Below, piece by piece: positions 1 to 64,000 of a DNA stretch of 64,000 nucleotides. Each line of letters begins with the position of its first letter. Position 1 is the stretch's first letter. Source of the DNA: Candidatus Thorarchaeota archaeon (GTDB taxonomy: Archaea; Asgardarchaeota; Thorarchaeia; Thorarchaeales; Thorarchaeaceae); NCBI GenBank assembly GCA_021498125.1, contig JAIZWL010000001.1, forward strand, positions 261,434-325,433, in the 5' to 3' direction. A model generated the notes under the pieces. It did not search any database. It was not told where the DNA came from and saw only the letters and a program-made list of their open reading frames with translations. The translations under genes were made by a program, and so were the position numbers.

Positions 1-1162
1 CAACAAGTGCGATGGTTTCGCCCGGCTGAATCTCGAGGTTGAAGTTCTCCAAAATCGGTGTGTCGGGACGATATCCAAACGTCACGTCACGGAATCGAAT
101 ATGTCCCTTTACGTTTCTCAGTTCAATTGCATCAGGAGCATCTATTACACTTGGTTGTGTATCAATCACATTGAATACACGTTCAGCTCCTGCAAAGGCG
201 CTCTGTACATTGGTGTAGAAGTTGGCGATGACAAGAATGGGTCTGAAGAACTGCTCCGTAAAGCGTATGAATAGCACTAAGGTACCAAGGGTCAGAGTGC
301 CATCCATCAGTCTTGCTCCGCCTGCTAAGAGGATGAGGAAGATTCCGATTCCACTGATGAACCGGATTACCGGAAAGAAGGTGGCTTGAGCCTTTCCCGC
401 CTCAACATTGGCATGATAGTCAATGGTGATTACCTCATCAAACTGAGCAATGTTCTCGGACTCTCTGGTGAAGCTCTTGGTGACTTTGGCTCCAGAGATA
501 CTCTCCGCCAGATTGGAGGTGACAGCAGAGATTGTCTTTCTCGTCTGACGATATGCTTCCTTGAGTCGCTTTCTGAAGTATACCGTAGATGCAAGTAGAA
601 TTGGAATCACGGTCAGTGTGATCACTGCGAGTTGAGCATCAACTGTAAAGATTACGATGCTAATTGCAACTACAATGAATATCTGCGCGAAAGTACTGAT
701 GAGGCCTCCATTCAGTAGTTCGGCCATTCTATCAATATCGTTTGTCAATCGGCTGATGACACGACCGCTGGCGGACTTGTCATAGAAGTCTTGGGACATT
801 ATCTGAAGGCGCCTGTAGAGGTCTTGCCGGATGTTGAAGATCGCTCTTTGTCCCATCCCTGCCATAACATAGTTCATGCCATAGCCAGTCAGCCACATGA
901 TGATTTGTAGAACCATATAGAACAATGCAGTCTGGGCCAGTGCGTAAAGATCACCGCTTAGAAAGTCTACATCGATTGCGTGCCTTAAGACAAATGGGGC
1001 CACAATGCTTACTGCAATGTTAAGGATGACAAGAATGGCCACAGCCGCAAATGCTGCTCGATAGACGAGCAAGTACTTTACCATTCGCCCCATCAGTTGA
1101 CTATCGGTGTAATCATAAGTACGTGCATCTGGATCATCCTGTCTGTCTAATGATTTACTCAT
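1..1162 (-). CDS. ABC exporter half-transporter, partial (3' end beyond window)
   Basis: This is the second subunit of a two-gene ABC exporter, cut by the left edge. The visible 387 codons hold an exporter-type membrane domain with six hydrophobic segments, then the start of the nucleotide-binding domain (V-T-F-G-Y and the strand leading into the P-loop). The break falls just before Walker A, so no catalytic motif can be read. The ATG at 1162 overlaps the TGA of the upstream ABC gene as ATGA, the usual sign of translational coupling. With its partner it should form a heterodimeric membrane exporter; the substrate is unknown. Confidence 0.9.
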   Translation of the reverse strand, partial: MSKSLDRQDDPDARTYDYTDSQLMGRMVKYLLVYRAAFAAVAILVILNIAVSIVAPFVLRHAIDVDFLSGDLYALAQTALFYMVLQIIMWLTGYGMNYVMAGMGQRAIFNIRQDLYRRLQIMSQDFYDKSASGRVISRLTNDIDRMAELLNGGLISTFAQIFIVVAISIVIFTVDAQLAVITLTVIPILLASTVYFRKRLKEAYRQTRKTISAVTSNLAESISGAKVTKSFTRESENIAQFDEVITIDYHANVEAGKAQATFFPVIRFISGIGIFLILLAGGARLMDGTLTLGTLVLFIRFTEQFFRPILVIANFYTNVQSAFAGAERVFNVIDTQPSVIDAPDAIELRNVKGHIRFRDVTFGYRPDTPILENFNLEIQPGETIALV

Positions 1163-2925
1163 GCTGCTCTCTCCTGTTGCTCTATGTCTTGCTTCGCTGT
1201 CAGTTCCATACTCGAGAGAGTATTGTGGATGTCTGCGTAAATGCCTCCAAGAGCGATCAGTTCCTCATGTGAGCCGATCTCTACAACTTTTCCCCGTTCC
1301 ATGACTACAATGAGATCCGCATTTCGTATTGTGCTCATTCTGTGGGTGATAATGAATGTAGTTCTATTATGAATGAGGTTTTCGAGTGCTTGTTGGATCA
1401 TCAACTCGGTCTTGGCATCAACTGAACTTGTTGAGTCATCAAGAATCAAGATGCGGGGGTCCGCAAGAATCGCCCTTGCAATTGCTATTCTCTGTCGCTG
1501 GCCTCCACTCAGAGATACACCCCGTTCCCCCACGATCGAATCATATCCCTCTGGGAGCGTAGTAATGAAGTCATGAATCATCGCAGCTCGTGCTGCTTGC
1601 TCTACCTCCTCATCTGAGGCCTCCGGTTTCGCAAATGCAATATTCTCTCTCACCGTGGTCGAGAAGAGGAATGGCTCTTGATGAACCATTGCGATGTTCT
1701 TACGAAGGTCTCTGATTTTGTATGATCGAACATCTATGCCATCTACGAGGACACGTCCACCAGTAACATCATACAGCCTTGGAATAAGATTGACAAGACT
1801 ACTCTTTCCTGAACCTGTACCTCCAAGCAAAGCTACTACCTGACCCGCTTGCACTTTAAATGACACATTGTTCAGAATCGCCTTGTCCTCATTATATCCA
1901 AATGAGACCTCATCAAACTCTACGGTCCCCTCGATGTTATCGGTCTCGATTGCGTCTGGTGCGTCAACTATCATGTCTTTATGATCCAGAATGAAGAATG
2001 TTCTCTCTCCTGCTGCCGATGCTCTCTGATACATCCCAATCCCCCAGCTTAGGAATCTGGCTGGTAGGATGAGCATGCCAATCAACGCCACGAAGGCCAC
2101 GAACTCTCCGTCCGTGAGCGTACCCTTAATGACGGCATTTCCACCAAAGTAGATGAGTGCACCCGTGACAACTCCCAAGAGTGCAGGCAGGAGAGGTTGG
2201 TAGAGCGCGGCCAATCTGTATGCTCTGGTTACGATTCGTCGAAACTCCTCATTATGGTGTTCGACTCTCTGGCTCTCCCGTTTACTTGCAGAATATGATT
2301 TGACTACCTTGATCCCTACAATATTTTCAGCCAAGACGGAACTCAGTTCCCCGTATTTCTCTCGTGATCGATAGAAGACTGGTCGTACATGTTTTGCAAA
2401 GGCCACTCCGAATAAAGCAATTATCGGGAGTGCCCCGAACATGTAGACCGTCAGAGTTGGGCTGATCGACCACATCATGACGTACGTCCCGATTAATGTT
2501 GCAATTCCAATGAAGATGACACGGTATCCCCAGACCAAAAACTCCCTCATGGTCGTCACATCGGTCGTCACACGAGCGATCAGTTGGCCACTCTCATTCA
2601 TGTCGAAAAAGGTCAGGTCCTTGTCCATCAAGGACTCGTAGAGATCTTTTCTTAGCTCATAGATGGCCTGTTGCGCAGATAGGACCGCACCATACCTGCC
2701 AAGAATGTCAAATATCATGAAGAATGCCAAGAGGCCCAAATAGAGCCCGGCATAGGCGACTAGCAGAGTGAAGTTGCCAGTAGGTATGACATCATCAATA
2801 ATTGCCGAGAGCACCTTTGGAGTCATCACATTGAAAATAGTCCCTATTCCTGCGGCCGTAAGAAATCCGACAAAAAGGCGCCTATGTCTTAATGGATATG
2901 ATGTCAATCGTTGAATATAGCCCAT
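1159..2925 (-). CDS. ABC exporter half-transporter with atypical catalytic site
   Basis: A 588-residue fusion of an exporter membrane domain (about residues 15-305) and an ATPase domain (about 330-575). Walker A is at 368-375 (GGTGSGKS), Q-loop Gln416, signature LSGGQ at 472-476, and the H-loop His528. Walker B reads ILILDD (492-497): the catalytic Glu after the Walker B Asp is Asp497. In heterodimeric exporters such as TM287/288, one subunit commonly carries this change. The downstream gene overlaps by ATGA and would supply the other half. The flavodoxin gene lies 34 bp upstream on the same strand. The substrate cannot be told from sequence. Confidence 0.93.
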   Translation of the reverse strand: MGYIQRLTSYPLRHRRLFVGFLTAAGIGTIFNVMTPKVLSAIIDDVIPTGNFTLLVAYAGLYLGLLAFFMIFDILGRYGAVLSAQQAIYELRKDLYESLMDKDLTFFDMNESGQLIARVTTDVTTMREFLVWGYRVIFIGIATLIGTYVMMWSISPTLTVYMFGALPIIALFGVAFAKHVRPVFYRSREKYGELSSVLAENIVGIKVVKSYSASKRESQRVEHHNEEFRRIVTRAYRLAALYQPLLPALLGVVTGALIYFGGNAVIKGTLTDGEFVAFVALIGMLILPARFLSWGIGMYQRASAAGERTFFILDHKDMIVDAPDAIETDNIEGTVEFDEVSFGYNEDKAILNNVSFKVQAGQVVALLGGTGSGKSSLVNLIPRLYDVTGGRVLVDGIDVRSYKIRDLRKNIAMVHQEPFLFSTTVRENIAFAKPEASDEEVEQAARAAMIHDFITTLPEGYDSIVGERGVSLSGGQRQRIAIARAILADPRILILDDSTSSVDAKTELMIQQALENLIHNRTTFIITHRMSTIRNADLIVVMERGKVVEIGSHEELIALGGIYADIHNTLSSMELTAKQDIEQQERAA

Positions 2926-2959
2926 CGTTTTTCTCTCACTCCATCTGGTCTTTTAGGTC

Positions 2960-3376
2960 TCATTTGCATTGGCTTGCGAGTTCCTCTCCCAATTTTATGC
3001 ATGACTCGATATCATTCTCGCGTGGATGTTCTTTGACTCTAAGTGGCCGTTCCCCCACAAATTTGCCACCCAGCTCACGCAACTTGGTTGCTACGATCTC
3101 TGGAGCCTCACCACTCCAGCCATATGATCCAAATGCAGTCACAGGTAGTCCATTGAGCGGTTCCAGCTCTGCAAGGATCTGTCTTGTCTTCGGTAATGGT
3201 CGTTTCATACGAGTGGAAGTTCCTAAAGCAAAAGCACATACTCTATCTACTGTTGTGAACTCTCTGGCCCGAATCATTTCACATTCGCCCCCTGCCTCTT
3301 GTACTCCCTTGCAGATGGCCTCGGCCATTGCCTTTGTACGACCAGTGGTGCTCTCAAAAACAATTAATACTTTCAT
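2960..3376 (-). CDS. flavodoxin-like FMN protein
   Basis: A protein of about 138 residues with the flavodoxin fold. It opens with a hydrophobic strand and the phosphate-binding loop S-T-T-G-R-T, and a later G-S-Y-G-W-S-G loop fits the FMN isoalloxazine contact. It is likely a soluble electron carrier. I chose the ATG at 3376, giving MKVLIVFES, rather than a longer frame from 3409. The shorter form starts exactly at the first flavodoxin strand, and a TATA-like ATTATTTG near 3406-3417 would put the transcript start close to it. It precedes the ABC exporter pair on the same strand, but a functional link is not evident. Confidence 0.85.
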   Translation of the reverse strand: MKVLIVFESTTGRTKAMAEAICKGVQEAGGECEMIRAREFTTVDRVCAFALGTSTRMKRPLPKTRQILAELEPLNGLPVTAFGSYGWSGEAPEIVATKLRELGGKFVGERPLRVKEHPRENDIESCIKLGEELASQCK

Positions 3377-3484
3377 GGTTGGTCGTACAAACTTATCTTC
3401 GCCCTGCAAATAATGTTTCTACTGTGGCAGTGATATGGTGCCTCTTCCCGTGACATTTATTGTGCCTGTGGATCATGTCATATC

Positions 3485-4153
3485 ATGCGCGATAAAATAG
3501 ATGCCAAACAGCTGGCCTCGAAAGTCTGTGAGCGTCTTGAAGCGCACTATGGTACGGCCATCTCGTCACGACGATTGCCTCCAATTGATGAGCTTGTCCT
3601 CACGATATTAAGCCAAAACACAACCGATGTAAATGCCGATCGGGCATTTCATAGCCTGAAACAGAGATTCGCCACTTGGGAGCAGATGTTGGATGCTGGG
3701 GAGCGGGCTATTGCCGAGGCGATCCGTTCATCAGGATCCTTTAATGTCAAGGCCCACAGAATTGTTGCTGCTCTCGATGAGATCCGGCAACGTGTTGGTA
3801 GTCTTGATCTATCACTTCTTGAAGAGATGCCTCTTGATGAAGCAAAGGCTTGGTTGACCTCGCTTCACGGTGTTGGCCCAAAGACGGCAGCGATCGTTCT
3901 TCTCTTCTCATTCCATCGGCCTGCGCTTCCAGTTGATACACACGTTTATCGTATCTCAACGCGGTTAGGTCTTATTCCTCCGAAGACCTCGCTCCTGAAG
4001 GCTCATGCGCTTCTTGAGGAACTACTCCCTCCAAGTTGCATCTTCTCTTTTAACCACAATCTGGTTCGGCATGGGCGTTCGGTCTGCAAAGCGGTCCGTC
4101 CTCACTGTGGTTTTTGTTTTCTCTGTGATCTCTGCAACAGTTGTGCACGCTAG
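3485..4153 (+). CDS. nth: endonuclease III (DNA glycosylase/AP lyase)
   Basis: A base-excision-repair enzyme that removes oxidised pyrimidines and cleaves the abasic site. It is 222 residues, the usual family length. The helix-hairpin-helix LHGVGPKTA (about 127-135) carries the catalytic Lys133, followed by the catalytic Asp151 in PVDTHVYR. The C-terminus has a complete [4Fe-4S] motif C-X6-C-X2-C-X5-C at Cys201, 208, 211 and 217. It is transcribed alone, divergently from the flavodoxin gene. Confidence 0.95.
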   Translation: MRDKIDAKQLASKVCERLEAHYGTAISSRRLPPIDELVLTILSQNTTDVNADRAFHSLKQRFATWEQMLDAGERAIAEAIRSSGSFNVKAHRIVAALDEIRQRVGSLDLSLLEEMPLDEAKAWLTSLHGVGPKTAAIVLLFSFHRPALPVDTHVYRISTRLGLIPPKTSLLKAHALLEELLPPSCIFSFNHNLVRHGRSVCKAVRPHCGFCFLCDLCNSCAR

Positions 4154-4255
4154 GACTTCTCTAGATTGGTGGCCCACAAAACACCACATTCAAATGTCCG
4201 TTTTGAATTATAATCATATGCACGCAAACTGACGCAAATGGTGGTTTACTGATAC

Positions 4256-5527
4256 ATGCAGATCCCCATCTTTGAGCCTTCTTCATCAGAGCCTCTTTTG
4301 ATCATCGGACTCGGAATTGTTCTGGCTTTTGTCGGAGCCATAGTAATGAAGCGTGCAGGTGTGCCCCAAATCCTTGGTTTTATGCTTGCAGGTCTCTTTC
4401 TTGGTAGTTTCGGTATTCTAAATGACGAAGTTCGTGAGGCCATGTTTCCAGTTGTGGATCTTGCGCTAGGCCTTATTGGCTACAATATTGGACTCGAAAT
4501 CAGAAAGGATGTGTTCAGCGGCAAGACACGTCAGATGGGGACTATTCTCATCTTCGAGTCAATTCTCACGTTTGTGGTGGTCTCGTTTCTTACCAATCTG
4601 GTTCTGCATAATATTCTCATCGCAATCGTCTTTGGTGCCTTGGCCAGTGCAACAGATCCCGCCTCCACGGTCATGGTCATCTGGGAGAAGAATACAAAGG
4701 GGAATCTGACTGAGACCCTGATGTTCGTTCTGGCACTGGATGATGTTGTGGCAATTCTACTTGCCAACATATCGATCTCTTTTGTTGCACTCACATATTC
4801 AGGGGCAACGACCTTCATTGAGGCTATTCTTTCTACCCTCCTCAATCTTGGTGTATCCAGTATCTTTGGTGCTGTCTTTGGAGCAGTACTTGTATTCTCA
4901 ATTGATCGAGAGCGTGAGCGTCGTGATCTGCTCGAGTTCGAACTGGGTCTAATCATTCTTCTAATCGGTTGTATGATTTGGCTGCATCTGAGCGCAATAC
5001 TTGCCTGTATGGTCTTTGGTTTTGTAGTTGGGAACTACGTGAACAAACAGAAAGAGCCTATCTGTTATACCTTAAAGATAGTCATGTCCCCAGTCGTTAT
5101 GCTATTCTTTGTGATTGTTGGTGGTTCAATTAATTTCAGTCAGGCATTCAATATCACAGTCCTAGTTCTTGCATTCCTCTATGTTGGTGGTCGTTCAATC
5201 GCAAAATATGTTGGTGCTTATACGGGAGCTCGGCTCACAAAAGCACCCGAACTTACCTCCAAATATCTTGGCTATTGTCTTATGTCGCAGGCGGGAATTG
5301 CTGTGGGACTCTCACTTGTAGTTGAAAATAGTTTTGGGGCTGGAGGGGCGGCAGAGGCAGGTCTGTTGATTTTGAATGTTGTAATCATGACAACCATGAT
5401 TTTACAGATAATCGGACCTATTGCTGCTAGTGAGGGATTACGGCGAGCTGGTGAATTTCCAATAATCTGTATTGAAGATTCGATTGAAGTGCCTAGCTCC
5501 TCTCAAGTCGATAAATGTGGGAGTTGA
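4256..5527 (+). CDS. cation/proton antiporter, copy 1
   Basis: A 423-residue membrane protein of the monovalent cation:proton antiporter superfamily (Na_H_Exchanger domain), with about 12 hydrophobic segments. The ion-binding signature is visible as TDP at 133-135 in the discontinuous helix and an acidic pair at Asp162-Asp163 in the next helix. No cytoplasmic TrkA-N/RCK domain follows; only a short tail of about 25 residues. The start is preceded by GGTGG. A close paralogue lies immediately downstream, with stretches of near-identical DNA. It probably exchanges Na+ or K+ for protons; the ion cannot be decided. Confidence 0.92.
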   Translation: MQIPIFEPSSSEPLLIIGLGIVLAFVGAIVMKRAGVPQILGFMLAGLFLGSFGILNDEVREAMFPVVDLALGLIGYNIGLEIRKDVFSGKTRQMGTILIFESILTFVVVSFLTNLVLHNILIAIVFGALASATDPASTVMVIWEKNTKGNLTETLMFVLALDDVVAILLANISISFVALTYSGATTFIEAILSTLLNLGVSSIFGAVFGAVLVFSIDRERERRDLLEFELGLIILLIGCMIWLHLSAILACMVFGFVVGNYVNKQKEPICYTLKIVMSPVVMLFFVIVGGSINFSQAFNITVLVLAFLYVGGRSIAKYVGAYTGARLTKAPELTSKYLGYCLMSQAGIAVGLSLVVENSFGAGGAAEAGLLILNVVIMTTMILQIIGPIAASEGLRRAGEFPIICIEDSIEVPSSSQVDKCGS

Positions 5528-5775
5528 TTCGATCTCGTAATTTGTTTTTCTCAGCCTGCAGCTGTGTCTGATCTATTGTTGGTTTAAGAATAGACTACAT
5601 TCGGCAATCAATCTTCTACTAGATATATCCTTCGATTCTTGTTGTAGTTCAAAATATTTCTTCGTATAGCGCCTTATCTTGTACCTTTCCTTAGCAAGTA
5701 GATAATCTAATCAACACGTTCAAAAGCGAGATGTTTCTTCAATCGCATATCAATACAAAATCTGGTGGTATTCGA
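5528..5775. other. AT-rich spacer between antiporter paralogues
   Basis: About 250 bp with no open frame worth reporting. It is AT-rich and probably carries the promoter of the second antiporter, so the copies need not be one transcript. No clear hairpin terminator was seen. Confidence 0.4.
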
Positions 5776-7092
5776 ATGCAGATCCCCATCTTTGAGCCAA
5801 CCTCATCAGAGCCACTGTTGATAATCGGTCTAGGGATAGTACTGGCCTTCGCAGGTGCTATTGCCATGAAGCGTGCAGGAGTCCCTCAAATCCTCGGTTT
5901 TATGCTTGCAGGTCTCCTTCTTGGTGGTCTTGGTATTTTGAATGATGAAATCCGTGGGGCCATGTTTCCAATAGTGGATCTCGCTCTTGGACTCATTGGG
6001 TATAATATTGGGCTCGAGATCAGAAAAGATGTCTTTCGAGGTCGGCTTCGTCAGATGGGGACCATTCTCATTTTTGAATCAATTCTCACATTTGTTGTCG
6101 TGGCTTTCCTTACCAATCTTGTTTTAAATAATATTATTGTTGCAATCGTCTTTGGTGCCTTGGCCAGTGCAACAGATCCCGCCTCCACGGTTATGGTCAT
6201 CTGGGAACGCAATGCAAAGGGGAATCTGACTGAGACCCTGATGTTTGTTCTGGCACTGGATGATGTCATTGCTATTTTATTGGCAAATATCTCCATCTCA
6301 TTCGCGGCCATCGCCTATGCTGGTACCTCGACTATAGGTGAGGCGCTATTCGTAACACTTCTTGATCTTGGGCTCTCCGGTGTTGTTGGGGGTCTCTTTG
6401 GTGCTGGCATGGTCTATTTTATCAATCGCGAGCCGAATAGAAGCAAGCTCCTCGAGTTCGAACTTGGGTTGATCATACTCCTTGTGGGACTTATGACATG
6501 GTTACACTTGAGCGCTATCCTTGCATGCATGGTCTTTGGATTTATCGTTGGGAACTATGTTGATTCGAAAAAGGAGCCCGTCTGTCATACACTCAAAGTC
6601 ATTATGTCCCCAGTAGTTATGCTCTTTTTCGTAATTGTAGGTGCATCCATAAACTTGTCACAGGCCCTTAACATCACGGTCATTGTCATTGCCCTTCTCT
6701 ACGTGGGAGGCCGCTCACTGGCAAAATACGTAGGTGCCTATACTGGAGCCCGCATTACAAAGACTCCCCTGCTCACGTCCAGATTTCTGGGCTTTTGCCT
6801 TATGTCGCAGGCTGGCGTTGCTGTTGGGCTCTCCCTTATCGTTGAAGAAAAATTTGGGGCTGTTGGTGCAGCTCAGGCCGGGTTGCTCATCTTGAATGTA
6901 GTGATCATCACTACGATGCTTCTACAAATCATTGGTCCTATTGCGGCTAGCGAAGGATTACGGCGAGCTGGTGAATTTCCAGCCGACATCGACGGCGGTC
7001 TACAAGTGAGTGATTCGCTTGCATCCGATAGTGCATGTCTCAACGATCCCACCCCATCTACTGATGTTCGACGACCTCCCGATGGTACGTGA
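5776..7092 (+). CDS. cation/proton antiporter, copy 2
   Basis: Tandem paralogue of the preceding antiporter, 438 residues from ATG 5776. The start was chosen by alignment to copy 1: both begin MQIPIFEP and both follow a GGTGG site. An upstream in-frame ATG at 5731 would add 15 unrelated residues. The same TDP and acidic-pair ion motifs are kept. The C-terminal tail is longer and polar (about 40 residues after the last helix) and differs from copy 1. The conserved core with differing tails suggests duplication followed by change in regulation or partner. Confidence 0.92.
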   Translation: MQIPIFEPTSSEPLLIIGLGIVLAFAGAIAMKRAGVPQILGFMLAGLLLGGLGILNDEIRGAMFPIVDLALGLIGYNIGLEIRKDVFRGRLRQMGTILIFESILTFVVVAFLTNLVLNNIIVAIVFGALASATDPASTVMVIWERNAKGNLTETLMFVLALDDVIAILLANISISFAAIAYAGTSTIGEALFVTLLDLGLSGVVGGLFGAGMVYFINREPNRSKLLEFELGLIILLVGLMTWLHLSAILACMVFGFIVGNYVDSKKEPVCHTLKVIMSPVVMLFFVIVGASINLSQALNITVIVIALLYVGGRSLAKYVGAYTGARITKTPLLTSRFLGFCLMSQAGVAVGLSLIVEEKFGAVGAAQAGLLILNVVIITTMLLQIIGPIAASEGLRRAGEFPADIDGGLQVSDSLASDSACLNDPTPSTDVRRPPDGT

Positions 7093-7202
7093 TATTTTTT
7101 ATCACTGGTAGACATAACGATACCATGACATCCACAGAGTGTATACGTGATAAATCATGAACCATCCGATGTAAAATCATTAGCCAAAATGGTACCTGTG
7201 CA

Positions 7203-7418
7203 ATGGGCTACAGAGTGGGGGACGAATTTACCATCACCGAGTCTGGTATTGACGGCAAGGTGTGCATAAGCGCGCTCTATTCGCTTCTTCCCAAGGCTTT
7301 TGCCATGATGTTCAATGCACGATTTCCCTGGCTTGATGATCAATGTAGTGTCACACACGCTTGTCCCGATGCGAATAATCCTGTCGTATTCGAACTACAT
7401 CGTGTTGAGGTGTCCTGA
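7203..7418 (+). CDS. TIGR04076-like small protein, 5' end disturbed
   Basis: A 71-residue open frame from ATG 7203. It resembles the small TIGR04076 family: a G-x-x-V-G-D-E-F opening, a central Cys, an A-R-F-P-W-L segment and C-P-D followed by P-V-V-F-E-L. Recognition is from memory of the family pattern. The family similarity seems to continue upstream in frame (I-I-S-Q-N-G-T-C-A before Met7203), but no start codon exists there. An ATG at 7169 is one base out of frame with it. Either the gene has lost its original start through a 1-bp insertion, or it starts at 7203 in shortened form. Its stop abuts the convergent gene at 7419. Confidence 0.6.
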   Translation: MGYRVGDEFTITESGIDGKVCISALYSLLPKAFAMMFNARFPWLDDQCSVTHACPDANNPVVFELHRVEVS

Positions 7419-7820
7419 TCAGTATGTATAGTTAGTGAAACGGTTTCGCTTACTTTCAGCATCCGTTTCTTCGACATCGCATGTAGCAGTGGCATCCACC
7501 ATCGCCGTGTCATCTCCAAAGGCCTCTTTCATGTCCTCAAGAATCGCATCATTCTCAGGACGATTTGTCATTATGGTGAGAGTTCGTCCATACCAGCCAC
7601 AGTCGATGCAATAGTATGCTGGTTGTAACGAACCAAGGTATCCGAGATCATAGTATGAGGTGATTAGAACAAGTCGTGGGCTCTTGCAAACCGGGCATAT
7701 TGGTATGTCCGCATCAATCCCTTTCTTGCGAAGTTTATCTAATTCATGTTTTACAAGTTCTAATCTTCTGAGTTCTTGAAGTTGCCTTTTTGTCAGTTGG
7801 CCTGTCACTCTCTGTGACAT
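7419..7820 (-). CDS. uncharacterised zinc-ribbon protein
   Basis: A 133-residue protein with a basic, charged N-terminal helix (about residues 8-34). A zinc ribbon follows, built from CPVC (Cys42, Cys45) and CIDC (Cys71, Cys74), and then an acidic tail. The helix rich in Leu, Glu and Lys may be a coiled coil. Nothing in it identifies a partner. Zinc ribbons of this kind are common in archaeal nucleic-acid-binding or adaptor proteins, but no function is assigned. Confidence 0.75.
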   Translation of the reverse strand: MSQRVTGQLTKRQLQELRRLELVKHELDKLRKKGIDADIPICPVCKSPRLVLITSYYDLGYLGSLQPAYYCIDCGWYGRTLTIMTNRPENDAILEDMKEAFGDDTAMVDATATCDVEETDAESKRNRFTNYTY

Positions 7821-8011
7821 ATGTCATATCTCCTAGGTCGGGATTCACTATTATGAACGGCGGCCATTTATTGTTCTTCGGACTCGGTGTTCGCAAAAGA
7901 AGTTTATGTTCGTATCATTTCTAAAGGCTTGAATGAGTGGTGAAACGGAACCGGAAAAGTTAATGAGTTCTCTTTTATTGCGATTGCTATCAACTTTGGA
8001 GTCACGTTATT

Positions 8012-9058
8012 ATGAAACGCGTCGCCGCCAAAACTATACTAATTATGTCTCTTTTGTTAATACTGTTGGGCAGTGTTCAATTTGGTCATGCCGTGCCAGC
8101 TATCGAGCATAGTATCACTACAAGGGCTTGGGTCGGTGGTCTGATCATAAATCACAATAATATTGACATTAATCGCATTCCGGGTCAGTATATTGATGCC
8201 GCACAGGCTCATGTCAAGTTTCACTATGCACATACTAGTCATGGTGGTCAAATCACTGTTGGCCTTGAACGGATTGAGTCTGCTAATGCGACATTCTCGT
8301 TTGCTCTTGAAAGCAATTCGCTTCCTACAGAGGAGGGTGCTCTTTGTATGTATGATGGCAATGATGGCCATACCTACATCACTCCCGATCTGTATTGGCA
8401 AGGCGAGTCTGGTCAGACAATGACCCATAATACATTGAATAATCATCCAGCCCTGAATTTTTCAATGTGGTCTTGGTGTACTCAACTCAACTCATACTCT
8501 GAAGAGCAGGTCCAAGAGTATCTCGATACTATGAGTTCTTTCGAGTCCACTCATCCAGGAGTGACTTTCATTTATATGACTGGAAATGCTCAGACTGGAA
8601 GTGCGGAGGGTTACAATCGTTACTTACGAAATGAGCAGATCCGTAACTATTGCAAGTCACATAATAAAGTCCTCTTTGATTTTGCAGACTTGGACTCTTG
8701 GAGTAATGGTGAACAGGCCACCTATGAATATACGGTGGATGACGTCACATATACAATACCGATAGAGCATCCTGATTTTCATGGGAGTGAGGATGCCCAT
8801 ACCACCTATTCAAGCTGCGAACAAAAGGGAAAGGCTTTCTGGTGGATGGTCGCGATGCTTGCTGGTTGGACTCCGGACGGCTATACCACAACCACAACGA
8901 CTACTGCTACTACGACTGGAGGAACAACCACAACATCCACTGGAGCGACATCAATGAATCCATTGACTGATCTGCTGACAAATCAGCCTTTGTTGCTATC
9001 CGCAATAATTGTCGGGGTCCTTGTTATTGTGGGAATCATAGTTACCAGACGAAAATAG
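8012..9058 (+). CDS. surface-anchored SGNH-hydrolase-like protein
   Basis: A 348-residue exported protein. It has a signal peptide (basic start, hydrophobic 8-24, likely cut after GHA near residue 27), an extracellular domain of about 265 residues, a Thr-rich linker (about 293-313) and a C-terminal membrane helix (about 327-345) ending in RRK. The domain carries H-Y-A-H-T-S-H-G (71-78) and, later, a strand with Y-M-T-G-N-A and an N-x-x-I-R-N-Y-C helix followed by L-F-D-F-A-D. These are reminiscent of SGNH/GDSL-like extracellular proteins. An enzymatic role is unproven. The Thr stretch is a likely O-glycosylated stalk. A hairpin terminator follows at 9067. Confidence 0.75.
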   Translation: MKRVAAKTILIMSLLLILLGSVQFGHAVPAIEHSITTRAWVGGLIINHNNIDINRIPGQYIDAAQAHVKFHYAHTSHGGQITVGLERIESANATFSFALESNSLPTEEGALCMYDGNDGHTYITPDLYWQGESGQTMTHNTLNNHPALNFSMWSWCTQLNSYSEEQVQEYLDTMSSFESTHPGVTFIYMTGNAQTGSAEGYNRYLRNEQIRNYCKSHNKVLFDFADLDSWSNGEQATYEYTVDDVTYTIPIEHPDFHGSEDAHTTYSSCEQKGKAFWWMVAMLAGWTPDGYTTTTTTTATTTGGTTTTSTGATSMNPLTDLLTNQPLLLSAIIVGVLVIVGIIVTRRK

Positions 9059-9066
9059 TATACGCA

Positions 9067-9103
9067 GGTCGTCCTCATGGACGGCCCTTATTTCTTTTTA
9101 TTT
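9067..9103 (+). terminator. intrinsic-type terminator after the SGNH-like gene
   Basis: An 8-bp stem (GGTCGTCC / GGACGGCC, one G-U pair) closes a TCAT loop at 9067-9086 and is followed by a T-rich run to about 9103. It lies between two convergent genes. Confidence 0.6.
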
Positions 9104-9107
9104 AACA

Positions 9108-9725
9108 CTATAATCTAGGTAAAAACATCGGTACCTGTCGTCTATACTCCTCATACTCTTCTCCAAATTCCCGAACAAGTTCTATCTCTTCTTTTCTGGC
9201 AATGATATAATTGATGATGATCACTATCGGTGTGAGAAGAAGAGATCCGAGCGCCGAGAGAAAAAAGGTCATTCCCAGATGAGAAAGTATTCCCCTTAGA
9301 TACTGTGGATGCCTCACATGTGCGTAGATTCCATTAGACACAATCTTCTCTGGTCGATGGCGTTCGGCAACACGAAGCGTGACTCGACGTACTCCTACTA
9401 TGCCTAACCAAGCTCCGGGGGCAATACACAATACACCAATGATGAGATGATCTATTGGAATTGAGAGCGTGACAAGTCCACATAATGGTAGAACCAATAT
9501 GATTCCCTGTACTATTCCTAGATTGAACGGCTCCTGTGGGACCAACCATTGCATGATCCAAAATCCAAAATAGAGATAACCTGAGATCAGTCCCAATCTC
9601 TCGGCTAACTGATCGCCTCTCTCCTGACCGAATCTTGCTCTCAGGTTCTCGTGTTCATACGACTTGAAGAGGATTGGAATTGATAGGAACATTCCAAGAA
9701 CACTTAGAACCGGCCAAATCTCCAT
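9108..9725 (-). CDS. integral-membrane methyltransferase (ICMT/PEMT-like)
   Basis: A 205-residue multi-pass membrane protein. Its C-terminal half matches the isoprenylcysteine carboxyl methyltransferase / phospholipid methyltransferase fold: G-I-Y-A-H-V-R-H-P-Q-Y (132-142), then a hydrophobic stretch, the Glu pair at 179-180, and F-G-E-E-Y-x-x-Y. These residues bind S-adenosylmethionine in the family. The target may be a lipid or an isoprenoid-modified molecule and cannot be told from sequence. It is transcribed toward the SGNH-like gene and ends just after that gene's terminator. Confidence 0.85.
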   Translation of the reverse strand: MEIWPVLSVLGMFLSIPILFKSYEHENLRARFGQERGDQLAERLGLISGYLYFGFWIMQWLVPQEPFNLGIVQGIILVLPLCGLVTLSIPIDHLIIGVLCIAPGAWLGIVGVRRVTLRVAERHRPEKIVSNGIYAHVRHPQYLRGILSHLGMTFFLSALGSLLLTPIVIIINYIIARKEEIELVREFGEEYEEYRRQVPMFLPRL

Positions 9726-9881
9726 ATCTTCTCATGGTTGATCTTTGAAGATATGTATTTAGATGAAGTGATTATGTGCGGTCGCGAGTGACTGTAGGCT
9801 TCACAATACCGTCGGGTTATAATATTCCATCTAAAATATAATCTATAGCGATTTGCATACATATGTTTGGTCATCTCGAAG

Positions 9882-10154
9882 TTATCCATATGTTATTTCA
9901 TCGATTCTTTCGGAGAGGTCATCGCTACCCCGACCTAGGTCTTCAGATAAAGACAGAACCTTCTCCACAATCACATCATCAAGAGGTTTCTCTCTCGATT
10001 TAATCGCTTGATATATCAAGTCATATTGCTCTGATCCAATTTTGGAAATTATCGCCTTGATCTCTTTCCTTGTTAGCATAGTTCCGGTAGCGCGATAAAG
10101 CCGTGCTTGTACTTCTTCAAGGTCATCTTGTATATCGAATCTGGTCGTCGGCAT
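9882..10154 (-). CDS. uncharacterised 90-residue protein, possible antitoxin-type regulator
   Basis: A small, charged, all-helical-looking protein beginning M-P-T-T-R-F-D-I with L-T-R-K-E-I near residue 27. No membrane segment and no cysteines. The short N-terminal strand followed by helices recalls ribbon-helix-helix or VapB-like antitoxins, but no family is certain. It is divergent from a 44-codon VapB-like gene at 10371. The space between holds two adjacent inverted repeats that could be operators. Confidence 0.55.
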   Translation of the reverse strand: MPTTRFDIQDDLEEVQARLYRATGTMLTRKEIKAIISKIGSEQYDLIYQAIKSREKPLDDVIVEKVLSLSEDLGRGSDDLSERIDEITYG

Positions 10155-10222
10155 CTACAGTCACCAGCCACTAGTAGCAGTATGTCAATTTAGACTTGTA
10201 TGCTTTTCTAAAATCAACAATT

Positions 10223-10260
10223 TTGAAACGAGGTTTCAAGTTTTGATTGGTTTCCCAATC
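10223..10260. promoter_or_regulatory. two adjacent inverted repeats in a divergent intergenic region
   Basis: TTGAAAC-GAG-GTTTCAA at 10223-10239 and GATTGG-TTTC-CCAATC at 10245-10260 are both perfect. They lie between two small divergent antitoxin-like genes. Dimeric regulators bind such sites, so they are candidate operators; a hairpin in RNA is the alternative. Confidence 0.4.
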
Positions 10261-10370
10261 TATGGTCGCCTATAACTTGCAAATTGAAGGTGTTGTTTGT
10301 TCATTCTATATCTCAGTTATATCTCTAGCAATGTTGATACGTGATGACTGAATGTTAAACTGTGATACAG

Positions 10371-10505
10371 ATGGCGAAACAAATTGTTGTGGCTGACGAC
10401 ATTTACGATCAACTAATGAAGATGAAAAAGCCTGGCGAGAGTTTTAGCAACCTCATCAGGCGACTGATCGATTGCCTACCTGATGAGATCACATCGTCAA
10501 AGTAA
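10371..10505 (+). CDS. VapB-like (DUF217-type) antitoxin, orphan
   Basis: A 44-codon gene starting ATG 10371 and ending TAA 10505. The product opens MAKQIVVADDIYDQL and continues K-P-G-E-S-F-S-N-L-I-R-R-L. This is the pattern of short archaeal VapB/DUF217 antitoxins and closely resembles the N-terminus of the VapB at 20046-20291 (A-V-S-E-D-V-Y then R-E-G-E-S-F-S-D-V-L-R-R-L). There is no PIN toxin beside it: the next gene is asnS on the opposite strand. It may be a solitary regulator or the remnant of a lost pair. Confidence 0.65.
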   Translation: MAKQIVVADDIYDQLMKMKKPGESFSNLIRRLIDCLPDEITSSK

Positions 10506-10516
10506 GTGAGTCGTGC

Positions 10517-11803
10517 CTATGGTGTGACCCGATTAAGCACACGTGGGAACGCACAAGCATCTCTGATATGTTCGAGTTTTAGCATCCACCAGATCAAGCG
10601 TTCAGTGCCAAGACCGAATCCTGCATGGGGGACGGAGCCATACCGACGCAGGTCAAGATACCATCCATAGTCATCAGGATTGAAGCCTTCATTCTTGATC
10701 CGTTCGACAATGCTCTCAAGGTTCTCCTCTCGCGCCCCCCCGGTGGTCATCTCTCCATATCCTTCAGGAGCCACAAGGTCTGCCGAGAGTACATAGCCCG
10801 GATAATCGGGGTCTCGCTTCACGTAGAACGGTTTGATCTTTTCTGGATACCGGTAGATAAAGAACGGTTTGTCAAAATGCAATGAGAGTGCTTTTTCTGC
10901 CTCTGTTCCAAAGTCGGTACCCATCTCCATCTTGATATCATAATTATGGACGATGTCAACTGCCTCTTCATACGTGATCTTCTTGAATGGTGCCTTGATG
11001 CTTGCCAGAAACTTCGGGTCCCGACCAAGTGCCTCAAGAGCCTCCGGTTGTTTCTTGGCAACGGTCTTACAGATGTGCGAGAAGAGCTGCTCCTGTACCT
11101 GCAAAATCTCATCAAGCCCCATGTATGGGCATTCCGCCTCGATATGCCAGTACTCTGTGAGATGTCGTACTGTCCGTGATTTTTCCGCCCGAAACGATGG
11201 AGTGATCGAATACACATTGCCTAACGAAAATATGAGCGCCTCGAGATAGAGCTGCGCGCTCTGGCTGAGATATGCCTGCTTGTCAAAATACTTGAGCTTG
11301 AAGAGTGTCGAGCCACCCTCACAGGCACCACCTACCAAGATGGGTGGGAACGTTTCGGTGAATTTGTTCTTGAAGAACCATTCTCGTGCAGCTCGTACGG
11401 CCTCAGCCTTGATCTGCATGGCCTGCGTCTGCTTCCTGCTTCGAAGCCACAGATGCCGTAGATCAAGAAGCATCTCAATTGACTGGTCTTTAGTAATTGG
11501 GAACATATGTGATGGACCAACAAGTTCGAATCCTGTGATCTCAAGTTCTATCCCACCGGGCGCTCGGGAGTCCTCCCTTGCAACACCAGTGACTATAACT
11601 GATGCCTCAACGCCGAGATTCTCGGGAATCTCGACCTGTGGATTCTGATTGGGATGATGCACACACTGAATGATTCCGGTCTCATCACGGATCACAATGA
11701 ATGATGCCTTTTTCTGAATTCTCTTTCTGTAGACCCATCCCCGAATGGTACAGGGTTCTCCAGGTCTTATATCTCGGATCTTTACGATCTTCTCTTTTGT
11801 CAA
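10517..11803 (-). CDS. asnS: asparaginyl-tRNA synthetase
   Basis: A class IIb aminoacyl-tRNA synthetase of 428 residues that charges tRNA-Asn. The N-terminal OB-fold anticodon-binding domain covers about 17-100. The catalytic core has A-C-E-G-G-S-T-L-F (about 160-168), Y-L-S-Q-S-A-Q-L-Y, motif 2 F-R-A-E (204-207) with R-H-L-T-E-Y, and motif 3 G-F-G-L-G-T-E-R (395-402). The R-Y-G-S-V-P-H-A-G-F segment favours AsnRS over AspRS. A direct AsnRS means Asn-tRNA need not be made through the amidotransferase route. Confidence 0.9.
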   Translation of the reverse strand: MTKEKIVKIRDIRPGEPCTIRGWVYRKRIQKKASFIVIRDETGIIQCVHHPNQNPQVEIPENLGVEASVIVTGVAREDSRAPGGIELEITGFELVGPSHMFPITKDQSIEMLLDLRHLWLRSRKQTQAMQIKAEAVRAAREWFFKNKFTETFPPILVGGACEGGSTLFKLKYFDKQAYLSQSAQLYLEALIFSLGNVYSITPSFRAEKSRTVRHLTEYWHIEAECPYMGLDEILQVQEQLFSHICKTVAKKQPEALEALGRDPKFLASIKAPFKKITYEEAVDIVHNYDIKMEMGTDFGTEAEKALSLHFDKPFFIYRYPEKIKPFYVKRDPDYPGYVLSADLVAPEGYGEMTTGGAREENLESIVERIKNEGFNPDDYGWYLDLRRYGSVPHAGFGLGTERLIWWMLKLEHIRDACAFPRVLNRVTP

Positions 11804-11919
11804 TGCTCATCCCGAAAATTCTGCTTCCTGTCAACCTTATAATCGTATGGCAATTTGCCTCCGGAAGTAGTGCCGCTCTATCAGGCTAGCTTGTGTTTGA
11901 ACCGAAACCTTTTCGGCTG

Positions 11920-12651
11920 TCACAGAGCAAATGTGTAGACGTAGAGTATCATGAACATGATTGCAATGGCCAGCAGAAGCACAATCTTCCAAGGTTTGAT
12001 GTCAGGAACCTCTGTAGTGTTTCTTTCCACTCTAGTGTACTTGAGCTTGTCAAAGATCAAATACGCGATGACCAGCGTAATGAGTGCAGCAGCCAACTGG
12101 TCGGCGATCCAGTGTTGTCGTACGAAGAGGGTCGAGACCTGAACGGCAATAGCGGTTGGCCATGCAATATACCCATACTCTTTCTTTGCTCTCCAAAGCC
12201 CGTATGCCGATAGTAGTGAGTATGATCCGTGTAGACTTGGGAAACAGTTCACATGCGTATCTGTATTGTATAGCAGTTGGATCTGTGTTGAGAAAAAGTC
12301 AGTCCCCGTGACGGCTCGCTCTGGTCCCTGTACTGGCATGAGTAGATAGATAGCGTATGCGACAAAGCTGATGACGACAAAGGCAGTGACCAAAGCATTT
12401 CGGTATTCTCTCTGTGCAAAGGACAAATAGAGCCAGCTGAAAAAGATGAATGCATAGAACACATACCAATAGATGATGATCGCAGATGGGACGAGTGGTA
12501 TGCTCAGATCAAGAGAAGTTGCCAGTGTGATCGGTTCGTGAAGCTGTTGTGAGATCGCTGCAATGGGCATGTACAGGAGGGTCACTCCTACAATGATAAG
12601 AATGGCCAGTATACCAAAGAGAAACCAGAGGTACTGTTTTACACTTTCCAT
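11920..12651 (-). CDS. PAP2-family membrane phosphatase / inositolphosphotransferase-like protein
   Basis: A 243-residue protein with about six membrane helices. The PAP2 active site is seen as C-F-P-S-L-H (136-141) and V-R-Q-H-W-I-A-D (177-184), giving the catalytic His141 and His180 with Asp184. The C-F-P-S-L-H form and the overall layout resemble the PAP2_3 branch, which includes Aur1/Ipt1-type transferases. It likely works on a phospholipid or polyprenyl phosphate at the membrane face. The last helix is at the very C-terminus. Confidence 0.82.
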   Translation of the reverse strand: MESVKQYLWFLFGILAILIIVGVTLLYMPIAAISQQLHEPITLATSLDLSIPLVPSAIIIYWYVFYAFIFFSWLYLSFAQREYRNALVTAFVVISFVAYAIYLLMPVQGPERAVTGTDFFSTQIQLLYNTDTHVNCFPSLHGSYSLLSAYGLWRAKKEYGYIAWPTAIAVQVSTLFVRQHWIADQLAAALITLVIAYLIFDKLKYTRVERNTTEVPDIKPWKIVLLLAIAIMFMILYVYTFAL

Positions 12652-12701
12652 TTTACTACCCAGTTCGTGTTATATTTTCTCACTGAAATACATTGTGTCA
12701 C

Positions 12702-12748
12702 AAAAAAGCAGGTTGGATGAAAGAGGCCGAACGCGACCTCTTCCATCC
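12702..12748 (-). terminator. terminator of the subtilase gene
   Basis: Read on the minus strand, a 12-bp stem (GGATGGAAGAGG / CCTCTTTCATCC, one G-U pair; 12748-12715) is followed by a six-T run at about 12702-12707. Confidence 0.65.
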
Positions 12749-12765
12749 TGAGTGGGTGTTTATTT

Positions 12766-13824
12766 TTAGCGTTGAATCAGACCGTATCCGTAGGCGGGGT
12801 CCCACCCGGATGGGCCAAGATCCAGTGCTGTGCTATGCAAGTAGCCGCGGATGGTGCTGGTGTCAGTGTCGTCAAAAGTACCGACTGGCATCTTTCCATT
12901 AATTGCAATGATAAGTGCCACCAGCCCTGCTACATGTGGGCAGGCCATGGAAGTGCCTGACAGGGTGTCATACCCACCATTCTTGTAGGTGGAATAGATA
13001 TCGACACCTGGGGCAGCAACCTCAAGGTACGAACCAGTGTTAGAGAAGGAGGCTATTGAATCGTCTTTGTCAGTTGCACCAACTGCAATGACTTCAGCAT
13101 AGGCTGCGGGGTAAGAGATCTCCTCAGTTGACGGATCTCCGTCGCCCTCATTCCCGGCGGCTGCAACAATTACAATTCCCAGATCATAAGCATGAATGAT
13201 CGCATCATGCACCTCTTCTGGAGCTGATGAGCCACCAAGGCTCATGCTGATGACATCTGCGTCATCTGCCGTTCCCTCAACACCGTCAGGGCCCTGACAT
13301 GCATACATGATTCCAGTGGCAAGGTCGGTCCAGTCACCACGGCCTCCGTTTCCGAGGACCTTGATGGCGTAGATCTGCACATTCGCATACATTCCAACAA
13401 CACCGTTGTTGTCACGGATTGCACCAATAGTGCCTGCGACATGTGTGCCATGGCCATTCTTGTCATCGACGCTGTTACCACCTGTTGCATCTACGGTCCA
13501 TGCAATGTTGGGAGCAAGGTCTGGGTGGTCAAGATCAATGCCAGTGTCCAAGATTGCAACTTGGACCGAAGTGGTCACTTGATCGCCGTCGTAGTTTCCA
13601 TTGAAGACTCTCTCGATTCCCCATGGGGTCTCGGGATCGTCATCCTGCCATGGATATGTTGTATCGTCTCCGCCTCCACCTAACCAGCTGGGCGGACCAT
13701 AGAGTGTGAAGCCGTCAGACACAGTGGTCACTGTGAAAGTGGCTACTGGGAGAGATGCTATCGCAAAGAACAGTAGCATCATGCCAGCCAAGGCTTTAGT
13801 TTTCAAATTTTTTCTCACCTGCAT
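12766..13824 (-). CDS. secreted subtilisin-like serine protease (S8)
   Basis: A 352-residue exported protease. A signal peptide (K/R start, hydrophobic 12-31) precedes a short pro-segment and the S8 domain. The catalytic triad is complete: Asp93 in I-L-D-T-G-I, His125 in N-G-H-G-T-H, Ser292 in G-T-S-M-A-C-P. The oxyanion-hole Asn225 is in A-A-G-N-E-G. No C-terminal anchor is present, so it is probably released. It diverges from the phospholipase-like gene at 13956. The island of secreted hydrolases suggests use of external protein and lipid or nucleic acid. Confidence 0.93.
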   Translation of the reverse strand: MQVRKNLKTKALAGMMLLFFAIASLPVATFTVTTVSDGFTLYGPPSWLGGGGDDTTYPWQDDDPETPWGIERVFNGNYDGDQVTTSVQVAILDTGIDLDHPDLAPNIAWTVDATGGNSVDDKNGHGTHVAGTIGAIRDNNGVVGMYANVQIYAIKVLGNGGRGDWTDLATGIMYACQGPDGVEGTADDADVISMSLGGSSAPEEVHDAIIHAYDLGIVIVAAAGNEGDGDPSTEEISYPAAYAEVIAVGATDKDDSIASFSNTGSYLEVAAPGVDIYSTYKNGGYDTLSGTSMACPHVAGLVALIIAINGKMPVGTFDDTDTSTIRGYLHSTALDLGPSGWDPAYGYGLIQR

Positions 13825-13955
13825 GTGGTACGAGTCCCATCGTTCTTGACGGGTTGACCCTTGGTTTGCGCCGCCCCTAATAAATGTTGGGTGAACTATA
13901 AACTTATCAGTAGGAAACTATAGACTTTACCCAAATATATTGGCGAGACGGAATT

Positions 13956-15248
13956 GTGATGAAACGAAGAGCGATTCTGATTGTGGTTGTTGCCACTCTC
14001 CTCCTGTTACAGTTGCACATTCTTGATGCACAGGCTTGGAGTAATGGCGGCAAGAGTACTAACGAAGATGACCCGGACTATGGGACGCATGATCAGTTTG
14101 CCAAGTATGGGATGATCTATGTTAAGGAGAACTTTCCGGGACTTGTGAGCTGGATTGAGGAGGACATGTCTGAGTACCTCTACTATACTGAAGTGCCTGA
14201 CATGGTTCTCCAAGATTGGACAAATCATAACTATGACTTCGGAGATTACGGTTATCGCGGAGGTTCTCCTGATAGGGGTGCTCCAGATGCTGTACAGACT
14301 TGCTATGACTGGGTCGTTGGCAACTTGACACTGTGGGTCGATATCGGTATGCCCTCTAGTTCTGATTATACATCAAATGCTCGTAAGGCTATGGGGATGC
14401 TGACTCACTATCTTGCAGATGTTCTCAATCCGATGCATACTGACGATGACGCCTCTGATTCTGGCAAAGAACATGAGGAGTATAGTGGTAGAGTTGGAAA
14501 CTACAACTACCGGATGAGTTATCACAGTTGTCATGAGAAGGCAACGACACGTGCATGGGAGGCCTATGAATACGAATTCGATGCCATACGACCTGACATT
14601 GCTGTTTCATTGATCAACAATAGTGCACATGATGAAACTCTGTGGTGCGCCCAATATTCTAATATGGGTGCTGATCGTACTGGTCGGACCAGTGGTTACG
14701 AAGGTCAAAATGTTGGCGATCATTATCAAGAATTCCTTGAAGAGATTGTCTATAGTTTTGACAACAAGATTTGCACTGTGCATCATGGCATAACTGTTGA
14801 GGGAACAACCGACCAGCTTTATCTCTGGAACGTTGAAGTGATGCAGCTTGGCGCAACTTCGATTGGCAAGATTATCTACCAAGCATCAACAGCTGCTGGT
14901 GTTTCCTCGGATGATGAATCCTCTGCTGTAATGTACGTTCAAGGCATCAGCTGGGATGAAACAAACATTCATGGCCGCTATCCACGCACTGACCTTACAT
15001 GCTACGTTACTATTGTCGACACCAATGGTGATGTGGTGTCAGGTGCCGAGGTTTCAATTGATTGGACTCATCCCGATGGTACCGTTGTCAGTCTTGTTGC
15101 AACGACCGATAGTAATGGTGTTGCTGCTTTCTCTCAGACTGATGTTGAATCCGGGACTCATACAGTCACTGTTATTGATGTCACAAAGAGCAATTACACC
15201 TATGATTCTTCTCTTAATACGGAAACCACGGATTCATACACAGTCTAA
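13956..15248 (+). CDS. secreted zinc-dependent phospholipase C / P1-nuclease-like protein
   Basis: A 430-residue exported protein. Signal-peptide cleavage after DAQA would leave Trp28 at the mature N-terminus; in this family the N-terminal Trp is itself a zinc ligand. Other ligands fit the pattern: His45 in G-T-H-D-Q, the H-x3-D-x5-H set His151, Asp155 and His161, and an H-E-E at 173-175. The domain ends near residue 330. A C-terminal Ig/CarboxypepD-like beta domain (about 345-430, with D-T-N-G-D and S-N-G-V-A-A-F) follows. Phospholipase and nuclease activities cannot be separated from sequence. Confidence 0.82.
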   Translation: MMKRRAILIVVVATLLLLQLHILDAQAWSNGGKSTNEDDPDYGTHDQFAKYGMIYVKENFPGLVSWIEEDMSEYLYYTEVPDMVLQDWTNHNYDFGDYGYRGGSPDRGAPDAVQTCYDWVVGNLTLWVDIGMPSSSDYTSNARKAMGMLTHYLADVLNPMHTDDDASDSGKEHEEYSGRVGNYNYRMSYHSCHEKATTRAWEAYEYEFDAIRPDIAVSLINNSAHDETLWCAQYSNMGADRTGRTSGYEGQNVGDHYQEFLEEIVYSFDNKICTVHHGITVEGTTDQLYLWNVEVMQLGATSIGKIIYQASTAAGVSSDDESSAVMYVQGISWDETNIHGRYPRTDLTCYVTIVDTNGDVVSGAEVSIDWTHPDGTVVSLVATTDSNGVAAFSQTDVESGTHTVTVIDVTKSNYTYDSSLNTETTDSYTV

Positions 15249-15264
15249 TATACATCTAAAACGT

Positions 15265-15296
15265 CGCAGGCAGCTTGCTGTCTGCGGTCCTTTTAT
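15265..15296 (+). terminator. terminator after the phospholipase-like gene
   Basis: A 10-bp stem CGCAGGCAGC / GCTGTCTGCG (15265-15286, one G-U pair) is followed by GTCCTTTTATT. Confidence 0.6.
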
Positions 15297-15363
15297 TGGG
15301 TAAACTCTATAATTTCAGCTCGAACAATTTATATATCATGCTGCACTGTGAGTAGTGATACTT

Positions 15364-15855
15364 ATGATAAGACGTACCATCTTTTGGGCACTCCTTTTGA
15401 TGGCCTTTATGATCGGGGGACTACAGATGGTCGTTCCTGCATCGGCAGGTAGAGTGACGATTCAGAGTAGTAATGATCAGGCTACTGTGACAGTTCATGT
15501 ACTTGATGCATTTTATACGGATGCTGATGACGACGGCTATGAAGACGATGTTATCGCATACTTCGACATTCATCTTGATGGCGCGCAGCGTTACAACTTT
15601 GATATCTATCCTTCTCTGACATTGCCTTCAGGTACTTCCTATCTGTATGGATACACGATTAACACCCGCCTCTCAGATCTGCATTGCACGATGTATTTCT
15701 ATGATCATGCCACCGAGTCTGGTAATTACACATTCTCAGTGGACGTCATTCTGTACACTGGTGGAGTTGCGAGTGGTCAGGTTCAATATGTCTTTGATCC
15801 TCCTGGTGGCTCCGGAGATGCTGATCCCTGTGGAGCACTTGAAGTCGAGGCATAG
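15364..15855 (+). CDS. small secreted protein of unknown function
   Basis: About 163 residues, starting at ATG 15364 behind a strong TATA box (TTTATATAT near 15328-15337) that favours this start over an upstream GTG at 15355. An N-terminal signal peptide (hydrophobic to about residue 25, ending A-S-A) is followed by a beta-rich domain. The acidic D-A-D-D-D-G-Y-E-D-D near residue 55 looks like a calcium-binding loop. No membrane anchor. No family is recognised; the neighbours are secreted hydrolases. Confidence 0.7.
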   Translation: MIRRTIFWALLLMAFMIGGLQMVVPASAGRVTIQSSNDQATVTVHVLDAFYTDADDDGYEDDVIAYFDIHLDGAQRYNFDIYPSLTLPSGTSYLYGYTINTRLSDLHCTMYFYDHATESGNYTFSVDVILYTGGVASGQVQYVFDPPGGSGDADPCGALEVEA

Positions 15856-15901
15856 TGAATTTATTGCCATTAACATGGCAAAGTGTAAAATGCCTACGTA
15901 A

Positions 15902-17038
15902 GTGGCCTATCAAGGAGGTGGACTGAGTATATCACTCTCGCAAATCGATTTGAAGCTCTTACAGATCATCGAACTTAATCCAACGATATCAATTCAGGAG
16001 TTGGCCAAGAAGACAGGAGTCAGTTGGATTACCGCAAACCGGCATCTCCAGCAACTGAGGGACGCACAGGTTCTCTCAGATCCTGTGGCAGTGTTCAACC
16101 CTGACAAGCTCGGACTCGAACGGTATATTGTCTTGTTACGAGCCAAAACAGAACGCAGTATCGAGGTCTTGGAAGTAGCATGTGATGTGCACCCCTATAC
16201 CCACTATAGGTCTCGAACCTATGGTCCCTACACTGGTCTCTTTGCCCAGTTTGACATCCCTCCAGATGGACGCGATAATCTTCAAAGATTTCTTGAAGGC
16301 CTATGTAAACTGGATATGTGCGAGATTGTAGATGCTCGAAGAGGTACGAGTTTCCGTACCTCGACAAAGACAAATCTTGAGCTCTTTGATTCCATGACCA
16401 TGACTTGGGACTATGACTGGACAGAATGGTCACATGATATTTCCACAGTATCGGACAGAGAAGAACTATCATCTTTCACGGCGTCTGAGATCCCCCTCCT
16501 CACCCCTGTGGATCTTAGGATCCTTCAAGAACTAACGGCCAATGCAAACGTAAACCAGACACATCTTCAAAAGAAACTCTCTCTGTCCCAGAGTTCCGTC
16601 AGTAGGAAAGTAATAGCATTGACTCAGAATTATATCGAGTCCGTTAGGGCACAAATTGACCGTTCTCGTTTTGATGTCACTTCTACAAAGATGTTCTTTT
16701 GCCCTCATGCGGAAGATTCCATTCGCAATAAATTGTTCAATGCCTTTTCTCTTGAGACCGCACCCCCCTTCCCCATCTCGATTGATTTACTGGAGGAACA
16801 TGGTGTTCTCTTGTGGGGGCGAATGCCTCCCTCTCACGAGCACAAGCTCTTCTATACCTTATGGAAATTCCTTCCGGAACTTCAGGTGTTTACGATGGAC
16901 ACGGTTCGAAACCATAGTCGATTGTATTGGTTCTACCCTGATAACTTCGATGCGGATCGAAAGCGTTGGCGTTCTGATAAACACTGGATGATTGAGCAGC
17001 CGATGCAGTCGCTGAAGGAAAAATATGGTCTTCTATAG
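15902..17038 (+). CDS. transcription regulator with two winged-helix domains
   Basis: A 378-residue protein with an Lrp/AsnC-like helix-turn-helix near the N-terminus (D-L-K-L-L-Q-I-I ... T-A-N-R-H-L-Q-Q-L, about 16-50) and a second one near the middle (D-L-R-I-L-Q-E-L ... S-V-S-R-K-V, about 200-238). Two regions without recognised ligand domains follow them. The open frame begins at GTG 15902. A strong GGAGG lies inside it at 15914-15918, followed only by CTG (15923) and ATA (15929), so the true start is uncertain. It lies downstream of the secreted-protein genes and could control them, though nothing shows this. Confidence 0.75.
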   Translation: MAYQGGGLSISLSQIDLKLLQIIELNPTISIQELAKKTGVSWITANRHLQQLRDAQVLSDPVAVFNPDKLGLERYIVLLRAKTERSIEVLEVACDVHPYTHYRSRTYGPYTGLFAQFDIPPDGRDNLQRFLEGLCKLDMCEIVDARRGTSFRTSTKTNLELFDSMTMTWDYDWTEWSHDISTVSDREELSSFTASEIPLLTPVDLRILQELTANANVNQTHLQKKLSLSQSSVSRKVIALTQNYIESVRAQIDRSRFDVTSTKMFFCPHAEDSIRNKLFNAFSLETAPPFPISIDLLEEHGVLLWGRMPPSHEHKLFYTLWKFLPELQVFTMDTVRNHSRLYWFYPDNFDADRKRWRSDKHWMIEQPMQSLKEKYGLL

Positions 17039-17162
17039 GCATGGTCAGTCGGCTGACAATAAGTTTTGCCTATATGGGACTAACTGACCTATCAGCTCAA
17101 TATTGGATGAGGTTCGCGTCTACTTGAGATGTGCGACATCGGCGTCTTTGCCAACACTTCAT

Positions 17163-17723
17163 CTATACGCGTTCAGTAGTGACATTCATGATGGCGCCAC
17201 AATGAGGACATCTGATCTGATCCGGCCCCACCCACTCTACATCCTGTGGATTGAGCGCAGCACCACAAGTATAGCACTTTTCTGGCGCCTTCCTTGTGAC
17301 CATGACTTCGCGTTCAATCTTGACGACCTCCTTCGGTCCCTCCTTCTCACGGATGAAGGTGTTTCCCTCGATACGGCCTCTCAATTCACCATCGGCAATA
17401 GCTCGTTGAAGGGCCGATCTGGCATTGGGAATGGTCAAGCCTGACTGGCGTGCCATCTCTTCAATAGTGATCTCCTTGTATGCAGAGGCAACCTCCACGA
17501 CCTTGCGCTGCATAGTGCTCAGTCTAATTGTATTGACCAACATGAACAGGCCAAAGAGTGTGAGAACTGTTCCGACGATAAGTGGGACTATTACAGGGAG
17601 TCCTGATTCAGGAATGATTCCTCCAAGTCCATATATGGCTGCGCCAAGGCCTCCATAGATGAGTTCAACGATTCCAAACAGAGTGATCAGCAAGTAGACA
17701 CATATCTTCACAATTCGGTTCAT
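17163..17723 (-). CDS. membrane-anchored winged-helix and zinc-ribbon protein
   Basis: A 186-residue protein built in three parts: two membrane helices (about 6-33 and 42-64), a winged-helix-like segment (about 70-118, with I-T-I-E-E-M-A-R-Q-S-G and N-A-R-S-A-L-Q) and a C-terminal zinc ribbon (Cys150, 153, 172, 175). The DNA-binding-like part would face the cytoplasm. It may be a membrane-tethered regulator or a PCI-like protein-interaction module. No family name is certain. Confidence 0.7.
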   Translation of the reverse strand: MNRIVKICVYLLITLFGIVELIYGGLGAAIYGLGGIIPESGLPVIVPLIVGTVLTLFGLFMLVNTIRLSTMQRKVVEVASAYKEITIEEMARQSGLTIPNARSALQRAIADGELRGRIEGNTFIREKEGPKEVVKIEREVMVTRKAPEKCYTCGAALNPQDVEWVGPDQIRCPHCGAIMNVTTERV

Positions 17724-17929
17724 CGATAATCACCAGCCTCCTCAGATACGACATGGATTGTGATGATGGACGCAATATACAATAGTTGCATGTTTTATGA
17801 TAAATCATTTTGCAGTATATCTCTCATACATATACACATTCCCTTCACATTTCGAGCTTTTACGTCATTAACGAACGTTTATGTGCTTTCGCGTTAATAC
17901 TTTTTTGTTCAGCTAAATGGTGAATAAAA

Positions 17930-18175
17930 ATGCAGGTAAAGAAGAGAAACGGTAGCTTGGAGGCATTCATGCCCGAAAAGATCGTTGTAAGTTCTGTGAA
18001 GGCTGGTGCTCCCTACGATGTTGCAAAAGAGATTGCCAGTTCATTCGAGTCGCGTAAGGAAAATCAGCTCAAGAGTTCTGCAATTCGTGGACACACTCTG
18101 TCCGAACTCAGGTCACGAGGTCACGAGTCAGCAGCGAAGAGCTGGGAAACGTACGAGCACGAAAAGCAACGTTAG
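17930..18175 (+). CDS. stand-alone ATP-cone domain protein
   Basis: An 81-residue protein that is almost only an ATP-cone: V-K-K-R-N-G-S-L-E-A-F, K-I-V-V-S-S-V-K-A-G-A-P, and a C-terminal W-E-T-Y-E. ATP-cones bind ATP/dATP and are usually fused to ribonucleotide reductase or NrdR. No reductase or NrdR zinc ribbon is present here. It may act as a nucleotide-sensing regulator in trans. Confidence 0.75.
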   Translation: MQVKKRNGSLEAFMPEKIVVSSVKAGAPYDVAKEIASSFESRKENQLKSSAIRGHTLSELRSRGHESAAKSWETYEHEKQR

Positions 18176-18199
18176 TTCATGAACTGACTGTACCTTACA

Positions 18200-18248
18200 A
18201 TGCCTCCCTTAAGGGGATCCTTATGGAATTCCATAGTATCGGAGGCAT
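18200..18248. repeat. nested inverted repeats downstream of the ATP-cone gene
   Basis: ATGCCTCC (18200-18207) pairs with GGAGGCAT (18241-18248). The enclosed loop holds the 14-bp perfect palindrome TATGGAATTCCATA (18222-18235). It could be a structured transcript end or a binding site. Confidence 0.4.
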
Positions 18249-18256
18249 TCGTGTTC

Positions 18257-18308
18257 ATGTGAGAGGTAAACTCATGCATTGTGATTCTCTCACATTGTTT
18301 TTATTTTA
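18257..18308 (+). terminator. hairpin with T-rich tail
   Basis: A 9-bp perfect stem ATGTGAGAG (18257-18265) / CTCTCACAT (18287-18295) is followed by TGTTTTTATTTTA. It would end transcription from the ATP-cone gene. Confidence 0.5.
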
Positions 18309-18411
18309 TATTCCCGAGTACAACATCCGAAGTCTACCTAGCAGCAGCACTAGACACGGTCTTATTGCAGTACTATTAATTCCGCTGTTAAACTGCATAG
18401 ATGATGGACGC

Positions 18412-19524
18412 TCATAGGAACTCAGCAAGGCATGTCTGTTCTGAGGCCTCACGAAGCCCCGAGACCTTGATCCCCAGTAATCGAATAGGCTTCTTAGAAT
18501 CACGGTCCCTGTCAAAGATGCTCTTAGCAATCTTTTCAATCGTTGTTGAATCATCAGACTCCACAGGGATGCTCTTGCTTCGCTGTACTGTGGTATAATC
18601 GCTATACCGGATCTTCACGGTCACAGTTCGAAACCGAAGGCTCTTTTTCGTGAGCTTCTCCCCAATTCTTCTACACATCTGGGAGAGTGCATCGTACAGG
18701 TAGGGCACGTCATCAGGATCAATATCTTCCATGAACGTTCTATCTTTCGAGATGGATTTTCGTACTCTTGGGCCGTTATCTATGAGAGGCCGCTCATCTA
18801 TGCCTCTGGCTCTTGAGAGTAACCAATGACTTGATCGGCCCATGATCGGCCAAAGCTCGTTGATAGACATACGCTGGATCTGTCCTAGGGTCTCGATGCC
18901 ATATGATGCAAGTCGCTCTGCTGTTTTTGGTCCTACTCCATTGATGGCACGAACTGGGAGCGGCTCTAAGAATTTCTCGATGTCGTGAGGATTCGGTCCG
19001 ACCACGGTGATGCCGCGGGGCTTGTGCATACCAGTCGCCACTTTGGCAACAGACATGTTGGGAGCCGCCCCGATCGAACAAGGCAGTCCTGTTCGTCTAT
19101 CTATTGCATTTTGGAGTTCTCTTGCAAGAGACTCCACATTGTCGTACCGATCAACTCTCTCCGTCACCTCGATGTATGCCTCATCGATGCTCGCTCTTCT
19201 GACTCGGTCCCCATCCGCAAACTCACGTAGTACCTCCATGAACTCGCCAGATGCGATCACATAGTCTTCAAAGGAACCTTGCACGAACACAGCCTCTGGG
19301 CAGAGACGATATGCCTGTGACACTGGCATTCCCGAACGAATTCCCTTGGCCCGCGCCTCGTATGATGCTGCACGCACGACGCCTCTCCCATATCCGTTCT
19401 TGGGATCATGGCCTACGCAGACTGGACGCCCGATCAGTTCGGGATGGTTTCGATATTGTTCTACAGAGGCAAAGAATGCGTCCATATCCGCGTGTATTAT
19501 CCAGCGAGTCAACAGCAGTCCCAA
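18412..19524 (-). CDS. dinB: Y-family DNA polymerase IV
   Basis: A translesion polymerase of about 370 residues. The palm motifs are H-A-D-M-D-A-F-F (Asp13) and R-A-S-I-D-E-A-Y (Asp114, Glu115); the thumb helix-hairpin-helix I-N-G-V-G-P-K-T-A and the little-finger domain follow. The last eight residues, Q-T-C-L-A-E-F-L, fit a PCNA-interacting peptide (Q-x-x-L-x-x-F-[FL]). The start is TTG, either 19524 or 19512; a TATAAT-like box near 19540-19548 places the transcript start almost at the gene start, so it may be leaderless. Confidence 0.93.
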   Translation of the reverse strand: MGLLLTRWIIHADMDAFFASVEQYRNHPELIGRPVCVGHDPKNGYGRGVVRAASYEARAKGIRSGMPVSQAYRLCPEAVFVQGSFEDYVIASGEFMEVLREFADGDRVRRASIDEAYIEVTERVDRYDNVESLARELQNAIDRRTGLPCSIGAAPNMSVAKVATGMHKPRGITVVGPNPHDIEKFLEPLPVRAINGVGPKTAERLASYGIETLGQIQRMSINELWPIMGRSSHWLLSRARGIDERPLIDNGPRVRKSISKDRTFMEDIDPDDVPYLYDALSQMCRRIGEKLTKKSLRFRTVTVKIRYSDYTTVQRSKSIPVESDDSTTIEKIAKSIFDRDRDSKKPIRLLGIKVSGLREASEQTCLAEFL

Positions 19525-19637
19525 TACGGTTTTGATCTCCTATTATATCGCATTTTTAGGGCGGTCCGGTCCATGTGATCGCACACCTGCGGTGGAGAGA
19601 GTTGACCGAATGTATTCTCCTGCAAGGGATTGACAAA

Positions 19638-20042
19638 TCAGTAAGTTATGAGTTGAAGGCTCGGGAATTGGTCAAAGTGCCTGTCACGCGTGACTAATGG
19701 AAGTCCATAGTGTAGCGCACTGGTTCCAATGTACACATCAGCAAGTGGTATTATTCTTCCTTTCTTTATTAGAATTGCATCAATTTCTGCTGCACGTCTT
19801 GCTATCTCAACACTAATTGGCACCTGATCAAAATATCCAAGAGTTGAGAGTGCCCTTTTTAACTTATCATCAAGTTTCCTTGACTCTGAAAATTTGTAGT
19901 AAATCCCCCTGAGATATTCGTGAACTGACACTACTGATATTACTTTGATTTCATCCCTCAAATCGACATCTTTTGCAATACGGATTGCTCCTTGATCCCC
20001 TCTTGTTAGATCTATAATGAAATTGGTATCAAAAAACGGCAC
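19638..20042 (-). CDS. vapC: VapC toxin, PIN-domain ribonuclease
   Basis: A 134-residue PIN-domain protein, the toxin of a type II toxin-antitoxin pair, expected to cleave RNA with Mg2+. The acidic residues of the active site are visible: Asp5 (F-F-D-T-N), Glu42 (V-H-E-Y), Asp102 (L-A-D-V-Y-I) and Asp120 (V-T-R-D). It starts at GTG 20042, three bases after the stop of vapB, as expected for coupled expression. Confidence 0.9.
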   Translation of the reverse strand: MPFFDTNFIIDLTRGDQGAIRIAKDVDLRDEIKVISVVSVHEYLRGIYYKFSESRKLDDKLKRALSTLGYFDQVPISVEIARRAAEIDAILIKKGRIIPLADVYIGTSALHYGLPLVTRDRHFDQFPSLQLITY

Positions 20043-20045
20043 GTA

Positions 20046-20291
20046 CTATACCTCACTCATTTCTTCCAATAGATGTTTCGTCCTAGCCTCATCAAGTTCG
20101 GTCTGTTTTTCTTTTATCTCTCTCATTTTTGCCCACTCGTCTGAAGAGAGCATCATTGAACCTGCCAAATCTGTCAATCTGCTCCGTCTACGTAATAGCC
20201 GACGAAGTACATCGCTGAAACTTTCTCCTTCCCGTTTGAGTGCCCTTAGTTCCCGGTATACATCTTCCGACACAGCTATATTGCGCGCCAT
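20046..20291 (-). CDS. vapB: VapB antitoxin
   Basis: An 81-residue antitoxin of the DUF217/VapB type. The N-terminal part (A-V-S-E-D-V-Y-R-E-L ... E-G-E-S-F-S-D-V-L-R-R-L-L) is the DNA-binding portion. The charged C-terminal half, with K-E-K-Q-T-E-L-D-E-A-R, would wrap the toxin. It is the first gene of the vapBC pair. A perfect palindrome at 20303-20316, between its TATA box and ATG, is a likely autorepression site. Confidence 0.9.
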   Translation of the reverse strand: MARNIAVSEDVYRELRALKREGESFSDVLRRLLRRRSRLTDLAGSMMLSSDEWAKMREIKEKQTELDEARTKHLLEEMSEV

Positions 20292-20302
20292 TTTCAGTCA
20301 TT

Positions 20303-20332
20303 CATACATATGTATGTATGGATATATATTAT
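20303..20332 (-). promoter_or_regulatory. vapBC promoter and palindromic operator
   Basis: CATACATATGTATG (20303-20316) is a perfect 14-bp palindrome 12 bp before the vapB ATG. On the minus strand it directly follows the TATA-like AATATATATCC (about 20320-20332). Binding there by a VapB dimer would block initiation. Confidence 0.6.
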
Positions 20333-20615
20333 TGGGCTTGTACTGAATGCTAATCCGTTTGCCTTTCATAGAAAGTCTATCTGCATCTTCCTATTCTATG
20401 GGTTCTTGTCTTTATGGACGTTAATCTGCTGATACTTAACAACATGAAACGTTTTACCTGCAGGTATCGGAATGATCGGCTGTGCGCGTCGCTGGCGAAA
20501 TTATATAAAAACCCGTCATATTATAGAGATCATTGAGTGTAGGATCTTACAGAACAATCCTCCATCCGAAATGTTACGTAAAACGCTCATCATTGAATGA
20601 CGGGAGAATCCCAGA

Positions 20616-20918
20616 ATGTTGACCAAGGCGGCCATCCTGAAAATGATTGAAACGAATATGGATCCTATCAGAAAATTTGGTGTACGAAAGATCGGTGTTT
20701 TTGGATCATATGTCCGGGGCGAGCAGCAGGAACGAAGTGACATAGATGTCCTCGTGCAATTTGAAAAGGGAATGAAGTCTTTTGACAATTATATGGAACT
20801 CAAGTTTTTCCTCGAGGATCTATTCGGTTACAAAGTGGATCTCGTACTTGAGGAGGCATTGAAGCCGGAGCTGAGACCGCATATTCTCAGAAGTGTAGAA
20901 TATGCCATGTGTGTTTAG
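20616..20918 (+). CDS. MNT-type minimal nucleotidyltransferase, orphan
   Basis: A 100-residue protein of the MNT/KNTase fold. The G-S-x9-D-x-D motif is intact (Gly30-Ser31, Asp42, Asp44), with a third acidic residue at Asp75 (K-V-D-L-V-L). In HEPN/MNT modules this protein neutralises a HEPN RNase by modifying it. No HEPN frame is visible on either side, so this is an orphan or an orphaned antitoxin. A small hairpin (20929-20947) follows the stop. Confidence 0.85.
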   Translation: MLTKAAILKMIETNMDPIRKFGVRKIGVFGSYVRGEQQERSDIDVLVQFEKGMKSFDNYMELKFFLEDLFGYKVDLVLEEALKPELRPHILRSVEYAMCV

Positions 20919-21185
20919 TGCATCTCTAAGATCTCATTATGGGATCTGTTATAATTCATTGAGCAAACAAGCATACGATCTATTGCACTATGTTGTGTCC
21001 GGCTCCAAAACTTTTTGCTGTCCGCTCTCTCTAGCCTAATTTCCAACTACGAGCTTTTTACACAGTTCTAGATGCGACGAAAAGCGAAACTTTTGACAGC
21101 TCGCCACTGATTGAGGGGACTCTATCGTACAAATTCGTTTAACCTAAATACTGAAGTTATACACTATTTATTGTGGTGCCGGATA

Positions 21186-21539
21186 ATGTTTGAACCGAGT
21201 TGCCCTAATACGGGATTGCCTGTTTTTGAATGTGGGTGCTTGGATTGCAATCCTATTATTCACAGATTCAAGTTTATCGGGCTTGAAGCGGGCTGTAAGA
21301 CAATCGATGACATAATTGATTTGATCCAGTCGGAGATCGACTACTTCATCAGGTTGAAGGAACTGGGCTTTACGGCTCAGGATGGCGATTCAATTGACTA
21401 CCTTGAACTTCGTCCAATAAAGCGCGAGGGGTTCTATTGGGGCCGATGTAAAAACTGTGGGAATATCTTAGAATTGCCCATTGGGACGCAGCAACCTGAT
21501 TTTTGTCAACAATGCAGGAGTGAGAGTCAAAATGAGTAA
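21186..21539 (+). CDS. uncharacterised double zinc-binding protein, copy 1
   Basis: A 117-residue protein from ATG 21186. It has an N-terminal cysteine knuckle C-x9-C-x-C-x2-C (Cys6, 16, 18, 21), a central helical region (I-D-D-I-I-D-L-I ... D-Y-F-I-R-L-K-E-L-G-F) and a C-terminal zinc ribbon (Cys88, 91, 107, 110). The next gene encodes a paralogue with the same plan. A TATA-like element lies near 21155-21170. No function is recognised. The two ATGs are coupled by an 8-bp gene overlap. Confidence 0.75.
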   Translation: MFEPSCPNTGLPVFECGCLDCNPIIHRFKFIGLEAGCKTIDDIIDLIQSEIDYFIRLKELGFTAQDGDSIDYLELRPIKREGFYWGRCKNCGNILELPIGTQQPDFCQQCRSESQNE

Positions 21540-21915
21540 GGAGACGTGTTCCAATAGCGGGCTGAACCGCGATGAGTGTCCCTGTTTGGTCTGTAGGCCT
21601 CTACGGTTCAACTTCAAGTATATGACGGATATTATTCGCGGCAGTGACGAGTATTATGAGATCCATAGTATTGATGATGTTCTCCATGCGCTCAGAGTGC
21701 AAAAGGCCTATTTTGAGCAGCTCAAGAAGGACGGCTTCAAACTTATGGATACAGTGACCGATTTCTTCGCAGAATTTGAGGCGCCGCTCTCCGACGAATT
21801 CTACTGGGTCGAGTGTGCATCAAACGGGTGTCTCTTCAAAGTCACTATAGGTGAGGCCCCGCCTCGGAAATGCCCCGTATGCGGGAAAAATGCCTACGAA
21901 AATGCACCTCTGTGA
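21532..21915 (+). CDS. uncharacterised double zinc-binding protein, copy 2
   Basis: A 127-residue paralogue of the preceding product, starting at ATG 21532 inside the last codons of copy 1. The N-terminal cysteine spacing (Cys6, 16, 18, 21) is identical, the middle helix is shared (D-D-V-L-H-A-L ... F-E-Q-L-K-K-D-G-F), and the C-terminal ribbon keeps F-Y-W-V-E-C and K-C-P-V-C. The first knuckle of the C-terminal ribbon is altered (E-C-A-S-N-G-C instead of C-x2-C). Overlap and likeness suggest a two-subunit complex. Confidence 0.75.
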   Translation: MSKETCSNSGLNRDECPCLVCRPLRFNFKYMTDIIRGSDEYYEIHSIDDVLHALRVQKAYFEQLKKDGFKLMDTVTDFFAEFEAPLSDEFYWVECASNGCLFKVTIGEAPPRKCPVCGKNAYENAPL

Positions 21916-22129
21916 GATCGGAGGCGCATTTCCCCCTCAACTTGTGCGATACTTTCCTGTCCATTCTATACGAAGTAACAATTGTGGAGTGAAGAAATAG
22001 ATCTGCAATATATGAGGGCAAGTCCTTTCCCTGCAATGAGTATGTTCCCCTTAACTGGCGAAACAATTCTGTGATCTGGTCTGTTTGCCTCACGGTGTTG
22101 CCTTGCTCTCCCGCGAAGACCAGCTCGTT

Positions 22130-22173
22130 TTTAATAAAAAGAAGCGGGGAAGAGAGGCGTTCGTCCTCTCTTC
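22130..22173 (-). terminator. terminator of the acyl-CoA dehydrogenase gene
   Basis: On the minus strand a perfect 9-bp stem GAAGAGAGG / CCTCTCTTC (22173-22149) is followed by CCCGCTTC and a TTTTTATTAAAA tract. Confidence 0.6.
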
Positions 22174-22182
22174 ATTAACAAA

Positions 22183-23424
22183 TTAATCGAACTGGCCCTT
22201 CTGGCGGTAGGGGAGATATTCTCGCCCAAAAATTTCCCTGCCCATGACGATTTTTTGAATGTGGGCTCCACCTTCAGCGCCGACCGTGTAGGATCGGACG
22301 CCTCTATATGATGCCTCAAGTGGGCACTCCTTGGTGTACCCGAAGGCTCCGTGCCAGGTCATTGCTCGGGTGATAATGTCAAGGGCATCGTGTGGGGCCT
22401 TGTATTTTGCAAGTGCTGTGTACTTGGCGATGTCAAGCGGGGTGACCGTCTTGTCGCCCTCCATGTAATACCTGTCCATCAGCCGTGCGGCCTTGTATAC
22501 TAAGAGCTTGTCCGCCTCAAGTGCCATCCACGAGTCAACTCCTTCGAACATGATCCCTTCAAAGGCTGCTAGAGGGCGACCAAATTGCTTACGTTGCTTC
22601 ACGTAATCAACGCCTATGCTAAACGCGCCCTCGGCTGCGCCCAAGCACGTGGCTCCAATGAGTACGCGAGCGCTCGAAAAGCCCTGCATCGCCATGATAA
22701 AGCCTCTTCCGCGCTCTCCGATGATATAATGCTTTGGAATCTCCATATCTTCGATATTAAAGCCGCCGGTTGAAACGCCCATCCGCCCCATGTCCTCGAA
22801 GAGGGTGGTGGTGATACTTGGGTGAAGGCCGTCGCCCATATTGAGGGGAGTGATGAAAGCGGTGAAGGACTTATGATCGCCTTTAGGATCTTCCTTACCG
22901 ATGGTGAAGTAGACGCCGCCGTACTTTTCGGACTCTCTAACACCAGAGATATAGACTTTCTCACCATTAACGACGAAGTTATCGCCCTTGGGTTTGATGA
23001 TGGTCTTGGTGGAGTTGACGAGATCGGAGCCGCCGGTGGGTTCAGTGGTGGCGATACCGAAGAAGAGGTCGCCGCTGGTGACCCGTGGGAGGATCTCTGA
23101 CTTTGCCTCATGAGTGCCATAGCGGTCAAAGATGAAAGCCCATGATGCCTCGACGAGGTACATGACGGGGAGAGCGATAGAGAGGTCTGCCCGTGCCAGT
23201 TCCTCAGCAGCGATACAGGCCATGGTCATAGAGATGCCCGCGCCGCCGTACTCCTCAGAGACAGTAGGTGCCCAGAGGTTCATCTCTGCCATTTTCTTAA
23301 TGAGATCTCTGGGGATCTCATGGTTTTTATCATAATCTTGCCAAGCCGGAGCGACATATTTCTGTGCGAATTCACGAACAGCATCGCGAAACATTCGCTC
23401 ATCTTCAGACTCTTCAAAGTGCAT
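22183..23424 (-). CDS. acyl-CoA dehydrogenase
   Basis: A 413-residue FAD enzyme that introduces a double bond into an acyl-CoA. The N-terminal helical domain (E-E-Y-G-G-A-G-I), the middle beta domain (A-T-T-E-P-T-G-G-S-D) and the C-terminal helical domain (R-K-Q-F-G-R-P-L and W-H-G-A-F-G-Y) are all present. The A-E-G-G-A-H-I-Q segment near the C-terminus aligns with the E-G-T-x-x-I-Q that carries the catalytic Glu. I chose ATG 23424, preceded by GAGGTAG, rather than a frame 28 codons longer. No electron-transfer flavoprotein gene is adjacent. Confidence 0.92.
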   Translation of the reverse strand: MHFEESEDERMFRDAVREFAQKYVAPAWQDYDKNHEIPRDLIKKMAEMNLWAPTVSEEYGGAGISMTMACIAAEELARADLSIALPVMYLVEASWAFIFDRYGTHEAKSEILPRVTSGDLFFGIATTEPTGGSDLVNSTKTIIKPKGDNFVVNGEKVYISGVRESEKYGGVYFTIGKEDPKGDHKSFTAFITPLNMGDGLHPSITTTLFEDMGRMGVSTGGFNIEDMEIPKHYIIGERGRGFIMAMQGFSSARVLIGATCLGAAEGAFSIGVDYVKQRKQFGRPLAAFEGIMFEGVDSWMALEADKLLVYKAARLMDRYYMEGDKTVTPLDIAKYTALAKYKAPHDALDIITRAMTWHGAFGYTKECPLEASYRGVRSYTVGAEGGAHIQKIVMGREIFGREYLPYRQKGQFD

Positions 23425-23618
23425 TTTGACTACCTCGCGCATGTGAATGTCCATGCTAGGATGGGCGATTTGGAATGACGCCTGCATATAGATATTCCGA
23501 AGGCACACTATATCACTCTGGTGCCTGCGATTTTATTGGAGCGTCCGGTCTTGAGACCGAGTGGATTGTGAACCGACATGATTGTGATCATCGTTTCAAT
23601 CGGCAGATTCTGGATTGG

Positions 23619-23957
23619 TCATACAATGACTATTTTCATCGAGCACTCGTCCTCGATCTCAAAACGGAAGAGCTTGCGTACAATGATCTTAGTTGTTCCG
23701 GGTGAAGCCGCCCTGAAGAACCATCTGACATGTTCGGCGTCACCGCCAGTCATTCCTGGTTTCATTCTCTCAGGATGTAGATATTCGGACTCCTTCTTTT
23801 CGACAGAAATGATACCGTCATTCTCTACGATGATCTCAGCATCCTCTCCCACCGAGCCATGACGATGATACTGGAGGTAGAATCTATCTCCCACTTGAAA
23901 TTGGTATTCGTCGTTTCCGCATTGTATTCTGACTGGTTCGTCGAGAGGTGGTCTCAT
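23619..23957 (-). CDS. chagasin-like (I42) protein, divergent
   Basis: A 112-residue beta-rich protein without signal peptide. V-G-D-R-F-Y-L, a central G-M-T-G-G-D-A segment, F-F-R-A-A-S-P-G-T-T-K-I and a C-terminal S-M-K-I-V-I-V strand recall the chagasin/I42 cysteine-protease inhibitor fold. The N-P-T-T-G-Y loop that contacts the protease is not present; Y-H-R-H-G-S-V-G-E-D stands there instead, so an inhibitor role is doubtful. Confidence 0.55.
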   Translation of the reverse strand: MRPPLDEPVRIQCGNDEYQFQVGDRFYLQYHRHGSVGEDAEIIVENDGIISVEKKESEYLHPERMKPGMTGGDAEHVRWFFRAASPGTTKIIVRKLFRFEIEDECSMKIVIV

Positions 23958-24318
23958 GATCGTATCACCGCTGTAGTGGCCTTATTGTCCATGGCTCACA
24001 ACGAAATCTCTTCCGATAAGTCTAACGCGCTCTTATGTCGTTACTGAGTTGCGAAATTTTATAACCCCCTGATTGGCGGCACCATCTTGCCAACCAATGA
24101 GTCGAAGATTCCATAGATGTCCATAGGGAGAGGAACGAGCCAGTCGGCCTCACCGACGGGAGAGATCTGAGGTTCATGGGAGTACACCACGCGACGATGA
24201 GTTCACTTCTCTCACTTCATGGAAGATTCGGTGGCATGGTTGGCTCTCTTCTTAGTTTTTTATTAAACTTCTCTGGGCCAGCATAGACGACTCTAAGAAC
24301 GGTAAGGGAGGTAAAAGA
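23958..24318. other. 360-bp intergenic region with two candidate + strand promoters
   Basis: No convincing gene. A BRE/TATA-like CGAAATTTTATAA lies at about 24050-24062 and a second TATA-like TTTTTTATTAAAC at about 24256-24268. Between them are small hairpins (GTCGG-CCTCA-CCGAC near 24143) and only short open frames, the longest of 36 codons from about 24177. It may be a long leader of the homocysteine operon or a separate small RNA. Confidence 0.35.
24256..24313 (+). promoter_or_regulatory. proximal promoter and ribosome-binding site of the homocysteine operon
   Basis: TTTTTTATTAAAC at 24256-24268 would place initiation near 24290. GGGAGGT at about 24307-24313 lies just before ATG 24319. 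Confidence 0.5.
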
Positions 24319-25677
24319 ATGACCAAGTACGAGAAGACAGTAGATGAGATCAATGAGCGGATAGAGGATGGAAGTGTGAGTGTTATCACCGCATCCGAAA
24401 TGGCCGCCTTGCTCAAAGAAAAGAGTCCTGCCGAAGCGGTTCGAGAGGTCGATGTTGTCACGACTGGTACTTTTGGGGCCATGTGTTCATCAGGAGTGTG
24501 GTTGAACTTTGGGCATTCTGAGCCTCCGATCAAGATGTCTAGGGTATGGTTGAATGATGTAGAGGCATATACTGCTGTTGCCGCAGTGGATGCATATCTT
24601 GGTGCAGGGCAGCTCTCCGAGACTCTTGGCATGGCTTATGGTGGTGGACATGTCATTGAGGACTTGATTCGGGGTCGCCCCATTCATTTGCGTGCAGAGG
24701 CCTATGGGACCGACTGCTATCCTCGACGGGAGATCTCGACCGAGATCACTATAGACGATCTCAATCAGGCGGTCATGCTAAATCCACGAAACGCATACGA
24801 GCGTTATAGTGTTGCGACAAATTCCTCTGATCGCACATTGTATACCTACATGGGGAAGTTGCTACCACATTTTGAGAATGCCACTTTTTCAGGGGCCGGA
24901 GAGCTCTCCCCGCTCATTAATGACCCTCAGTTTCGGACAATAGGGATTGGGACACGGATATTTCTAGGTGGGGCCCAGGGCTACATCATCGGGAGTGGAA
25001 CACAACACAATCCTGACAATGGCTTCAGCACATTGATGGTCCGAGGCGATCTGAAGCAGATGTCACCGGAGTACGTTCGTGGTGTGACTCTGACAAAGTA
25101 TGGTGTGTCCCTCTATGTTGGAGTGGGTGTCCCGATACCCATTCTCAATGAGGACATTGTAAAGAGTACAGGCGTTTCCGATTCTGATATCATCACCGGT
25201 GTCTATGACTACAGCGTTCCCTCAGAAGATCGCCCATCTCTAAAACAAGTGAGTTATGCCGAACTCAAATCAGGGCGTATCGAGCTCGATGGGCGTGAGG
25301 TCAAGACCGCGCCGATGTCCAGCTTCATGATGGCGCAACGGGTTGCTGATCTGCTCAAGTCACAAATACGCAAGGGGGAGTTTACTCTGACCTCACCTGT
25401 TGAGCGTCTTGCGGCGACTGGGACCATGAGGATGATGCCACAGAGGGAACCAACCGTTTCGGCATATCCCCGTACGCCGCATGTTGTTCCTGAGGGGCAG
25501 TATGTATTCCGTGATGAGAGTCGGTGTGTCCATTGTGGACTATGTGTGATGTACTGTCCCGCCGGAGTATTCCAAAGAGACGATGAGTGGCGCATCACGG
25601 ACGATCCCTTCCGTTGTGTGGAATGCGGGACGTGCCGTGACATATGCCCTCATGGGGCAATATCTCTGAGGGAGTGA
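24319..25677 (+). CDS. homocysteine biosynthesis protein (DUF39/COG1900) fused to ferredoxin
   Basis: A 452-residue protein. Residues about 15-385 form the DUF39 (HcyBio) domain; the C-terminus is a two-cluster ferredoxin (Cys403, 406, 409, 413 and 433, 436, 439, 443). In methanogens the DUF39 protein converts aspartate semialdehyde and sulfide to homocysteine, with a separate NIL-ferredoxin protein. Here the ferredoxin is fused and no CBS domain is present. Two cysteines in conserved settings, Cys56 (G-A-M-C-S-S-G) and Cys133 (G-T-D-C-Y-P), are candidates for sulfur transfer. It heads an operon with UPF0280, aspartate-semialdehyde dehydrogenase and aspartate kinase, which fits the assignment. 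Confidence 0.88.
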   Translation: MTKYEKTVDEINERIEDGSVSVITASEMAALLKEKSPAEAVREVDVVTTGTFGAMCSSGVWLNFGHSEPPIKMSRVWLNDVEAYTAVAAVDAYLGAGQLSETLGMAYGGGHVIEDLIRGRPIHLRAEAYGTDCYPRREISTEITIDDLNQAVMLNPRNAYERYSVATNSSDRTLYTYMGKLLPHFENATFSGAGELSPLINDPQFRTIGIGTRIFLGGAQGYIIGSGTQHNPDNGFSTLMVRGDLKQMSPEYVRGVTLTKYGVSLYVGVGVPIPILNEDIVKSTGVSDSDIITGVYDYSVPSEDRPSLKQVSYAELKSGRIELDGREVKTAPMSSFMMAQRVADLLKSQIRKGEFTLTSPVERLAATGTMRMMPQREPTVSAYPRTPHVVPEGQYVFRDESRCVHCGLCVMYCPAGVFQRDDEWRITDDPFRCVECGTCRDICPHGAISLRE

Positions 25678-25688
25678 GGTGATGTTTC

Positions 25689-26417
25689 GTGAAACGTCGA
25701 TTAATTCAGATTGGAGAGACCATTGCTCTCATGACAGCAGAAGCGCAGTATTTTGTTCCTGCTGAGGCAATAGTGCGGCGGGCTCGTCTTGAGATCCGTC
25801 AGTATATTCGTGACCATCCGTGGTTCTGGAGCAGCTTGGAACCCTTAGAGATCGAAGAGGATGCACCTGTGATTGTGAAGCGAATGGCCGAGGCGTCCCG
25901 AGAAGTTGGTGTAGGCCCAATGGCTACTGTTGCAGGAGCGATCGCTCAGACTGTGATTGAGGCCCTTGTTGAAAAGGGGGCGTCCCATGTTGTCTTCGAC
26001 AATGGTGGGGACATTGCAATGTTCCTTGATCATCCAATTGTTGCAGGTATCTATACTGGTCGAAGAGGTGTTCGCAATCTGGGTCTGCACATAGATGTCA
26101 CTCACAGACTACTTGGCCTCTGTACCTCTTCAGCTACAGTTGGGCCATCTCTGAGTTTTGGTGGGACCGATGCATCTACTGTATTTGCCGATGATGTATT
26201 TCTTGCTGATGCCGCTGCCACTGCTCTTGGAAATGTTGTGACGACGAGAGATGGTGGTCATGTTGAGTCCAAGATTCGACAGGTATTGATCAAAGGAGTG
26301 AGAGGTGCGATGGTCGTCATCGGGGAACTGATTGGCATTGGCGGGTCGCTGCCTCGTCTGGTGAGTGTTCAGGTCGATGAAAATCTTATAGCAAAAGTAG
26401 GAGGGTGTTGTTATTGA
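25689..26417 (+). CDS. UPF0280/COG2122 protein of sulfide assimilation
   Basis: A 242-residue ApbE-like protein of the UPF0280 family. It shows V-G-P-M-A-T-V-A-G-A-I-A (75-86), D-N-G-G-D-I (104-109) and a late S-A-T-V-G-P-S-L-S-F-G segment. The Methanosarcina relative (MA1715, COG2122) was linked genetically to homocysteine synthesis from sulfide together with the DUF39 protein. It starts at GTG 25689, behind GAGGTGATG, 11 bp after the DUF39 gene. Its biochemical role is not settled in the family. Confidence 0.85.
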   Translation: MKRRLIQIGETIALMTAEAQYFVPAEAIVRRARLEIRQYIRDHPWFWSSLEPLEIEEDAPVIVKRMAEASREVGVGPMATVAGAIAQTVIEALVEKGASHVVFDNGGDIAMFLDHPIVAGIYTGRRGVRNLGLHIDVTHRLLGLCTSSATVGPSLSFGGTDASTVFADDVFLADAAATALGNVVTTRDGGHVESKIRQVLIKGVRGAMVVIGELIGIGGSLPRLVSVQVDENLIAKVGGCCY

Positions 26418-27490
26418 GTCGGCTTAGGGTCTGCATACTTGGTGCCACCGGGCTTGTTGGGCAGCAGTTTGTTCGAATCCTCCAAGAACATCCTCTCTTT
26501 GAAGTTGCACTGCTGACCGCCTCTTCGCATTCATCCGGGAACGAGTATGGTTCTATCGTGGATTGGTTAATGGCAAGCGATCTCTCCGAGTCTGTTCGGC
26601 ACCTTCAGGTAATTGAGACCGATCCGGATCTGATAGCAGATGCGGGTGTCGATCTGGTCTTTAGTGCGCTTCCGAGTGAGGTGGCCGGGCCTGTCGAGCA
26701 CGAGCTTGCAAGTTCAGGTCTTCCGGTCTTTACCAATGCAGGATATCACAGGATGAGAGATACTGTTCCCATTCTGATTCCCGAGATCAATCCCGAACAC
26801 TTGGAGCTTATCAAGTATCAACAATATGGTGATGCAGGATTCATAGTCACAAATTCCAACTGTTCAACGTCTGGACTGGTCTTTGGTCTGCGACCACTAC
26901 AGCAATTTGGTATTCGCAGTGTCATTGTGACTACCTATCAGGCTCTCTCAGGGGCTGGTCGGTCCGGAGTGGCCTCTATGGACATCCTTGGTAATGTGAT
27001 CCCATATATTCCGAAGGAGGAACTTAAGATCGAGACCGAGTCACGAAAGATACTCGGCGAATTACAGGATGACCACATACGCTATGCTGACTTTCGTATC
27101 AATGCTTCCTGTGCAAGGGTACCTGTAATGAATGGGCATCTCGAGAGTGTAGTTGTTGCGCTCGATGATCCCGTGACAGTCGATCGCGTTCAGCAGGCAT
27201 TTGCCTCATTCTCGGGACCTCCGCAAAGACTAGACCTGCCCACTGCTCCACAGCAGCCAGTCGTTGTATTAGACGGACCGGACCGCCCACAACCAGTTCG
27301 AGACCTCTCACTCACTGCGCAAGATCACGGAATGAGCGTAAAGATAGGGCGTATCCGCGAGAAGGATGGACTCCTGAGCTTCTTCCTTCTTGTGCATAAC
27401 ACCATTCGGGGTGCTGCTGGGGCCTCTGTGCTAAATGCAGAGTATACGGTTGCGCGTGGGTATCTTCCAAAGAAAGAGGTGGTCTCATGA
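26414..27490 (+). CDS. asd: aspartate-semialdehyde dehydrogenase
   Basis: An enzyme of about 358 residues that reduces aspartyl phosphate to aspartate semialdehyde. It has the NADP-binding G-A-T-G-L-V-G-Q-Q-F at the N-terminus, the catalytic Cys in T-N-S-N-C-S-T-S-G and the catalytic His in V-M-N-G-H-L-E-S. I prefer the TTG at 26414, which overlaps the previous stop as TTGA and sits 9 nt after GGAGGG; a GTG at 26405 is the alternative. It is the third gene of the operon and supplies the semialdehyde used by the DUF39 enzyme. Confidence 0.93.
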   Translation: MSRLRVCILGATGLVGQQFVRILQEHPLFEVALLTASSHSSGNEYGSIVDWLMASDLSESVRHLQVIETDPDLIADAGVDLVFSALPSEVAGPVEHELASSGLPVFTNAGYHRMRDTVPILIPEINPEHLELIKYQQYGDAGFIVTNSNCSTSGLVFGLRPLQQFGIRSVIVTTYQALSGAGRSGVASMDILGNVIPYIPKEELKIETESRKILGELQDDHIRYADFRINASCARVPVMNGHLESVVVALDDPVTVDRVQQAFASFSGPPQRLDLPTAPQQPVVVLDGPDRPQPVRDLSLTAQDHGMSVKIGRIREKDGLLSFFLLVHNTIRGAAGASVLNAEYTVARGYLPKKEVVS

Positions 27491-28872
27491 GAGTAATGAA
27501 GTTTGGTGGTGGTTGTCTATGTGATGCTGACTCGTTCGTGCGGGTCTCGGAGATCATTACTACTGCTCTAAAAGAAGGTGTGCCTGCTGTGGTCGTCTCC
27601 GCAGTATTTGGTGTCACGAATATGCTCGAAGAGGCGGCGCGTCTGGCCCTTCAAGATGAGACTAGTATTCAGGATACTGTGACGACAATGCGTAACATAC
27701 ATGTCGGGATTGCGCGGCAGATACTTGAGGATAAGAGGCTCTGTGACGAGACCATAGATCTTCTCGAAGTACGCCTTGGTCGTCTTGAGCGACTTCTCTA
27801 TGGGATCTCCTATACTGGTGAGTTGAGTGATGTTGTGCATCTACTGGTTCTCTCGCAGGGTGAGCGATTCTCAGCAATCCTGTTGACCGCTGCTCTTAAC
27901 CTTCGAGATGTGCCAGCAAGGTCACTTGAGTCTGATGAGATTGGGATTATCACAGATGATTCGTGTTATAATGCTACAGCCGACTTGATCGCGGTAAAAG
28001 AGAACCTTCAGCACAGTGTGGTCCCGTTATTGCGAGAAGGAGTTATACCAGTTGTCACTGGTTTCTTTGGGCGTAGTCATGATGGGCGAATCTCTTCTTT
28101 TGGTAGAAATGGCTCAGACTATAGTGCAGCTGTGATCGCACAGGTTCTTGATGCTGATACGGTGGAGATATGGAAGGATGTGAATGGCTTTATGACTGCT
28201 GATCCCCAGTTGATTCCCGATGCCCGCAGTATCGAGTTTCTCTCGTATCGTGAGGCTGCCGAGTTGTCCTATTTTGGGGCTCGACTACTGCATCCTCGGA
28301 CAGTTGAACCACTCATAGGTACAGATATTCCCATCATTGTAAAGAATGTATATTCCCCATCAGGGCCTGTCACAATAATTCAATCGGATTGCGATCCGCG
28401 AGATGATATCGTCAAGAGTGTGACCTGTAGCAGTAACCTCTCAGTTCTCCGTATCCATGGTGTCGGTGTGGGTCATCAGCCTGGTATTATCGGTGATATT
28501 GGTCGAGCTCTTGCTAATGTCAATATCAACATCTATTCCGTGATAACGGCACAGACCTGTATCAACCTCCTTATTGACACCAAAGACATTATGCGGAGTC
28601 AGGAGGTTCTGAGTGATCAGGTTGGGGGTGTCATTGAGAGGATCGAGATTCGAGATGATGTGGCACTGATCGCGGTTGTTGGGGAGGGTCTTCTCACCAC
28701 GCATGGACTTGCAGCACGGGTATTCTCAGCGGTCGCTCGAAAGGGAGTCAATGTTGAGATGTTTGCAGCTGGGGCTTCTGAGGTGGCTTACTACTTCATT
28801 GTACGAAGTGAAGACATGAAGACCGCTATCCAAGCTGTGCATGATGACTATTTTGGAGGCGTGAGATCATAG
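27487..28872 (+). CDS. lysC: aspartate kinase
   Basis: A 461-residue kinase that phosphorylates aspartate. The N-terminal K-F-G-G-G-C-L replaces the usual K-F-G-G-T-S, and G-R-N-G-S-D-Y-S replaces G-R-G-G-S-D-Y; the catalytic Lys and Asp are kept. Two ACT-type regulatory segments occupy about residues 315-455 (G-I-I-G-D-I-G-R-A-L-A-N-V-N-I-N and G-L-A-A-R-V-F-S-A-V-A), so feedback control is expected. The ATG overlaps the asd stop as ATGA. No homoserine dehydrogenase lies beside it, in keeping with a direct route to homocysteine. Confidence 0.93.
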   Translation: MRVMKFGGGCLCDADSFVRVSEIITTALKEGVPAVVVSAVFGVTNMLEEAARLALQDETSIQDTVTTMRNIHVGIARQILEDKRLCDETIDLLEVRLGRLERLLYGISYTGELSDVVHLLVLSQGERFSAILLTAALNLRDVPARSLESDEIGIITDDSCYNATADLIAVKENLQHSVVPLLREGVIPVVTGFFGRSHDGRISSFGRNGSDYSAAVIAQVLDADTVEIWKDVNGFMTADPQLIPDARSIEFLSYREAAELSYFGARLLHPRTVEPLIGTDIPIIVKNVYSPSGPVTIIQSDCDPRDDIVKSVTCSSNLSVLRIHGVGVGHQPGIIGDIGRALANVNINIYSVITAQTCINLLIDTKDIMRSQEVLSDQVGGVIERIEIRDDVALIAVVGEGLLTTHGLAARVFSAVARKGVNVEMFAAGASEVAYYFIVRSEDMKTAIQAVHDDYFGGVRS

Positions 28873-28964
28873 AGTTCGGTACTATTGTTTCATATTGTCA
28901 ATGATACGAACCTCCGGTTATCTCAAGCCTTTTTAGGTCACCCTTTGAGACAAGACTGGTTCTG

Positions 28965-30119
28965 ATGACATCATCCGATGAAACACTTCGCTCGATTGAA
29001 GCACATCTCAAAGACAATCCCGATGATGCGGAGGCTTGGAACGCGAAGGGTGTGGTTCTTGCCCAGATGGAATCATATGGTGAGGCACTTCGAAGCCTTG
29101 ACCGCGCAATTCGTCTGGATCCACATCTGGCACCTGCACATCTCAACCGTGGCATCGTCCTGTTGTCGCTTGGCCCACATAAGGCAAAAGATGCCCTTCA
29201 TGCTTTCAACAAGGCCCTTGAGATCACCCCGGGAAATGTTCGGGTTTTACAGTTCAAGGCTGCAACTCTAAAGACTCTAGGGCGACCTGTTGAAGAGCTG
29301 GAGTGTTTACAGGAGATCGCAAAGTCCGTCGATGATGATGAGCATCTCTATCTTCGAATGGGTGATGCTCTGGTCGAGCTGGGGCGGGCTAAAGAGAGCA
29401 TCTCGGATTATGATCATTCTCTTGAGATCAAGCCAGATTTTGTTCCAGCCCTTGTCCGCCGTGCAATAGCTCTCTCTCTATTGGAACGATGGAATGACGC
29501 ACTTGCATCAGCAAAGCGCGCAACGGAATTGGCTCCTGATGACCCTGAGACTTGGCGAGTACTTGGAGAGATTAATCTTCGTGCAGAGCGATACCGTCCT
29601 GCCGCAAAAGCATTAAAGCGAGCTGCAAAACTGAAGCCAGAGGATGCTTCCATCGAGAATGCTCTTGGTACAGTCGCTTACAAGTCCGGTGACCTCAAAG
29701 AAGCAGTCATTCATTTTCGCCGGGCGGTCGATCTCAATTCCCGCTACAAGCTTGCATTGATGAATCTCGCCCTCTCGTTCATGGGTCTCAAAGAATATGA
29801 TAAGGCACGAAAGACATGGATGCGGCTGGTCAAGCTTGAAAAGAACTGGCCTGAGGTCTGGGATGCGTATGCAACCACCTGTGTAGAGATTGGAAGATTT
29901 TGTGAGGCATATGATGCTTGGGAGCACGCCATTCGCTTATTCAAACAAAAGGGCCGCAAAGACGAAGTGGAGCGGATTGCCCCAATCGCCCGTGCTGTCA
30001 GGATAAGCTGTGGGAAGATCAAACGGGCGGATCGTAAGAGGCGGGAAAAAGAAAAAATGACCCGGACTTTTAGCGACCGGTTCGAGTTGCGTCGTAAAAA
30101 GCAGAAGAAGAAAAAATAG
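28965..30119 (+). CDS. tetratricopeptide-repeat protein
   Basis: A 384-residue protein made of about nine TPR units (repeated A-x-x-x-x-G-x-x-L ... A-x-x-x-F-x-x-A-L-x-x-x-P), beginning at residue 5. It ends in a strongly basic tail (R-K-K-Q-K-K-K-K-K). There is no signal peptide. TPR arrays act as protein-binding scaffolds; the basic tail could contact nucleic acid. The partner is unknown. Confidence 0.85.
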   Translation: MTSSDETLRSIEAHLKDNPDDAEAWNAKGVVLAQMESYGEALRSLDRAIRLDPHLAPAHLNRGIVLLSLGPHKAKDALHAFNKALEITPGNVRVLQFKAATLKTLGRPVEELECLQEIAKSVDDDEHLYLRMGDALVELGRAKESISDYDHSLEIKPDFVPALVRRAIALSLLERWNDALASAKRATELAPDDPETWRVLGEINLRAERYRPAAKALKRAAKLKPEDASIENALGTVAYKSGDLKEAVIHFRRAVDLNSRYKLALMNLALSFMGLKEYDKARKTWMRLVKLEKNWPEVWDAYATTCVEIGRFCEAYDAWEHAIRLFKQKGRKDEVERIAPIARAVRISCGKIKRADRKRREKEKMTRTFSDRFELRRKKQKKKK

Positions 30120-30130
30120 TGCACCTCTGA

Positions 30131-31249
30131 TCACGTGTCATGGATGATTGGTGGAGCGAACTTACGGAGTCGCTTCAGCGCAACAACTCTATCACGTCGA
30201 CCAAGTTTCGCATCTTGGAGTGCCTGTTCCATGAACTCGATTGCCTCATCATATTCTTTTCTTGGAACTGGGAACGGCACACCATCTTTTCCTCCAAATG
30301 CAAAGGTCATTCTGACGGGATCTGCCCATGATGGCGGTGTACCATAGATCATCTCTGATATCAGTGAGAGGCCACGAATTGTTGCGGGGCCAATACCTTG
30401 AATTCCGACAAGTTCTTCATAGTCTGTTGGTTGGCGCTCGTACGCTCTCCTGACAGCATTCCAGTCCATTCTCTTTGGTAACACCTTGTAGGCTGGAAGT
30501 TGTTTGATCTCGGAAGATTCTTCTATCCAATGAAGAAGTGTGGTCTGACCATACGGCTTGATGCTCTCAAACATTCTACGAATTCTTAGTGGTTCTTCTT
30601 TTACAAGATCGATCGAGACCTTTCTACAGTCCTCCGACGATTCTGCGGTCATGTCAAGAGCAGAGTCTGTGATTTCACCGGATACCATGCCCGAGTGTGG
30701 TTCTTCTACGAAGCTTGTTACCTTATCTGAACTCCAGTGATACCTTCGTGCATCACCACTGATGCTATTCATTCCCTGCTGGACCACTGTCCAGTTCTCC
30801 TGTGTGTCCACAAAGAAGACATGTTGATAGAGATGATAGCCGTCCTGAATTGCTGCGTTATCGATTTTGGCAGTCATTCTGCTAATCTCGACGAGGTGAT
30901 TGCCATCCAGTCCATAATCTTCGAGAGCCCGTAACTGTTCAGGTGTCTTACGTGAGGCGATTCCTTTTCCCCCAGCAGCCACTACTCCATGCGTCTCGAA
31001 ATCAAGGACCGTCTTCAGGATCCCGCAAGTAACAGTAGTGGATCCCGAGCTGTCCCAATCATAGCCAAGTACATTTGATAGCGCCTGAAAGTAGACGGGA
31101 TCCGCCAGTCGGCGCAGTATCTCCTTTGGCCCAAACTCGTCAGCAATGAACTCGCAGATTGCACTGGCCATAGGGATCATTCGTTTAACAAGCCAGTGTG
31201 GTGCTTTTCCGGGATGAAGTCTTAGGTCCGCAATACCAGAGCGCTTCAT
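30131..31249 (-). CDS. DUF763 protein
   Basis: A 372-residue protein from the ATG at 31249, which gives the family's usual opening (M-K-R-S-G-I-A-D-L-R-L-H and G-K-A-P-H-W-L). A frame 15 codons longer exists but departs from the family. A helix-hairpin-helix-like G-I-Q-G-I-G-P-A-T near residue 305 hints at nucleic-acid contact. DUF763 is found in archaea and some bacteria and its function is not known to me. Confidence 0.88.
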   Translation of the reverse strand: MKRSGIADLRLHPGKAPHWLVKRMIPMASAICEFIADEFGPKEILRRLADPVYFQALSNVLGYDWDSSGSTTVTCGILKTVLDFETHGVVAAGGKGIASRKTPEQLRALEDYGLDGNHLVEISRMTAKIDNAAIQDGYHLYQHVFFVDTQENWTVVQQGMNSISGDARRYHWSSDKVTSFVEEPHSGMVSGEITDSALDMTAESSEDCRKVSIDLVKEEPLRIRRMFESIKPYGQTTLLHWIEESSEIKQLPAYKVLPKRMDWNAVRRAYERQPTDYEELVGIQGIGPATIRGLSLISEMIYGTPPSWADPVRMTFAFGGKDGVPFPVPRKEYDEAIEFMEQALQDAKLGRRDRVVALKRLRKFAPPIIHDT

Positions 31250-31322
31250 TGCAATCTGCCTGATATTCGCTATGTTGTATGCTCTGATAAGCACAACAGG
31301 TGGCCGAAACTACTCATGTCTT

Positions 31323-31673
31323 CTATAACGTAGCTCTAATCTTTTCCAGTCGCGCCTTGGCCTCTTCTCCGACAAAACCGAACACTTGTTCAAGTTTGTC
31401 GCAGATGTAATCCTCGCACTGTGCACAGTTATCGACACCGCGCCCAATAGCACAGTTTCTTACTTCACAGGTCTGACAGTACTTCATAAGATTTCCCATG
31501 CCTCCCCTGCAGCCGTCGCAATCAATGTCTTGAGGTGATAGTACAAGTTCTTTTGTTGACCACTTCTTGGCCAATTCTTCTCGCAGGTCGTCATCATCCG
31601 TCTTTGTAGCTTTGTAAGCGAGGCAATCTGTGCATATTAGACCACAGCATGCGACACTCGTTACTTCGGTCAT
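31323..31673 (-). CDS. DUF3795 cysteine-rich protein
   Basis: A 116-residue protein of the DUF3795 type. It has C-C-G-L-I-C-T-D-C near the N-terminus, then D-C-D-G-C-R-G-G, C-Q-T-C, N-C-A-I and C-A-Q-C-E-D-Y-I-C. Its 12 or so cysteines are arranged to bind one or more metal ions. The role is unknown. Confidence 0.85.
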   Translation of the reverse strand: MTEVTSVACCGLICTDCLAYKATKTDDDDLREELAKKWSTKELVLSPQDIDCDGCRGGMGNLMKYCQTCEVRNCAIGRGVDNCAQCEDYICDKLEQVFGFVGEEAKARLEKIRATL

Positions 31674-31834
31674 ACTTGTCAGACGTGTTCTGTTGATATA
31701 AGTGACTTAGTCAGCGTAATGGTGAATTTTATGCGATCTTACTTGAAACTATCAAAAATGGCTCTTCGAGATATGCTTTTATTGTCTTAAATCAAGTATC
31801 CCAAAGAGTTCTTAGCTTCTAAAGTGGTGGAACT

Positions 31835-32374
31835 ATGTTATATAATGCCGAGTGGGACCAAGCAATACCCTATGAGAAGTTCCTTGAGAGCGCACGTGAG
31901 AATGTCGAGCTCATGAAGGCTCGCTTCAACGATCTTATGATTAGTGATGAGGAGAGCGAGCTTATTCAAAGCATTCAGAACGACGTCCATATACTGGTCA
32001 TTGGAACCGATCGTTGTAACGATACAGCAGGCAACTTTCCAGTGCTTGCACGTATTGCCTCAATTGGTTCAAAGGTACATCTACGTATACTTGACAGTGA
32101 CAAGAATGCCCGGTTCCATCAGCTGTTCAAAGTAAATGGGAAACGTAAGACTCCCGTTGTCTTATTCCTCAATGCCGAATTTGCCGAACTCTGTCGCTGG
32201 GTTGAACGGCCTAATGCTGCGTACAAGCTGATAAATGAGAAGAACAATCCTTCTCTTGAGGACAGACGCGCTCAACTACGTCAGCTCTACAGTGACCCGG
32301 AGATTCTCCGGCAGAGCCTTGGTGAGTTTCTCCACCTCTTGTTACGAGCGGATCTGATTCTAGGCCGCCATTGA
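31835..32374 (+). CDS. thioredoxin-fold protein with single active-site cysteine
   Basis: A 179-residue protein whose middle (about 50-125) follows the thioredoxin fold. The active-site position reads R-C-N-D-T, so only the first Cys of C-x-x-C remains. The cis-Pro region is K-T-P-V-V-L-F. Similar bacterial proteins use one Cys in bacillithiol or monothiol exchange; that is only an analogy here. A charged C-terminal helix follows (E-D-R-R-A-Q-L-R-Q-L). Confidence 0.72.
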   Translation: MLYNAEWDQAIPYEKFLESARENVELMKARFNDLMISDEESELIQSIQNDVHILVIGTDRCNDTAGNFPVLARIASIGSKVHLRILDSDKNARFHQLFKVNGKRKTPVVLFLNAEFAELCRWVERPNAAYKLINEKNNPSLEDRRAQLRQLYSDPEILRQSLGEFLHLLLRADLILGRH

Positions 32375-32419
32375 ATGTGATTGATGATCTGCATCGTGTC
32401 GCTTGTTGGACTGATTGAT

Positions 32420-32742
32420 CTCTTGTTTCGGAGCAGGCTGTTCTCTATAACCTGTATTGTGAGAAGGCGTTCTGGAAAATGTATGAGGAACTCGTGAGCC
32501 GGGCTCGGTAGGGCGTGTCATTGACTACGGATGTGGTATGGGACTGTTTCGTTGGCTGTGTTTGGCGTCAATGTATTTCGGTTGGCTGAAAGATGGACGC
32601 CGTGACGAGATGATAGGCCGGGCGCGAGAGTTCCTCAAATCACTATCTTTGTCCGTTGCATTTGAACTCATATCACTTAGAACGATTCTCTTGGGAACGG
32701 TTGTCAGCACCAGCGATGGGAACGCCATGGTCGATACATAAC
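32420..32742 (+). pseudogene. decayed class I SAM-dependent methyltransferase
   Basis: Fragments in different frames read as one methyltransferase. Frame A (32422-32511) gives V-L-Y-N-L-Y-C-E-K-A-F-W-K-M-Y-E-E-L and ends at TAG 32509. One base shifted, from 32511, comes G-R-V-I-D-Y-G-C-G-M-G-L-F, a motif I. A third stretch reads D-E-M-I-G-R-A-R-E-F-L-K-S-L-S-L-S-V-A-F-E, like the segment after motif I. At least two frame changes are needed. It fills most of the 500-bp gap between the thioredoxin-like and zinc-ribbon genes. Confidence 0.6.
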
Positions 32743-32874
32743 GTAGGTATGCTCATATGTGCCGATATAGCATTGATGATATTATTAGAATACTAGAGTC
32801 TACAGGCCTAGAGAATAATCGTCACATGTGATCTGATGAGTCTCATGTGTTGAAGCGTGACGTAGAACATTGAG

Positions 32875-33075
32875 GTGATATTCACGAGCGACAGAAATCG
32901 TTCACCATGGGCATTCAACGAGGATACGGTACATTGCCCCAAGTGCAACAGTACACATGTTGTCCGTCTATATGATCGTTGGGCCATTGCTCATGGAGTT
33001 GAGGTATTCAAGTGTGTTTCGTGTGGTAAAAAGTTCTACAATCGTGGTGTGGATGATTATAGTCCAACATATTAG
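32875..33075 (+). CDS. small zinc-ribbon protein
   Basis: A frame of 66 codons giving one zinc ribbon, C-P-K-C (about 21-24) and C-V-S-C-G-K-K-F (about 47-54), with a short tail. The GTG at 32875 is part of a GAGGTGA that looks like a Shine-Dalgarno site. An ACG at 32884 is at start-codon distance from it, so the start is uncertain. It lies 34 bp before priL and may be cotranscribed with it. Confidence 0.6.
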   Translation: MIFTSDRNRSPWAFNEDTVHCPKCNSTHVVRLYDRWAIAHGVEVFKCVSCGKKFYNRGVDDYSPTY

Positions 33076-33109
33076 GCAGAATACTTGCCCTATGAACGGA
33101 GGTCGTTGA

Positions 33110-34249
33110 TTGATCTCAGAATATCACTACTTACGATATCCCTTCTCTATAGAAGCACGGCAGGCGGCACAACGTCAAGCCCGCGACATACGTGCTCTCA
33201 TCAGTCTGTTAGACCACCCTGCGAACGAGTATATTGTATCATCAGCTGAGGCCCGTGTGCTAACAGCACTTGAGCAGGACGCGATCAAGATTGTGGACTC
33301 CCATGATCCCCGTGACTTTCTTATCTACAATACTGCTCGGCTGATCGTAGAAAAGATTGGGAACCCGCGGCTGAAGGAATATCAGGCAGAGGCAGAATCA
33401 AAGGCAGTCAATCGTTACCTCTCCCGTGAGGACTCTTCATTTATTATTCATCTGAGTACGACCTCACTCGGATGGGATGTACAATCGGCTGGTACTCTGA
33501 GTGAGCGTACACGGTTACCCAAGCCGCTTAATCTCTATGAATTGAAGATCAGATTCGAGAACTTTCTAGAAGTGGCTCCTGAGTTTCATCAGGCCTCTTG
33601 GAAACTCGTCAACCGCCCACTTGGTAATGGCTGGGTTCCTGTACGACGCTCCGAACTTGATCGACTCATCTCAGGCAAATTCAAACAACTCATCCTTGAT
33701 TCTCATATTGAGATCCCCGACCTTCTTCCAGCACGGCTCACAGAAGCAGTACAGAGAATTGAGAGCGAGTTGGGAACAAAGGTACGAATGACCGAGCCGT
33801 TGAAGATCACTGCCTCCTCGACTAATGCGTTTCCTCCCTGCATTGCGCAGATGTATGCAGATGCAATGGCTGGAAAGAATCTTCCACATGAGGCACGATT
33901 CGCACTTGCAGCCTTTCTTCTCAACATTGGGATGAGCACATCAGAGGTCATGGGTGTTTTCAAGGCCGCTCCCGATTTTGTTCAGGATCTTGCACGTTAT
34001 CAGGTCGAACATATAGCTGGAGCTCGGAGAGGTGCATCCTCTACCCGTGATGGATATACCGCTCCAGGATGTAGAAAGTTACAGGGTAATGGACTCTGCC
34101 CGGTCTACCTTGGTTCGGTCTTTGATCCACTCTGTGAATATGTGCTTCATCCCTTGCAATTCTATGAGACCCGTGCATGGGAACTTGCTCATAAGATAAC
34201 CAGTCGGAATTGGTACGGAAAGAAACGCTCGAAGAAGCAGAACTTCTAA
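33110..34249 (+). CDS. priL: DNA primase large subunit
   Basis: A 379-residue subunit of the archaeo-eukaryotic primase; it partners PriS, which is not in this window. The C-terminal FeS domain is complete with Cys244 (F-P-P-C-I), Cys321, Cys330 and Cys342, plus the conserved G-K-N-L-P-H, A-R-Y-Q-V-E-H-I and H-P-L-Q-F-Y-E. It starts at TTG 33110, six bases after GGAGGT. It ends in a basic K-K-R-S-K-K tail that overlaps the stop of the convergent glycosylase gene by four bases. Confidence 0.92.
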   Translation: MISEYHYLRYPFSIEARQAAQRQARDIRALISLLDHPANEYIVSSAEARVLTALEQDAIKIVDSHDPRDFLIYNTARLIVEKIGNPRLKEYQAEAESKAVNRYLSREDSSFIIHLSTTSLGWDVQSAGTLSERTRLPKPLNLYELKIRFENFLEVAPEFHQASWKLVNRPLGNGWVPVRRSELDRLISGKFKQLILDSHIEIPDLLPARLTEAVQRIESELGTKVRMTEPLKITASSTNAFPPCIAQMYADAMAGKNLPHEARFALAAFLLNIGMSTSEVMGVFKAAPDFVQDLARYQVEHIAGARRGASSTRDGYTAPGCRKLQGNGLCPVYLGSVFDPLCEYVLHPLQFYETRAWELAHKITSRNWYGKKRSKKQNF

Positions 34250-35097
34250 GATCGAGTCGTGTTCCACTGCTGATTGTTTCGAGAATAGTAGTACAGGTAT
34301 TCTTGCGCGTAGCCTGCATATCTCCCAAAGTATTCTCGTGCAGCTCTTGATTTTTTAGCGTAGGAGTTGCCAGTGTCTGTGAAGAAGTTGTACTTAGATT
34401 GAATGACACGCTCGATCCAAGTGTCGATGGGAAATGCTTCAAGGTGGCCCAATGAGAAAAGACTGACGCAATCAGCCACCTTATCTCCCACACCATGGAG
34501 ACTCTTCAGAGTTGCATGTGCCTCCTCATAGGATGTGCGCCTTAGATACGCCTCATCGATCTCCCCTTTGACAATGGCCTGTGCCGCACGATTGATGAAG
34601 TCTGCGCGCCAGCCGAGTCCCACTTCTCTTAATTCGCTTGATGGCACTTTTGCAATGGTTTCAGGCTCTGGCATACCATAGTAGACATGCCCTCTAAACT
34701 CGTAGGAGGGCCCCCACCGTTTTCGAATCTTCTGAATGACGGTCTGAATGGCTGGAATGTTCTTTTGTATCGAGCATAGAAACGTGATCAGGCAAGGAAA
34801 GAACGGATCCGCAACGATGCGTAGACCCAGTGCAAATTGGATACTTGCATGCATGAACTCATCCTTATCGATTGAAGTCTGAATCTGGTCAATTGGATCA
34901 TTCAGACGCAACATTCGAACTATGTCCACATCCGACTCGGAAGTGTCGTATAACAGTGTATTCCCCTGTTGTTCGAGATAGGCGATCTGACCCACATCAG
35001 CATTAATATAGCCGTTGTCGTGTTTGTTCCAACAGAATGTCTGCCCACATTCAAGTGTGTCCTTTAGGTTAAATTCCTTGACAGTAATCTCTCTCAT
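34246..35097 (-). CDS. ogg: 8-oxoguanine DNA glycosylase (OGG1-like)
   Basis: A 283-residue HhH-GPD glycosylase with the N-terminal beta domain of OGG1/AlkA enzymes (F-N-L-K-D-T-L-E-C-G-Q-T-F-C-W). The helix-hairpin-helix L-H-G-V-G-D-K-V-A-D holds the catalytic Lys206, and P-I-D-T-W-I holds Asp225. V-G-L-G-W-R-A is also typical. It excises oxidised guanine and nicks the strand. Together with the endonuclease III at 3485 it gives a base-excision-repair capacity. Confidence 0.9.
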   Translation of the reverse strand: MREITVKEFNLKDTLECGQTFCWNKHDNGYINADVGQIAYLEQQGNTLLYDTSESDVDIVRMLRLNDPIDQIQTSIDKDEFMHASIQFALGLRIVADPFFPCLITFLCSIQKNIPAIQTVIQKIRKRWGPSYEFRGHVYYGMPEPETIAKVPSSELREVGLGWRADFINRAAQAIVKGEIDEAYLRRTSYEEAHATLKSLHGVGDKVADCVSLFSLGHLEAFPIDTWIERVIQSKYNFFTDTGNSYAKKSRAAREYFGRYAGYAQEYLYYYSRNNQQWNTTRS

Positions 35098-35147
35098 TCT
35101 GCGACTGAGATTGGCAAGAGGCTATAATAAGATATTCCGCTATGTTT

Positions 35148-37199
35148 TCAATCTTCGGAGATTCTTGCATATTTTCTACGTTTTAGCCATGCATAGATAC
35201 CGAGCAGAGTGACCGTACTAATGACTGACACTGGCGCAAACACATTGATCCAATGTTGTTGTGGATCCCAGTCCCATGCGTCAGGTATCATGTCACCATC
35301 GCTGTCTGCCACTGTTGGGATCATACAGTGATGCACCTCGTACGCATCTGTCCACCCATCATTGTCTGTATCATTTGACAACGGGTTGAGATGATTGATT
35401 ATCTCAAACAGATCCGTGAGCGAGTCACCATCGGTGTCTTTCGAGAGTGGATTGAGTCCCGAGGTAATCTCAAATGCATCATCAAGGCCGTCTGAGTCAG
35501 AGTCCTTTGAGAGAGGGTTGGAATGGTATACATAGATCTCTTCGTAGTCGCTTATGCCGTCTTGATCCGTATCGACCATGATGGGTGAGGTTCCCAACTT
35601 GGCCTCCATACCATCAGTGATATTGTCCCCATCAGTATCCTGTAGTGTTCTGCTAGACCCCCAGATGTACTCATCGTAATCTGATGCACCATCGTGATCG
35701 GAGTCATTAACTAGTGGGTCACTACCTATTTCGAGTTCAATGTTATCATCTAATCCATCTTGGTCGGTGTCACGAAGATATGGGTTTAGCCCATTTGCCA
35801 CCTCGAAATCATCCGAGTATCCATCGCCGTCACCATCATTCAGATAGGTCACGTTCATTGACATCTGGGTGCCATTAATCCCCATGTTTGTGACGATTAC
35901 CTCATAGCGTCCCTGTTTTGTTGACAGATACTTGAGATACATCAAGTTGTCATTTTCAGTTCGTTGATAGACGATCTCGCTTGTATCACGGTCTATGATC
36001 GATGCTTGAATGGTCGTGTGATTTTGCCATGTGATGGTGACGTTGATGAACGCATTAATGGAGATCACCATATCGGCTCCAATGCTCTGTGAGGGATCAA
36101 GATTGTTCTGGGTGGATTGTAAAATGGTCCTGCCTCCCCCGATTCCACCTATGAACACCACCGCTCCAAGAGCGCCACCAACCGCCTCCTTTGGTTGTGA
36201 AAAGTCATAGTACATGTATGATATCTTATCGTTAGTGCCGCCGCTCGCTGGATCATAGTAGTATCCTTGAGTAGTAAACACAGCAGGAATATTTCTTTGC
36301 CACATCTGATAGACTATCGAGTGTCCTGAATATCCAGTATCTGGGACCTTTTGGATTCTTCCTGTGCCATAATTGTCCGAGAAGGAGATCATGAGATCTG
36401 GAATCCAATTATTCATCTGGTAAATGTCTGTATCAAGGAGCGATCGTAAGTGGATGTTGTGGCCACCCGGATATCCTGATCTATAGAATAAGAGGCGATC
36501 ATAGGCTATGTTGGCAATGATCTTCACACCATTGTTGATGAGGTCATCTATAAATGCGCCTGCACTGTAATCATAATCAACTTGTCCTCGACCTTGATTT
36601 GTTAGAACAAAATACACATCGCAGTATAGAGAGAAGTTCCGAAGTACACGAGCGCTCTCAAGAACTGCTGCTACACTCACTCCCACATCATTTGCGCCGG
36701 GGCAATTTTCGCTATCGATGATCCCCGACAGAACAATGGCCTCTCTTGGAGCCGTTCCAATTCCTTCTTTGACAGCATAGAGAACCTTATACTCGGTCGT
36801 CTGCTGGAACTGAAGTTGTCCTGCGGTCAAGCTCTTCAATGTATTATTGGCCCAATTCCACGCGCCAACCAAATTTGGTGTGGGAGTATTATTAGAGGCA
36901 TGCCAGATTCTCTGGGGAAACCCGACAGAGAGGTTCTCTGTCAGATCATGAATAGTGTCCTCCGAAATCGAATCCCATACCTGCTGCCATATGTCAGTGA
37001 TATTCATGGTCGAATCATCGGAGAGGGTATTGTGGCTGTCCAAGTTGGCCCTGATGTCCTGTGACGTAGGGATTGTTGCATTTCCTGACATGATCGGAGT
37101 CATTACGATATAGGCGAGTACTATCAGTGCTAATGTGATGCGTCTTGTCTTTGCGATTGTGTGTGCTATTGTTGACAGTTTTGATTGGACTTTGTTCAT
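35148..37199 (-). CDS. surface protein: degenerate M28 head, nine Ca-binding repeats, membrane anchor
   Basis: A 683-residue exported protein. It has an N-terminal signal/anchor (about 20-38), a domain like M28 aminopeptidases (about 75-360), a beta domain (about 375-455), nine thrombospondin type 3-like repeats with D-x-D-x-D-G-x-x-D (about 459-645) and a C-terminal helix with K-R-R-K. In the M28-like region the H-x-D zinc motif is I-I-D (160-162) and the Glu pair after the F-V-L-T strand is Q-G. Asp162 and Asp171 (G-A-N-D) remain, so it is probably inactive. Many N-x-S/T sites suggest glycosylation. The gene follows its paralogue by 11 bp, with GGAGGG before the ATG. Confidence 0.83.
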   Translation of the reverse strand: MNKVQSKLSTIAHTIAKTRRITLALIVLAYIVMTPIMSGNATIPTSQDIRANLDSHNTLSDDSTMNITDIWQQVWDSISEDTIHDLTENLSVGFPQRIWHASNNTPTPNLVGAWNWANNTLKSLTAGQLQFQQTTEYKVLYAVKEGIGTAPREAIVLSGIIDSENCPGANDVGVSVAAVLESARVLRNFSLYCDVYFVLTNQGRGQVDYDYSAGAFIDDLINNGVKIIANIAYDRLLFYRSGYPGGHNIHLRSLLDTDIYQMNNWIPDLMISFSDNYGTGRIQKVPDTGYSGHSIVYQMWQRNIPAVFTTQGYYYDPASGGTNDKISYMYYDFSQPKEAVGGALGAVVFIGGIGGGRTILQSTQNNLDPSQSIGADMVISINAFINVTITWQNHTTIQASIIDRDTSEIVYQRTENDNLMYLKYLSTKQGRYEVIVTNMGINGTQMSMNVTYLNDGDGDGYSDDFEVANGLNPYLRDTDQDGLDDNIELEIGSDPLVNDSDHDGASDYDEYIWGSSRTLQDTDGDNITDGMEAKLGTSPIMVDTDQDGISDYEEIYVYHSNPLSKDSDSDGLDDAFEITSGLNPLSKDTDGDSLTDLFEIINHLNPLSNDTDNDGWTDAYEVHHCMIPTVADSDGDMIPDAWDWDPQQHWINVFAPVSVISTVTLLGIYAWLKRRKYARISED

Positions 37200-37210
37200 C
37201 AGATACCCTC

Positions 37211-39220
37211 CTATTCTTCAACTTCCATTGCCAAGTACGCCTTTCTCTTTCGTGCTAACCAGATTCCCACAACTAAGAGCGTAATCCCCAACCCAATTAT
37301 TGGGGAGTCATATATCCAGTGAACTTTTGGGTTCCAGTCTATCGCGTCTGGGATAAAGTCTGAATCTGTATCATTGCTGAAGGGTAAGAGGCCATTATCG
37401 ACCTCGAATTTATCAGTTAGACCATCATGATCAGTATCATTCACAAGTGGATTAAGGCCATTGAGAACCTCAAAGAGGTCACTCAACCCGTCATTATCGG
37501 TGTCTGGATCGTCTGGTAGAGTTCCCGCTTCAATCTCGAGCGAATCTATCAGTCCATCACCATCCGAGTCGGGATTTAATGGGTTAAGTCCCATATCTAT
37601 CTCCACGTTGTCATCCAAGCCGTCACGGTCAGTATCAGCTCGGGTGGGGTCCAGTCCATGCTCGATCTCATATCCATCCGTTAATGTGTCGCCATCAGAA
37701 TCGACTAATCTAGGATCGCTTCCTATCTGTACCTCTATACCATCAATTGCTCCGTCCCCATCAGTGTCCACATTTCTGGGATCCGTTCCTAACGTGTATT
37801 CATCACGATCCGGAAGTCCATCTGCGTCCGTGTCCGGTGCGATGGCATCCGAATGAAAACTATACTCTGTTAAATCGTCAAGTGAGTCCCCATCGAAGTC
37901 TTGGGACTGATGAAACGAGTAGCTGATGACTGCCACATTGTCCCCGAGGTTCTCTGTAAAGAATCGGTAGAACCCTCTCGTCTTGATCGAGTATGATAAT
38001 GTGAGCGTATTGGTTGAAGATTGACTAACTGTCAGAATCTTACCATCTGGGGATGTGATATATCCTTTTACGGTTGTGTTCCCGGTCCACTGGATGTCAA
38101 CAGTCACAGTCGTAAGGCCACTCAATGGCATTGTTCTGTTCTTGGTATATCCCTTCGGGAGGGATATTCCCCCTGAGAACGAGAGTTCAGAGCCTTTTCC
38201 GACATTGCCCATCAACCAGACAAGTGATGACACAACTCCTATGGCTTCGGCGGCTTGGTCATAGTCATAATTTGGATGATTCCACACATCGTATTCCATT
38301 GATGGGGTGGGATATGCATAGAGTTGTTCAATCACATAGCTGGGAATTCCCTGCTGTACGCCATCATAGCTGCCTGTTCGCATCCAGTCACCCGTGGCTC
38401 CGATGCTCTTGGCCAGCCATTTACGACCCGAGAAAACTGAAGCACGAAGTGCAATATCTGCAACAAAGTCCTGCGTACTATAGAAGCTCGTATTGTACGT
38501 CGAGATCATAGTAATATGTTCTTTAGTTGTTAGATCGGGCATTCTGTATAACAGGTACGAATACCAGAAGATGGCGGCCGGGACTTGGCCATTTTCAATG
38601 AGCTGATTCAGAACGCTCCGAAATCCTGCATTTCCAGTACTACCAGTGCCATAGGCTCCTGTAATTGTGTTAGTAAGAACGAATATGACCGGGTTGGTCA
38701 GATTATATTGCGAGATAATTCGCGCAGTCTCAATCACTGCTGCTGCTGAGGCACCGTATCCGTTGGCTCCGGGGCTATAACGAGATGCGATTGTTCCTAC
38801 TACAAGAATCGGTGCGATATTAGTGGCTGATCCTTCAAGCCGCCCCACTAAGGTCTTGTCATCGCTCCAGTGTTCGAATGAGACCTTTCCATTGGTCGCG
38901 GAACGCATCTGCCCATCAATGTATTCCCACGCCCCCTGTAATGCATCTGTGGGTCTCTTGTCCAGATTGTACCAAAGCCGATTCGGATAGTTCTGTGAGA
39001 GTGTCTTTACTATGTTCTGAATATTTGTGACACTGACCGCATCAAATATGCTGGTACACTGCGAATTTACATCAATAGTTGCACTGGGAATGAGATAGTT
39101 TGGCGCTGGCCTCAGATTGCGAGGTCCTGTCGAGTCTTCACTATTGAGTAGAGGGGTTGACATTGCAAAAGCAATCATGTAAAACGCCACGAATATCAGG
39201 GCGACTCGTCCTCGCTTCAT
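37211..39220 (-). CDS. surface protein paralogue: degenerate M28 head, nine Ca-binding repeats, membrane anchor
   Basis: The first gene of the pair, 669 residues, with the same order: signal segment (5-20), M28-like head, beta domain, nine D-x-D-x-D-G repeats (about 441-632) and a C-terminal helix with R-K-R-K. Its head is more degenerate: the zinc ligands are all replaced (T-I-A-S for H-Y-D-S; G-A-N-G at 151-154 for G-A-N-D; no Glu pair). The frame S-P-G-A-N-G-Y-G-A-S-A-A-A-V-I-E-T-A-R still shows the M28 fold. Likely an extracellular binding protein on a calcium-stiffened stalk. It is transcribed divergently from the mobB side. Confidence 0.83.
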   Translation of the reverse strand: MKRGRVALIFVAFYMIAFAMSTPLLNSEDSTGPRNLRPAPNYLIPSATIDVNSQCTSIFDAVSVTNIQNIVKTLSQNYPNRLWYNLDKRPTDALQGAWEYIDGQMRSATNGKVSFEHWSDDKTLVGRLEGSATNIAPILVVGTIASRYSPGANGYGASAAAVIETARIISQYNLTNPVIFVLTNTITGAYGTGSTGNAGFRSVLNQLIENGQVPAAIFWYSYLLYRMPDLTTKEHITMISTYNTSFYSTQDFVADIALRASVFSGRKWLAKSIGATGDWMRTGSYDGVQQGIPSYVIEQLYAYPTPSMEYDVWNHPNYDYDQAAEAIGVVSSLVWLMGNVGKGSELSFSGGISLPKGYTKNRTMPLSGLTTVTVDIQWTGNTTVKGYITSPDGKILTVSQSSTNTLTLSYSIKTRGFYRFFTENLGDNVAVISYSFHQSQDFDGDSLDDLTEYSFHSDAIAPDTDADGLPDRDEYTLGTDPRNVDTDGDGAIDGIEVQIGSDPRLVDSDGDTLTDGYEIEHGLDPTRADTDRDGLDDNVEIDMGLNPLNPDSDGDGLIDSLEIEAGTLPDDPDTDNDGLSDLFEVLNGLNPLVNDTDHDGLTDKFEVDNGLLPFSNDTDSDFIPDAIDWNPKVHWIYDSPIIGLGITLLVVGIWLARKRKAYLAMEVEE

Positions 39221-39247
39221 GTACCCTGCACCACTGTGAGCACTTGA

Positions 39248-39775
39248 TTAAGCTTTTGAAGTACGCCATGATTTGTCGATGTTATTCGCTTCTATAGCCT
39301 CACGTATGACAAGATCCGCAAGGATCACATGATCGTTCGATGTGTACACTGGTAGTCTCTCGTCGTGATACATTGCCTTGTCAAAAATAGTGAATGTGGC
39401 CACTATGTTCTCCACATTTTCAGGAGGCCCTTTTTCTTCTCTGTCCAAACACCAAATCTTTGGCAGATTTGATGTCTTCATTCCCTCGACTATCACAAGA
39501 TCATAGGACATGGTACGTAATAGTTCGTCAAGTGACAGAGGTCGCTTCCAAGTGACGGTGGTGACCTTCTCGCCAAGCAAGACGGAGGAATCCGCACCAG
39601 CATCCAAGTGTCTTCGGGTATCACTTCCTTCAGGAGGTGCGACACGGTGTTTTGTATGCTTGACGGTCATGATCGAGTATCCTCTTTCTCTTAGTTCCCG
39701 AACAAGCAATGATACTAGTGTTGTCTTTCCTGTATTTGAAAATCCGGCAACTGAAAATACTCTGGATTGTGTCAT
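39248..39775 (-). CDS. mobB: molybdopterin-guanine dinucleotide biosynthesis protein MobB
   Basis: A 175-residue P-loop GTPase of the MobB family. Walker A is G-F-S-N-T-G-K-T-T (11-19), followed by K-H-T-K-H and D-T-R-R-H-L-D-A-G-A-D, and V-E-G-M-K near residue 96. It assists attachment of GMP to molybdopterin. No mobA or molybdoenzyme gene is in the window. Its start region lies next to the divergent ABC operon. Confidence 0.9.
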   Translation of the reverse strand: MTQSRVFSVAGFSNTGKTTLVSLLVRELRERGYSIMTVKHTKHRVAPPEGSDTRRHLDAGADSSVLLGEKVTTVTWKRPLSLDELLRTMSYDLVIVEGMKTSNLPKIWCLDREEKGPPENVENIVATFTIFDKAMYHDERLPVYTSNDHVILADLVIREAIEANNIDKSWRTSKA

Positions 39776-39870
39776 TTCTTGTCGTCTCTATTGATTGTAG
39801 TGTGAGTGTTGCTCCAGTAGGAACCTTAAAAATCGGTAAGCCTCGGTTGAACGGACAGGAGAGACAGCCC

Positions 39871-40626
39871 TTGGAAGATACAGATACTGACATTGCCGTT
39901 GAATGTCGTGATGTACGTCGAGAGTTTCAAGATGGTTCTCGGGTCATTCACGTTCTCAGAGGTACGGATCTCAAAGTACGAAAGGGTGAGTTCATTGCCA
40001 TCGTTGGTGCCTCAGGTTCCGGAAAGACGACACTTCTGAACCTAATTGGTGGTCTTGACAGGCCAACAGGTGGGCAGATATTCGTGGATGGAATCGATAT
40101 ATCGGCACTTGATGATGAACAGATGTCGGCCATGCGCCGTGACAAGATTGGCATTCTCTTTCAGGATCAGCATCTACTTCCAGTCTTTTCTGCCTTGGAG
40201 AATGTGATGGTGCCAATGCTTCTCAATGAGGTCAGAGAAAAGACTCGCTATACTCGTGCGATGGAACTCCTTGCAGCAGTTGGGGTTGATAATAGGGCCC
40301 ATCATATGCCTCATGAGTTGTCTGGCGGAATGCGTTCGAGGGTTGCTCTTGCTCGTGCTCTGGCTAATGACCCAGTCATACTCCTATGTGATGAACCGAC
40401 CGGGGATCTGGATCACAAGACTGGTGGGGAGATTATCAAGCTCATGCGCGACTTGGCCAAAGAACATAATCGTGCAGTCATTGTTGTCACGCATGACCCC
40501 GAGGTCGCTCGTATGGCCGATAAGATTCTCCTATTACGCGATGGAAAACTTGTAGAAGAACTTGTAAGCCACTTTTTCAAATCAAGTGGCGTTGATATTG
40601 AAGAGGGCGCAACTACAGAGGGGTGA
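39871..40626 (+). CDS. ABC transporter ATPase (MacB/LolD-like)
   Basis: An ATPase of about 251 residues for an FtsX-type transporter: Walker A G-A-S-G-S-G-K-T-T, signature L-S-G-G-M, Walker B I-L-L-C-D-E-P-T-G-D and the H-loop V-V-T-H-D. The open frame runs further upstream and overlaps mobB antisense, but a TTG at 39871 sits 8 nt after AGGAGAG and gives a normal N-terminus. It is the first gene of an ATPase-permease-permease-ATPase set on one strand; the next gene starts four bases after its stop. Confidence 0.9.
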   Translation: MEDTDTDIAVECRDVRREFQDGSRVIHVLRGTDLKVRKGEFIAIVGASGSGKTTLLNLIGGLDRPTGGQIFVDGIDISALDDEQMSAMRRDKIGILFQDQHLLPVFSALENVMVPMLLNEVREKTRYTRAMELLAAVGVDNRAHHMPHELSGGMRSRVALARALANDPVILLCDEPTGDLDHKTGGEIIKLMRDLAKEHNRAVIVVTHDPEVARMADKILLLRDGKLVEELVSHFFKSSGVDIEEGATTEG

Positions 40627-40630
40627 GACC

Positions 40631-43513
40631 TTGGCCCGCGCGAAACCTAAACTGGCACGTGGCAATAGGCTGTATGCATTATCATACGCCTTTACCTCAA
40701 TGAAATCGTTCCCATTTAGATCGTTGAGTCTGGCAATCACATTGAGCCTCGGTGTTTCTCTTGTAGGCTCGGTTCTTATCTGGGGTGACACTGGTATCCA
40801 GGTGAGTGTCAGTAATTATTTTGATCAGAACGCTTTTCAGATGCTAGTGGAGGGGCCGAATGTTGATTCCGCGGCCTTGACACAGGCGGAACAGTATCTC
40901 CAACAGAGCAGTTACATTGATTCTACCTATAGTCTCAACTCTACAATCGGGCTTGTATATGGTTCAGAACTGCCTGACGATACGCTCTATGGGTTGGACG
41001 AACCTATCTACAGTGCGGGCATGAAGGATTGCCAAGTGATCTTTGTGAATAATGAGTTCCTTGACATAGCTGAGAGGGACTTTAATGTGGAGGGTCGATT
41101 TACTCTTCAACCCGGTGAGGCTCTCGTTTCTGTACAGTTTATCGATTATGTCCATGACGTATTTGGAATGGTCTTGACCCTTAATTCGACATTTGATGTT
41201 GAGCTCCTCACCAAGGCTCCGACTGCGCAAGTAGGCGCGATTGGGGACTTGGGACGTATTAGTGTAAAAGACCTCACGATCGCAGGAATTTATGAAATCA
41301 AGGGATACGGGTCACTGGAAGAGGAAGGATTCCCCTCGCTCATGCGTTCGAATTATGATTATGTCACTTATGACACGCCAGTTCTCGGTATACGGGACAG
41401 TATCATGATCCGCTCCGACTCGGTGGATCTCTCTACAATAACCGATAATGGATTCTTTGACAAGCAGGTCTTTGTCCGTGGTTCTGCTACGGGTCTTGTG
41501 TCTGCTGGTCCTGATCAAATGGCGGATCATCTTCTCACACTCAAATCTCGCTTAGAGCAGGAATATGCTGTGGAGGTCAAGGGGCTCTACGAGATTCTGT
41601 ATCTACAAGGCATTGTTGATACCTATGTCAATACCATGCCTTTGATCTCATTGAACATGCCTCTGTTCATTCTTGCTCTATTCTTGTCCGTATTTGCTGC
41701 TGACACCTTCATGTCCGCCCGGACCGGGGAAGTCTCAGCACTACGTTCGAAGGGTGCCAGTTCATCACAAATCTATGCGATCTTCATTACTGAGGCCATC
41801 GTGATGGCCATTGTGAGTGTCATTCTCGGGATTCTTCTCAGCATTGTCTTTTCGGCTCTCATTCCTTCAGCGGTATCGTTTCTGAAATTCAACTGGGACA
41901 CTTACAATTTCTATTTGGCTCATACGGTGATCAAGCCCGAAGCAATCATCTATTCGATCCTCTTTTGTATCGTCCCACCCCTTCTCTTCATCATAAACTC
42001 TGCCCGAAAGGCAACTCGTGCAGAAATCGGTATGCTCATGGTAGAGTCTGCTGAGCCTGTCAGTGATCAGGGTGAGGCACGCGGATTCACATTGGGCATC
42101 TCTATCGTTCTTTTATCAATGGTCGTGGGCTCTGCAATCTTTCTCCCAGCAGATCCTATGCTATTGACCTTGGAGTTGGGCCTTGGAACCGCCGCATGGT
42201 TCTTCCTTGCCCATAACGCATCTCATGTCTTTCGTCGGGCCTTTGCGCGGCTAACCGCAAAGATCTCATTCATTCTTGGTGAGAAGGGGCAGATCGCAGC
42301 GGGTAATCTTCGAATGCGCAAGGGTCGAATTGTACCACTGATGGTCATTCTCGCCCTCACTCTCTCATCAACCGTGGCCTTCTCTGTTCAAGCTGAAACA
42401 TATCGAGTTGATCTTCAGCAGGAGATCAGTTATGCTGTTGGCGCTGACCTGCGTGTCAGTTCAACTTCTATGCCTCTTACATTCAATGAGACCATTGAAT
42501 CATATCCCGGTGTCAATGACGCAATGGCTGTTATTCAGACTCATGGGTCAATAGGTACGGAACGTATCTCAATTGAGGCTGTGGATCCTACGGAATATGC
42601 AAAAATAGGCCATTTCGATACGAGCAGCTTCAATGGTGATGATCCCACTGAAGTTCTTGCGCGTCTTGTTACTACACCTAATGGTATACTTCTCAGTCAA
42701 TACCATGCAGACCGTTGGAATAAGACAGTCGGTGACAGTATCACCCTCTTTGTGAGCGGTCGGCTTGCTGGGTCAGATGTGACCTTCAAGATTGTGGGTA
42801 TTGTTCACAGTGCACCAGGTTTTGGCTATGCTTCTGCCGAAGACATTCCCTCCTCGCGGGTTGGTGCGGCATTCGGTTTTCAGGCCAAGCTCGCAGGTTT
42901 TGCGATCACGAATATCAATTATATCTCTGAGCAGACTGGCATAACCACTGCACGGCTCTTCTTAGCCGATCTTGTGTGTATCACGGATCAAGACCTGCTC
43001 TTGCGTGCTCTTAATGATCTTCCAGGGGTTTCAGCAACTACTCCTGAGAAATTCGATTTATCGCATCAGTCCTTTGCCACTGCTTTGTTTCTCAGTACTG
43101 TGGAAGGTCTCTTCTCGATTGGATTTGCGATGTCGATGCTTTTGAGTGTCTTTTCACTTACACTCTTCCTAGGTTCCATCGTACGAGAACGTAAACGTGA
43201 CTATGCAATTCTTCGAGCCGTAGGTGCTTCGAAAGGTCAGGTCATTCGCACTGTCTTGTCCGAGTTCACTGGCATAGTACTTGCCTCATTGACATTGAGT
43301 CTGGTACTAGGTGCAATCTTCGGTTTTGTCATGAGTGTGATCGTATTTGCCATGAGCCCATTCGCGAGACTACTGGCTCCCGTCATGGTCTTTCCTATTG
43401 GTTTTCTGACGCTCGTGATTGGCTTTGAGCTGATCCTAATGGTCATCGGTTCCTACATTCCTGCACGTGAGGCATCAAAGACAGATCCTGCAATTGTACT
43501 TAGAAACTTGTGA
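40631..43513 (+). CDS. FtsX-family ABC permease, copy 1
   Basis: A permease of about 960 residues with two FtsX units, each made of membrane helices after a large extracellular domain. One N-terminal helix is near 35-55; helix groups lie near 330-490 and 820-960. The FtsX signature is seen twice (E-V-S-A-L-R-S-K-G-A-S and D-Y-A-I-L-R-A-V-G-A-S). Such proteins transduce ATP hydrolysis to work on lipids, peptides or surface proteins outside the membrane rather than forming a channel. The start is TTG 40631, after GAGGGGTGAG; an upstream frame from 40586 overlaps the ATPase gene. Confidence 0.88.
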   Translation: MARAKPKLARGNRLYALSYAFTSMKSFPFRSLSLAITLSLGVSLVGSVLIWGDTGIQVSVSNYFDQNAFQMLVEGPNVDSAALTQAEQYLQQSSYIDSTYSLNSTIGLVYGSELPDDTLYGLDEPIYSAGMKDCQVIFVNNEFLDIAERDFNVEGRFTLQPGEALVSVQFIDYVHDVFGMVLTLNSTFDVELLTKAPTAQVGAIGDLGRISVKDLTIAGIYEIKGYGSLEEEGFPSLMRSNYDYVTYDTPVLGIRDSIMIRSDSVDLSTITDNGFFDKQVFVRGSATGLVSAGPDQMADHLLTLKSRLEQEYAVEVKGLYEILYLQGIVDTYVNTMPLISLNMPLFILALFLSVFAADTFMSARTGEVSALRSKGASSSQIYAIFITEAIVMAIVSVILGILLSIVFSALIPSAVSFLKFNWDTYNFYLAHTVIKPEAIIYSILFCIVPPLLFIINSARKATRAEIGMLMVESAEPVSDQGEARGFTLGISIVLLSMVVGSAIFLPADPMLLTLELGLGTAAWFFLAHNASHVFRRAFARLTAKISFILGEKGQIAAGNLRMRKGRIVPLMVILALTLSSTVAFSVQAETYRVDLQQEISYAVGADLRVSSTSMPLTFNETIESYPGVNDAMAVIQTHGSIGTERISIEAVDPTEYAKIGHFDTSSFNGDDPTEVLARLVTTPNGILLSQYHADRWNKTVGDSITLFVSGRLAGSDVTFKIVGIVHSAPGFGYASAEDIPSSRVGAAFGFQAKLAGFAITNINYISEQTGITTARLFLADLVCITDQDLLLRALNDLPGVSATTPEKFDLSHQSFATALFLSTVEGLFSIGFAMSMLLSVFSLTLFLGSIVRERKRDYAILRAVGASKGQVIRTVLSEFTGIVLASLTLSLVLGAIFGFVMSVIVFAMSPFARLLAPVMVFPIGFLTLVIGFELILMVIGSYIPAREASKTDPAIVLRNL

Positions 43514-43522
43514 GGGAGAAAA

Positions 43523-46429
43523 ATGGCTGATACACAAGGACACACGACGCTCAAGGGTAACCCCTTCTGGGCCATCTCTTATGCATTGGGCTCTCTTCGA
43601 AACTATCCTGTCCGAAATGCAGGCATTGCGCTGGTACTAGCTATTGGGATTGCTCTTCCCACTACTGTATTCGTATGGACGAATACGGGGACCTCTATTG
43701 TTGTAACGGACTATTTTGCGAATTCTCCGTATCAACTCACCATGACCCCGATATCCGGTCAGAATTATGCCTCTTCTCGAATGGCCTCCGCCGTGACCTT
43801 TTTGGAGGCAAATGCGTTTATCAGTGGCATCCAAGTAGTCCCCTCGACTATCGGGATTCTACAGGGCGGGTCCATACCCAAGTGGACCTCCTATAGTCGT
43901 CTTGGTCTAAATTATCGTGATCATATCAAAGATATGCGAATACTGCTTGTGACCAATGAAGTGATAGCAAATTGGACACACTATCTTGATTTCGCTGGTT
44001 CTACAACTCTCGCGCGGCATCAGGTACTAGTCTCACAGCAATTCGTGAATTACACATATCAAGTTCATAATATCACGCTCAAGATTGGCGATTCAATAGA
44101 TTTTGATCTGCTACGCTATGGTGATCGTGGGGATGATCCGGCCAGCCCTGATCAGCTCGGGGCTGTCAATTATTATAACTACATCATCGCTGGTATCTAT
44201 ACACCGAACACTCGGCGCTCGCTTGTGGCCAAGGCCTTCCCTTCGATGTCCCGAAAGAATTGGGATCCCATGAGTCTGTATCAGGAGCCAGTCCTTGGTA
44301 TTGATGATTCGATAATGATGTTGCAATCTGATATTGCAGGTCTGATGGATGAGGTACTGAACCGAGGCTTTTTTGATCCAGTCGCATTTGTCAAGGGTTC
44401 TTCAACAGCTCTTCTTGCAGCAGGAGCGGACCGTATCGGTGAAAACCTAGAGTCCGTGAAAGAACAGATGGAAGAGACCTATCCGAATATCAACATCGAA
44501 GGTCTCTCAGAGATCTGGAAGCTGGATGCTGCAGTTGCGACATATCTTCAGAGCCAGGTCCTCACAGTTATTGCGCTCCCCGTGCTTATCATGAGCCTGA
44601 TGCTCACAGTCTTCACCTCTGAGACCTCGGTCTCTCGACGAAGAGGAGAGATCAGTGCCCTTAGGTCGAAGGGCGCCTCATTTAATCAGGTCTTTTCAAC
44701 GTTCATGTGGGAGTCTATCATTCTAGCAGTCTTTGGTTTCATCCTGGCCATTGTCCTCACCTACATCATGGCCCCATTGATTGGCTCTTCTACGGGGTTG
44801 TTCCAGTTCGATCCAGTCCTGTATGGAAAGTATGTTGATTCCCTTACCTTCTCTCCTGTGGCACTTATCATTGCCGGGTTTATCTCAATGTATCTTCCAG
44901 CTTCGTATATTCTTCATGTCGCTCGGAGGATTGATGTATCCGAGGTTGGTCAGCCAACCATTAATCTCCCTGACGAAGAGACTGAAGAATCGAGCTTCAT
45001 GAAGAATGTGATTGGCCTGACCGCATTGCTCTCCCTCTTGCTAGCTTTACCAATGCTTCTTGCGCCAGTCGGGCCTGTCGCAATTGGTGAGATTATTGTT
45101 GCGACTCTGATCCTCTTTGCAGCCTCGTATCTTGGTTCCCGTGCAATGCGGCATATCACCGCGCGGATATCCGGAAGCACGAACTTTCTCTTTGGTGAGA
45201 AGGCACTCTATCTCAGTCGCAGTCTGCGTAAACGCAAGGGTCAATTCATTCCCCTCTTGGTAATTCTGACCCTGACGCTCACAACAACTACTATGATGCT
45301 CATTCAGTCAACCAGTTTCGCAGCCACACTTGATAATGAGATCCAATATTCTATTGGTGCAGATGTGCGAGTGGAGTGTGATAATTTCCCTGTCGCGTTT
45401 AATCAGAGCATCTTGCATCAGCCCGGTATCTATCATGTGACACCAGTCATTGAATCATGGGCCACAGTGGGCTCAAACAAGTTCTTTGTGGAAGGTGTTA
45501 ACCCTCTGGAATATGCTCAAGTTGGGAACTTTGTACCTGAGAGCTTTGTGAGTGGCGATCCCCAGACGGTCCTTGCTGCACTTGCAGCCACTCCAAACGG
45601 GATTGTTATCAGTGATTATTATGCTCAGCTCTGGAACAAGACGGTTGGTGACTTGCTCACTGTTTCTATTGCCACTGAGACCTATTATATGCCCATCGAC
45701 CTTGAGGTCGTTGGTATTATGCAAAGTGCACCGGGCTTTGGAATGGCATCAACAGCAGATATGTCGGGAACCTCATTCGGCAGTCTGCTAGGGTTCCAGA
45801 TAGTCGGTGAAGGCTTTGCTCTTGTCAATCTCGATCTATTGTATAATCAAGTACATTTGACAAATGCCCGATTGTTCTTGGCCAGCACGGTCAGTTACGC
45901 CAACATGACCAAAACTGTATCCGCGATCGAGAATTTGGGTGAGATGGATGTGTATGCGCCAGCCACTTTCGATCTCGCCACAGAATCATATGCGATCTAT
46001 CTCTTCATGTCAGGAATCGACGGACTCGCGCTTATTGCATTTCTACTCTGTGCCGCTATGGGTCTCTCAGCCATTGCGCTCTTTCTAGGGTCTGCAGTGA
46101 TGGAGCGTAAAATGGAATATGCCATATTCAGGGCTCTAGGAGGGACAAAGCGTCAGGTGGTTTCAATGGTATTTGGTGAGTTTGCTGGGACTGTCATTGC
46201 TTCTATTGCAATCAGTGTCATTCTTGGGCTCTTCTTCGGATATGCTATGAGTATTCTCACTTTCGGGATCTCGCCGTTCGCACCGATCCTCTCTGAAGTT
46301 CTCTCCCTGCCCATATTGATGATGACCGTACTGATTCTCTTGGAGAGCGTAGTGATGATTGGAAGTTGCTACATTCCAGCTCGTCGAGCAGGAAATGTCA
46401 ATCCAGCAACTGCATTGAGGAATCTGTAA
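43523..46429 (+). CDS. FtsX-family ABC permease, copy 2
   Basis: A 968-residue paralogue of the preceding permease, beginning nine bases after it at ATG 43523, behind GAGGGAG. The same two-unit plan is kept (E-I-S-A-L-R-S-K-G-A-S and E-Y-A-I-F-R-A-L-G-G-T). Both copies end in A-x-x-L-R-N-L. The two permeases probably pair as a heterodimer with the two ATPases, as in LolCDE-like systems, though the substrate is unknown. Confidence 0.88.
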   Translation: MADTQGHTTLKGNPFWAISYALGSLRNYPVRNAGIALVLAIGIALPTTVFVWTNTGTSIVVTDYFANSPYQLTMTPISGQNYASSRMASAVTFLEANAFISGIQVVPSTIGILQGGSIPKWTSYSRLGLNYRDHIKDMRILLVTNEVIANWTHYLDFAGSTTLARHQVLVSQQFVNYTYQVHNITLKIGDSIDFDLLRYGDRGDDPASPDQLGAVNYYNYIIAGIYTPNTRRSLVAKAFPSMSRKNWDPMSLYQEPVLGIDDSIMMLQSDIAGLMDEVLNRGFFDPVAFVKGSSTALLAAGADRIGENLESVKEQMEETYPNINIEGLSEIWKLDAAVATYLQSQVLTVIALPVLIMSLMLTVFTSETSVSRRRGEISALRSKGASFNQVFSTFMWESIILAVFGFILAIVLTYIMAPLIGSSTGLFQFDPVLYGKYVDSLTFSPVALIIAGFISMYLPASYILHVARRIDVSEVGQPTINLPDEETEESSFMKNVIGLTALLSLLLALPMLLAPVGPVAIGEIIVATLILFAASYLGSRAMRHITARISGSTNFLFGEKALYLSRSLRKRKGQFIPLLVILTLTLTTTTMMLIQSTSFAATLDNEIQYSIGADVRVECDNFPVAFNQSILHQPGIYHVTPVIESWATVGSNKFFVEGVNPLEYAQVGNFVPESFVSGDPQTVLAALAATPNGIVISDYYAQLWNKTVGDLLTVSIATETYYMPIDLEVVGIMQSAPGFGMASTADMSGTSFGSLLGFQIVGEGFALVNLDLLYNQVHLTNARLFLASTVSYANMTKTVSAIENLGEMDVYAPATFDLATESYAIYLFMSGIDGLALIAFLLCAAMGLSAIALFLGSAVMERKMEYAIFRALGGTKRQVVSMVFGEFAGTVIASIAISVILGLFFGYAMSILTFGISPFAPILSEVLSLPILMMTVLILLESVVMIGSCYIPARRAGNVNPATALRNL

Positions 46430-46494
46430 GGGAGGTTCAATGTATTGATGCGCAGCTCAATAACCTTATCAATTCGAACCAATCGGAGGTGTTT

Positions 46495-47517
46495 GTGGGT
46501 CCGATGACAACTGCTGATCAAATCGACTTCTATAGTGACTTCCCTGATGATGTAGTTATCAGTGTTGATAACGTGTACAAGATCTACAAGACCTCAGAGC
46601 TAGAAGTTGTTGCATTGAGTGGTGTGTCCCTCCAAATTCTTGAGGGTAAGATCATGTGTGTTGTCGGGCCAAGCGGCTCTGGCAAGACCACGCTGACCAA
46701 CATCATTGGTGGTATCACAAAGGCCACGGTCGGAAAGGTGTACTGGGCTAATCTACAGACAGATATCACAAAACTCTCTGAGCGCGTATTGACTGAGGCA
46801 CGACGCAACTTCATTGGTTTTGTCTTTCAGGTCAACAACTTGCTCCCGCATCTCAATGCGTGGCAAAACGTCGAGCTTGCTGCACGAATTGCGGGTGTTC
46901 CGCGTCATGTCCGAAAGGAGCGGGTTGATCGTCTCATCAAACTGGTCGGTCTTGAGGAACGCAAGCGAAACAAGGCCACGACCCTGAGCGGTGGTGAGCG
47001 ATCACGTGTAGCTATTGCCAGTGCCCTTGTCAACCTCATTGATACTGAGAGTAAGGGTCTCGTTCTCTGTGACGAACCGACAGGAGATCTGGATCCTGAG
47101 ACCGCAGAACGAATCCTTGATCTTTTCCAAGAACTTAATGAGACACTTGGCACTTCGTTCTTCATCGTGACTCATAGTCAGCAGGTCGCCTCAAAGGCTG
47201 ATGTCACTATTGAGATCCGCGATGGTATCATCTCCGGCTTTCACCAGACGGGAATCGATCTCGACACACTTGGTCGTACCCGTGTTGTAAAACTCGATAA
47301 CAACTATCGATTACCCATGCCTATCGACCTTCTAGAGATGGCCGGCAATCCGACAGAGTTTCGGATAAGCTTTGAAGACGGACGATTCATACTTGAGCCT
47401 CAGACTGGCGAGATTGTTGACACACTTAGAACAAAGCAGGTACGTACCTGTCGTGTCTGTGGTCATGAGATCCCACCGGGGAGCTATATCTGTCCCAATT
47501 GTGGCTCAACCATCTAA
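46495..47517 (+). CDS. ABC ATPase with C-terminal zinc ribbon
   Basis: An ATPase of about 340 residues: Walker A G-P-S-G-S-G-K-T-T, signature L-S-G-G-E, Walker B L-V-L-C-D-E-P-T-G-D. After the ATPase comes a region of about 70 residues and a zinc ribbon, C-R-V-C-G-H-E near the end and C-P-N-C-G at the C-terminus. Zinc ribbons are unusual on transporter ATPases. GGAGGTG at 46485-46491 supports GTG 46495 or ATG 46504. It closes the four-gene operon. Confidence 0.87.
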   Translation: MGPMTTADQIDFYSDFPDDVVISVDNVYKIYKTSELEVVALSGVSLQILEGKIMCVVGPSGSGKTTLTNIIGGITKATVGKVYWANLQTDITKLSERVLTEARRNFIGFVFQVNNLLPHLNAWQNVELAARIAGVPRHVRKERVDRLIKLVGLEERKRNKATTLSGGERSRVAIASALVNLIDTESKGLVLCDEPTGDLDPETAERILDLFQELNETLGTSFFIVTHSQQVASKADVTIEIRDGIISGFHQTGIDLDTLGRTRVVKLDNNYRLPMPIDLLEMAGNPTEFRISFEDGRFILEPQTGEIVDTLRTKQVRTCRVCGHEIPPGSYICPNCGSTI

Positions 47518-47536
47518 AGCGCGTGGCGGAGTTCTT

Positions 47537-47983
47537 TTACTCCCGCTCTCGCCACTCTTCCTTTTTTAATATTGAGACCATCTCCTCAATACATCGAAGA
47601 TTTCCCATCAGTGCGCCAATATGGTTTCTTAGCCGTCTCAGAGTGATAATATGCTCCTTTTCAAGAAGCCTTTCAATGCGATACGCAAGTGCTACTCCCT
47701 CCTCATCGAAATCCGTTAGAATTAGTGTCTCTTTTCCGTTATGAGCCTCGTCAACAATCTGTTTCACAACATCTGCAATTCGCTTTCCTGAGTGAATTCG
47801 AATGATGTCCGCCTCTACTCCTGCATTTCTTAGAAACATCTCGTCACGATGCCCCTCGACAACGATGAGCAGGTCGGGATATTTCTTATCAAGATGGGCG
47901 AAGAGATCCAAGAGCGCGATCTCGTTCTCATGCATTCGTAATTTTCTACGTCGCCGCATCTCATCCATGACAACAGCATCCAT
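47537..47983 (-). CDS. small Toprim-domain protein
   Basis: A 148-residue protein with a Toprim fold: V-V-E-G-H-R-D-E (Glu43 catalytic candidate) and I-L-T-D-F-D-E-E-G (Asp91, Asp93). It resembles the archaeal UPF0292/DnaG-like stand-alone Toprim proteins. The metal-binding acidic residues are intact, so a nucleic-acid-cutting or phosphotransfer role is possible. It starts one base after the stop of the alcohol dehydrogenase gene, so the two are coupled. Confidence 0.8.
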   Translation of the reverse strand: MDAVVMDEMRRRRKLRMHENEIALLDLFAHLDKKYPDLLIVVEGHRDEMFLRNAGVEADIIRIHSGKRIADVVKQIVDEAHNGKETLILTDFDEEGVALAYRIERLLEKEHIITLRRLRNHIGALMGNLRCIEEMVSILKKEEWRERE

Positions 47984-47984
47984 C

Positions 47985-49016
47985 TCATGGCTTGATGGCG
48001 ATCTTCATGCTCTCGCCCTTCGCCATCATCTCAAGAGCCTGATTGATCTTCGACAGAGGCATCTCGTGCGATATCAATATATCCGGATCGATGTCACCTG
48101 CAATGATCAGTTTTAACGCCTGTTCTACATGCTTTGGAGTGAGATGAAATACGCCCTTGAGAGTGAGCTGGCCGTAATGAAACCTGACAGTATCCACCTC
48201 AAACTTTGTACCTGATGCTGCGCCTCCAAAGAGAACAGTAGTACCTGCGTCACGTGTCATCTGAACTGCCTGTTCCCATGTGGCGGGGAGTCCGACTGCT
48301 TCGATTACCACATCCGCTCCATACCCCATCGTCTCATCCTTTACACGTTGCACTGGGTCTTCTTTCATAGGATCAATGACTACATCAGCTCCAGCACGGG
48401 ATGCCATCTCTCTTCTCAGCTCTGCGAGATCTGAGACAATGACTGTTGAGGCTCCGGCCTTCTTGGCCAGCATGATCATCATCTGTCCGATGGGCCCCGC
48501 ACCAATTATGCCGACCGTGTCCCCCAGTTCGATTCCCGCTTCTTGAATACCATGAACTACACAGGCAAGAGGTTCTGTGAGGGCTGCATCTCTGAACGAG
48601 AGCGAGTCCGGGATCGGATGGGTATTCCATTCAACTACTGGGGCTGGGACTCGAATATACTCTGCGAATGCACCGTTGACCAGATTGTTCTTGAGACTGG
48701 GGCAGAGGTTAGGGCGTCCCCGTTTGCAATAGAAACAGTGTCCACAGGGTGCAGAGTTTGTAGCGACCACTCGCATCCCCGGTTCAAATCTATCCACTCC
48801 CGCCCCCACTTCCTCAACTATTCCGGCATACTCGTGACCAAAAGGGGCTGGTGTCTGTTTGATCAGTAGAGGATGGCCTCTCTTGTACGTCTTGATGTCG
48901 GTGCCGCACGTGAGTGCAGTACCCACTTTAATGAGAAGCTCTCCGGGTCCGATCTCTGGAACATCGGTCTCCTCGTATCTGACATCACCTATTCCATAAT
49001 ACAGGGCAGCCTTCAT
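47985..49016 (-). CDS. zinc-dependent medium-chain alcohol/polyol dehydrogenase
   Basis: A 343-residue MDR enzyme from ATG 49016 (a frame seven codons longer exists). The catalytic zinc site is C-G-T-D and G-H-E; the structural zinc site is C-G-H-C-F-Y-C-K-R-G-R-P-N-L-C. The NAD(P)-binding G-A-G-P-I-G follows. It resembles sorbitol/threonine dehydrogenases. The substrate is not determined by sequence. Confidence 0.9.
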   Translation of the reverse strand: MKAALYYGIGDVRYEETDVPEIGPGELLIKVGTALTCGTDIKTYKRGHPLLIKQTPAPFGHEYAGIVEEVGAGVDRFEPGMRVVATNSAPCGHCFYCKRGRPNLCPSLKNNLVNGAFAEYIRVPAPVVEWNTHPIPDSLSFRDAALTEPLACVVHGIQEAGIELGDTVGIIGAGPIGQMMIMLAKKAGASTVIVSDLAELRREMASRAGADVVIDPMKEDPVQRVKDETMGYGADVVIEAVGLPATWEQAVQMTRDAGTTVLFGGAASGTKFEVDTVRFHYGQLTLKGVFHLTPKHVEQALKLIIAGDIDPDILISHEMPLSKINQALEMMAKGESMKIAIKP

Positions 49017-49138
49017 TCTTCGAGTCAATGGCCTCACTCGCGGTGTTTCCTCTTCATTCCGTTTAAATTACTTCCTGAAGGCATAGCCTCACCACAAGTT
49101 CTTAATTGTACTCTACTCGCCACCATTCGTGAACAAAA

Positions 49139-49600
49139 ATGCGGTTAAAGACGAAATATCCAGAATTTCAACAGTATCGCTCGCAGACCGACTGGGATGG
49201 GGCAACTGGTGCCTTAGCAACAACAGGTGATGGGCACAAGCTCAAACTTGATACCCCAAAGACCTATGGTGGTAATGGTGACGGTCTCTGTCCTGATGAG
49301 ACCTTTACAACTGCTGTGCTTGGCTGTCTAAATGACACATTTCTTGATTTTCAACGAAGGTTCGAGATGGAACTCATCTCACTGCATCTGGAAGGGACAA
49401 CTGATGTGAAATTTGACGGTCAGGGGTACATGATCGCAGGAATCAAGGTGAAGGGTGAGATCGTTGTGGGGCAAGATGAACTGGATGTTGGCAAGCGATG
49501 TGCCGAGTTGATGACAGAATATTGTCACCTCTATCGAACAATGAAGGATTGTATCCCCTTCGAGTTTGACATCTCCGTCCGGGAGATTGACAGCGACTGA
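49139..49600 (+). CDS. OsmC-family protein
   Basis: A 153-residue protein of the OsmC/Ohr superfamily: P-K-T-Y-G-G-N-G-D-G-L-C-P-D-E-T-F-T-T-A-V-L-G-C-L followed by a strand-helix pair. The usual peroxidatic Cys position is in V-L-G-C-L-N-D (about 62); a second Cys is near residue 130 (Y-C-H-L-Y). It may reduce organic peroxides, but the exact family branch is unclear. It is transcribed divergently from the dehydrogenase. Confidence 0.8.
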   Translation: MRLKTKYPEFQQYRSQTDWDGATGALATTGDGHKLKLDTPKTYGGNGDGLCPDETFTTAVLGCLNDTFLDFQRRFEMELISLHLEGTTDVKFDGQGYMIAGIKVKGEIVVGQDELDVGKRCAELMTEYCHLYRTMKDCIPFEFDISVREIDSD

Positions 49601-49603
49601 ATG

Positions 49604-50107
49604 CTATTCCTCACTCACTTCAGATGAGCTGATCATCTCTGCAATACGTTTCATATAATCAAGCATATTTTGCCAGTGGCCGCCCTGAAAGAAGACGCTG
49701 TGGCAATTAGTACACAACCAGAACTCGTCATAGTACTCGTAGGTCTGTTCGTGAACCAGTCCCTTGATCTGTGTCTTTTCTGAACCGATGATGTGTCGCA
49801 GTTCTCCATTACATTTAGAGCATCGTGACTGGTTCGGATCAATCAGTGGTGGTATCTTGAACGTACGAAACACGGTGGCCACCTCTGTGTCAACATCACC
49901 ACGGACGAGCATCGACCTGATTCCTCGATCTTGTGCGCGCTGATATAATTCCGCATCCGAGGTGAGTAGCGCCCGGTCCTCCTTTTCTGCGAGTTCCAGT
50001 AGGGTGTCATCATCATACTCGACAGAATACAGAGTGTCATTGCCAGTTAAGCGCAACCATGGAGTGAGCCGGCCAAGCATTGCATCGACAATGAATCTAT
50101 CAGTCGT
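49604..50107 (-). CDS. Mut7-C RNase-domain protein with zinc ribbon, unusual start
   Basis: A PIN-like Mut7-C (DUF82) protein: F-I-V-D-A-M-L-G-R-L-T-P-W-L-R-L at the start, L-L-T-S-D-A-E-L in the middle and a C-terminal zinc ribbon (C-S-K-C and C-T-N-C). The catalytic Asp of the family lies in V-D-A-M, upstream of the first ATG (50080). Upstream in the same frame there is no ATG, GTG or TTG. A GGAGG at 50115-50119 is exactly seven bases from an ACG at 50107, which I propose as the start. It is coupled to the PHP gene, whose stop lies at 50119. Confidence 0.72.
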   Translation of the reverse strand, partial: TTDRFIVDAMLGRLTPWLRLTGNDTLYSVEYDDDTLLELAEKEDRALLTSDAELYQRAQDRGIRSMLVRGDVDTEVATVFRTFKIPPLIDPNQSRCSKCNGELRHIIGSEKTQIKGLVHEQTYEYYDEFWLCTNCHSVFFQGGHWQNMLDYMKRIAEMISSSEVSEE

Positions 50108-50118
50108 GGTTCTTCCTC

Positions 50119-50961
50119 CTATGAATCTTTGGCCTCCCTCTGTAATTGATCTATGACATCACTTGATACGGTGACTGCTCCAAGCGGGGAATGCGACTGA
50201 TCTCCATGATAGTCACTTCCTCCTGTCATGATGAGACCCAGTCCCTTTGCAGTCTCTCTGATCACATTCGTGTCTATTTGCGACCTGGTAGTTGAATAAT
50301 GGTATTCCACCTCGATACCCGCAAGCCCTGTCTGTTTCAGATCGCTGAGAAAGGCATGCAGGTCTGCTATCTTAATAGTGAGCGGGTGGGCAAGAACTGG
50401 GACAGCTCCGACTGAACGAAGAAGGCGAATCCCGTCATGTAATTCTATTAGTTGGCGCCAGACATATGCAGGTCTTCCCTCTGCCAGGTAGATCTCAAAT
50501 GCCTCGTCGGTATCTTTCACAACTCCCTCTTCTACAAGCAATCGTGCAAGATGTGGTCGCCCTGGGACTTGGATTGTGTCCATGATCTGTTTCACACGCA
50601 CGGGATCAATAGTGATTCCTAATTCATCAAGGCGTTTCACCATTTTTAGAAATCTGTTTCTTCTTCTCTTTCTAAAGCGTTCCAACTCTTCTGCAATTGC
50701 ATGGTCATCAGGTGTCACAAAGTATCCAAGTAGGTGCGCCTCACCTCCCTCCGACTCGGTACTGATCTCAATACCGGGCACTCTACGCAGAGTTGGTGGT
50801 GCATCACATTGAAGAAATTCTGTTAATCCCCGCAGTGTGTCGTGGTCGGTGAGTGCAATTCCTGCAAGTCCCCGTTCTGTGGCCAACTTCACTATCTCTG
50901 TTGGTGAGTTGATGCCATCGGAAAAATGTGAGTGGGTATGCAGATCAGCACGGTCTCTCAC
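50119..50961 (-). CDS. PHP-domain phosphoesterase
   Basis: A protein of about 280 residues with the PHP fold: D-L-H-T-H-S-H-F-S-D-G, A-L-T-D-H-D-T and T-G-G-S-D-Y-H-G-D. These metal ligands fit a phosphoesterase of the TrpH/RNase AM type acting on nucleotides or RNA ends. A frame reaching 51033 exists, but the family begins near D-L-H. TTG 50964 or GTG 50961, after GGGAGG, is the likely start. It overlaps the YkgJ gene by 17 bases. Confidence 0.85.
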   Translation of the reverse strand: MRDRADLHTHSHFSDGINSPTEIVKLATERGLAGIALTDHDTLRGLTEFLQCDAPPTLRRVPGIEISTESEGGEAHLLGYFVTPDDHAIAEELERFRKRRRNRFLKMVKRLDELGITIDPVRVKQIMDTIQVPGRPHLARLLVEEGVVKDTDEAFEIYLAEGRPAYVWRQLIELHDGIRLLRSVGAVPVLAHPLTIKIADLHAFLSDLKQTGLAGIEVEYHYSTTRSQIDTNVIRETAKGLGLIMTGGSDYHGDQSHSPLGAVTVSSDVIDQLQREAKDS

Positions 50962-51364
50962 CAAATCTGGCCTCCCTGATGAGTGTTTCAACGAGTCGCC
51001 TGACCTTATTACATATTTTCCTGACCTCGTCACGGGTCATGGTCTCCCTGGACGGACAGTCTTGATCAACAACACATTTCCGTTTTCTTATATGGTATAC
51101 AACAGGATAGTATCGGCACCCCTCAGGACGAGCATCATAGATCTTGCACAGTTTGGTCGCAGGATCATAGAAGTAACAATGGCCGTCTATATTTCTCAGT
51201 TCGCAAAAACCGTCCTTTGTTCTGACCATGTAGTCCTCACGTGAATATCCTAATGCATCAATTCGTTCCGCGTCCTTGCGTGTGAGTGTCATCTCTGTCT
51301 CAAGACAGCATAGACGCGCCTCTTCGCAACTGCCATCATGGTTACATACGAATGGGCTCAACAC
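50945..51364 (-). CDS. YkgJ-family cysteine-cluster protein
   Basis: A 139-residue protein with the YkgJ/UPF0153 cysteine pattern: C-N-H-D-G-S-C, L-C-C-L, G-H-C-Y-F-Y-D, C-K-I-Y-D-A-R-P-E-G-C-R-Y-Y-P and a late C-P-S. It probably binds zinc or iron. Function unknown. It is the first gene of a run YkgJ, PHP, Mut7-C with overlaps. Confidence 0.85.
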   Translation of the reverse strand: MLSPFVCNHDGSCEEARLCCLETEMTLTRKDAERIDALGYSREDYMVRTKDGFCELRNIDGHCYFYDPATKLCKIYDARPEGCRYYPVVYHIRKRKCVVDQDCPSRETMTRDEVRKICNKVRRLVETLIREARFGERPC

Positions 51365-51506
51365 GACCTGCTCCTATCAAACTGAGAACATACTTGCACA
51401 TTAGTATAGTCATAGGACCAGATTTGATCGGCCCGAGTTGGTGTATGTACAGCAGTTAAGAGATCATCAGCCTTGACTGAAGTCAAGTGCGTCGAGGCAG
51501 AGGCGG

Positions 51507-51749
51507 CTATAGTCCTCTTCGTACAAGTCTTCGCAGTGGTGATAGATTGTTGAAGGTCTCACTATCAGGTACTGTTGAGGTTCGTATATCAATTGATGAG
51601 GGCAGAGGTCTCTTTCCTGTGAGTTTGTAAAAAGTGCGCTCGTGAATTTTTCTGACCGCAGTCATGAGGTCACTGGGCTGAGTGAGTGCTCCCTTCCGTA
51701 ACTGGCCAGTACCGACATTTTCCAAGAGGCGGTCAATAAGGTTCTTCAT
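51507..51749 (-). CDS. uncharacterised small basic protein
   Basis: An 80-codon frame with a basic, helix-prone N-terminal part and no cysteines or membrane segment. It has its own ATG but I recognise no family. It stands alone in the 550-bp gap before rli1, and it may not be a real gene. Confidence 0.35.
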   Translation of the reverse strand: MKNLIDRLLENVGTGQLRKGALTQPSDLMTAVRKIHERTFYKLTGKRPLPSSIDIRTSTVPDSETFNNLSPLRRLVRRGL

Positions 51750-51917
51750 AGTTCATCTATAAGGACCACCGTTGTTCTGCTCAAAAGGTTTTCCAAGTAG
51801 TCACCGCCTGAGTGTTTATCGAACTAAGAGGCAATTACGAGGCCTATTTTCATTCCCAAGCCAAAGTGCTATAAAGCGTAAGCCGGGTCTCATCTCAATC
51901 TCGGCAGGTGAGACCTT

Positions 51918-53732
51918 ATGCGAATTGCAGTCATTGACAGACAACGCTGTCGCCCGAAGGATTGTACACACGAGTGTCAACGATTCTGTCCTCGAGTACG
52001 GACTGGTGACGAGACCGTGATCTTTCCTGAAGGGCCTGACAAGCCTCCCGTCATTGTAGAAGAGCTCTGTTCAGGTGAGGGTATATGTGTACGAAAATGT
52101 CCGTATCATGTCATCAGCATTGTCAATCTGCCGGAGAAACTCGAGTCTGATACAAGCCATCGATACGGTGTAAATGGTTTCCAGCTCTTCCGTCTCCCAA
52201 CCCCGAAAGAGGGTCAAGTGTTAGGTCTCATCGGTCCAAACGGTGTTGGCAAGACCACTGCTATACGCATTCTTGCAGGCGAACTGATGCCAAATCTTGG
52301 GCGTGTTGAAGATCCTCCTGACTGGGCCGAAATCATAGTCGAGTATCGTGGCTCTGAACTTCAACCCTTTTTCGAGAAGATACAGAATGGTGCTCTCATA
52401 GCAGTGCACAAACCACAGTCAATTACGGACCTGCCCAAGATCAAGAGCATTGCTGACAAACCCATTAGCGAACTTTTAGAGGCAGCCGATTCCTCAGGTC
52501 GATTAAAGGAACTCAAAGACGACATGAACCTGAGTGAGATCTGGGATCGCCCCATCAAGTTTCTGAGTGGTGGCGAACTTCAGCGAGTGGCCATTACTGC
52601 TGCAATAGTGCGCGAGGGTGATTTCTATTTCTTTGACGAGCCCACTGCATATCTTGATGTCCGTGAGCGACTTCGCGTCGCACGTGCCATCCGTCAGCTC
52701 TCTGACCTCGGCAAGACCGTTATTGTGGTCGAGCACGACCTCTCCATTCTTGATTATGTGTCCGATCTGGTCTGTATGTTCTATGGTGAACCTGGGGTCT
52801 ATGGTATTGTATCCAACCCTCACAGTACTCGTGTTGGTATCAATATATTCCTTGACGGGTTCATTCCTGACGAGAACATGAGATTCCGTGACACTTCCAT
52901 ATCCTTCAAGGGAATGACCACCGAAGATGAGACCTTTGCCGGCTCGGAGACCCTTCTCGAATATGGGACTATGGTCAAACGGTTTGAAGACTTCGAGCTC
53001 ACGGTCAAGGGTGGCCGTGTCAAGCGTGGCCAGATTGTTGGAATCCTCGGCCCTAACGGAATCGGCAAGACCACGTTCGTCAAGATGCTTGCTGGAGTCA
53101 TCGAACCTGATGAGGGTGAGGTTCCCGCCAAGACTGTCGGTGGTCTGGAACTTAAGGTCGCATACAAGCCACAATATATCGAGCAGGAATATCCGGGCAC
53201 TCTGCGGATGTACCTGCGTGAACAGGGCAGCAGCACTATTGATACTGCTGACTTCAAGACCACTGTTATTCGAAGACTGGGCCTCGAGAAACTGATGGAT
53301 CATACGATCACAGACCTGAGCGGTGGGGAGATGCAACGTGCCGCAATTGCAGCGTGTCTTGCCCAAGAGGCAGACATATATCTATTCGACGAGCCCTCTG
53401 CATTTCTTGACATTGAACAACGTCTTGCAGCCTCGCGAGCCATTCGAAGAATAATCCAAGGCGGTCAAAAGACTGCATTTGTGGTCGAGCACTCCATCCT
53501 GATGGCCGACTATCTCTCTGACAGTATGGTCGTCTTCAGTGGGACACCCGGCAAGAAGGGTATCGCCTCCTCAGTCATGACGCTTCGACGCGGGATGAAC
53601 ACGTTCCTGAAAGACATGGGTGTGACATTCCGTCGAGACCCTCAGAGCGGACGACCGCGTGTCAATAAAGAGGGTTCTCAGCTGGATTCGCAACAGAAAG
53701 CGTCTGGCGAGTACTACTATATTGGCAAATGA
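51918..53732 (+). CDS. rli1: ribosome-recycling ATPase Rli1/ABCE1, altered FeS motif
   Basis: A 604-residue twin-ATPase that splits ribosomes in archaea and eukaryotes. The N-terminal FeS domain has a normal first set (Cys11, 16, 20, 24), but the second reads C-S-G-E-G-I-C-V-R-K-C: the second Cys of C-x2-C-x2-C-x3-C is Glu54 (codon GAG). Both ATPase halves are complete: G-P-N-G-V-G-K-T-T, L-S-G-G-E, F-F-D-E-P-T and G-P-N-G-I-G-K-T-T, L-S-G-G-E, L-F-D-E-P-S. The hinge and helix-loop-helix insert of the family are present. Confidence 0.95.
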   Translation: MRIAVIDRQRCRPKDCTHECQRFCPRVRTGDETVIFPEGPDKPPVIVEELCSGEGICVRKCPYHVISIVNLPEKLESDTSHRYGVNGFQLFRLPTPKEGQVLGLIGPNGVGKTTAIRILAGELMPNLGRVEDPPDWAEIIVEYRGSELQPFFEKIQNGALIAVHKPQSITDLPKIKSIADKPISELLEAADSSGRLKELKDDMNLSEIWDRPIKFLSGGELQRVAITAAIVREGDFYFFDEPTAYLDVRERLRVARAIRQLSDLGKTVIVVEHDLSILDYVSDLVCMFYGEPGVYGIVSNPHSTRVGINIFLDGFIPDENMRFRDTSISFKGMTTEDETFAGSETLLEYGTMVKRFEDFELTVKGGRVKRGQIVGILGPNGIGKTTFVKMLAGVIEPDEGEVPAKTVGGLELKVAYKPQYIEQEYPGTLRMYLREQGSSTIDTADFKTTVIRRLGLEKLMDHTITDLSGGEMQRAAIAACLAQEADIYLFDEPSAFLDIEQRLAASRAIRRIIQGGQKTAFVVEHSILMADYLSDSMVVFSGTPGKKGIASSVMTLRRGMNTFLKDMGVTFRRDPQSGRPRVNKEGSQLDSQQKASGEYYYIGK

Positions 53733-53738
53733 TGTTGA

Positions 53739-54569
53739 TCAGGTGAGTCCGCGGTGCCAGTACTGCTTGTGTGACCTTGTACGTTCCTCGTCCATTTCTG
53801 AGAGGATCTTGACGGCCTCGTTACCGCACTTGATGACATCATCCTCTCCACGTACTGCAAACTCGTCCCGTACTCTGTTAGCATAGACTGCACAGACAGC
53901 TCCGGTTCTGAGACCGTATATGTTCCCAAGTGTAAAGAGGGTCGCAGCCTCCATCTCGAAATTTACAACATTTGCCTTGGTGAGATCTCTGATGAGGGTC
54001 TCGCTCATGCTCTGAGTGTATCCTCCAAATCCGGGCCGAGATTGACCAAGGTAGAAGGAGTCTGTAGATGCCGATATCCCCAGATGATATGTAAAACCAA
54101 GGGACTCGGCCGCCTCAATAAGCGCAAGGACGATCTCGTAGGATGCCGAGGCTGGATATTCCGGTCTGACATACTGGTGACTTGTCCCCTCTAACCTTAC
54201 AGCCGCTGTAGAGATTATCATGTCACCCAGATCAATATCTTCCTTGAGAGTGGCAGTTGATCCCACCCGGATAAAGTTACGGGCACCAACATTGGCAAGC
54301 TCTTCCACAACGATTGCAGTTCCGGGACCCCCAATTCCTGTTGAACATGCGGATATCTCGGCTCCTCTATATTTTCCGGTATGAGTGACAAATTGGCGAT
54401 GCTCCGCCACCTCTTGCCAGTCATCCCAATACGAACTTATCTTTCTCACGCGCTTCGGATCACCTGGGAGCAGGACCGTCTGTGCCACCTCACCTACCTT
54501 GACTTCAAGGTGGTATTGTTTCCTGTCTTCTGTTTCGGGGCGCGTTGCTGAGATCTTGCCATCGTTCAT
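53739..54569 (-). CDS. udp: uridine/nucleoside phosphorylase
   Basis: A 276-residue PNP_UDP-family enzyme that splits nucleosides with phosphate to sugar-1-phosphate and base. L-P-G-D-P-K-R-V (34-41), S-T-G-I-G-G-P-G (76-83), R-V-G-S-T-A (101-106) and N-F-E-M-E-A-A are the phosphate-, ribose- and base-contact segments. It is convergent with rli1 and six bases from its stop. Confidence 0.9.
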   Translation of the reverse strand: MNDGKISATRPETEDRKQYHLEVKVGEVAQTVLLPGDPKRVRKISSYWDDWQEVAEHRQFVTHTGKYRGAEISACSTGIGGPGTAIVVEELANVGARNFIRVGSTATLKEDIDLGDMIISTAAVRLEGTSHQYVRPEYPASASYEIVLALIEAAESLGFTYHLGISASTDSFYLGQSRPGFGGYTQSMSETLIRDLTKANVVNFEMEAATLFTLGNIYGLRTGAVCAVYANRVRDEFAVRGEDDVIKCGNEAVKILSEMDEERTRSHKQYWHRGLT

Positions 54570-54805
54570 TGTTTGTCACCAATCACATTCTATGTTGTAA
54601 CTTGATTTGTTCCTTTCGTATCGAATATAGATGTGTCTTCTATGGTTCAAATTTGGCAGTGATTCTTGGCAGCAAGAGCGGTATGTGATCTCCCACATGT
54701 AGCCAGTCTACTGTAACTACTTACAAACTGAATCTAAACGGCCCAAATTTGATTCATTCCAAACTGTTATATGTATGTAGAATACCTGCCAGACATGGGC
54801 CTTCA

Positions 54806-54859
54806 CGTGATGGTCACTCCGACATGGCTAAAAGGAACGTTGGCCCCGTCGGAATCACG
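54806..54859 (+). promoter_or_regulatory. structured RNA element in the fbp leader
   Basis: CGTGAT (54806-54811) can pair with ATCACG (54854-54859) and TCCGAC (54818-54823) with GTCGGA (54848-54853), leaving a six-base bulge on the 5' side. Inside, GGC and GCC can close an inner loop. A second small hairpin (AGGAT-GAA-ATCCT) follows at about 54863-54875. These lie in the predicted 5' leader of fbp. Confidence 0.45.
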
Positions 54860-54884
54860 GTGAGGATGAAATCCTACATTCACA

Positions 54885-54900
54885 TGATTATCGATAATCA
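54885..54900. promoter_or_regulatory. 16-bp palindrome before fbp
   Basis: TGATTATCGATAATCA is a perfect palindrome 14 bases before the fbp start codon and just before a GGAG Shine-Dalgarno site. It could bind a dimeric regulator, or form a hairpin that covers the ribosome-binding site. Confidence 0.5.
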
Positions 54901-54914
54901 GGAGTACGTTAAAA

Positions 54915-56063
54915 ATGGTTGAAACCACAATTAGCGTCATCAAGGCGGACATCGGTTCGTTGGCGGGCCATGTCATTGTGCCAGACTTCTTGATGGAGCT
55001 TGCTCGCAAGCGGCTCAAGGAGGGCGTGCAAAAAGGCATCATAAAAGACTTTCATGTTGCCAATGCGGGTGATGATCTTGAACTCATCATGACTCATCAT
55101 AAGGGTGAGAATAATGAAGAGGTTCACACGCTTGCATGGGATATTTTCAACGAGGGCGCAAAGCTAGGTCGCGAGAAAAAGATCTATGCAGCAGGACAGG
55201 ATATTCTCTCAGACACCTTTAGTGGAAATGTTAGAGGGATGGGCCCCGGCTCTGCTGAGATGACGATTGAGGAACGAAAATCAGAACCCTTTGTTGTCTT
55301 CATGGCTGACAAGACAGAACCCGGTGCATACAACTACCCGTTGTTCAAGGTCTTTGCAGACCCCTTTAACACTGCAGGGCTTGTCATCGACCCGAACTTG
55401 CATCAGGGATTTACCTTTGTCATTCAGGACATTAAGAAAGCAACCCCACATTATGTGTCATTGGACTGTCCCGAAGAGATGTATGATCTGCTCGCTCTGA
55501 TGGGTAGTACTGGTAGATACACTATCAAGAAAATCTACAGGCGTGATGGACTTGTTGCGGCGTCGGTGAGTACCGACAAGCTCTATCAGGTCGCAGGCAA
55601 ATACATTGGTAAGGACGATCCTGTTGCAATCGTACGTGCTCATTCAGGCCTGCCTGCAATGGGTGAGGTCTTAGAGGCATTTACTCTACCTCATCTTGTT
55701 GCTGGTTGGATGCGTGGATCCCACATTGGGCCACTGATGCCAGTTGGTCTGAAGGACTCTCGTTGTACTCGATTTGATGGTCCCCCACGTGTTATTGCTC
55801 TAGGATTCCAAGTCAGTAATGGTACATTGCTTGGTCCCGTTGATATGTTCGAAGATGTTGCTTTTGACATATCCCGTAAGAGAGCAATGGAAGCAGCAGA
55901 CTACCTGCGCAGGCACGGTCCCTTCATGCCTCACAGGCTTGATGAGGAATCAATGGAGTACACAACACTTCCTGGTGTTCTCAAGAAATTAGAGACCCGC
56001 TTCTCCGAAAAGGAGATCGTACCAACTGGAAAGAGTGCTGATAATTCAGACTCGGCAGAATAG
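54915..56063 (+). CDS. fbp: fructose-1,6-bisphosphate aldolase/phosphatase
   Basis: A 382-residue bifunctional archaeal gluconeogenic enzyme that condenses triose phosphates and removes the 1-phosphate. The N-terminus K-A-D-I-G-S-L-A-G-H has the metal-binding Asp. Tyr230 and Lys233 (K-Y-I-G-K) keep the spacing of the catalytic Tyr and Schiff-base Lys of the family. D-x-x-x-D-P and G-P-P-R motifs follow. GGAG precedes the ATG. The upstream structured leader and palindrome suggest control. A hairpin terminator follows the stop. The triosephosphate isomerase gene lies 1.5 kb downstream. Confidence 0.95.
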   Translation: MVETTISVIKADIGSLAGHVIVPDFLMELARKRLKEGVQKGIIKDFHVANAGDDLELIMTHHKGENNEEVHTLAWDIFNEGAKLGREKKIYAAGQDILSDTFSGNVRGMGPGSAEMTIEERKSEPFVVFMADKTEPGAYNYPLFKVFADPFNTAGLVIDPNLHQGFTFVIQDIKKATPHYVSLDCPEEMYDLLALMGSTGRYTIKKIYRRDGLVAASVSTDKLYQVAGKYIGKDDPVAIVRAHSGLPAMGEVLEAFTLPHLVAGWMRGSHIGPLMPVGLKDSRCTRFDGPPRVIALGFQVSNGTLLGPVDMFEDVAFDISRKRAMEAADYLRRHGPFMPHRLDEESMEYTTLPGVLKKLETRFSEKEIVPTGKSADNSDSAE

Positions 56064-56068
56064 TCGAT

Positions 56069-56105
56069 GAAGCGGGAATGATCCCGCTTCTCTTCTCTAT
56101 TTTTC
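56069..56105 (+). terminator. terminator of fbp
   Basis: A perfect 9-bp stem GAAGCGGGA / TCCCGCTTC with an ATGA loop (56069-56090) is followed by TCTTCTCTATTTTT. Confidence 0.7.
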
Positions 56106-56116
56106 AAAAAGCAGAA

Positions 56117-56413
56117 CTAGCCAGTTCGTTTGATGACATGATATCCGAACTTGGTCTTTACAGGCTCGTTAGTCATCTGGCCAACATTGAGTGCATATAC
56201 TGCTCTCTCAAACTCAGGTACCATCTGGCCCCGTGTGAACCACCCAAGGTCGCCACCTTTCTTCTTTGACGGACACGAACTATACTGACGTGCCATCTCT
56301 TTGAAATCCGCGCCCTCTGCGATCTTGCGAATGACCTCAAGCGCTTGGCTATGCTTCTCGACAAGGATATGACTGGCACGAACCTTTCCAGTCTTTGATT
56401 TTCCTTTTCCCAT
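56117..56413 (-). CDS. parvulin-type peptidyl-prolyl isomerase
   Basis: A 98-residue single-domain parvulin that speeds cis-trans isomerisation at proline. R-A-S-H-I-L-V opens the domain; F-K-E-M-A-R-Q-Y-S-S-C-P-S-K, G-D-L-G-W-F and G-Y-H-V-I-K are conserved. The start at 56413 is supported by AGAGGTGA upstream; a longer frame to 56470 lacks this. Cytoplasmic, no signal peptide. Confidence 0.92.
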   Translation of the reverse strand: MGKGKSKTGKVRASHILVEKHSQALEVIRKIAEGADFKEMARQYSSCPSKKKGGDLGWFTRGQMVPEFERAVYALNVGQMTNEPVKTKFGYHVIKRTG

Positions 56414-56504
56414 TAGTATTGTCACCTCTGGCAGCAGGAGGCTGCACGTGAGTTTCTCTGTACGAGGCAAGTTAAGTATGACTACGAGTGAGTAATACGC
56501 CCAT

Positions 56505-56522
56505 TGTCATCTGGGAATGACA
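56505..56522. promoter_or_regulatory. inverted repeat between parvulin and ribbon-helix-helix genes
   Basis: TGTCAT-CTGGGA-ATGACA, perfect 6-bp arms, lies in the divergent promoter region and is a candidate operator for the adjacent regulator. Confidence 0.35.
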
Positions 56523-56563
56523 CTGATTCATTAGTTACTTTGTTTCATATTCTCTCGGTTAGA

Positions 56564-56779
56564 ATGAAGGTTGTCACAATTTGTTTACCTGAGTCTTATA
56601 TTGATGGCATGGATAAACTGATTCAACAGGCAATGTATCCTAATAGGTCTGAGGTCATTCGCATTGCTATTCGAGACCTTCTTGTGGACGAGCTTTGGGG
56701 AAAACACAAGAAAAACGGTTCCCCTCTGCTTATGCAATTAGAGAAGATCGTCCAGTCAGGCGAGGCGGCCTCGGAGTAG
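56564..56779 (+). CDS. ribbon-helix-helix transcription regulator
   Basis: A 71-residue CopG/NikR-like DNA-binding protein: the N-terminal strand M-K-V-V-T-I-C-L-P, then Y-P-N-R-S-E-V-I-R-I-A-I-R-D-L-L in the two helices. ATG 56564 starts directly at the strand; an upstream frame from 56504 would add 20 residues without the pattern. It is likely dimeric. Its target may be the inverted repeat just upstream. Confidence 0.85.
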   Translation: MKVVTICLPESYIDGMDKLIQQAMYPNRSEVIRIAIRDLLVDELWGKHKKNGSPLLMQLEKIVQSGEAASE

Positions 56780-56897
56780 ATACAATCCAATTACCTTTTT
56801 TTACATGTGCACCTGTTTATGACCTGTGGGGCACTACCATATTTGTGGAAAGTACCCTATGAACCAATGCTATACTCCAACGAGGAGCTGAATACTA

Positions 56898-57503
56898 ATG
56901 GTCATGCGCAGATTATTTGGACGCAAAAAGAGTGACGAAGAAAAAGAAGAAGAAACAGCAGAGTCGACTGAAGCTGAGATGACAGAGGAACCACCTACTG
57001 AGGCCACAGAAGAAATCGAGGCTCCCGCGGAGGCTATGGAAGACGCTGAGGCTCCCGCAGAGGAATCAGGAGAACCTGCTGTAGAACGAGTCCGTCGAGC
57101 CGAAACGATTCCTTATCACGATTCTCTCCCGCGTCGGCTGAAATATCTACTTGAGGAGTCCCCCATTGCGTCCACAATCGAGGGACCAGATGAGTTCTCA
57201 ATCGAGCTCATGGCTAGTGGCGAACGTACATGGATCAAGAAGGCCTCTAATGGCCCACTTGAATATGGGACTGGCGCAGTTCCCGATGAGGATGTTTTTA
57301 TCCGCGTATCTGATGATGTGGTAAGCGAGTTGCTTAATGCCCCGACATTCGAAGAGTTCTCGCGAATATACATGCAGTACTATCGTAATTCGGAGCCCGG
57401 CAAATATGTCAAGATTGAGCTTCGCAAGTCCATTTCAGATCTGAATCGTCGTGGATATGCTCGTGTTCCTGTTCTCAAGCTGTTAGTGGGTGCTGTTCGA
57501 TAA
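56898..57503 (+). CDS. SCP2-like protein with acidic N-terminal region
   Basis: A 201-residue protein. The first 65 residues are highly acidic and Pro/Ala-rich, with a repeated E-A-P-A-E segment. The rest (about 75-190) resembles the SCP2 sterol-carrier fold (D-E-D-V-F-I-R-V-S-D-D-V-V-S-E-L-L-N). The acidic part may be disordered. It may bind a hydrophobic ligand or act as an adaptor. Similarity is faint. Confidence 0.6.
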   Translation: MVMRRLFGRKKSDEEKEEETAESTEAEMTEEPPTEATEEIEAPAEAMEDAEAPAEESGEPAVERVRRAETIPYHDSLPRRLKYLLEESPIASTIEGPDEFSIELMASGERTWIKKASNGPLEYGTGAVPDEDVFIRVSDDVVSELLNAPTFEEFSRIYMQYYRNSEPGKYVKIELRKSISDLNRRGYARVPVLKLLVGAVR

Positions 57504-57535
57504 AGTAACGTTTCTCACTACAGCAAGCTTAATAG

Positions 57536-58283
<748 letters not shown>

Positions 58284-58346
58284 TGAGTGAGTGCCCGTTC
58301 AAGTGCTTTTTTATTAGAAAGAATTCGCATTGGCACGGCGATATCT

Positions 58347-59237
58347 ATGAAGGTCTCAATCGAGTGTGCGCACTGTCTGCTTCAACGAGCAGTCAATCAG
58401 GTCAAACTTGCTACTGATGATCCCGAGCTTCAAATGGATGTGATAACTGCAATGACTCGGTTCCTTGCAGATAATCTCACAGCGGACTCGGTTCCAAGTC
58501 ATATCGGCACAGATCGTGATCTTCTTGTCCAACGCATGACCGGAAAAGATCCCTATGCGGATCTAAAGCGTCAGTCCAATCGTATTGCTCTGGAGCTCCT
58601 TCCTGATCTTCTCCGTATAGTAGAAGAGTCCGGTGATGATGCCGCTCGCTTTCGCCGTGCCGCATTGATTGCAGCAGCCGCTAACGCAATTGAGTTCGAT
58701 GTTTCCGGTCGTCATTTTGGTCTGGATGAGCTTCGTGGCATTCTTGATCGGGTGGAACACGATCTTGCAATCGATCAGGTCGATGAATTTCGAGAGTTAT
58801 GTCGGAATGCTGATGAAGTTCTCTATCTGATGGATAATGCTGGCGAGATCGTTCTGGATATCGTACTGATCTCCGAGATTCGCCGGCTTGGCCCCCGAGT
58901 TATCGCCTATGTGAAGGGTGGACCTGTACTTAATGATGCAACAATGGACGATGCTGAAGAGGTCGGTCTTGCAAATTATGCTGATGAGGTCCGTGATACT
59001 GGTGCGCCCGCAATCGGCGTGAATCCGGAACGCAACTCAAAGGAGTTTCTAGATGCCTTCTTCTCTGCGCAGCTCATCGTGGCAAAGGGAATGGGTAATT
59101 ACGAGTCCCTGACAGAGTTCGATCCAACCTGTCCTGTTGTCCACGTGATGCGAACAAAATGCGATACGGTTGCAAAGCATGTTGGTGTTCCTCGAAACAA
59201 GAATGTGGTCCTGATCCGAAAGCCTCCTACTGCCTAG
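58347..59237 (+). CDS. DUF89 damage-control phosphatase family protein
   Basis: A 296-residue protein from ATG 58347 (M-K-V-S-I-E-C-A-H-C-L-L-Q-R-A). The N-terminal pair Cys7 and Cys10 is typical of the archaeal group. The conserved core shows L-M-D-N-A-G-E-I-V-L-D, V-K-G-G-P-V-L-N-D-A and A-K-G-M-G-N-Y-E, the metal and phosphate contacts. The family contains metal-dependent phosphatases that remove harmful phosphometabolites. It lies next to glycolytic genes, but its substrate is unknown. A longer frame begins at 58287. Confidence 0.85.
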   Translation: MKVSIECAHCLLQRAVNQVKLATDDPELQMDVITAMTRFLADNLTADSVPSHIGTDRDLLVQRMTGKDPYADLKRQSNRIALELLPDLLRIVEESGDDAARFRRAALIAAAANAIEFDVSGRHFGLDELRGILDRVEHDLAIDQVDEFRELCRNADEVLYLMDNAGEIVLDIVLISEIRRLGPRVIAYVKGGPVLNDATMDDAEEVGLANYADEVRDTGAPAIGVNPERNSKEFLDAFFSAQLIVAKGMGNYESLTEFDPTCPVVHVMRTKCDTVAKHVGVPRNKNVVLIRKPPTA

Positions 59238-60067
59238 GACAGGGACTCACCATAATGTTTGAGGATCTTAGTCACGGGTTCGGTTGGTACAAACTCTATC
59301 TTGAGTTCAGGGTATTCAAGGGCAAGATAATTTCTCAGTCTTCGCATCCCTGGCTCTTCGGTCACAAAGGCTCCTACCTCAAACACATTGATGCCCTCCT
59401 CATGCGCCAAAATTCTGATGTCCGGAGTGAGTTCCCCTGTCACAATGGTGAAGATATCATTGCGTTTCGCTTCGAGAATCTCTGGCATGTCCAATAGTGT
59501 GCCTGGTGTGACGAGAACGTCCTCTACAACTGCATCGAGATCACCCGTGAATATCAATCGATCCTGTGCCAGTTTTCCAACGATATAGTTAGCGAACTTG
59601 GAATGTATCATCTTCTCGTTGGTCTTGCATATTCTACCAAGTGGGACTCTCGTAGTATAGTCCCCACTTACATAGAATTCTCCCTGATCTCTTAATCCAA
59701 GGGTTTCTACGAGTGCGTCCGATAGACCATTCTTGGCGGCAATCCACGAGCTGCCCATGATGTATGTGGAGATGTAATTTTTCGCAAGGATCCTTAATCG
59801 AAGTAGGTCATTGCCTCCAATACGGTCCACTGCCCATTGAAAGAGTGGTCTATGTGTGATGAGCAGATTGGCCTTATCCTGTGATGCCTTGGTCACGACT
59901 TTTGATGAGGGATAGGTCGCTACAAGAATGCGTTTGATGGTGGTCTTGCCCTGTTCTGTTTCGGTCTGGGGCCCTATCTCCACCCGGTTCTCAAACCCTC
60001 CAACAGTATATTCTCGTGGTGCGATTCCCCTGAGATATTTGATCAGTTCTCTTAGTGTGGTCATCAT
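59234..60067 (-). CDS. NIF3/DUF34-family metal-binding protein
   Basis: A protein of about 277 residues similar to NIF3/YqfO. L-L-I-T-H-R-P-L-F replaces the usual H-H-P; V-L-V-T-P-G-T, V-T-G-E-L and G-A-F-V-T-E-E-P-G near the C-terminus match conserved turns, but the His of G-H-x-x-T-E is Phe-position shifted. One or more metal ligands may be lost. GAGGTG precedes the ATGs at 60067 and 60064. Function in this family is poorly known. It is convergent with the DUF89 gene, overlapping by four bases. Confidence 0.78.
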   Translation of the reverse strand: MMTTLRELIKYLRGIAPREYTVGGFENRVEIGPQTETEQGKTTIKRILVATYPSSKVVTKASQDKANLLITHRPLFQWAVDRIGGNDLLRLRILAKNYISTYIMGSSWIAAKNGLSDALVETLGLRDQGEFYVSGDYTTRVPLGRICKTNEKMIHSKFANYIVGKLAQDRLIFTGDLDAVVEDVLVTPGTLLDMPEILEAKRNDIFTIVTGELTPDIRILAHEEGINVFEVGAFVTEEPGMRRLRNYLALEYPELKIEFVPTEPVTKILKHYGESLS

Positions 60068-60163
60068 TGGCACCTCTTTCTACCTCTGTTCCTATCCCTA
60101 ACGGAGTATCCTCTATTAGGTAAGTCTTTCCATGGATAAATCATAGATGCCAACTAAGAGCGT

Positions 60164-60526
60164 CTATTCTTTGTCGGCCTCTGGCTCCTCTTCTTCTACC
60201 ACATCTTCGTCGTCAAGTGAATATAACTCGTCAATCTCACTCTCGTCAATGCGTTCAAGTTCTGGTTCTGTGATCTCTTCGAGTTCTGGCTCCTTGACTT
60301 TCTTCTTTTTCTTCTCCTTCTTGGAGACCTCTTTTTCTGGAGCGGTGGATACTCCTTTTCTCTTCTGTAAAAGCCAAAATTGTGCCCTAGCCTTGCGGAG
60401 CCTTCGCATCCTTCTGAAGTCGATGGCGGATGCATTCTGTCGCTTTCGTAACCGCGTCAATTCTCGTTTGAGGGCCTTTTCCTTATTCAAGATGTTCAAC
60501 TCCGTGATACGGTCACAATCGCACAA
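60164..60526 (-). CDS. small protein with basic coiled region and acidic tail
   Basis: A 120-residue protein. The first half is basic and helix-prone (E-K-A-L-K-R-E-L-T-R-L-R-K-R), the middle has a run of Lys, and the last third is strongly acidic (D-E-D-V-V-E-E-E-E). A charge-separated, probably partly disordered protein. No family recognised. Confidence 0.6.
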   Translation of the reverse strand: MCDCDRITELNILNKEKALKRELTRLRKRQNASAIDFRRMRRLRKARAQFWLLQKRKGVSTAPEKEVSKKEKKKKKVKEPELEEITEPELERIDESEIDELYSLDDEDVVEEEEPEADKE

Positions 60527-60597
60527 GCCTATGTCGTTATAACTGTGACGCTCATCAGCACATTCTCTCTCTTATCATCTCACTGATCTCCTTCCTT

Positions 60598-61263
60598 GTG
60601 ATGAACATATCGATATTGACTCTTGACTGTAATGATGTGATTGGATCTCATCACTGGAATCTCTTATTGGGACTTAGGAATGCTTTTCTAAGTGGCAGCA
60701 CTCTTGTTGTCATATGTCTACTTGATATTGAGGAGCGATGTAAACTGTCTGCCAAGAAGGATAGCATACAATCCATCAGGGTCACTCTGGAAACCAATGT
60801 TATTGAACGAATAGACGCATTGGTAGGTCGTGGCGGCCGTCAAAGATTCATCCGTGATGCAATTCTCTGGCGTCTTGATCGTGAGCTCCCCCCTATTGTC
60901 ATGGATCTTGCGGCAGAACTGGAGCGCCTAAAAGCACGAGTTGAACAACTTGAGAATCTTCACTCACCTGAGACTCTCTTGCAGTTTCTAAATGATGTCG
61001 CACTTCATAAGGTATGTCGCGATGATCTCGATCGACGATTGCTCCGGTATTTTGTACAACATGAGGGTGCTACCACCCCTGAGCTTGCAGAGGCACTTCT
61101 TGGAAGCGTAAGCAAGCGTCGGACAGTTCTTGATCGAATTGATGGCCTCAATAAGCGAGCAGAGGAATTTCTTGGTGTTCCTATCCTCACTCTTGAGAAG
61201 GGCTTGACCCGTGGAAAACGTGGTGCTTGGTGGCTGATAAATCAAGAAATGCTTCGGAATTGA
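60598..61263 (+). CDS. ribbon-helix-helix regulator with coiled coil and winged helix
   Basis: The frame begins at 60598, but the ribbon-helix-helix starts near codon 57 (S-I-Q-S-I-R-V-T-L), so the first 48 residues are probably not translated. After it come a coiled coil (about 104-120) and a winged-helix-like C-terminal part (T-T-P-E-L-A-E-A-L-L ... R-R-T-V-L-D-R-I). No ATG, GTG or TTG lies near the domain start; GAGGAG at 60730-60735 is nine bases from a CTG at 60745. A DNA-binding regulator. Confidence 0.65.
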   Translation: MMNISILTLDCNDVIGSHHWNLLLGLRNAFLSGSTLVVICLLDIEERCKLSAKKDSIQSIRVTLETNVIERIDALVGRGGRQRFIRDAILWRLDRELPPIVMDLAAELERLKARVEQLENLHSPETLLQFLNDVALHKVCRDDLDRRLLRYFVQHEGATTPELAEALLGSVSKRRTVLDRIDGLNKRAEEFLGVPILTLEKGLTRGKRGAWWLINQEMLRN

Positions 61264-61350
61264 ATAGTCGTCGTTTTTGTGTTCCAGCTTCTTGTACTGA
61301 TTGACAGACAAAGAGCAAATCTTTAAAGAAACTCTGAGGGCAGAAGAGGT

Positions 61351-61425
61351 GGGATCGTAGTCTAGCTTGGATAAGGCACCAGCCTCCGGAGCTGGGTATC
61401 CCCGGTTCAAATCCGGGCGGTCCCG
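61351..61425 (+). tRNA. tRNA-Arg (anticodon CCG)
   Basis: A full cloverleaf: acceptor GGGATCG / CGGTCCC, anticodon stem CCAGC / GCTGG with loop CTCCGGA giving CCG (reads CGG), and T-arm CCCGG-TTCAAAT-CCGGG. The discriminator G is followed by encoded CCA (61426-61428). A TATA box CTTTAAAG at 61321-61328 sits at the archaeal distance. Confidence 0.92.
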
Positions 61426-61485
61426 CCACTTACTTTTGTGGAGTTTATAATGGTTGGACCCGAATTAATACCGAGGTTATGAACA

Positions 61486-61686
61486 TTGAGTCTCTTAAAG
61501 GACATATCTTCCTCGGATGTATTGGTTCAACGTTTCACTCAGTATCTAAACGGTCCTCTTGGGCGTAAGGTTCTAGATAGCCTTGATGATGGTGAGAGTT
61601 TCATTATTCAGACAACAGATTATGTTTTGCGAATCACAAAACAGGATGGGCGCGCCATAGTTGAACCAGTTTCTGATGCGCCGTAG
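61486..61686 (+). CDS. uncharacterised 66-residue protein
   Basis: A small acidic protein starting at TTG 61486, seven bases after GAGGTT and about 40 bases downstream of a TATA box TTTATAAT (61444-61451). The promoter, Shine-Dalgarno and start agree in position, which supports a real gene. It ends in V-E-P-V-S-D-A-P. No family recognised. Confidence 0.5.
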   Translation: MSLLKDISSSDVLVQRFTQYLNGPLGRKVLDSLDDGESFIIQTTDYVLRITKQDGRAIVEPVSDAP

Positions 61687-61850
61687 ATACAATCATCTTT
61701 CGCCTTTATTCCTCGTTGACAGGCTGACACTATGATTTGCGTATCCCCCCGAATAGTATGGCTGTTTTTCGTACTTTTCTCATGTGTGGCACAGGCTCAA
61801 GCTGTTCTATAGCGAAGAGTCTATAAGCCAAATGTTAACAAACGAAAAAC

Positions 61851-61925
61851 GGGGCCGTAGTCTAGCTTGGATAAGGCGCCAGCCTGCGGAGTTGGTTTTC
61901 CCCAGTTCAAATCTGGGCGGTCCCG
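61851..61925 (+). tRNA. tRNA-Arg (anticodon GCG)
   Basis: A full cloverleaf: acceptor GGGGCCG / CGGTCCC, anticodon stem CCAGC / GTTGG with loop CTGCGGA giving GCG (reads CGC), T-arm CCCAG-TTCAAAT-CTGGG. Encoded CCA follows (61926-61928). TATA-like TCTATAAG at 61820-61827. It shares its D-arm and 3' half with the tRNA-Arg 500 bp upstream, so the two are duplicates with changed anticodons. Confidence 0.92.
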
Positions 61926-61928
61926 CCA

Positions 61929-62602
61929 CTACTTCTCTTATTCTCATTTCTACAGTCCTCCTCTGACGTCTGTGTTGTTGTTTGGCCAATTGATCATGGT
62001 CTAGAGCCGAGCCAATTATTAGACGCATCGAAAGTCGTGCCCGATTTGAAAGTTCGCGCATCTTGACCGACTGACTAACTAATTATATCGATTATTGGAG
62101 CACTACCTATGGTTTCTCTAGTCGTGTCGTCAAATCTCCTAATAAGGCTAGGACTTTTGCCAGAGAAGATTCGGTAACTAATATTCTTATTTTACCACTG
62201 ATAATGTGCCCACATTATATACTAAGATTTCTACTAGATGCATTTTGAATATGACTGCCAAGGGACCGAATTGCACCAAACATTGGTCAGTGGCTTGTAG
62301 TAGTGCGAGGTAAATTATATTATTTTCGTATTATGATTATAGGTAGTTTTGAAATCAAGTTTTGAATCATATAATATAAAATTGATAAACATAAATATTT
62401 ATAAAGAAATATGATAAAGGAGAAAATTGCTGACTTGCAAGAGATTGAGGCGTCTTGTCTTTTCATGAATCTTGCAATAGTCATTAAAGTGCCTGCCACT
62501 ACTTTCTCTAATTTCCATGATATCTTCGAACTGCGTTTCTTCTCCTTGCCGATCAGGATATTCTTCCTTTCGCCACAAAATAAACGTGCAGGGAGTATAG
62601 GA
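61929..62602. other. 674-bp region without a supported gene
   Basis: No frame here looks coding. The last 100 bases before 62411 are unusually AT-rich with several TATA-like stretches (ATAATATAAAATTG, AAATATTTATAAAG). They could be promoters for the downstream membrane protein. Confidence 0.4.
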
Positions 62603-63040
62603 ATGGCTGGTTCAAAATTAAGTGCTTACTTCTTTGTATTCTCAGGCCTTATGCTGTTGATCCAGACAGCTGTGATTTTGGCAGTATATGAGGATGTGGT
62701 CAGTACTTTTATTGCGGCCCTATTTTCGCTCATCATGTTTTATGGTGCTAAATGTGCGGCAACTGGAGTGAAACTGCCGGTCTATAGGTACCTTGGTGAA
62801 TATGATATTGGTGGGGATCATGTGGTAGTTTCAGAACGTACGGGCCAATTTACTGACTCTGCGCCTCAATGTGGATGCGTGATCGGTATATTAATTCTCG
62901 TCATTGCATATCTCTATGCCGATTTTCTTTCATATGACCTGGGCGATGCTGAAGCAATAGCGCTTGTTAGTCCGTCACTTTTAGCGGGAATATTTGGCAT
63001 ATTTGCTGGAATTATCTATCTCTCTCAAAAGACGGACTGA
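62603..63040 (+). CDS. small multi-pass membrane protein
   Basis: A protein of about 145 residues with four hydrophobic segments (about 6-27, 32-50, 82-103 and 112-135). ATG 62603 is preceded by AGGGAG; a longer frame from 62411 exists but its first 64 residues look non-coding. A C-G-C sits before the third helix. No family recognised. Confidence 0.5.
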   Translation: MAGSKLSAYFFVFSGLMLLIQTAVILAVYEDVVSTFIAALFSLIMFYGAKCAATGVKLPVYRYLGEYDIGGDHVVVSERTGQFTDSAPQCGCVIGILILVIAYLYADFLSYDLGDAEAIALVSPSLLAGIFGIFAGIIYLSQKTD

Positions 63041-63369
63041 CCTGAAAAGCAATCATTGTTAGAGTGGGACATACGTATCACTTCGCTTGAAGTGTTTTCT
63101 TAGAGGTTTCTGAGCATACCTAGGCAAATCTCAGTTTACAGGACGATTAACTGTCTGCAATCGCTCACCGAGGTATTTTGATAATGTAATGAATGTCATG
63201 TGATTGTGTAGTATAGAGTGAAAGTAACCTTTTGCAGCCATTTCTAATGCACTTTTTGAAAGGTCCTAGATAGTAGTGACACTTCGAGATGCTTAAATGC
63301 GTTGTAAAAAACGATACTTTGTTGCTTTAGCATCTTATATCCGACAACTATTCCCTTGAGTTGCACAAT
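63041..63369. other. 329-bp spacer with promoter of the M24 peptidase gene
   Basis: No gene. A TATA-like CTTATATCC at about 63333-63341 lies 30 bases before the M24 start, suggesting a nearly leaderless transcript. Confidence 0.4.
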
Positions 63370-64000
63370 ATGCAGTTCACATCTCAACGACTCGATCGAA
63401 TTCATAGGGCCATGCAGCACGAAGGCTTAGATGGCCTTATCATCACCCGTCCCTCAAATGTTCAATATCTCACAGGGTATGACCGGCTGAGCGATGAGAT
63501 TCCTTTGGCCTGTGTTGTACCTCTTGATGAAATGCCTGTTCTTATTCTTGCAGAGTCACAGTCTACTGCATTGAATCATGACCCGATTATGGCCAAGATC
63601 CGAACTTACACATGCCACGAATTCAATGACTGGAATTTCCCACAAGGTTCTGACTTCTGGCCTGAGATTGTAGCAGCAGTCAGCGAACTTGGTCTTGCTT
63701 CTAGTAACATTGGCCTCGAGCAAAACTGGCTCTCAATACGTGAATTCGAGGGTCTCAAATCGCTTCTCCCCGAGGCAGCTTTTACAGATTTTTCTCAGAT
63801 GCTTTGGCGTCTTCGTCAGATCAAGGATGCAGCCGAACTAGAAGCAATTCGACATGCGGCCAAGGTTGCAGAGATTGGTATTCGTACAGCCCTTGAGATT
63901 GTAGATGTTGGTAAAACCGAGATTGAGATATCACTTGAGATCGAGTCCGCAATGCGCGGGGCTGGGGGCCAACTAAGAGGTATTCGTGCAGCAGTCTTGG
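63370..64000 (+). CDS. M24-family metallopeptidase (Xaa-Pro dipeptidase-like), partial
   Basis: Cut by the right edge after 210 codons. The visible part is the N-terminal creatinase-like domain (D-G-L-I-I-T-R-P-S-N-V-Q-Y-L-T-G-Y) and the first helices of the peptidase domain (L-R-Q-I-K-D-A-A-E-L-E-A-I-R-H-A-A-K). The metal-binding residues lie beyond the window. Expected to split dipeptides ending in proline or related substrates. Confidence 0.9.
   Translation, partial: MQFTSQRLDRIHRAMQHEGLDGLIITRPSNVQYLTGYDRLSDEIPLACVVPLDEMPVLILAESQSTALNHDPIMAKIRTYTCHEFNDWNFPQGSDFWPEIVAAVSELGLASSNIGLEQNWLSIREFEGLKSLLPEAAFTDFSQMLWRLRQIKDAAELEAIRHAAKVAEIGIRTALEIVDVGKTEIEISLEIESAMRGAGGQLRGIRAAVL

Follow-up and report, generated by a model that had tools for sequence, protein, structure and literature searches.

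The stretch analysed here, hereafter the window, comprises 64,000 nucleotides (64 kb) of an archaeal genome of 3.1 Mb, and our attention was centred on the region preceding fbp. This gene, located on the forward strand at 54915-56063, encodes the fructose-1,6-bisphosphate aldolase/phosphatase (Pfam FBPase_3, PF01950, 571.8 bits with a cut-off of 25), a protein for which 18 named records share 78-87% identity. It is preceded on the same strand by a Shine-Dalgarno-like AGGAG (54900-54904), and nearly all the printed fbp leaders carry, by eye, a GGAG at the corresponding place. On the other side of the leader lies a divergent gene (53739-54569) whose product resembles, by eye, a nucleoside phosphorylase. 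For comparison, 32 regions upstream of fbp were collected from one Thorarchaeota family.

The first element of the leader is a 24-bp palindrome (ACTGTTATATGTATGTAGAATACC, 54763-54786), a putative operator that is conserved across the family, with the consensus ACTATTCTATNNNNATAGAATAGT, and that contains a TATA-like box, the box of a predicted promoter P1. A previous sequence-only reading had rightly pointed to this box, but missed the conserved palindrome in which it is embedded. Allowing at most five mismatches in 20 positions, the operator was found in 25 of the 32 fbp leaders and in 0.09% of dinucleotide shuffles, the seven leaders with more mismatches being those of genus g4 and three others (L013, L027, L030). 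With at most three mismatches, the form found before fbp has a single match in the window, which is the site at 54763-54786 itself. A search across the family with this form hit 36 of 47 genomes. The symmetric pattern, with up to three mismatches, yielded 90 sites in the 47 genomes versus 8 for the reversed control (the sums being our own). Outside the family, in a search of the whole phylum, the operator counts resemble those of the reversed control, as read from the matches listed, which were left unsummed. A different palindrome (ACTATTCTCTGAGTATAAAATAGT, along with near forms) is common to genomes of another family, f12 (L312, L313 and L314, at 1501-1524), about 145 bp upstream of a gene resembling, by eye, that of HMG-CoA synthase; we judge it to be separate from the fbp operator.

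Behind most of the operator loci other than fbp lies a gene of about 362 amino acids, which corresponds to myo-inositol-1-phosphate synthase (Pfam PF01658; 114.3 and 65.4 bits for one example of each of two types, with a cut-off of 27). Most genomes of the family have two such paralogs, called here ino1A and ino1B, from which 43 upstream regions of type A and 32 of type B were obtained (two of the 34 type B genes gave no start). Applying the threshold used for fbp, the operator is present in all 43 ino1A regions (0.35% of shuffles) and in 29 of the 32 ino1B regions (0.25% of shuffles), the remaining three having more than five mismatches; in the window's own genome, the ino1A site reads ACTATTCTATGACCAGAGAATACT. 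A fourth target is a gene encoding a membrane protein of about 215 amino acids, two members of which matched no Pfam family above cut-off, and where the operator occurs mostly as a half-site. Among 30 regions upstream of this gene, 24 contain the right half, ATAGAATAGT, with at most one mismatch, versus 17 of 1500 shuffles, as do three of seven further regions; the window's own genome carries it with two mismatches (ATAGAATACC). Altogether, 67 of the 75 distinct sites listed precede fbp, ino1A, ino1B or the membrane-protein gene (58 were placed by script and nine stand before fbp of genus g5), and eight lie elsewhere. As read from the genomes of this family, one and the same palindrome precedes fbp, both ino1 genes and, as a half-site, the membrane-protein gene; that is, a common site stands before several functionally linked genes more often than chance would produce, as would be proper to the operator of a regulon.

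The position of the site with respect to the promoter elements, assessed by eye, differs among these targets. In ino1A and in the membrane-protein gene it lies between the TATA box and the start codon, the half-site of the latter following directly on a TATA-like box; in ino1B it is adjacent to the BRE/TATA element; and in fbp it contains the first TATA box, with a second predicted promoter, P2, about 30 bp further downstream. There is also a difference in sequence at position 7 of the palindrome, which is an A in all 27 fbp sites with at most six mismatches and a C in 37 of 43 ino1A and 25 of 29 ino1B sites. The A completes a TTATA box in the fbp sites, which argues for the use of P1. The presence of this box inside the palindrome, in fbp and in some ino1 sites, could suggest that the whole element is simply a strong type of core promoter, requiring no dedicated factor. 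We consider this unlikely, since most ino1A sites are located downstream of a separate TATA box, the symmetry extends over 24 bp, and the pattern is confined, as described above, to four genes in most of the listed sites and to a single match in the window. Binding by a regulator, which the sequence-only reading had already proposed for this leader, is supported, with 54763-54786 as the likely site instead of a shorter palindrome at 54885-54900.

Downstream of the operator, the leader contains several paired segments (forward strand, 54806-54859), supported by folding and by tests in the family. Just as the sequence-only reading had described, an outer stem pairs CGTGAT (54806-54811) with ATCACG (54854-54859), a six-base bulge occupies 54812-54817, and a second stem pairs TCCGAC (54818-54823) with GTCGGA (54848-54853), to which a predicted third inner stem (54826-54831 with 54840-54845) can be added. 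The small hairpin of 5 bp that follows (54863-54875) was likewise recovered, and so was an open frame of 22 codons beginning at 54795; the latter was set aside as a candidate, since neither its start nor its frame is kept, by eye, across the fbp leaders.

In the fold energy of the window's leader, the 66-nt stem region reaches a z-score of -2.95 (3 of 200 shuffles as good), and the entire 133-nt leader, -1.21 (23 of 200). When the stretch between the two predicted transcription start sites (TSS1 and TSS2) was compared with dinucleotide shuffles in 24 leaders, the mean z was -1.12, with values below -1 in 14 of them and a combined Stouffer score of -5.5 in which related leaders count as independent; control stretches of somewhat different length gave means of 0.29, -0.22 and 0.10. 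For the stretch from TSS2 to +45, the fold signal in the family leaders was not significant (Fisher p 0.07). Furthermore, an arm-swap test around P2 showed that pairing is better between the arms of one leader than between arms exchanged across lineages (centred p 0.0006). The p values of four controls were 0.14, 0.32, 0.051 (downstream) and 0.015 (reversed arm), and part of the signal may be due to composition in view of the last two; when each genus was represented by a single leader, p averaged 0.07.

In genus g5 the leader is short and has just a plain hairpin. Its 15 leaders, folded from just after TSS1, show a mean z of -1.95 (Stouffer -7.6, again with related leaders taken as independent) and include one, L040, at +0.56. 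In an alignment of four of the 15, picked for having their hairpins in register, pairing holds in 31 of 32 cells, and four of eight pairs change on both sides, a covariation score reached in 4 of 500 shuffles. Among six leaders of this genus (L011, L016, L040, L049, L113 and L159), several have a U-rich stretch in the loop region of the hairpin that follows the predicted start. Taken as a whole, these comparisons, whose statistics are moderate, suggest that what is kept in the leader stems is the kind of structure and not the sequence. The earlier proposal of RNA-level control would hold as regards structure kept by compensatory change, but not as regards the riboswitch-like mode of action that was envisaged.

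The only stretch conserved in sequence within the stem seems to be of another nature. The sequence TCCGAAA-NNN-CTAWWAC, or a near form of it, is present in 24 of the 32 fbp leaders, downstream of the conserved TTATA box and ahead of the start codon, and is missing in eight (L005, L013 and six leaders from genus g5); in the window it corresponds to TCCGACATGGCTAAAA, at 54818-54833 on the forward strand. When this core (TCCGAAANNNCTAWWAC) was met in most of the leaders, a riboswitch was the favoured reading, which was dropped once the same pattern appeared before tRNA-like sequences and could be derived solely from the regions preceding tRNAs. For the latter, expectation maximisation was applied to 28 such regions of the window's genome (from 30 matches, of which one partial and the weakest were dropped), with fbp excluded, and produced the BRE/TATA consensus AcCGAAAncTTTATAT, in register with the fbp core; the distance from the end of the site to the tRNA is 23-30 nt in 15 of the 28 and falls outside that range in 13. 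Since the same consensus arises from tRNA genes alone, the core is probably a second promoter, P2, as far as its sequence tells. Moreover, the search of the core pattern in the family gave 21 matches, ten of them before fbp, ten before sequences resembling tRNA-Lys by eye, and one (L114) before neither. In four of the ten tRNA-Lys-like sequences ARAGORN recognised an intact tRNA-Lys, with the core pattern 26 nt upstream. The promoter-like pattern also precedes the six in which it found no tRNA (L115, L117, L120, L122, L123 and L127, at 1501-1517), which are perhaps intron-bearing or broken copies.

A scan of the 32 fbp leaders with this model placed the best position at the P2 core or at the TTATA element of P1 in 26. 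Wherever the core is present (24 leaders), it ranked among the best three positions, in two cases only with an offset of one base. The scores are low in the window's own genus: in the window, P1 (54758-54773, forward strand, overlapping the operator) reaches 3.2 bits, the best position of the leader, and P2, 2.0 bits. In the six g5 leaders covered by the scan, 76-93 nt separate the end of the P1 element from the start codon; for P2 the corresponding distance is 71-83 nt in most of the others and 51-62 nt in two genera. With the spacing taken from the 15 of 28 tRNA sites, transcripts would start at about 54797-54804 from P1 and probably at about 54857-54864 from P2. A start downstream of 54860 had been named by the sequence-only reading as evidence against its structured leader; the prediction for P2 falls at about that point, but P1 would still transcribe the stem. 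The paired segments at 54806-54859 would then be RNA only when P1 is used.

The idea that the fbp leader is a ligand-sensing RNA, in which the core UCCGAAA-NNN-CUAWWAC binds a metabolite and controls the elongation or the translation of fbp, draws on the frequency of the core, on the folding of the stretch between the two start sites and on the preference of the arms around the core for their own partners. Against it, the core coincides with the BRE/TATA consensus, also found 26 nt before tRNA-Lys genes, its variation consists of A/T exchanges as in a TATA box, genus g5 lacks it, and the arm test weakens at one leader per genus, with the reversed-arm control giving a low p value itself. In addition, nothing in the fbp leader reached the gathering score of Rfam, where it had sub-threshold snoRNA matches only (in the whole window, one tRNA did reach it), and no riboswitch-like core was recognised in the fbp leaders compared. 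The resemblance to riboswitches is thus limited to a stem-rich leader before a metabolic gene, whose core is better explained as a promoter, and we regard ligand sensing as quite improbable. A role of the stems in mRNA stability or in spacing would fit them better.

Finally, the 16-bp palindrome at 54885-54900 is, as the sequence-only reading noted, perfect, and it adjoins AGGAG; no other perfect palindrome in the window reaches 16 bp. However, about one such is expected by chance in 64 kb, and both leaders of the same genus (L003 and L004) lack it. It is probably a product of chance, and a function as an operator or as a hairpin masking the ribosome site is hardly credible.

Returning to the 24-bp site, we favour, as fairly probable, the reading in which a dimeric transcription factor bound to it couples gluconeogenesis to the synthesis of inositol phosphate, within the scheme of P1 and P2. 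The coupling would follow the metabolic route itself, where gluconeogenesis leads to fructose 6-phosphate and from there to glucose 6-phosphate, which is used by inositol-phosphate synthesis. At ino1A and the membrane-protein gene, the factor, sitting between TATA and start codon, would cause repression; at fbp it would cover P1 at some 30 bp from P2, so that it could silence the former and help the latter. Transcripts from P2 would carry the short hairpin at their predicted 5′ end, and only those from P1 the stem at 54806-54859. A more elaborate version, possible but rather doubtful, is that of a tandem-promoter switch: a factor sensing sugar or inositol would pick, through one operator, either P1, with a covarying stem that encloses P2, or P2, with its short hairpin, in such a way that the choice of transcript and the structure of the leader would jointly match the output of fbp to the synthesis of inositol phosphate.

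With regard to the factor, none of the sites found in the family marks a regulator gene. In one ino1A locus (L202, 1018-3664) the gene order is that of a PH0730-like winged-helix/DUF4443 protein, an ERCC4-domain protein and ino1A. The first of them, two genes upstream of ino1A, matches PDB 2p8t with an E-value of 2.7e-10, and the gene lengths in several other of the operator loci away from fbp suggest the same order. This winged-helix protein is a candidate only, and so are the proteins of the TrmB family, for which the genome has 14 domain matches, ten of them over the cut-off and none linked to an operator site.

The closest known system is the Thermococcales glycolytic motif (TGM) of TrmBL1/Tgr, likewise a palindromic site common to genes of sugar metabolism, whose position also varies from gene to gene, after the TATA box in some and ahead of BRE/TATA in others. 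According to PMC4706686 and PMC4158304, the factor represses when bound after TATA and activates when bound ahead of BRE/TATA, and fbp has been reported as a target in Thermococcales, even though the ChIP-seq described in PMC4706686 gave no TrmBL1 binding at P. furiosus fbp. It is purely by analogy with this position rule that a single factor could act as a repressor at ino1A and P1 and at the same time help P2. The motifs themselves are different, TATCAC-N5-GTGATA in the TGM and ACTATTCTATNNNNATAGAATAGT here, where the site does not conform to the TGM, and the targets here are fbp and the ino1 genes; in the main text of both papers the word inositol does not occur. Other sites of the TrmB family given in the text of PMC4158304 are TACT-N3-AGTA, TACT-N7-8-GAGTA and two ATAATACT repeats, which are, like the present one, A/T-rich and inverted or repeated, and the half-site ATAGAATACT resembles ATAATACT by eye only.

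In titles and abstract starts, we found neither an operator with its regulon in an Asgard archaeon nor a tandem-promoter circuit of the fbp/inositol kind in this group; searches on archaeal riboswitches or 5′UTRs together with gluconeogenesis, and on archaetidylinositol in Asgard archaea, gave no such site at that same level, and a search on TrmBL1 together with inositol gave nothing.

In eukaryotes, INO1 is a classic regulated gene. The site common to fbp and to both ino1 genes offers a concrete circuit, open to testing, that would link gluconeogenesis to the synthesis of inositol phosphate, and the 24-bp sequence could serve as a DNA bait for finding the regulator. If the proposed coupling holds, this circuit would belong to a lineage that stands near the origin of eukaryotes.
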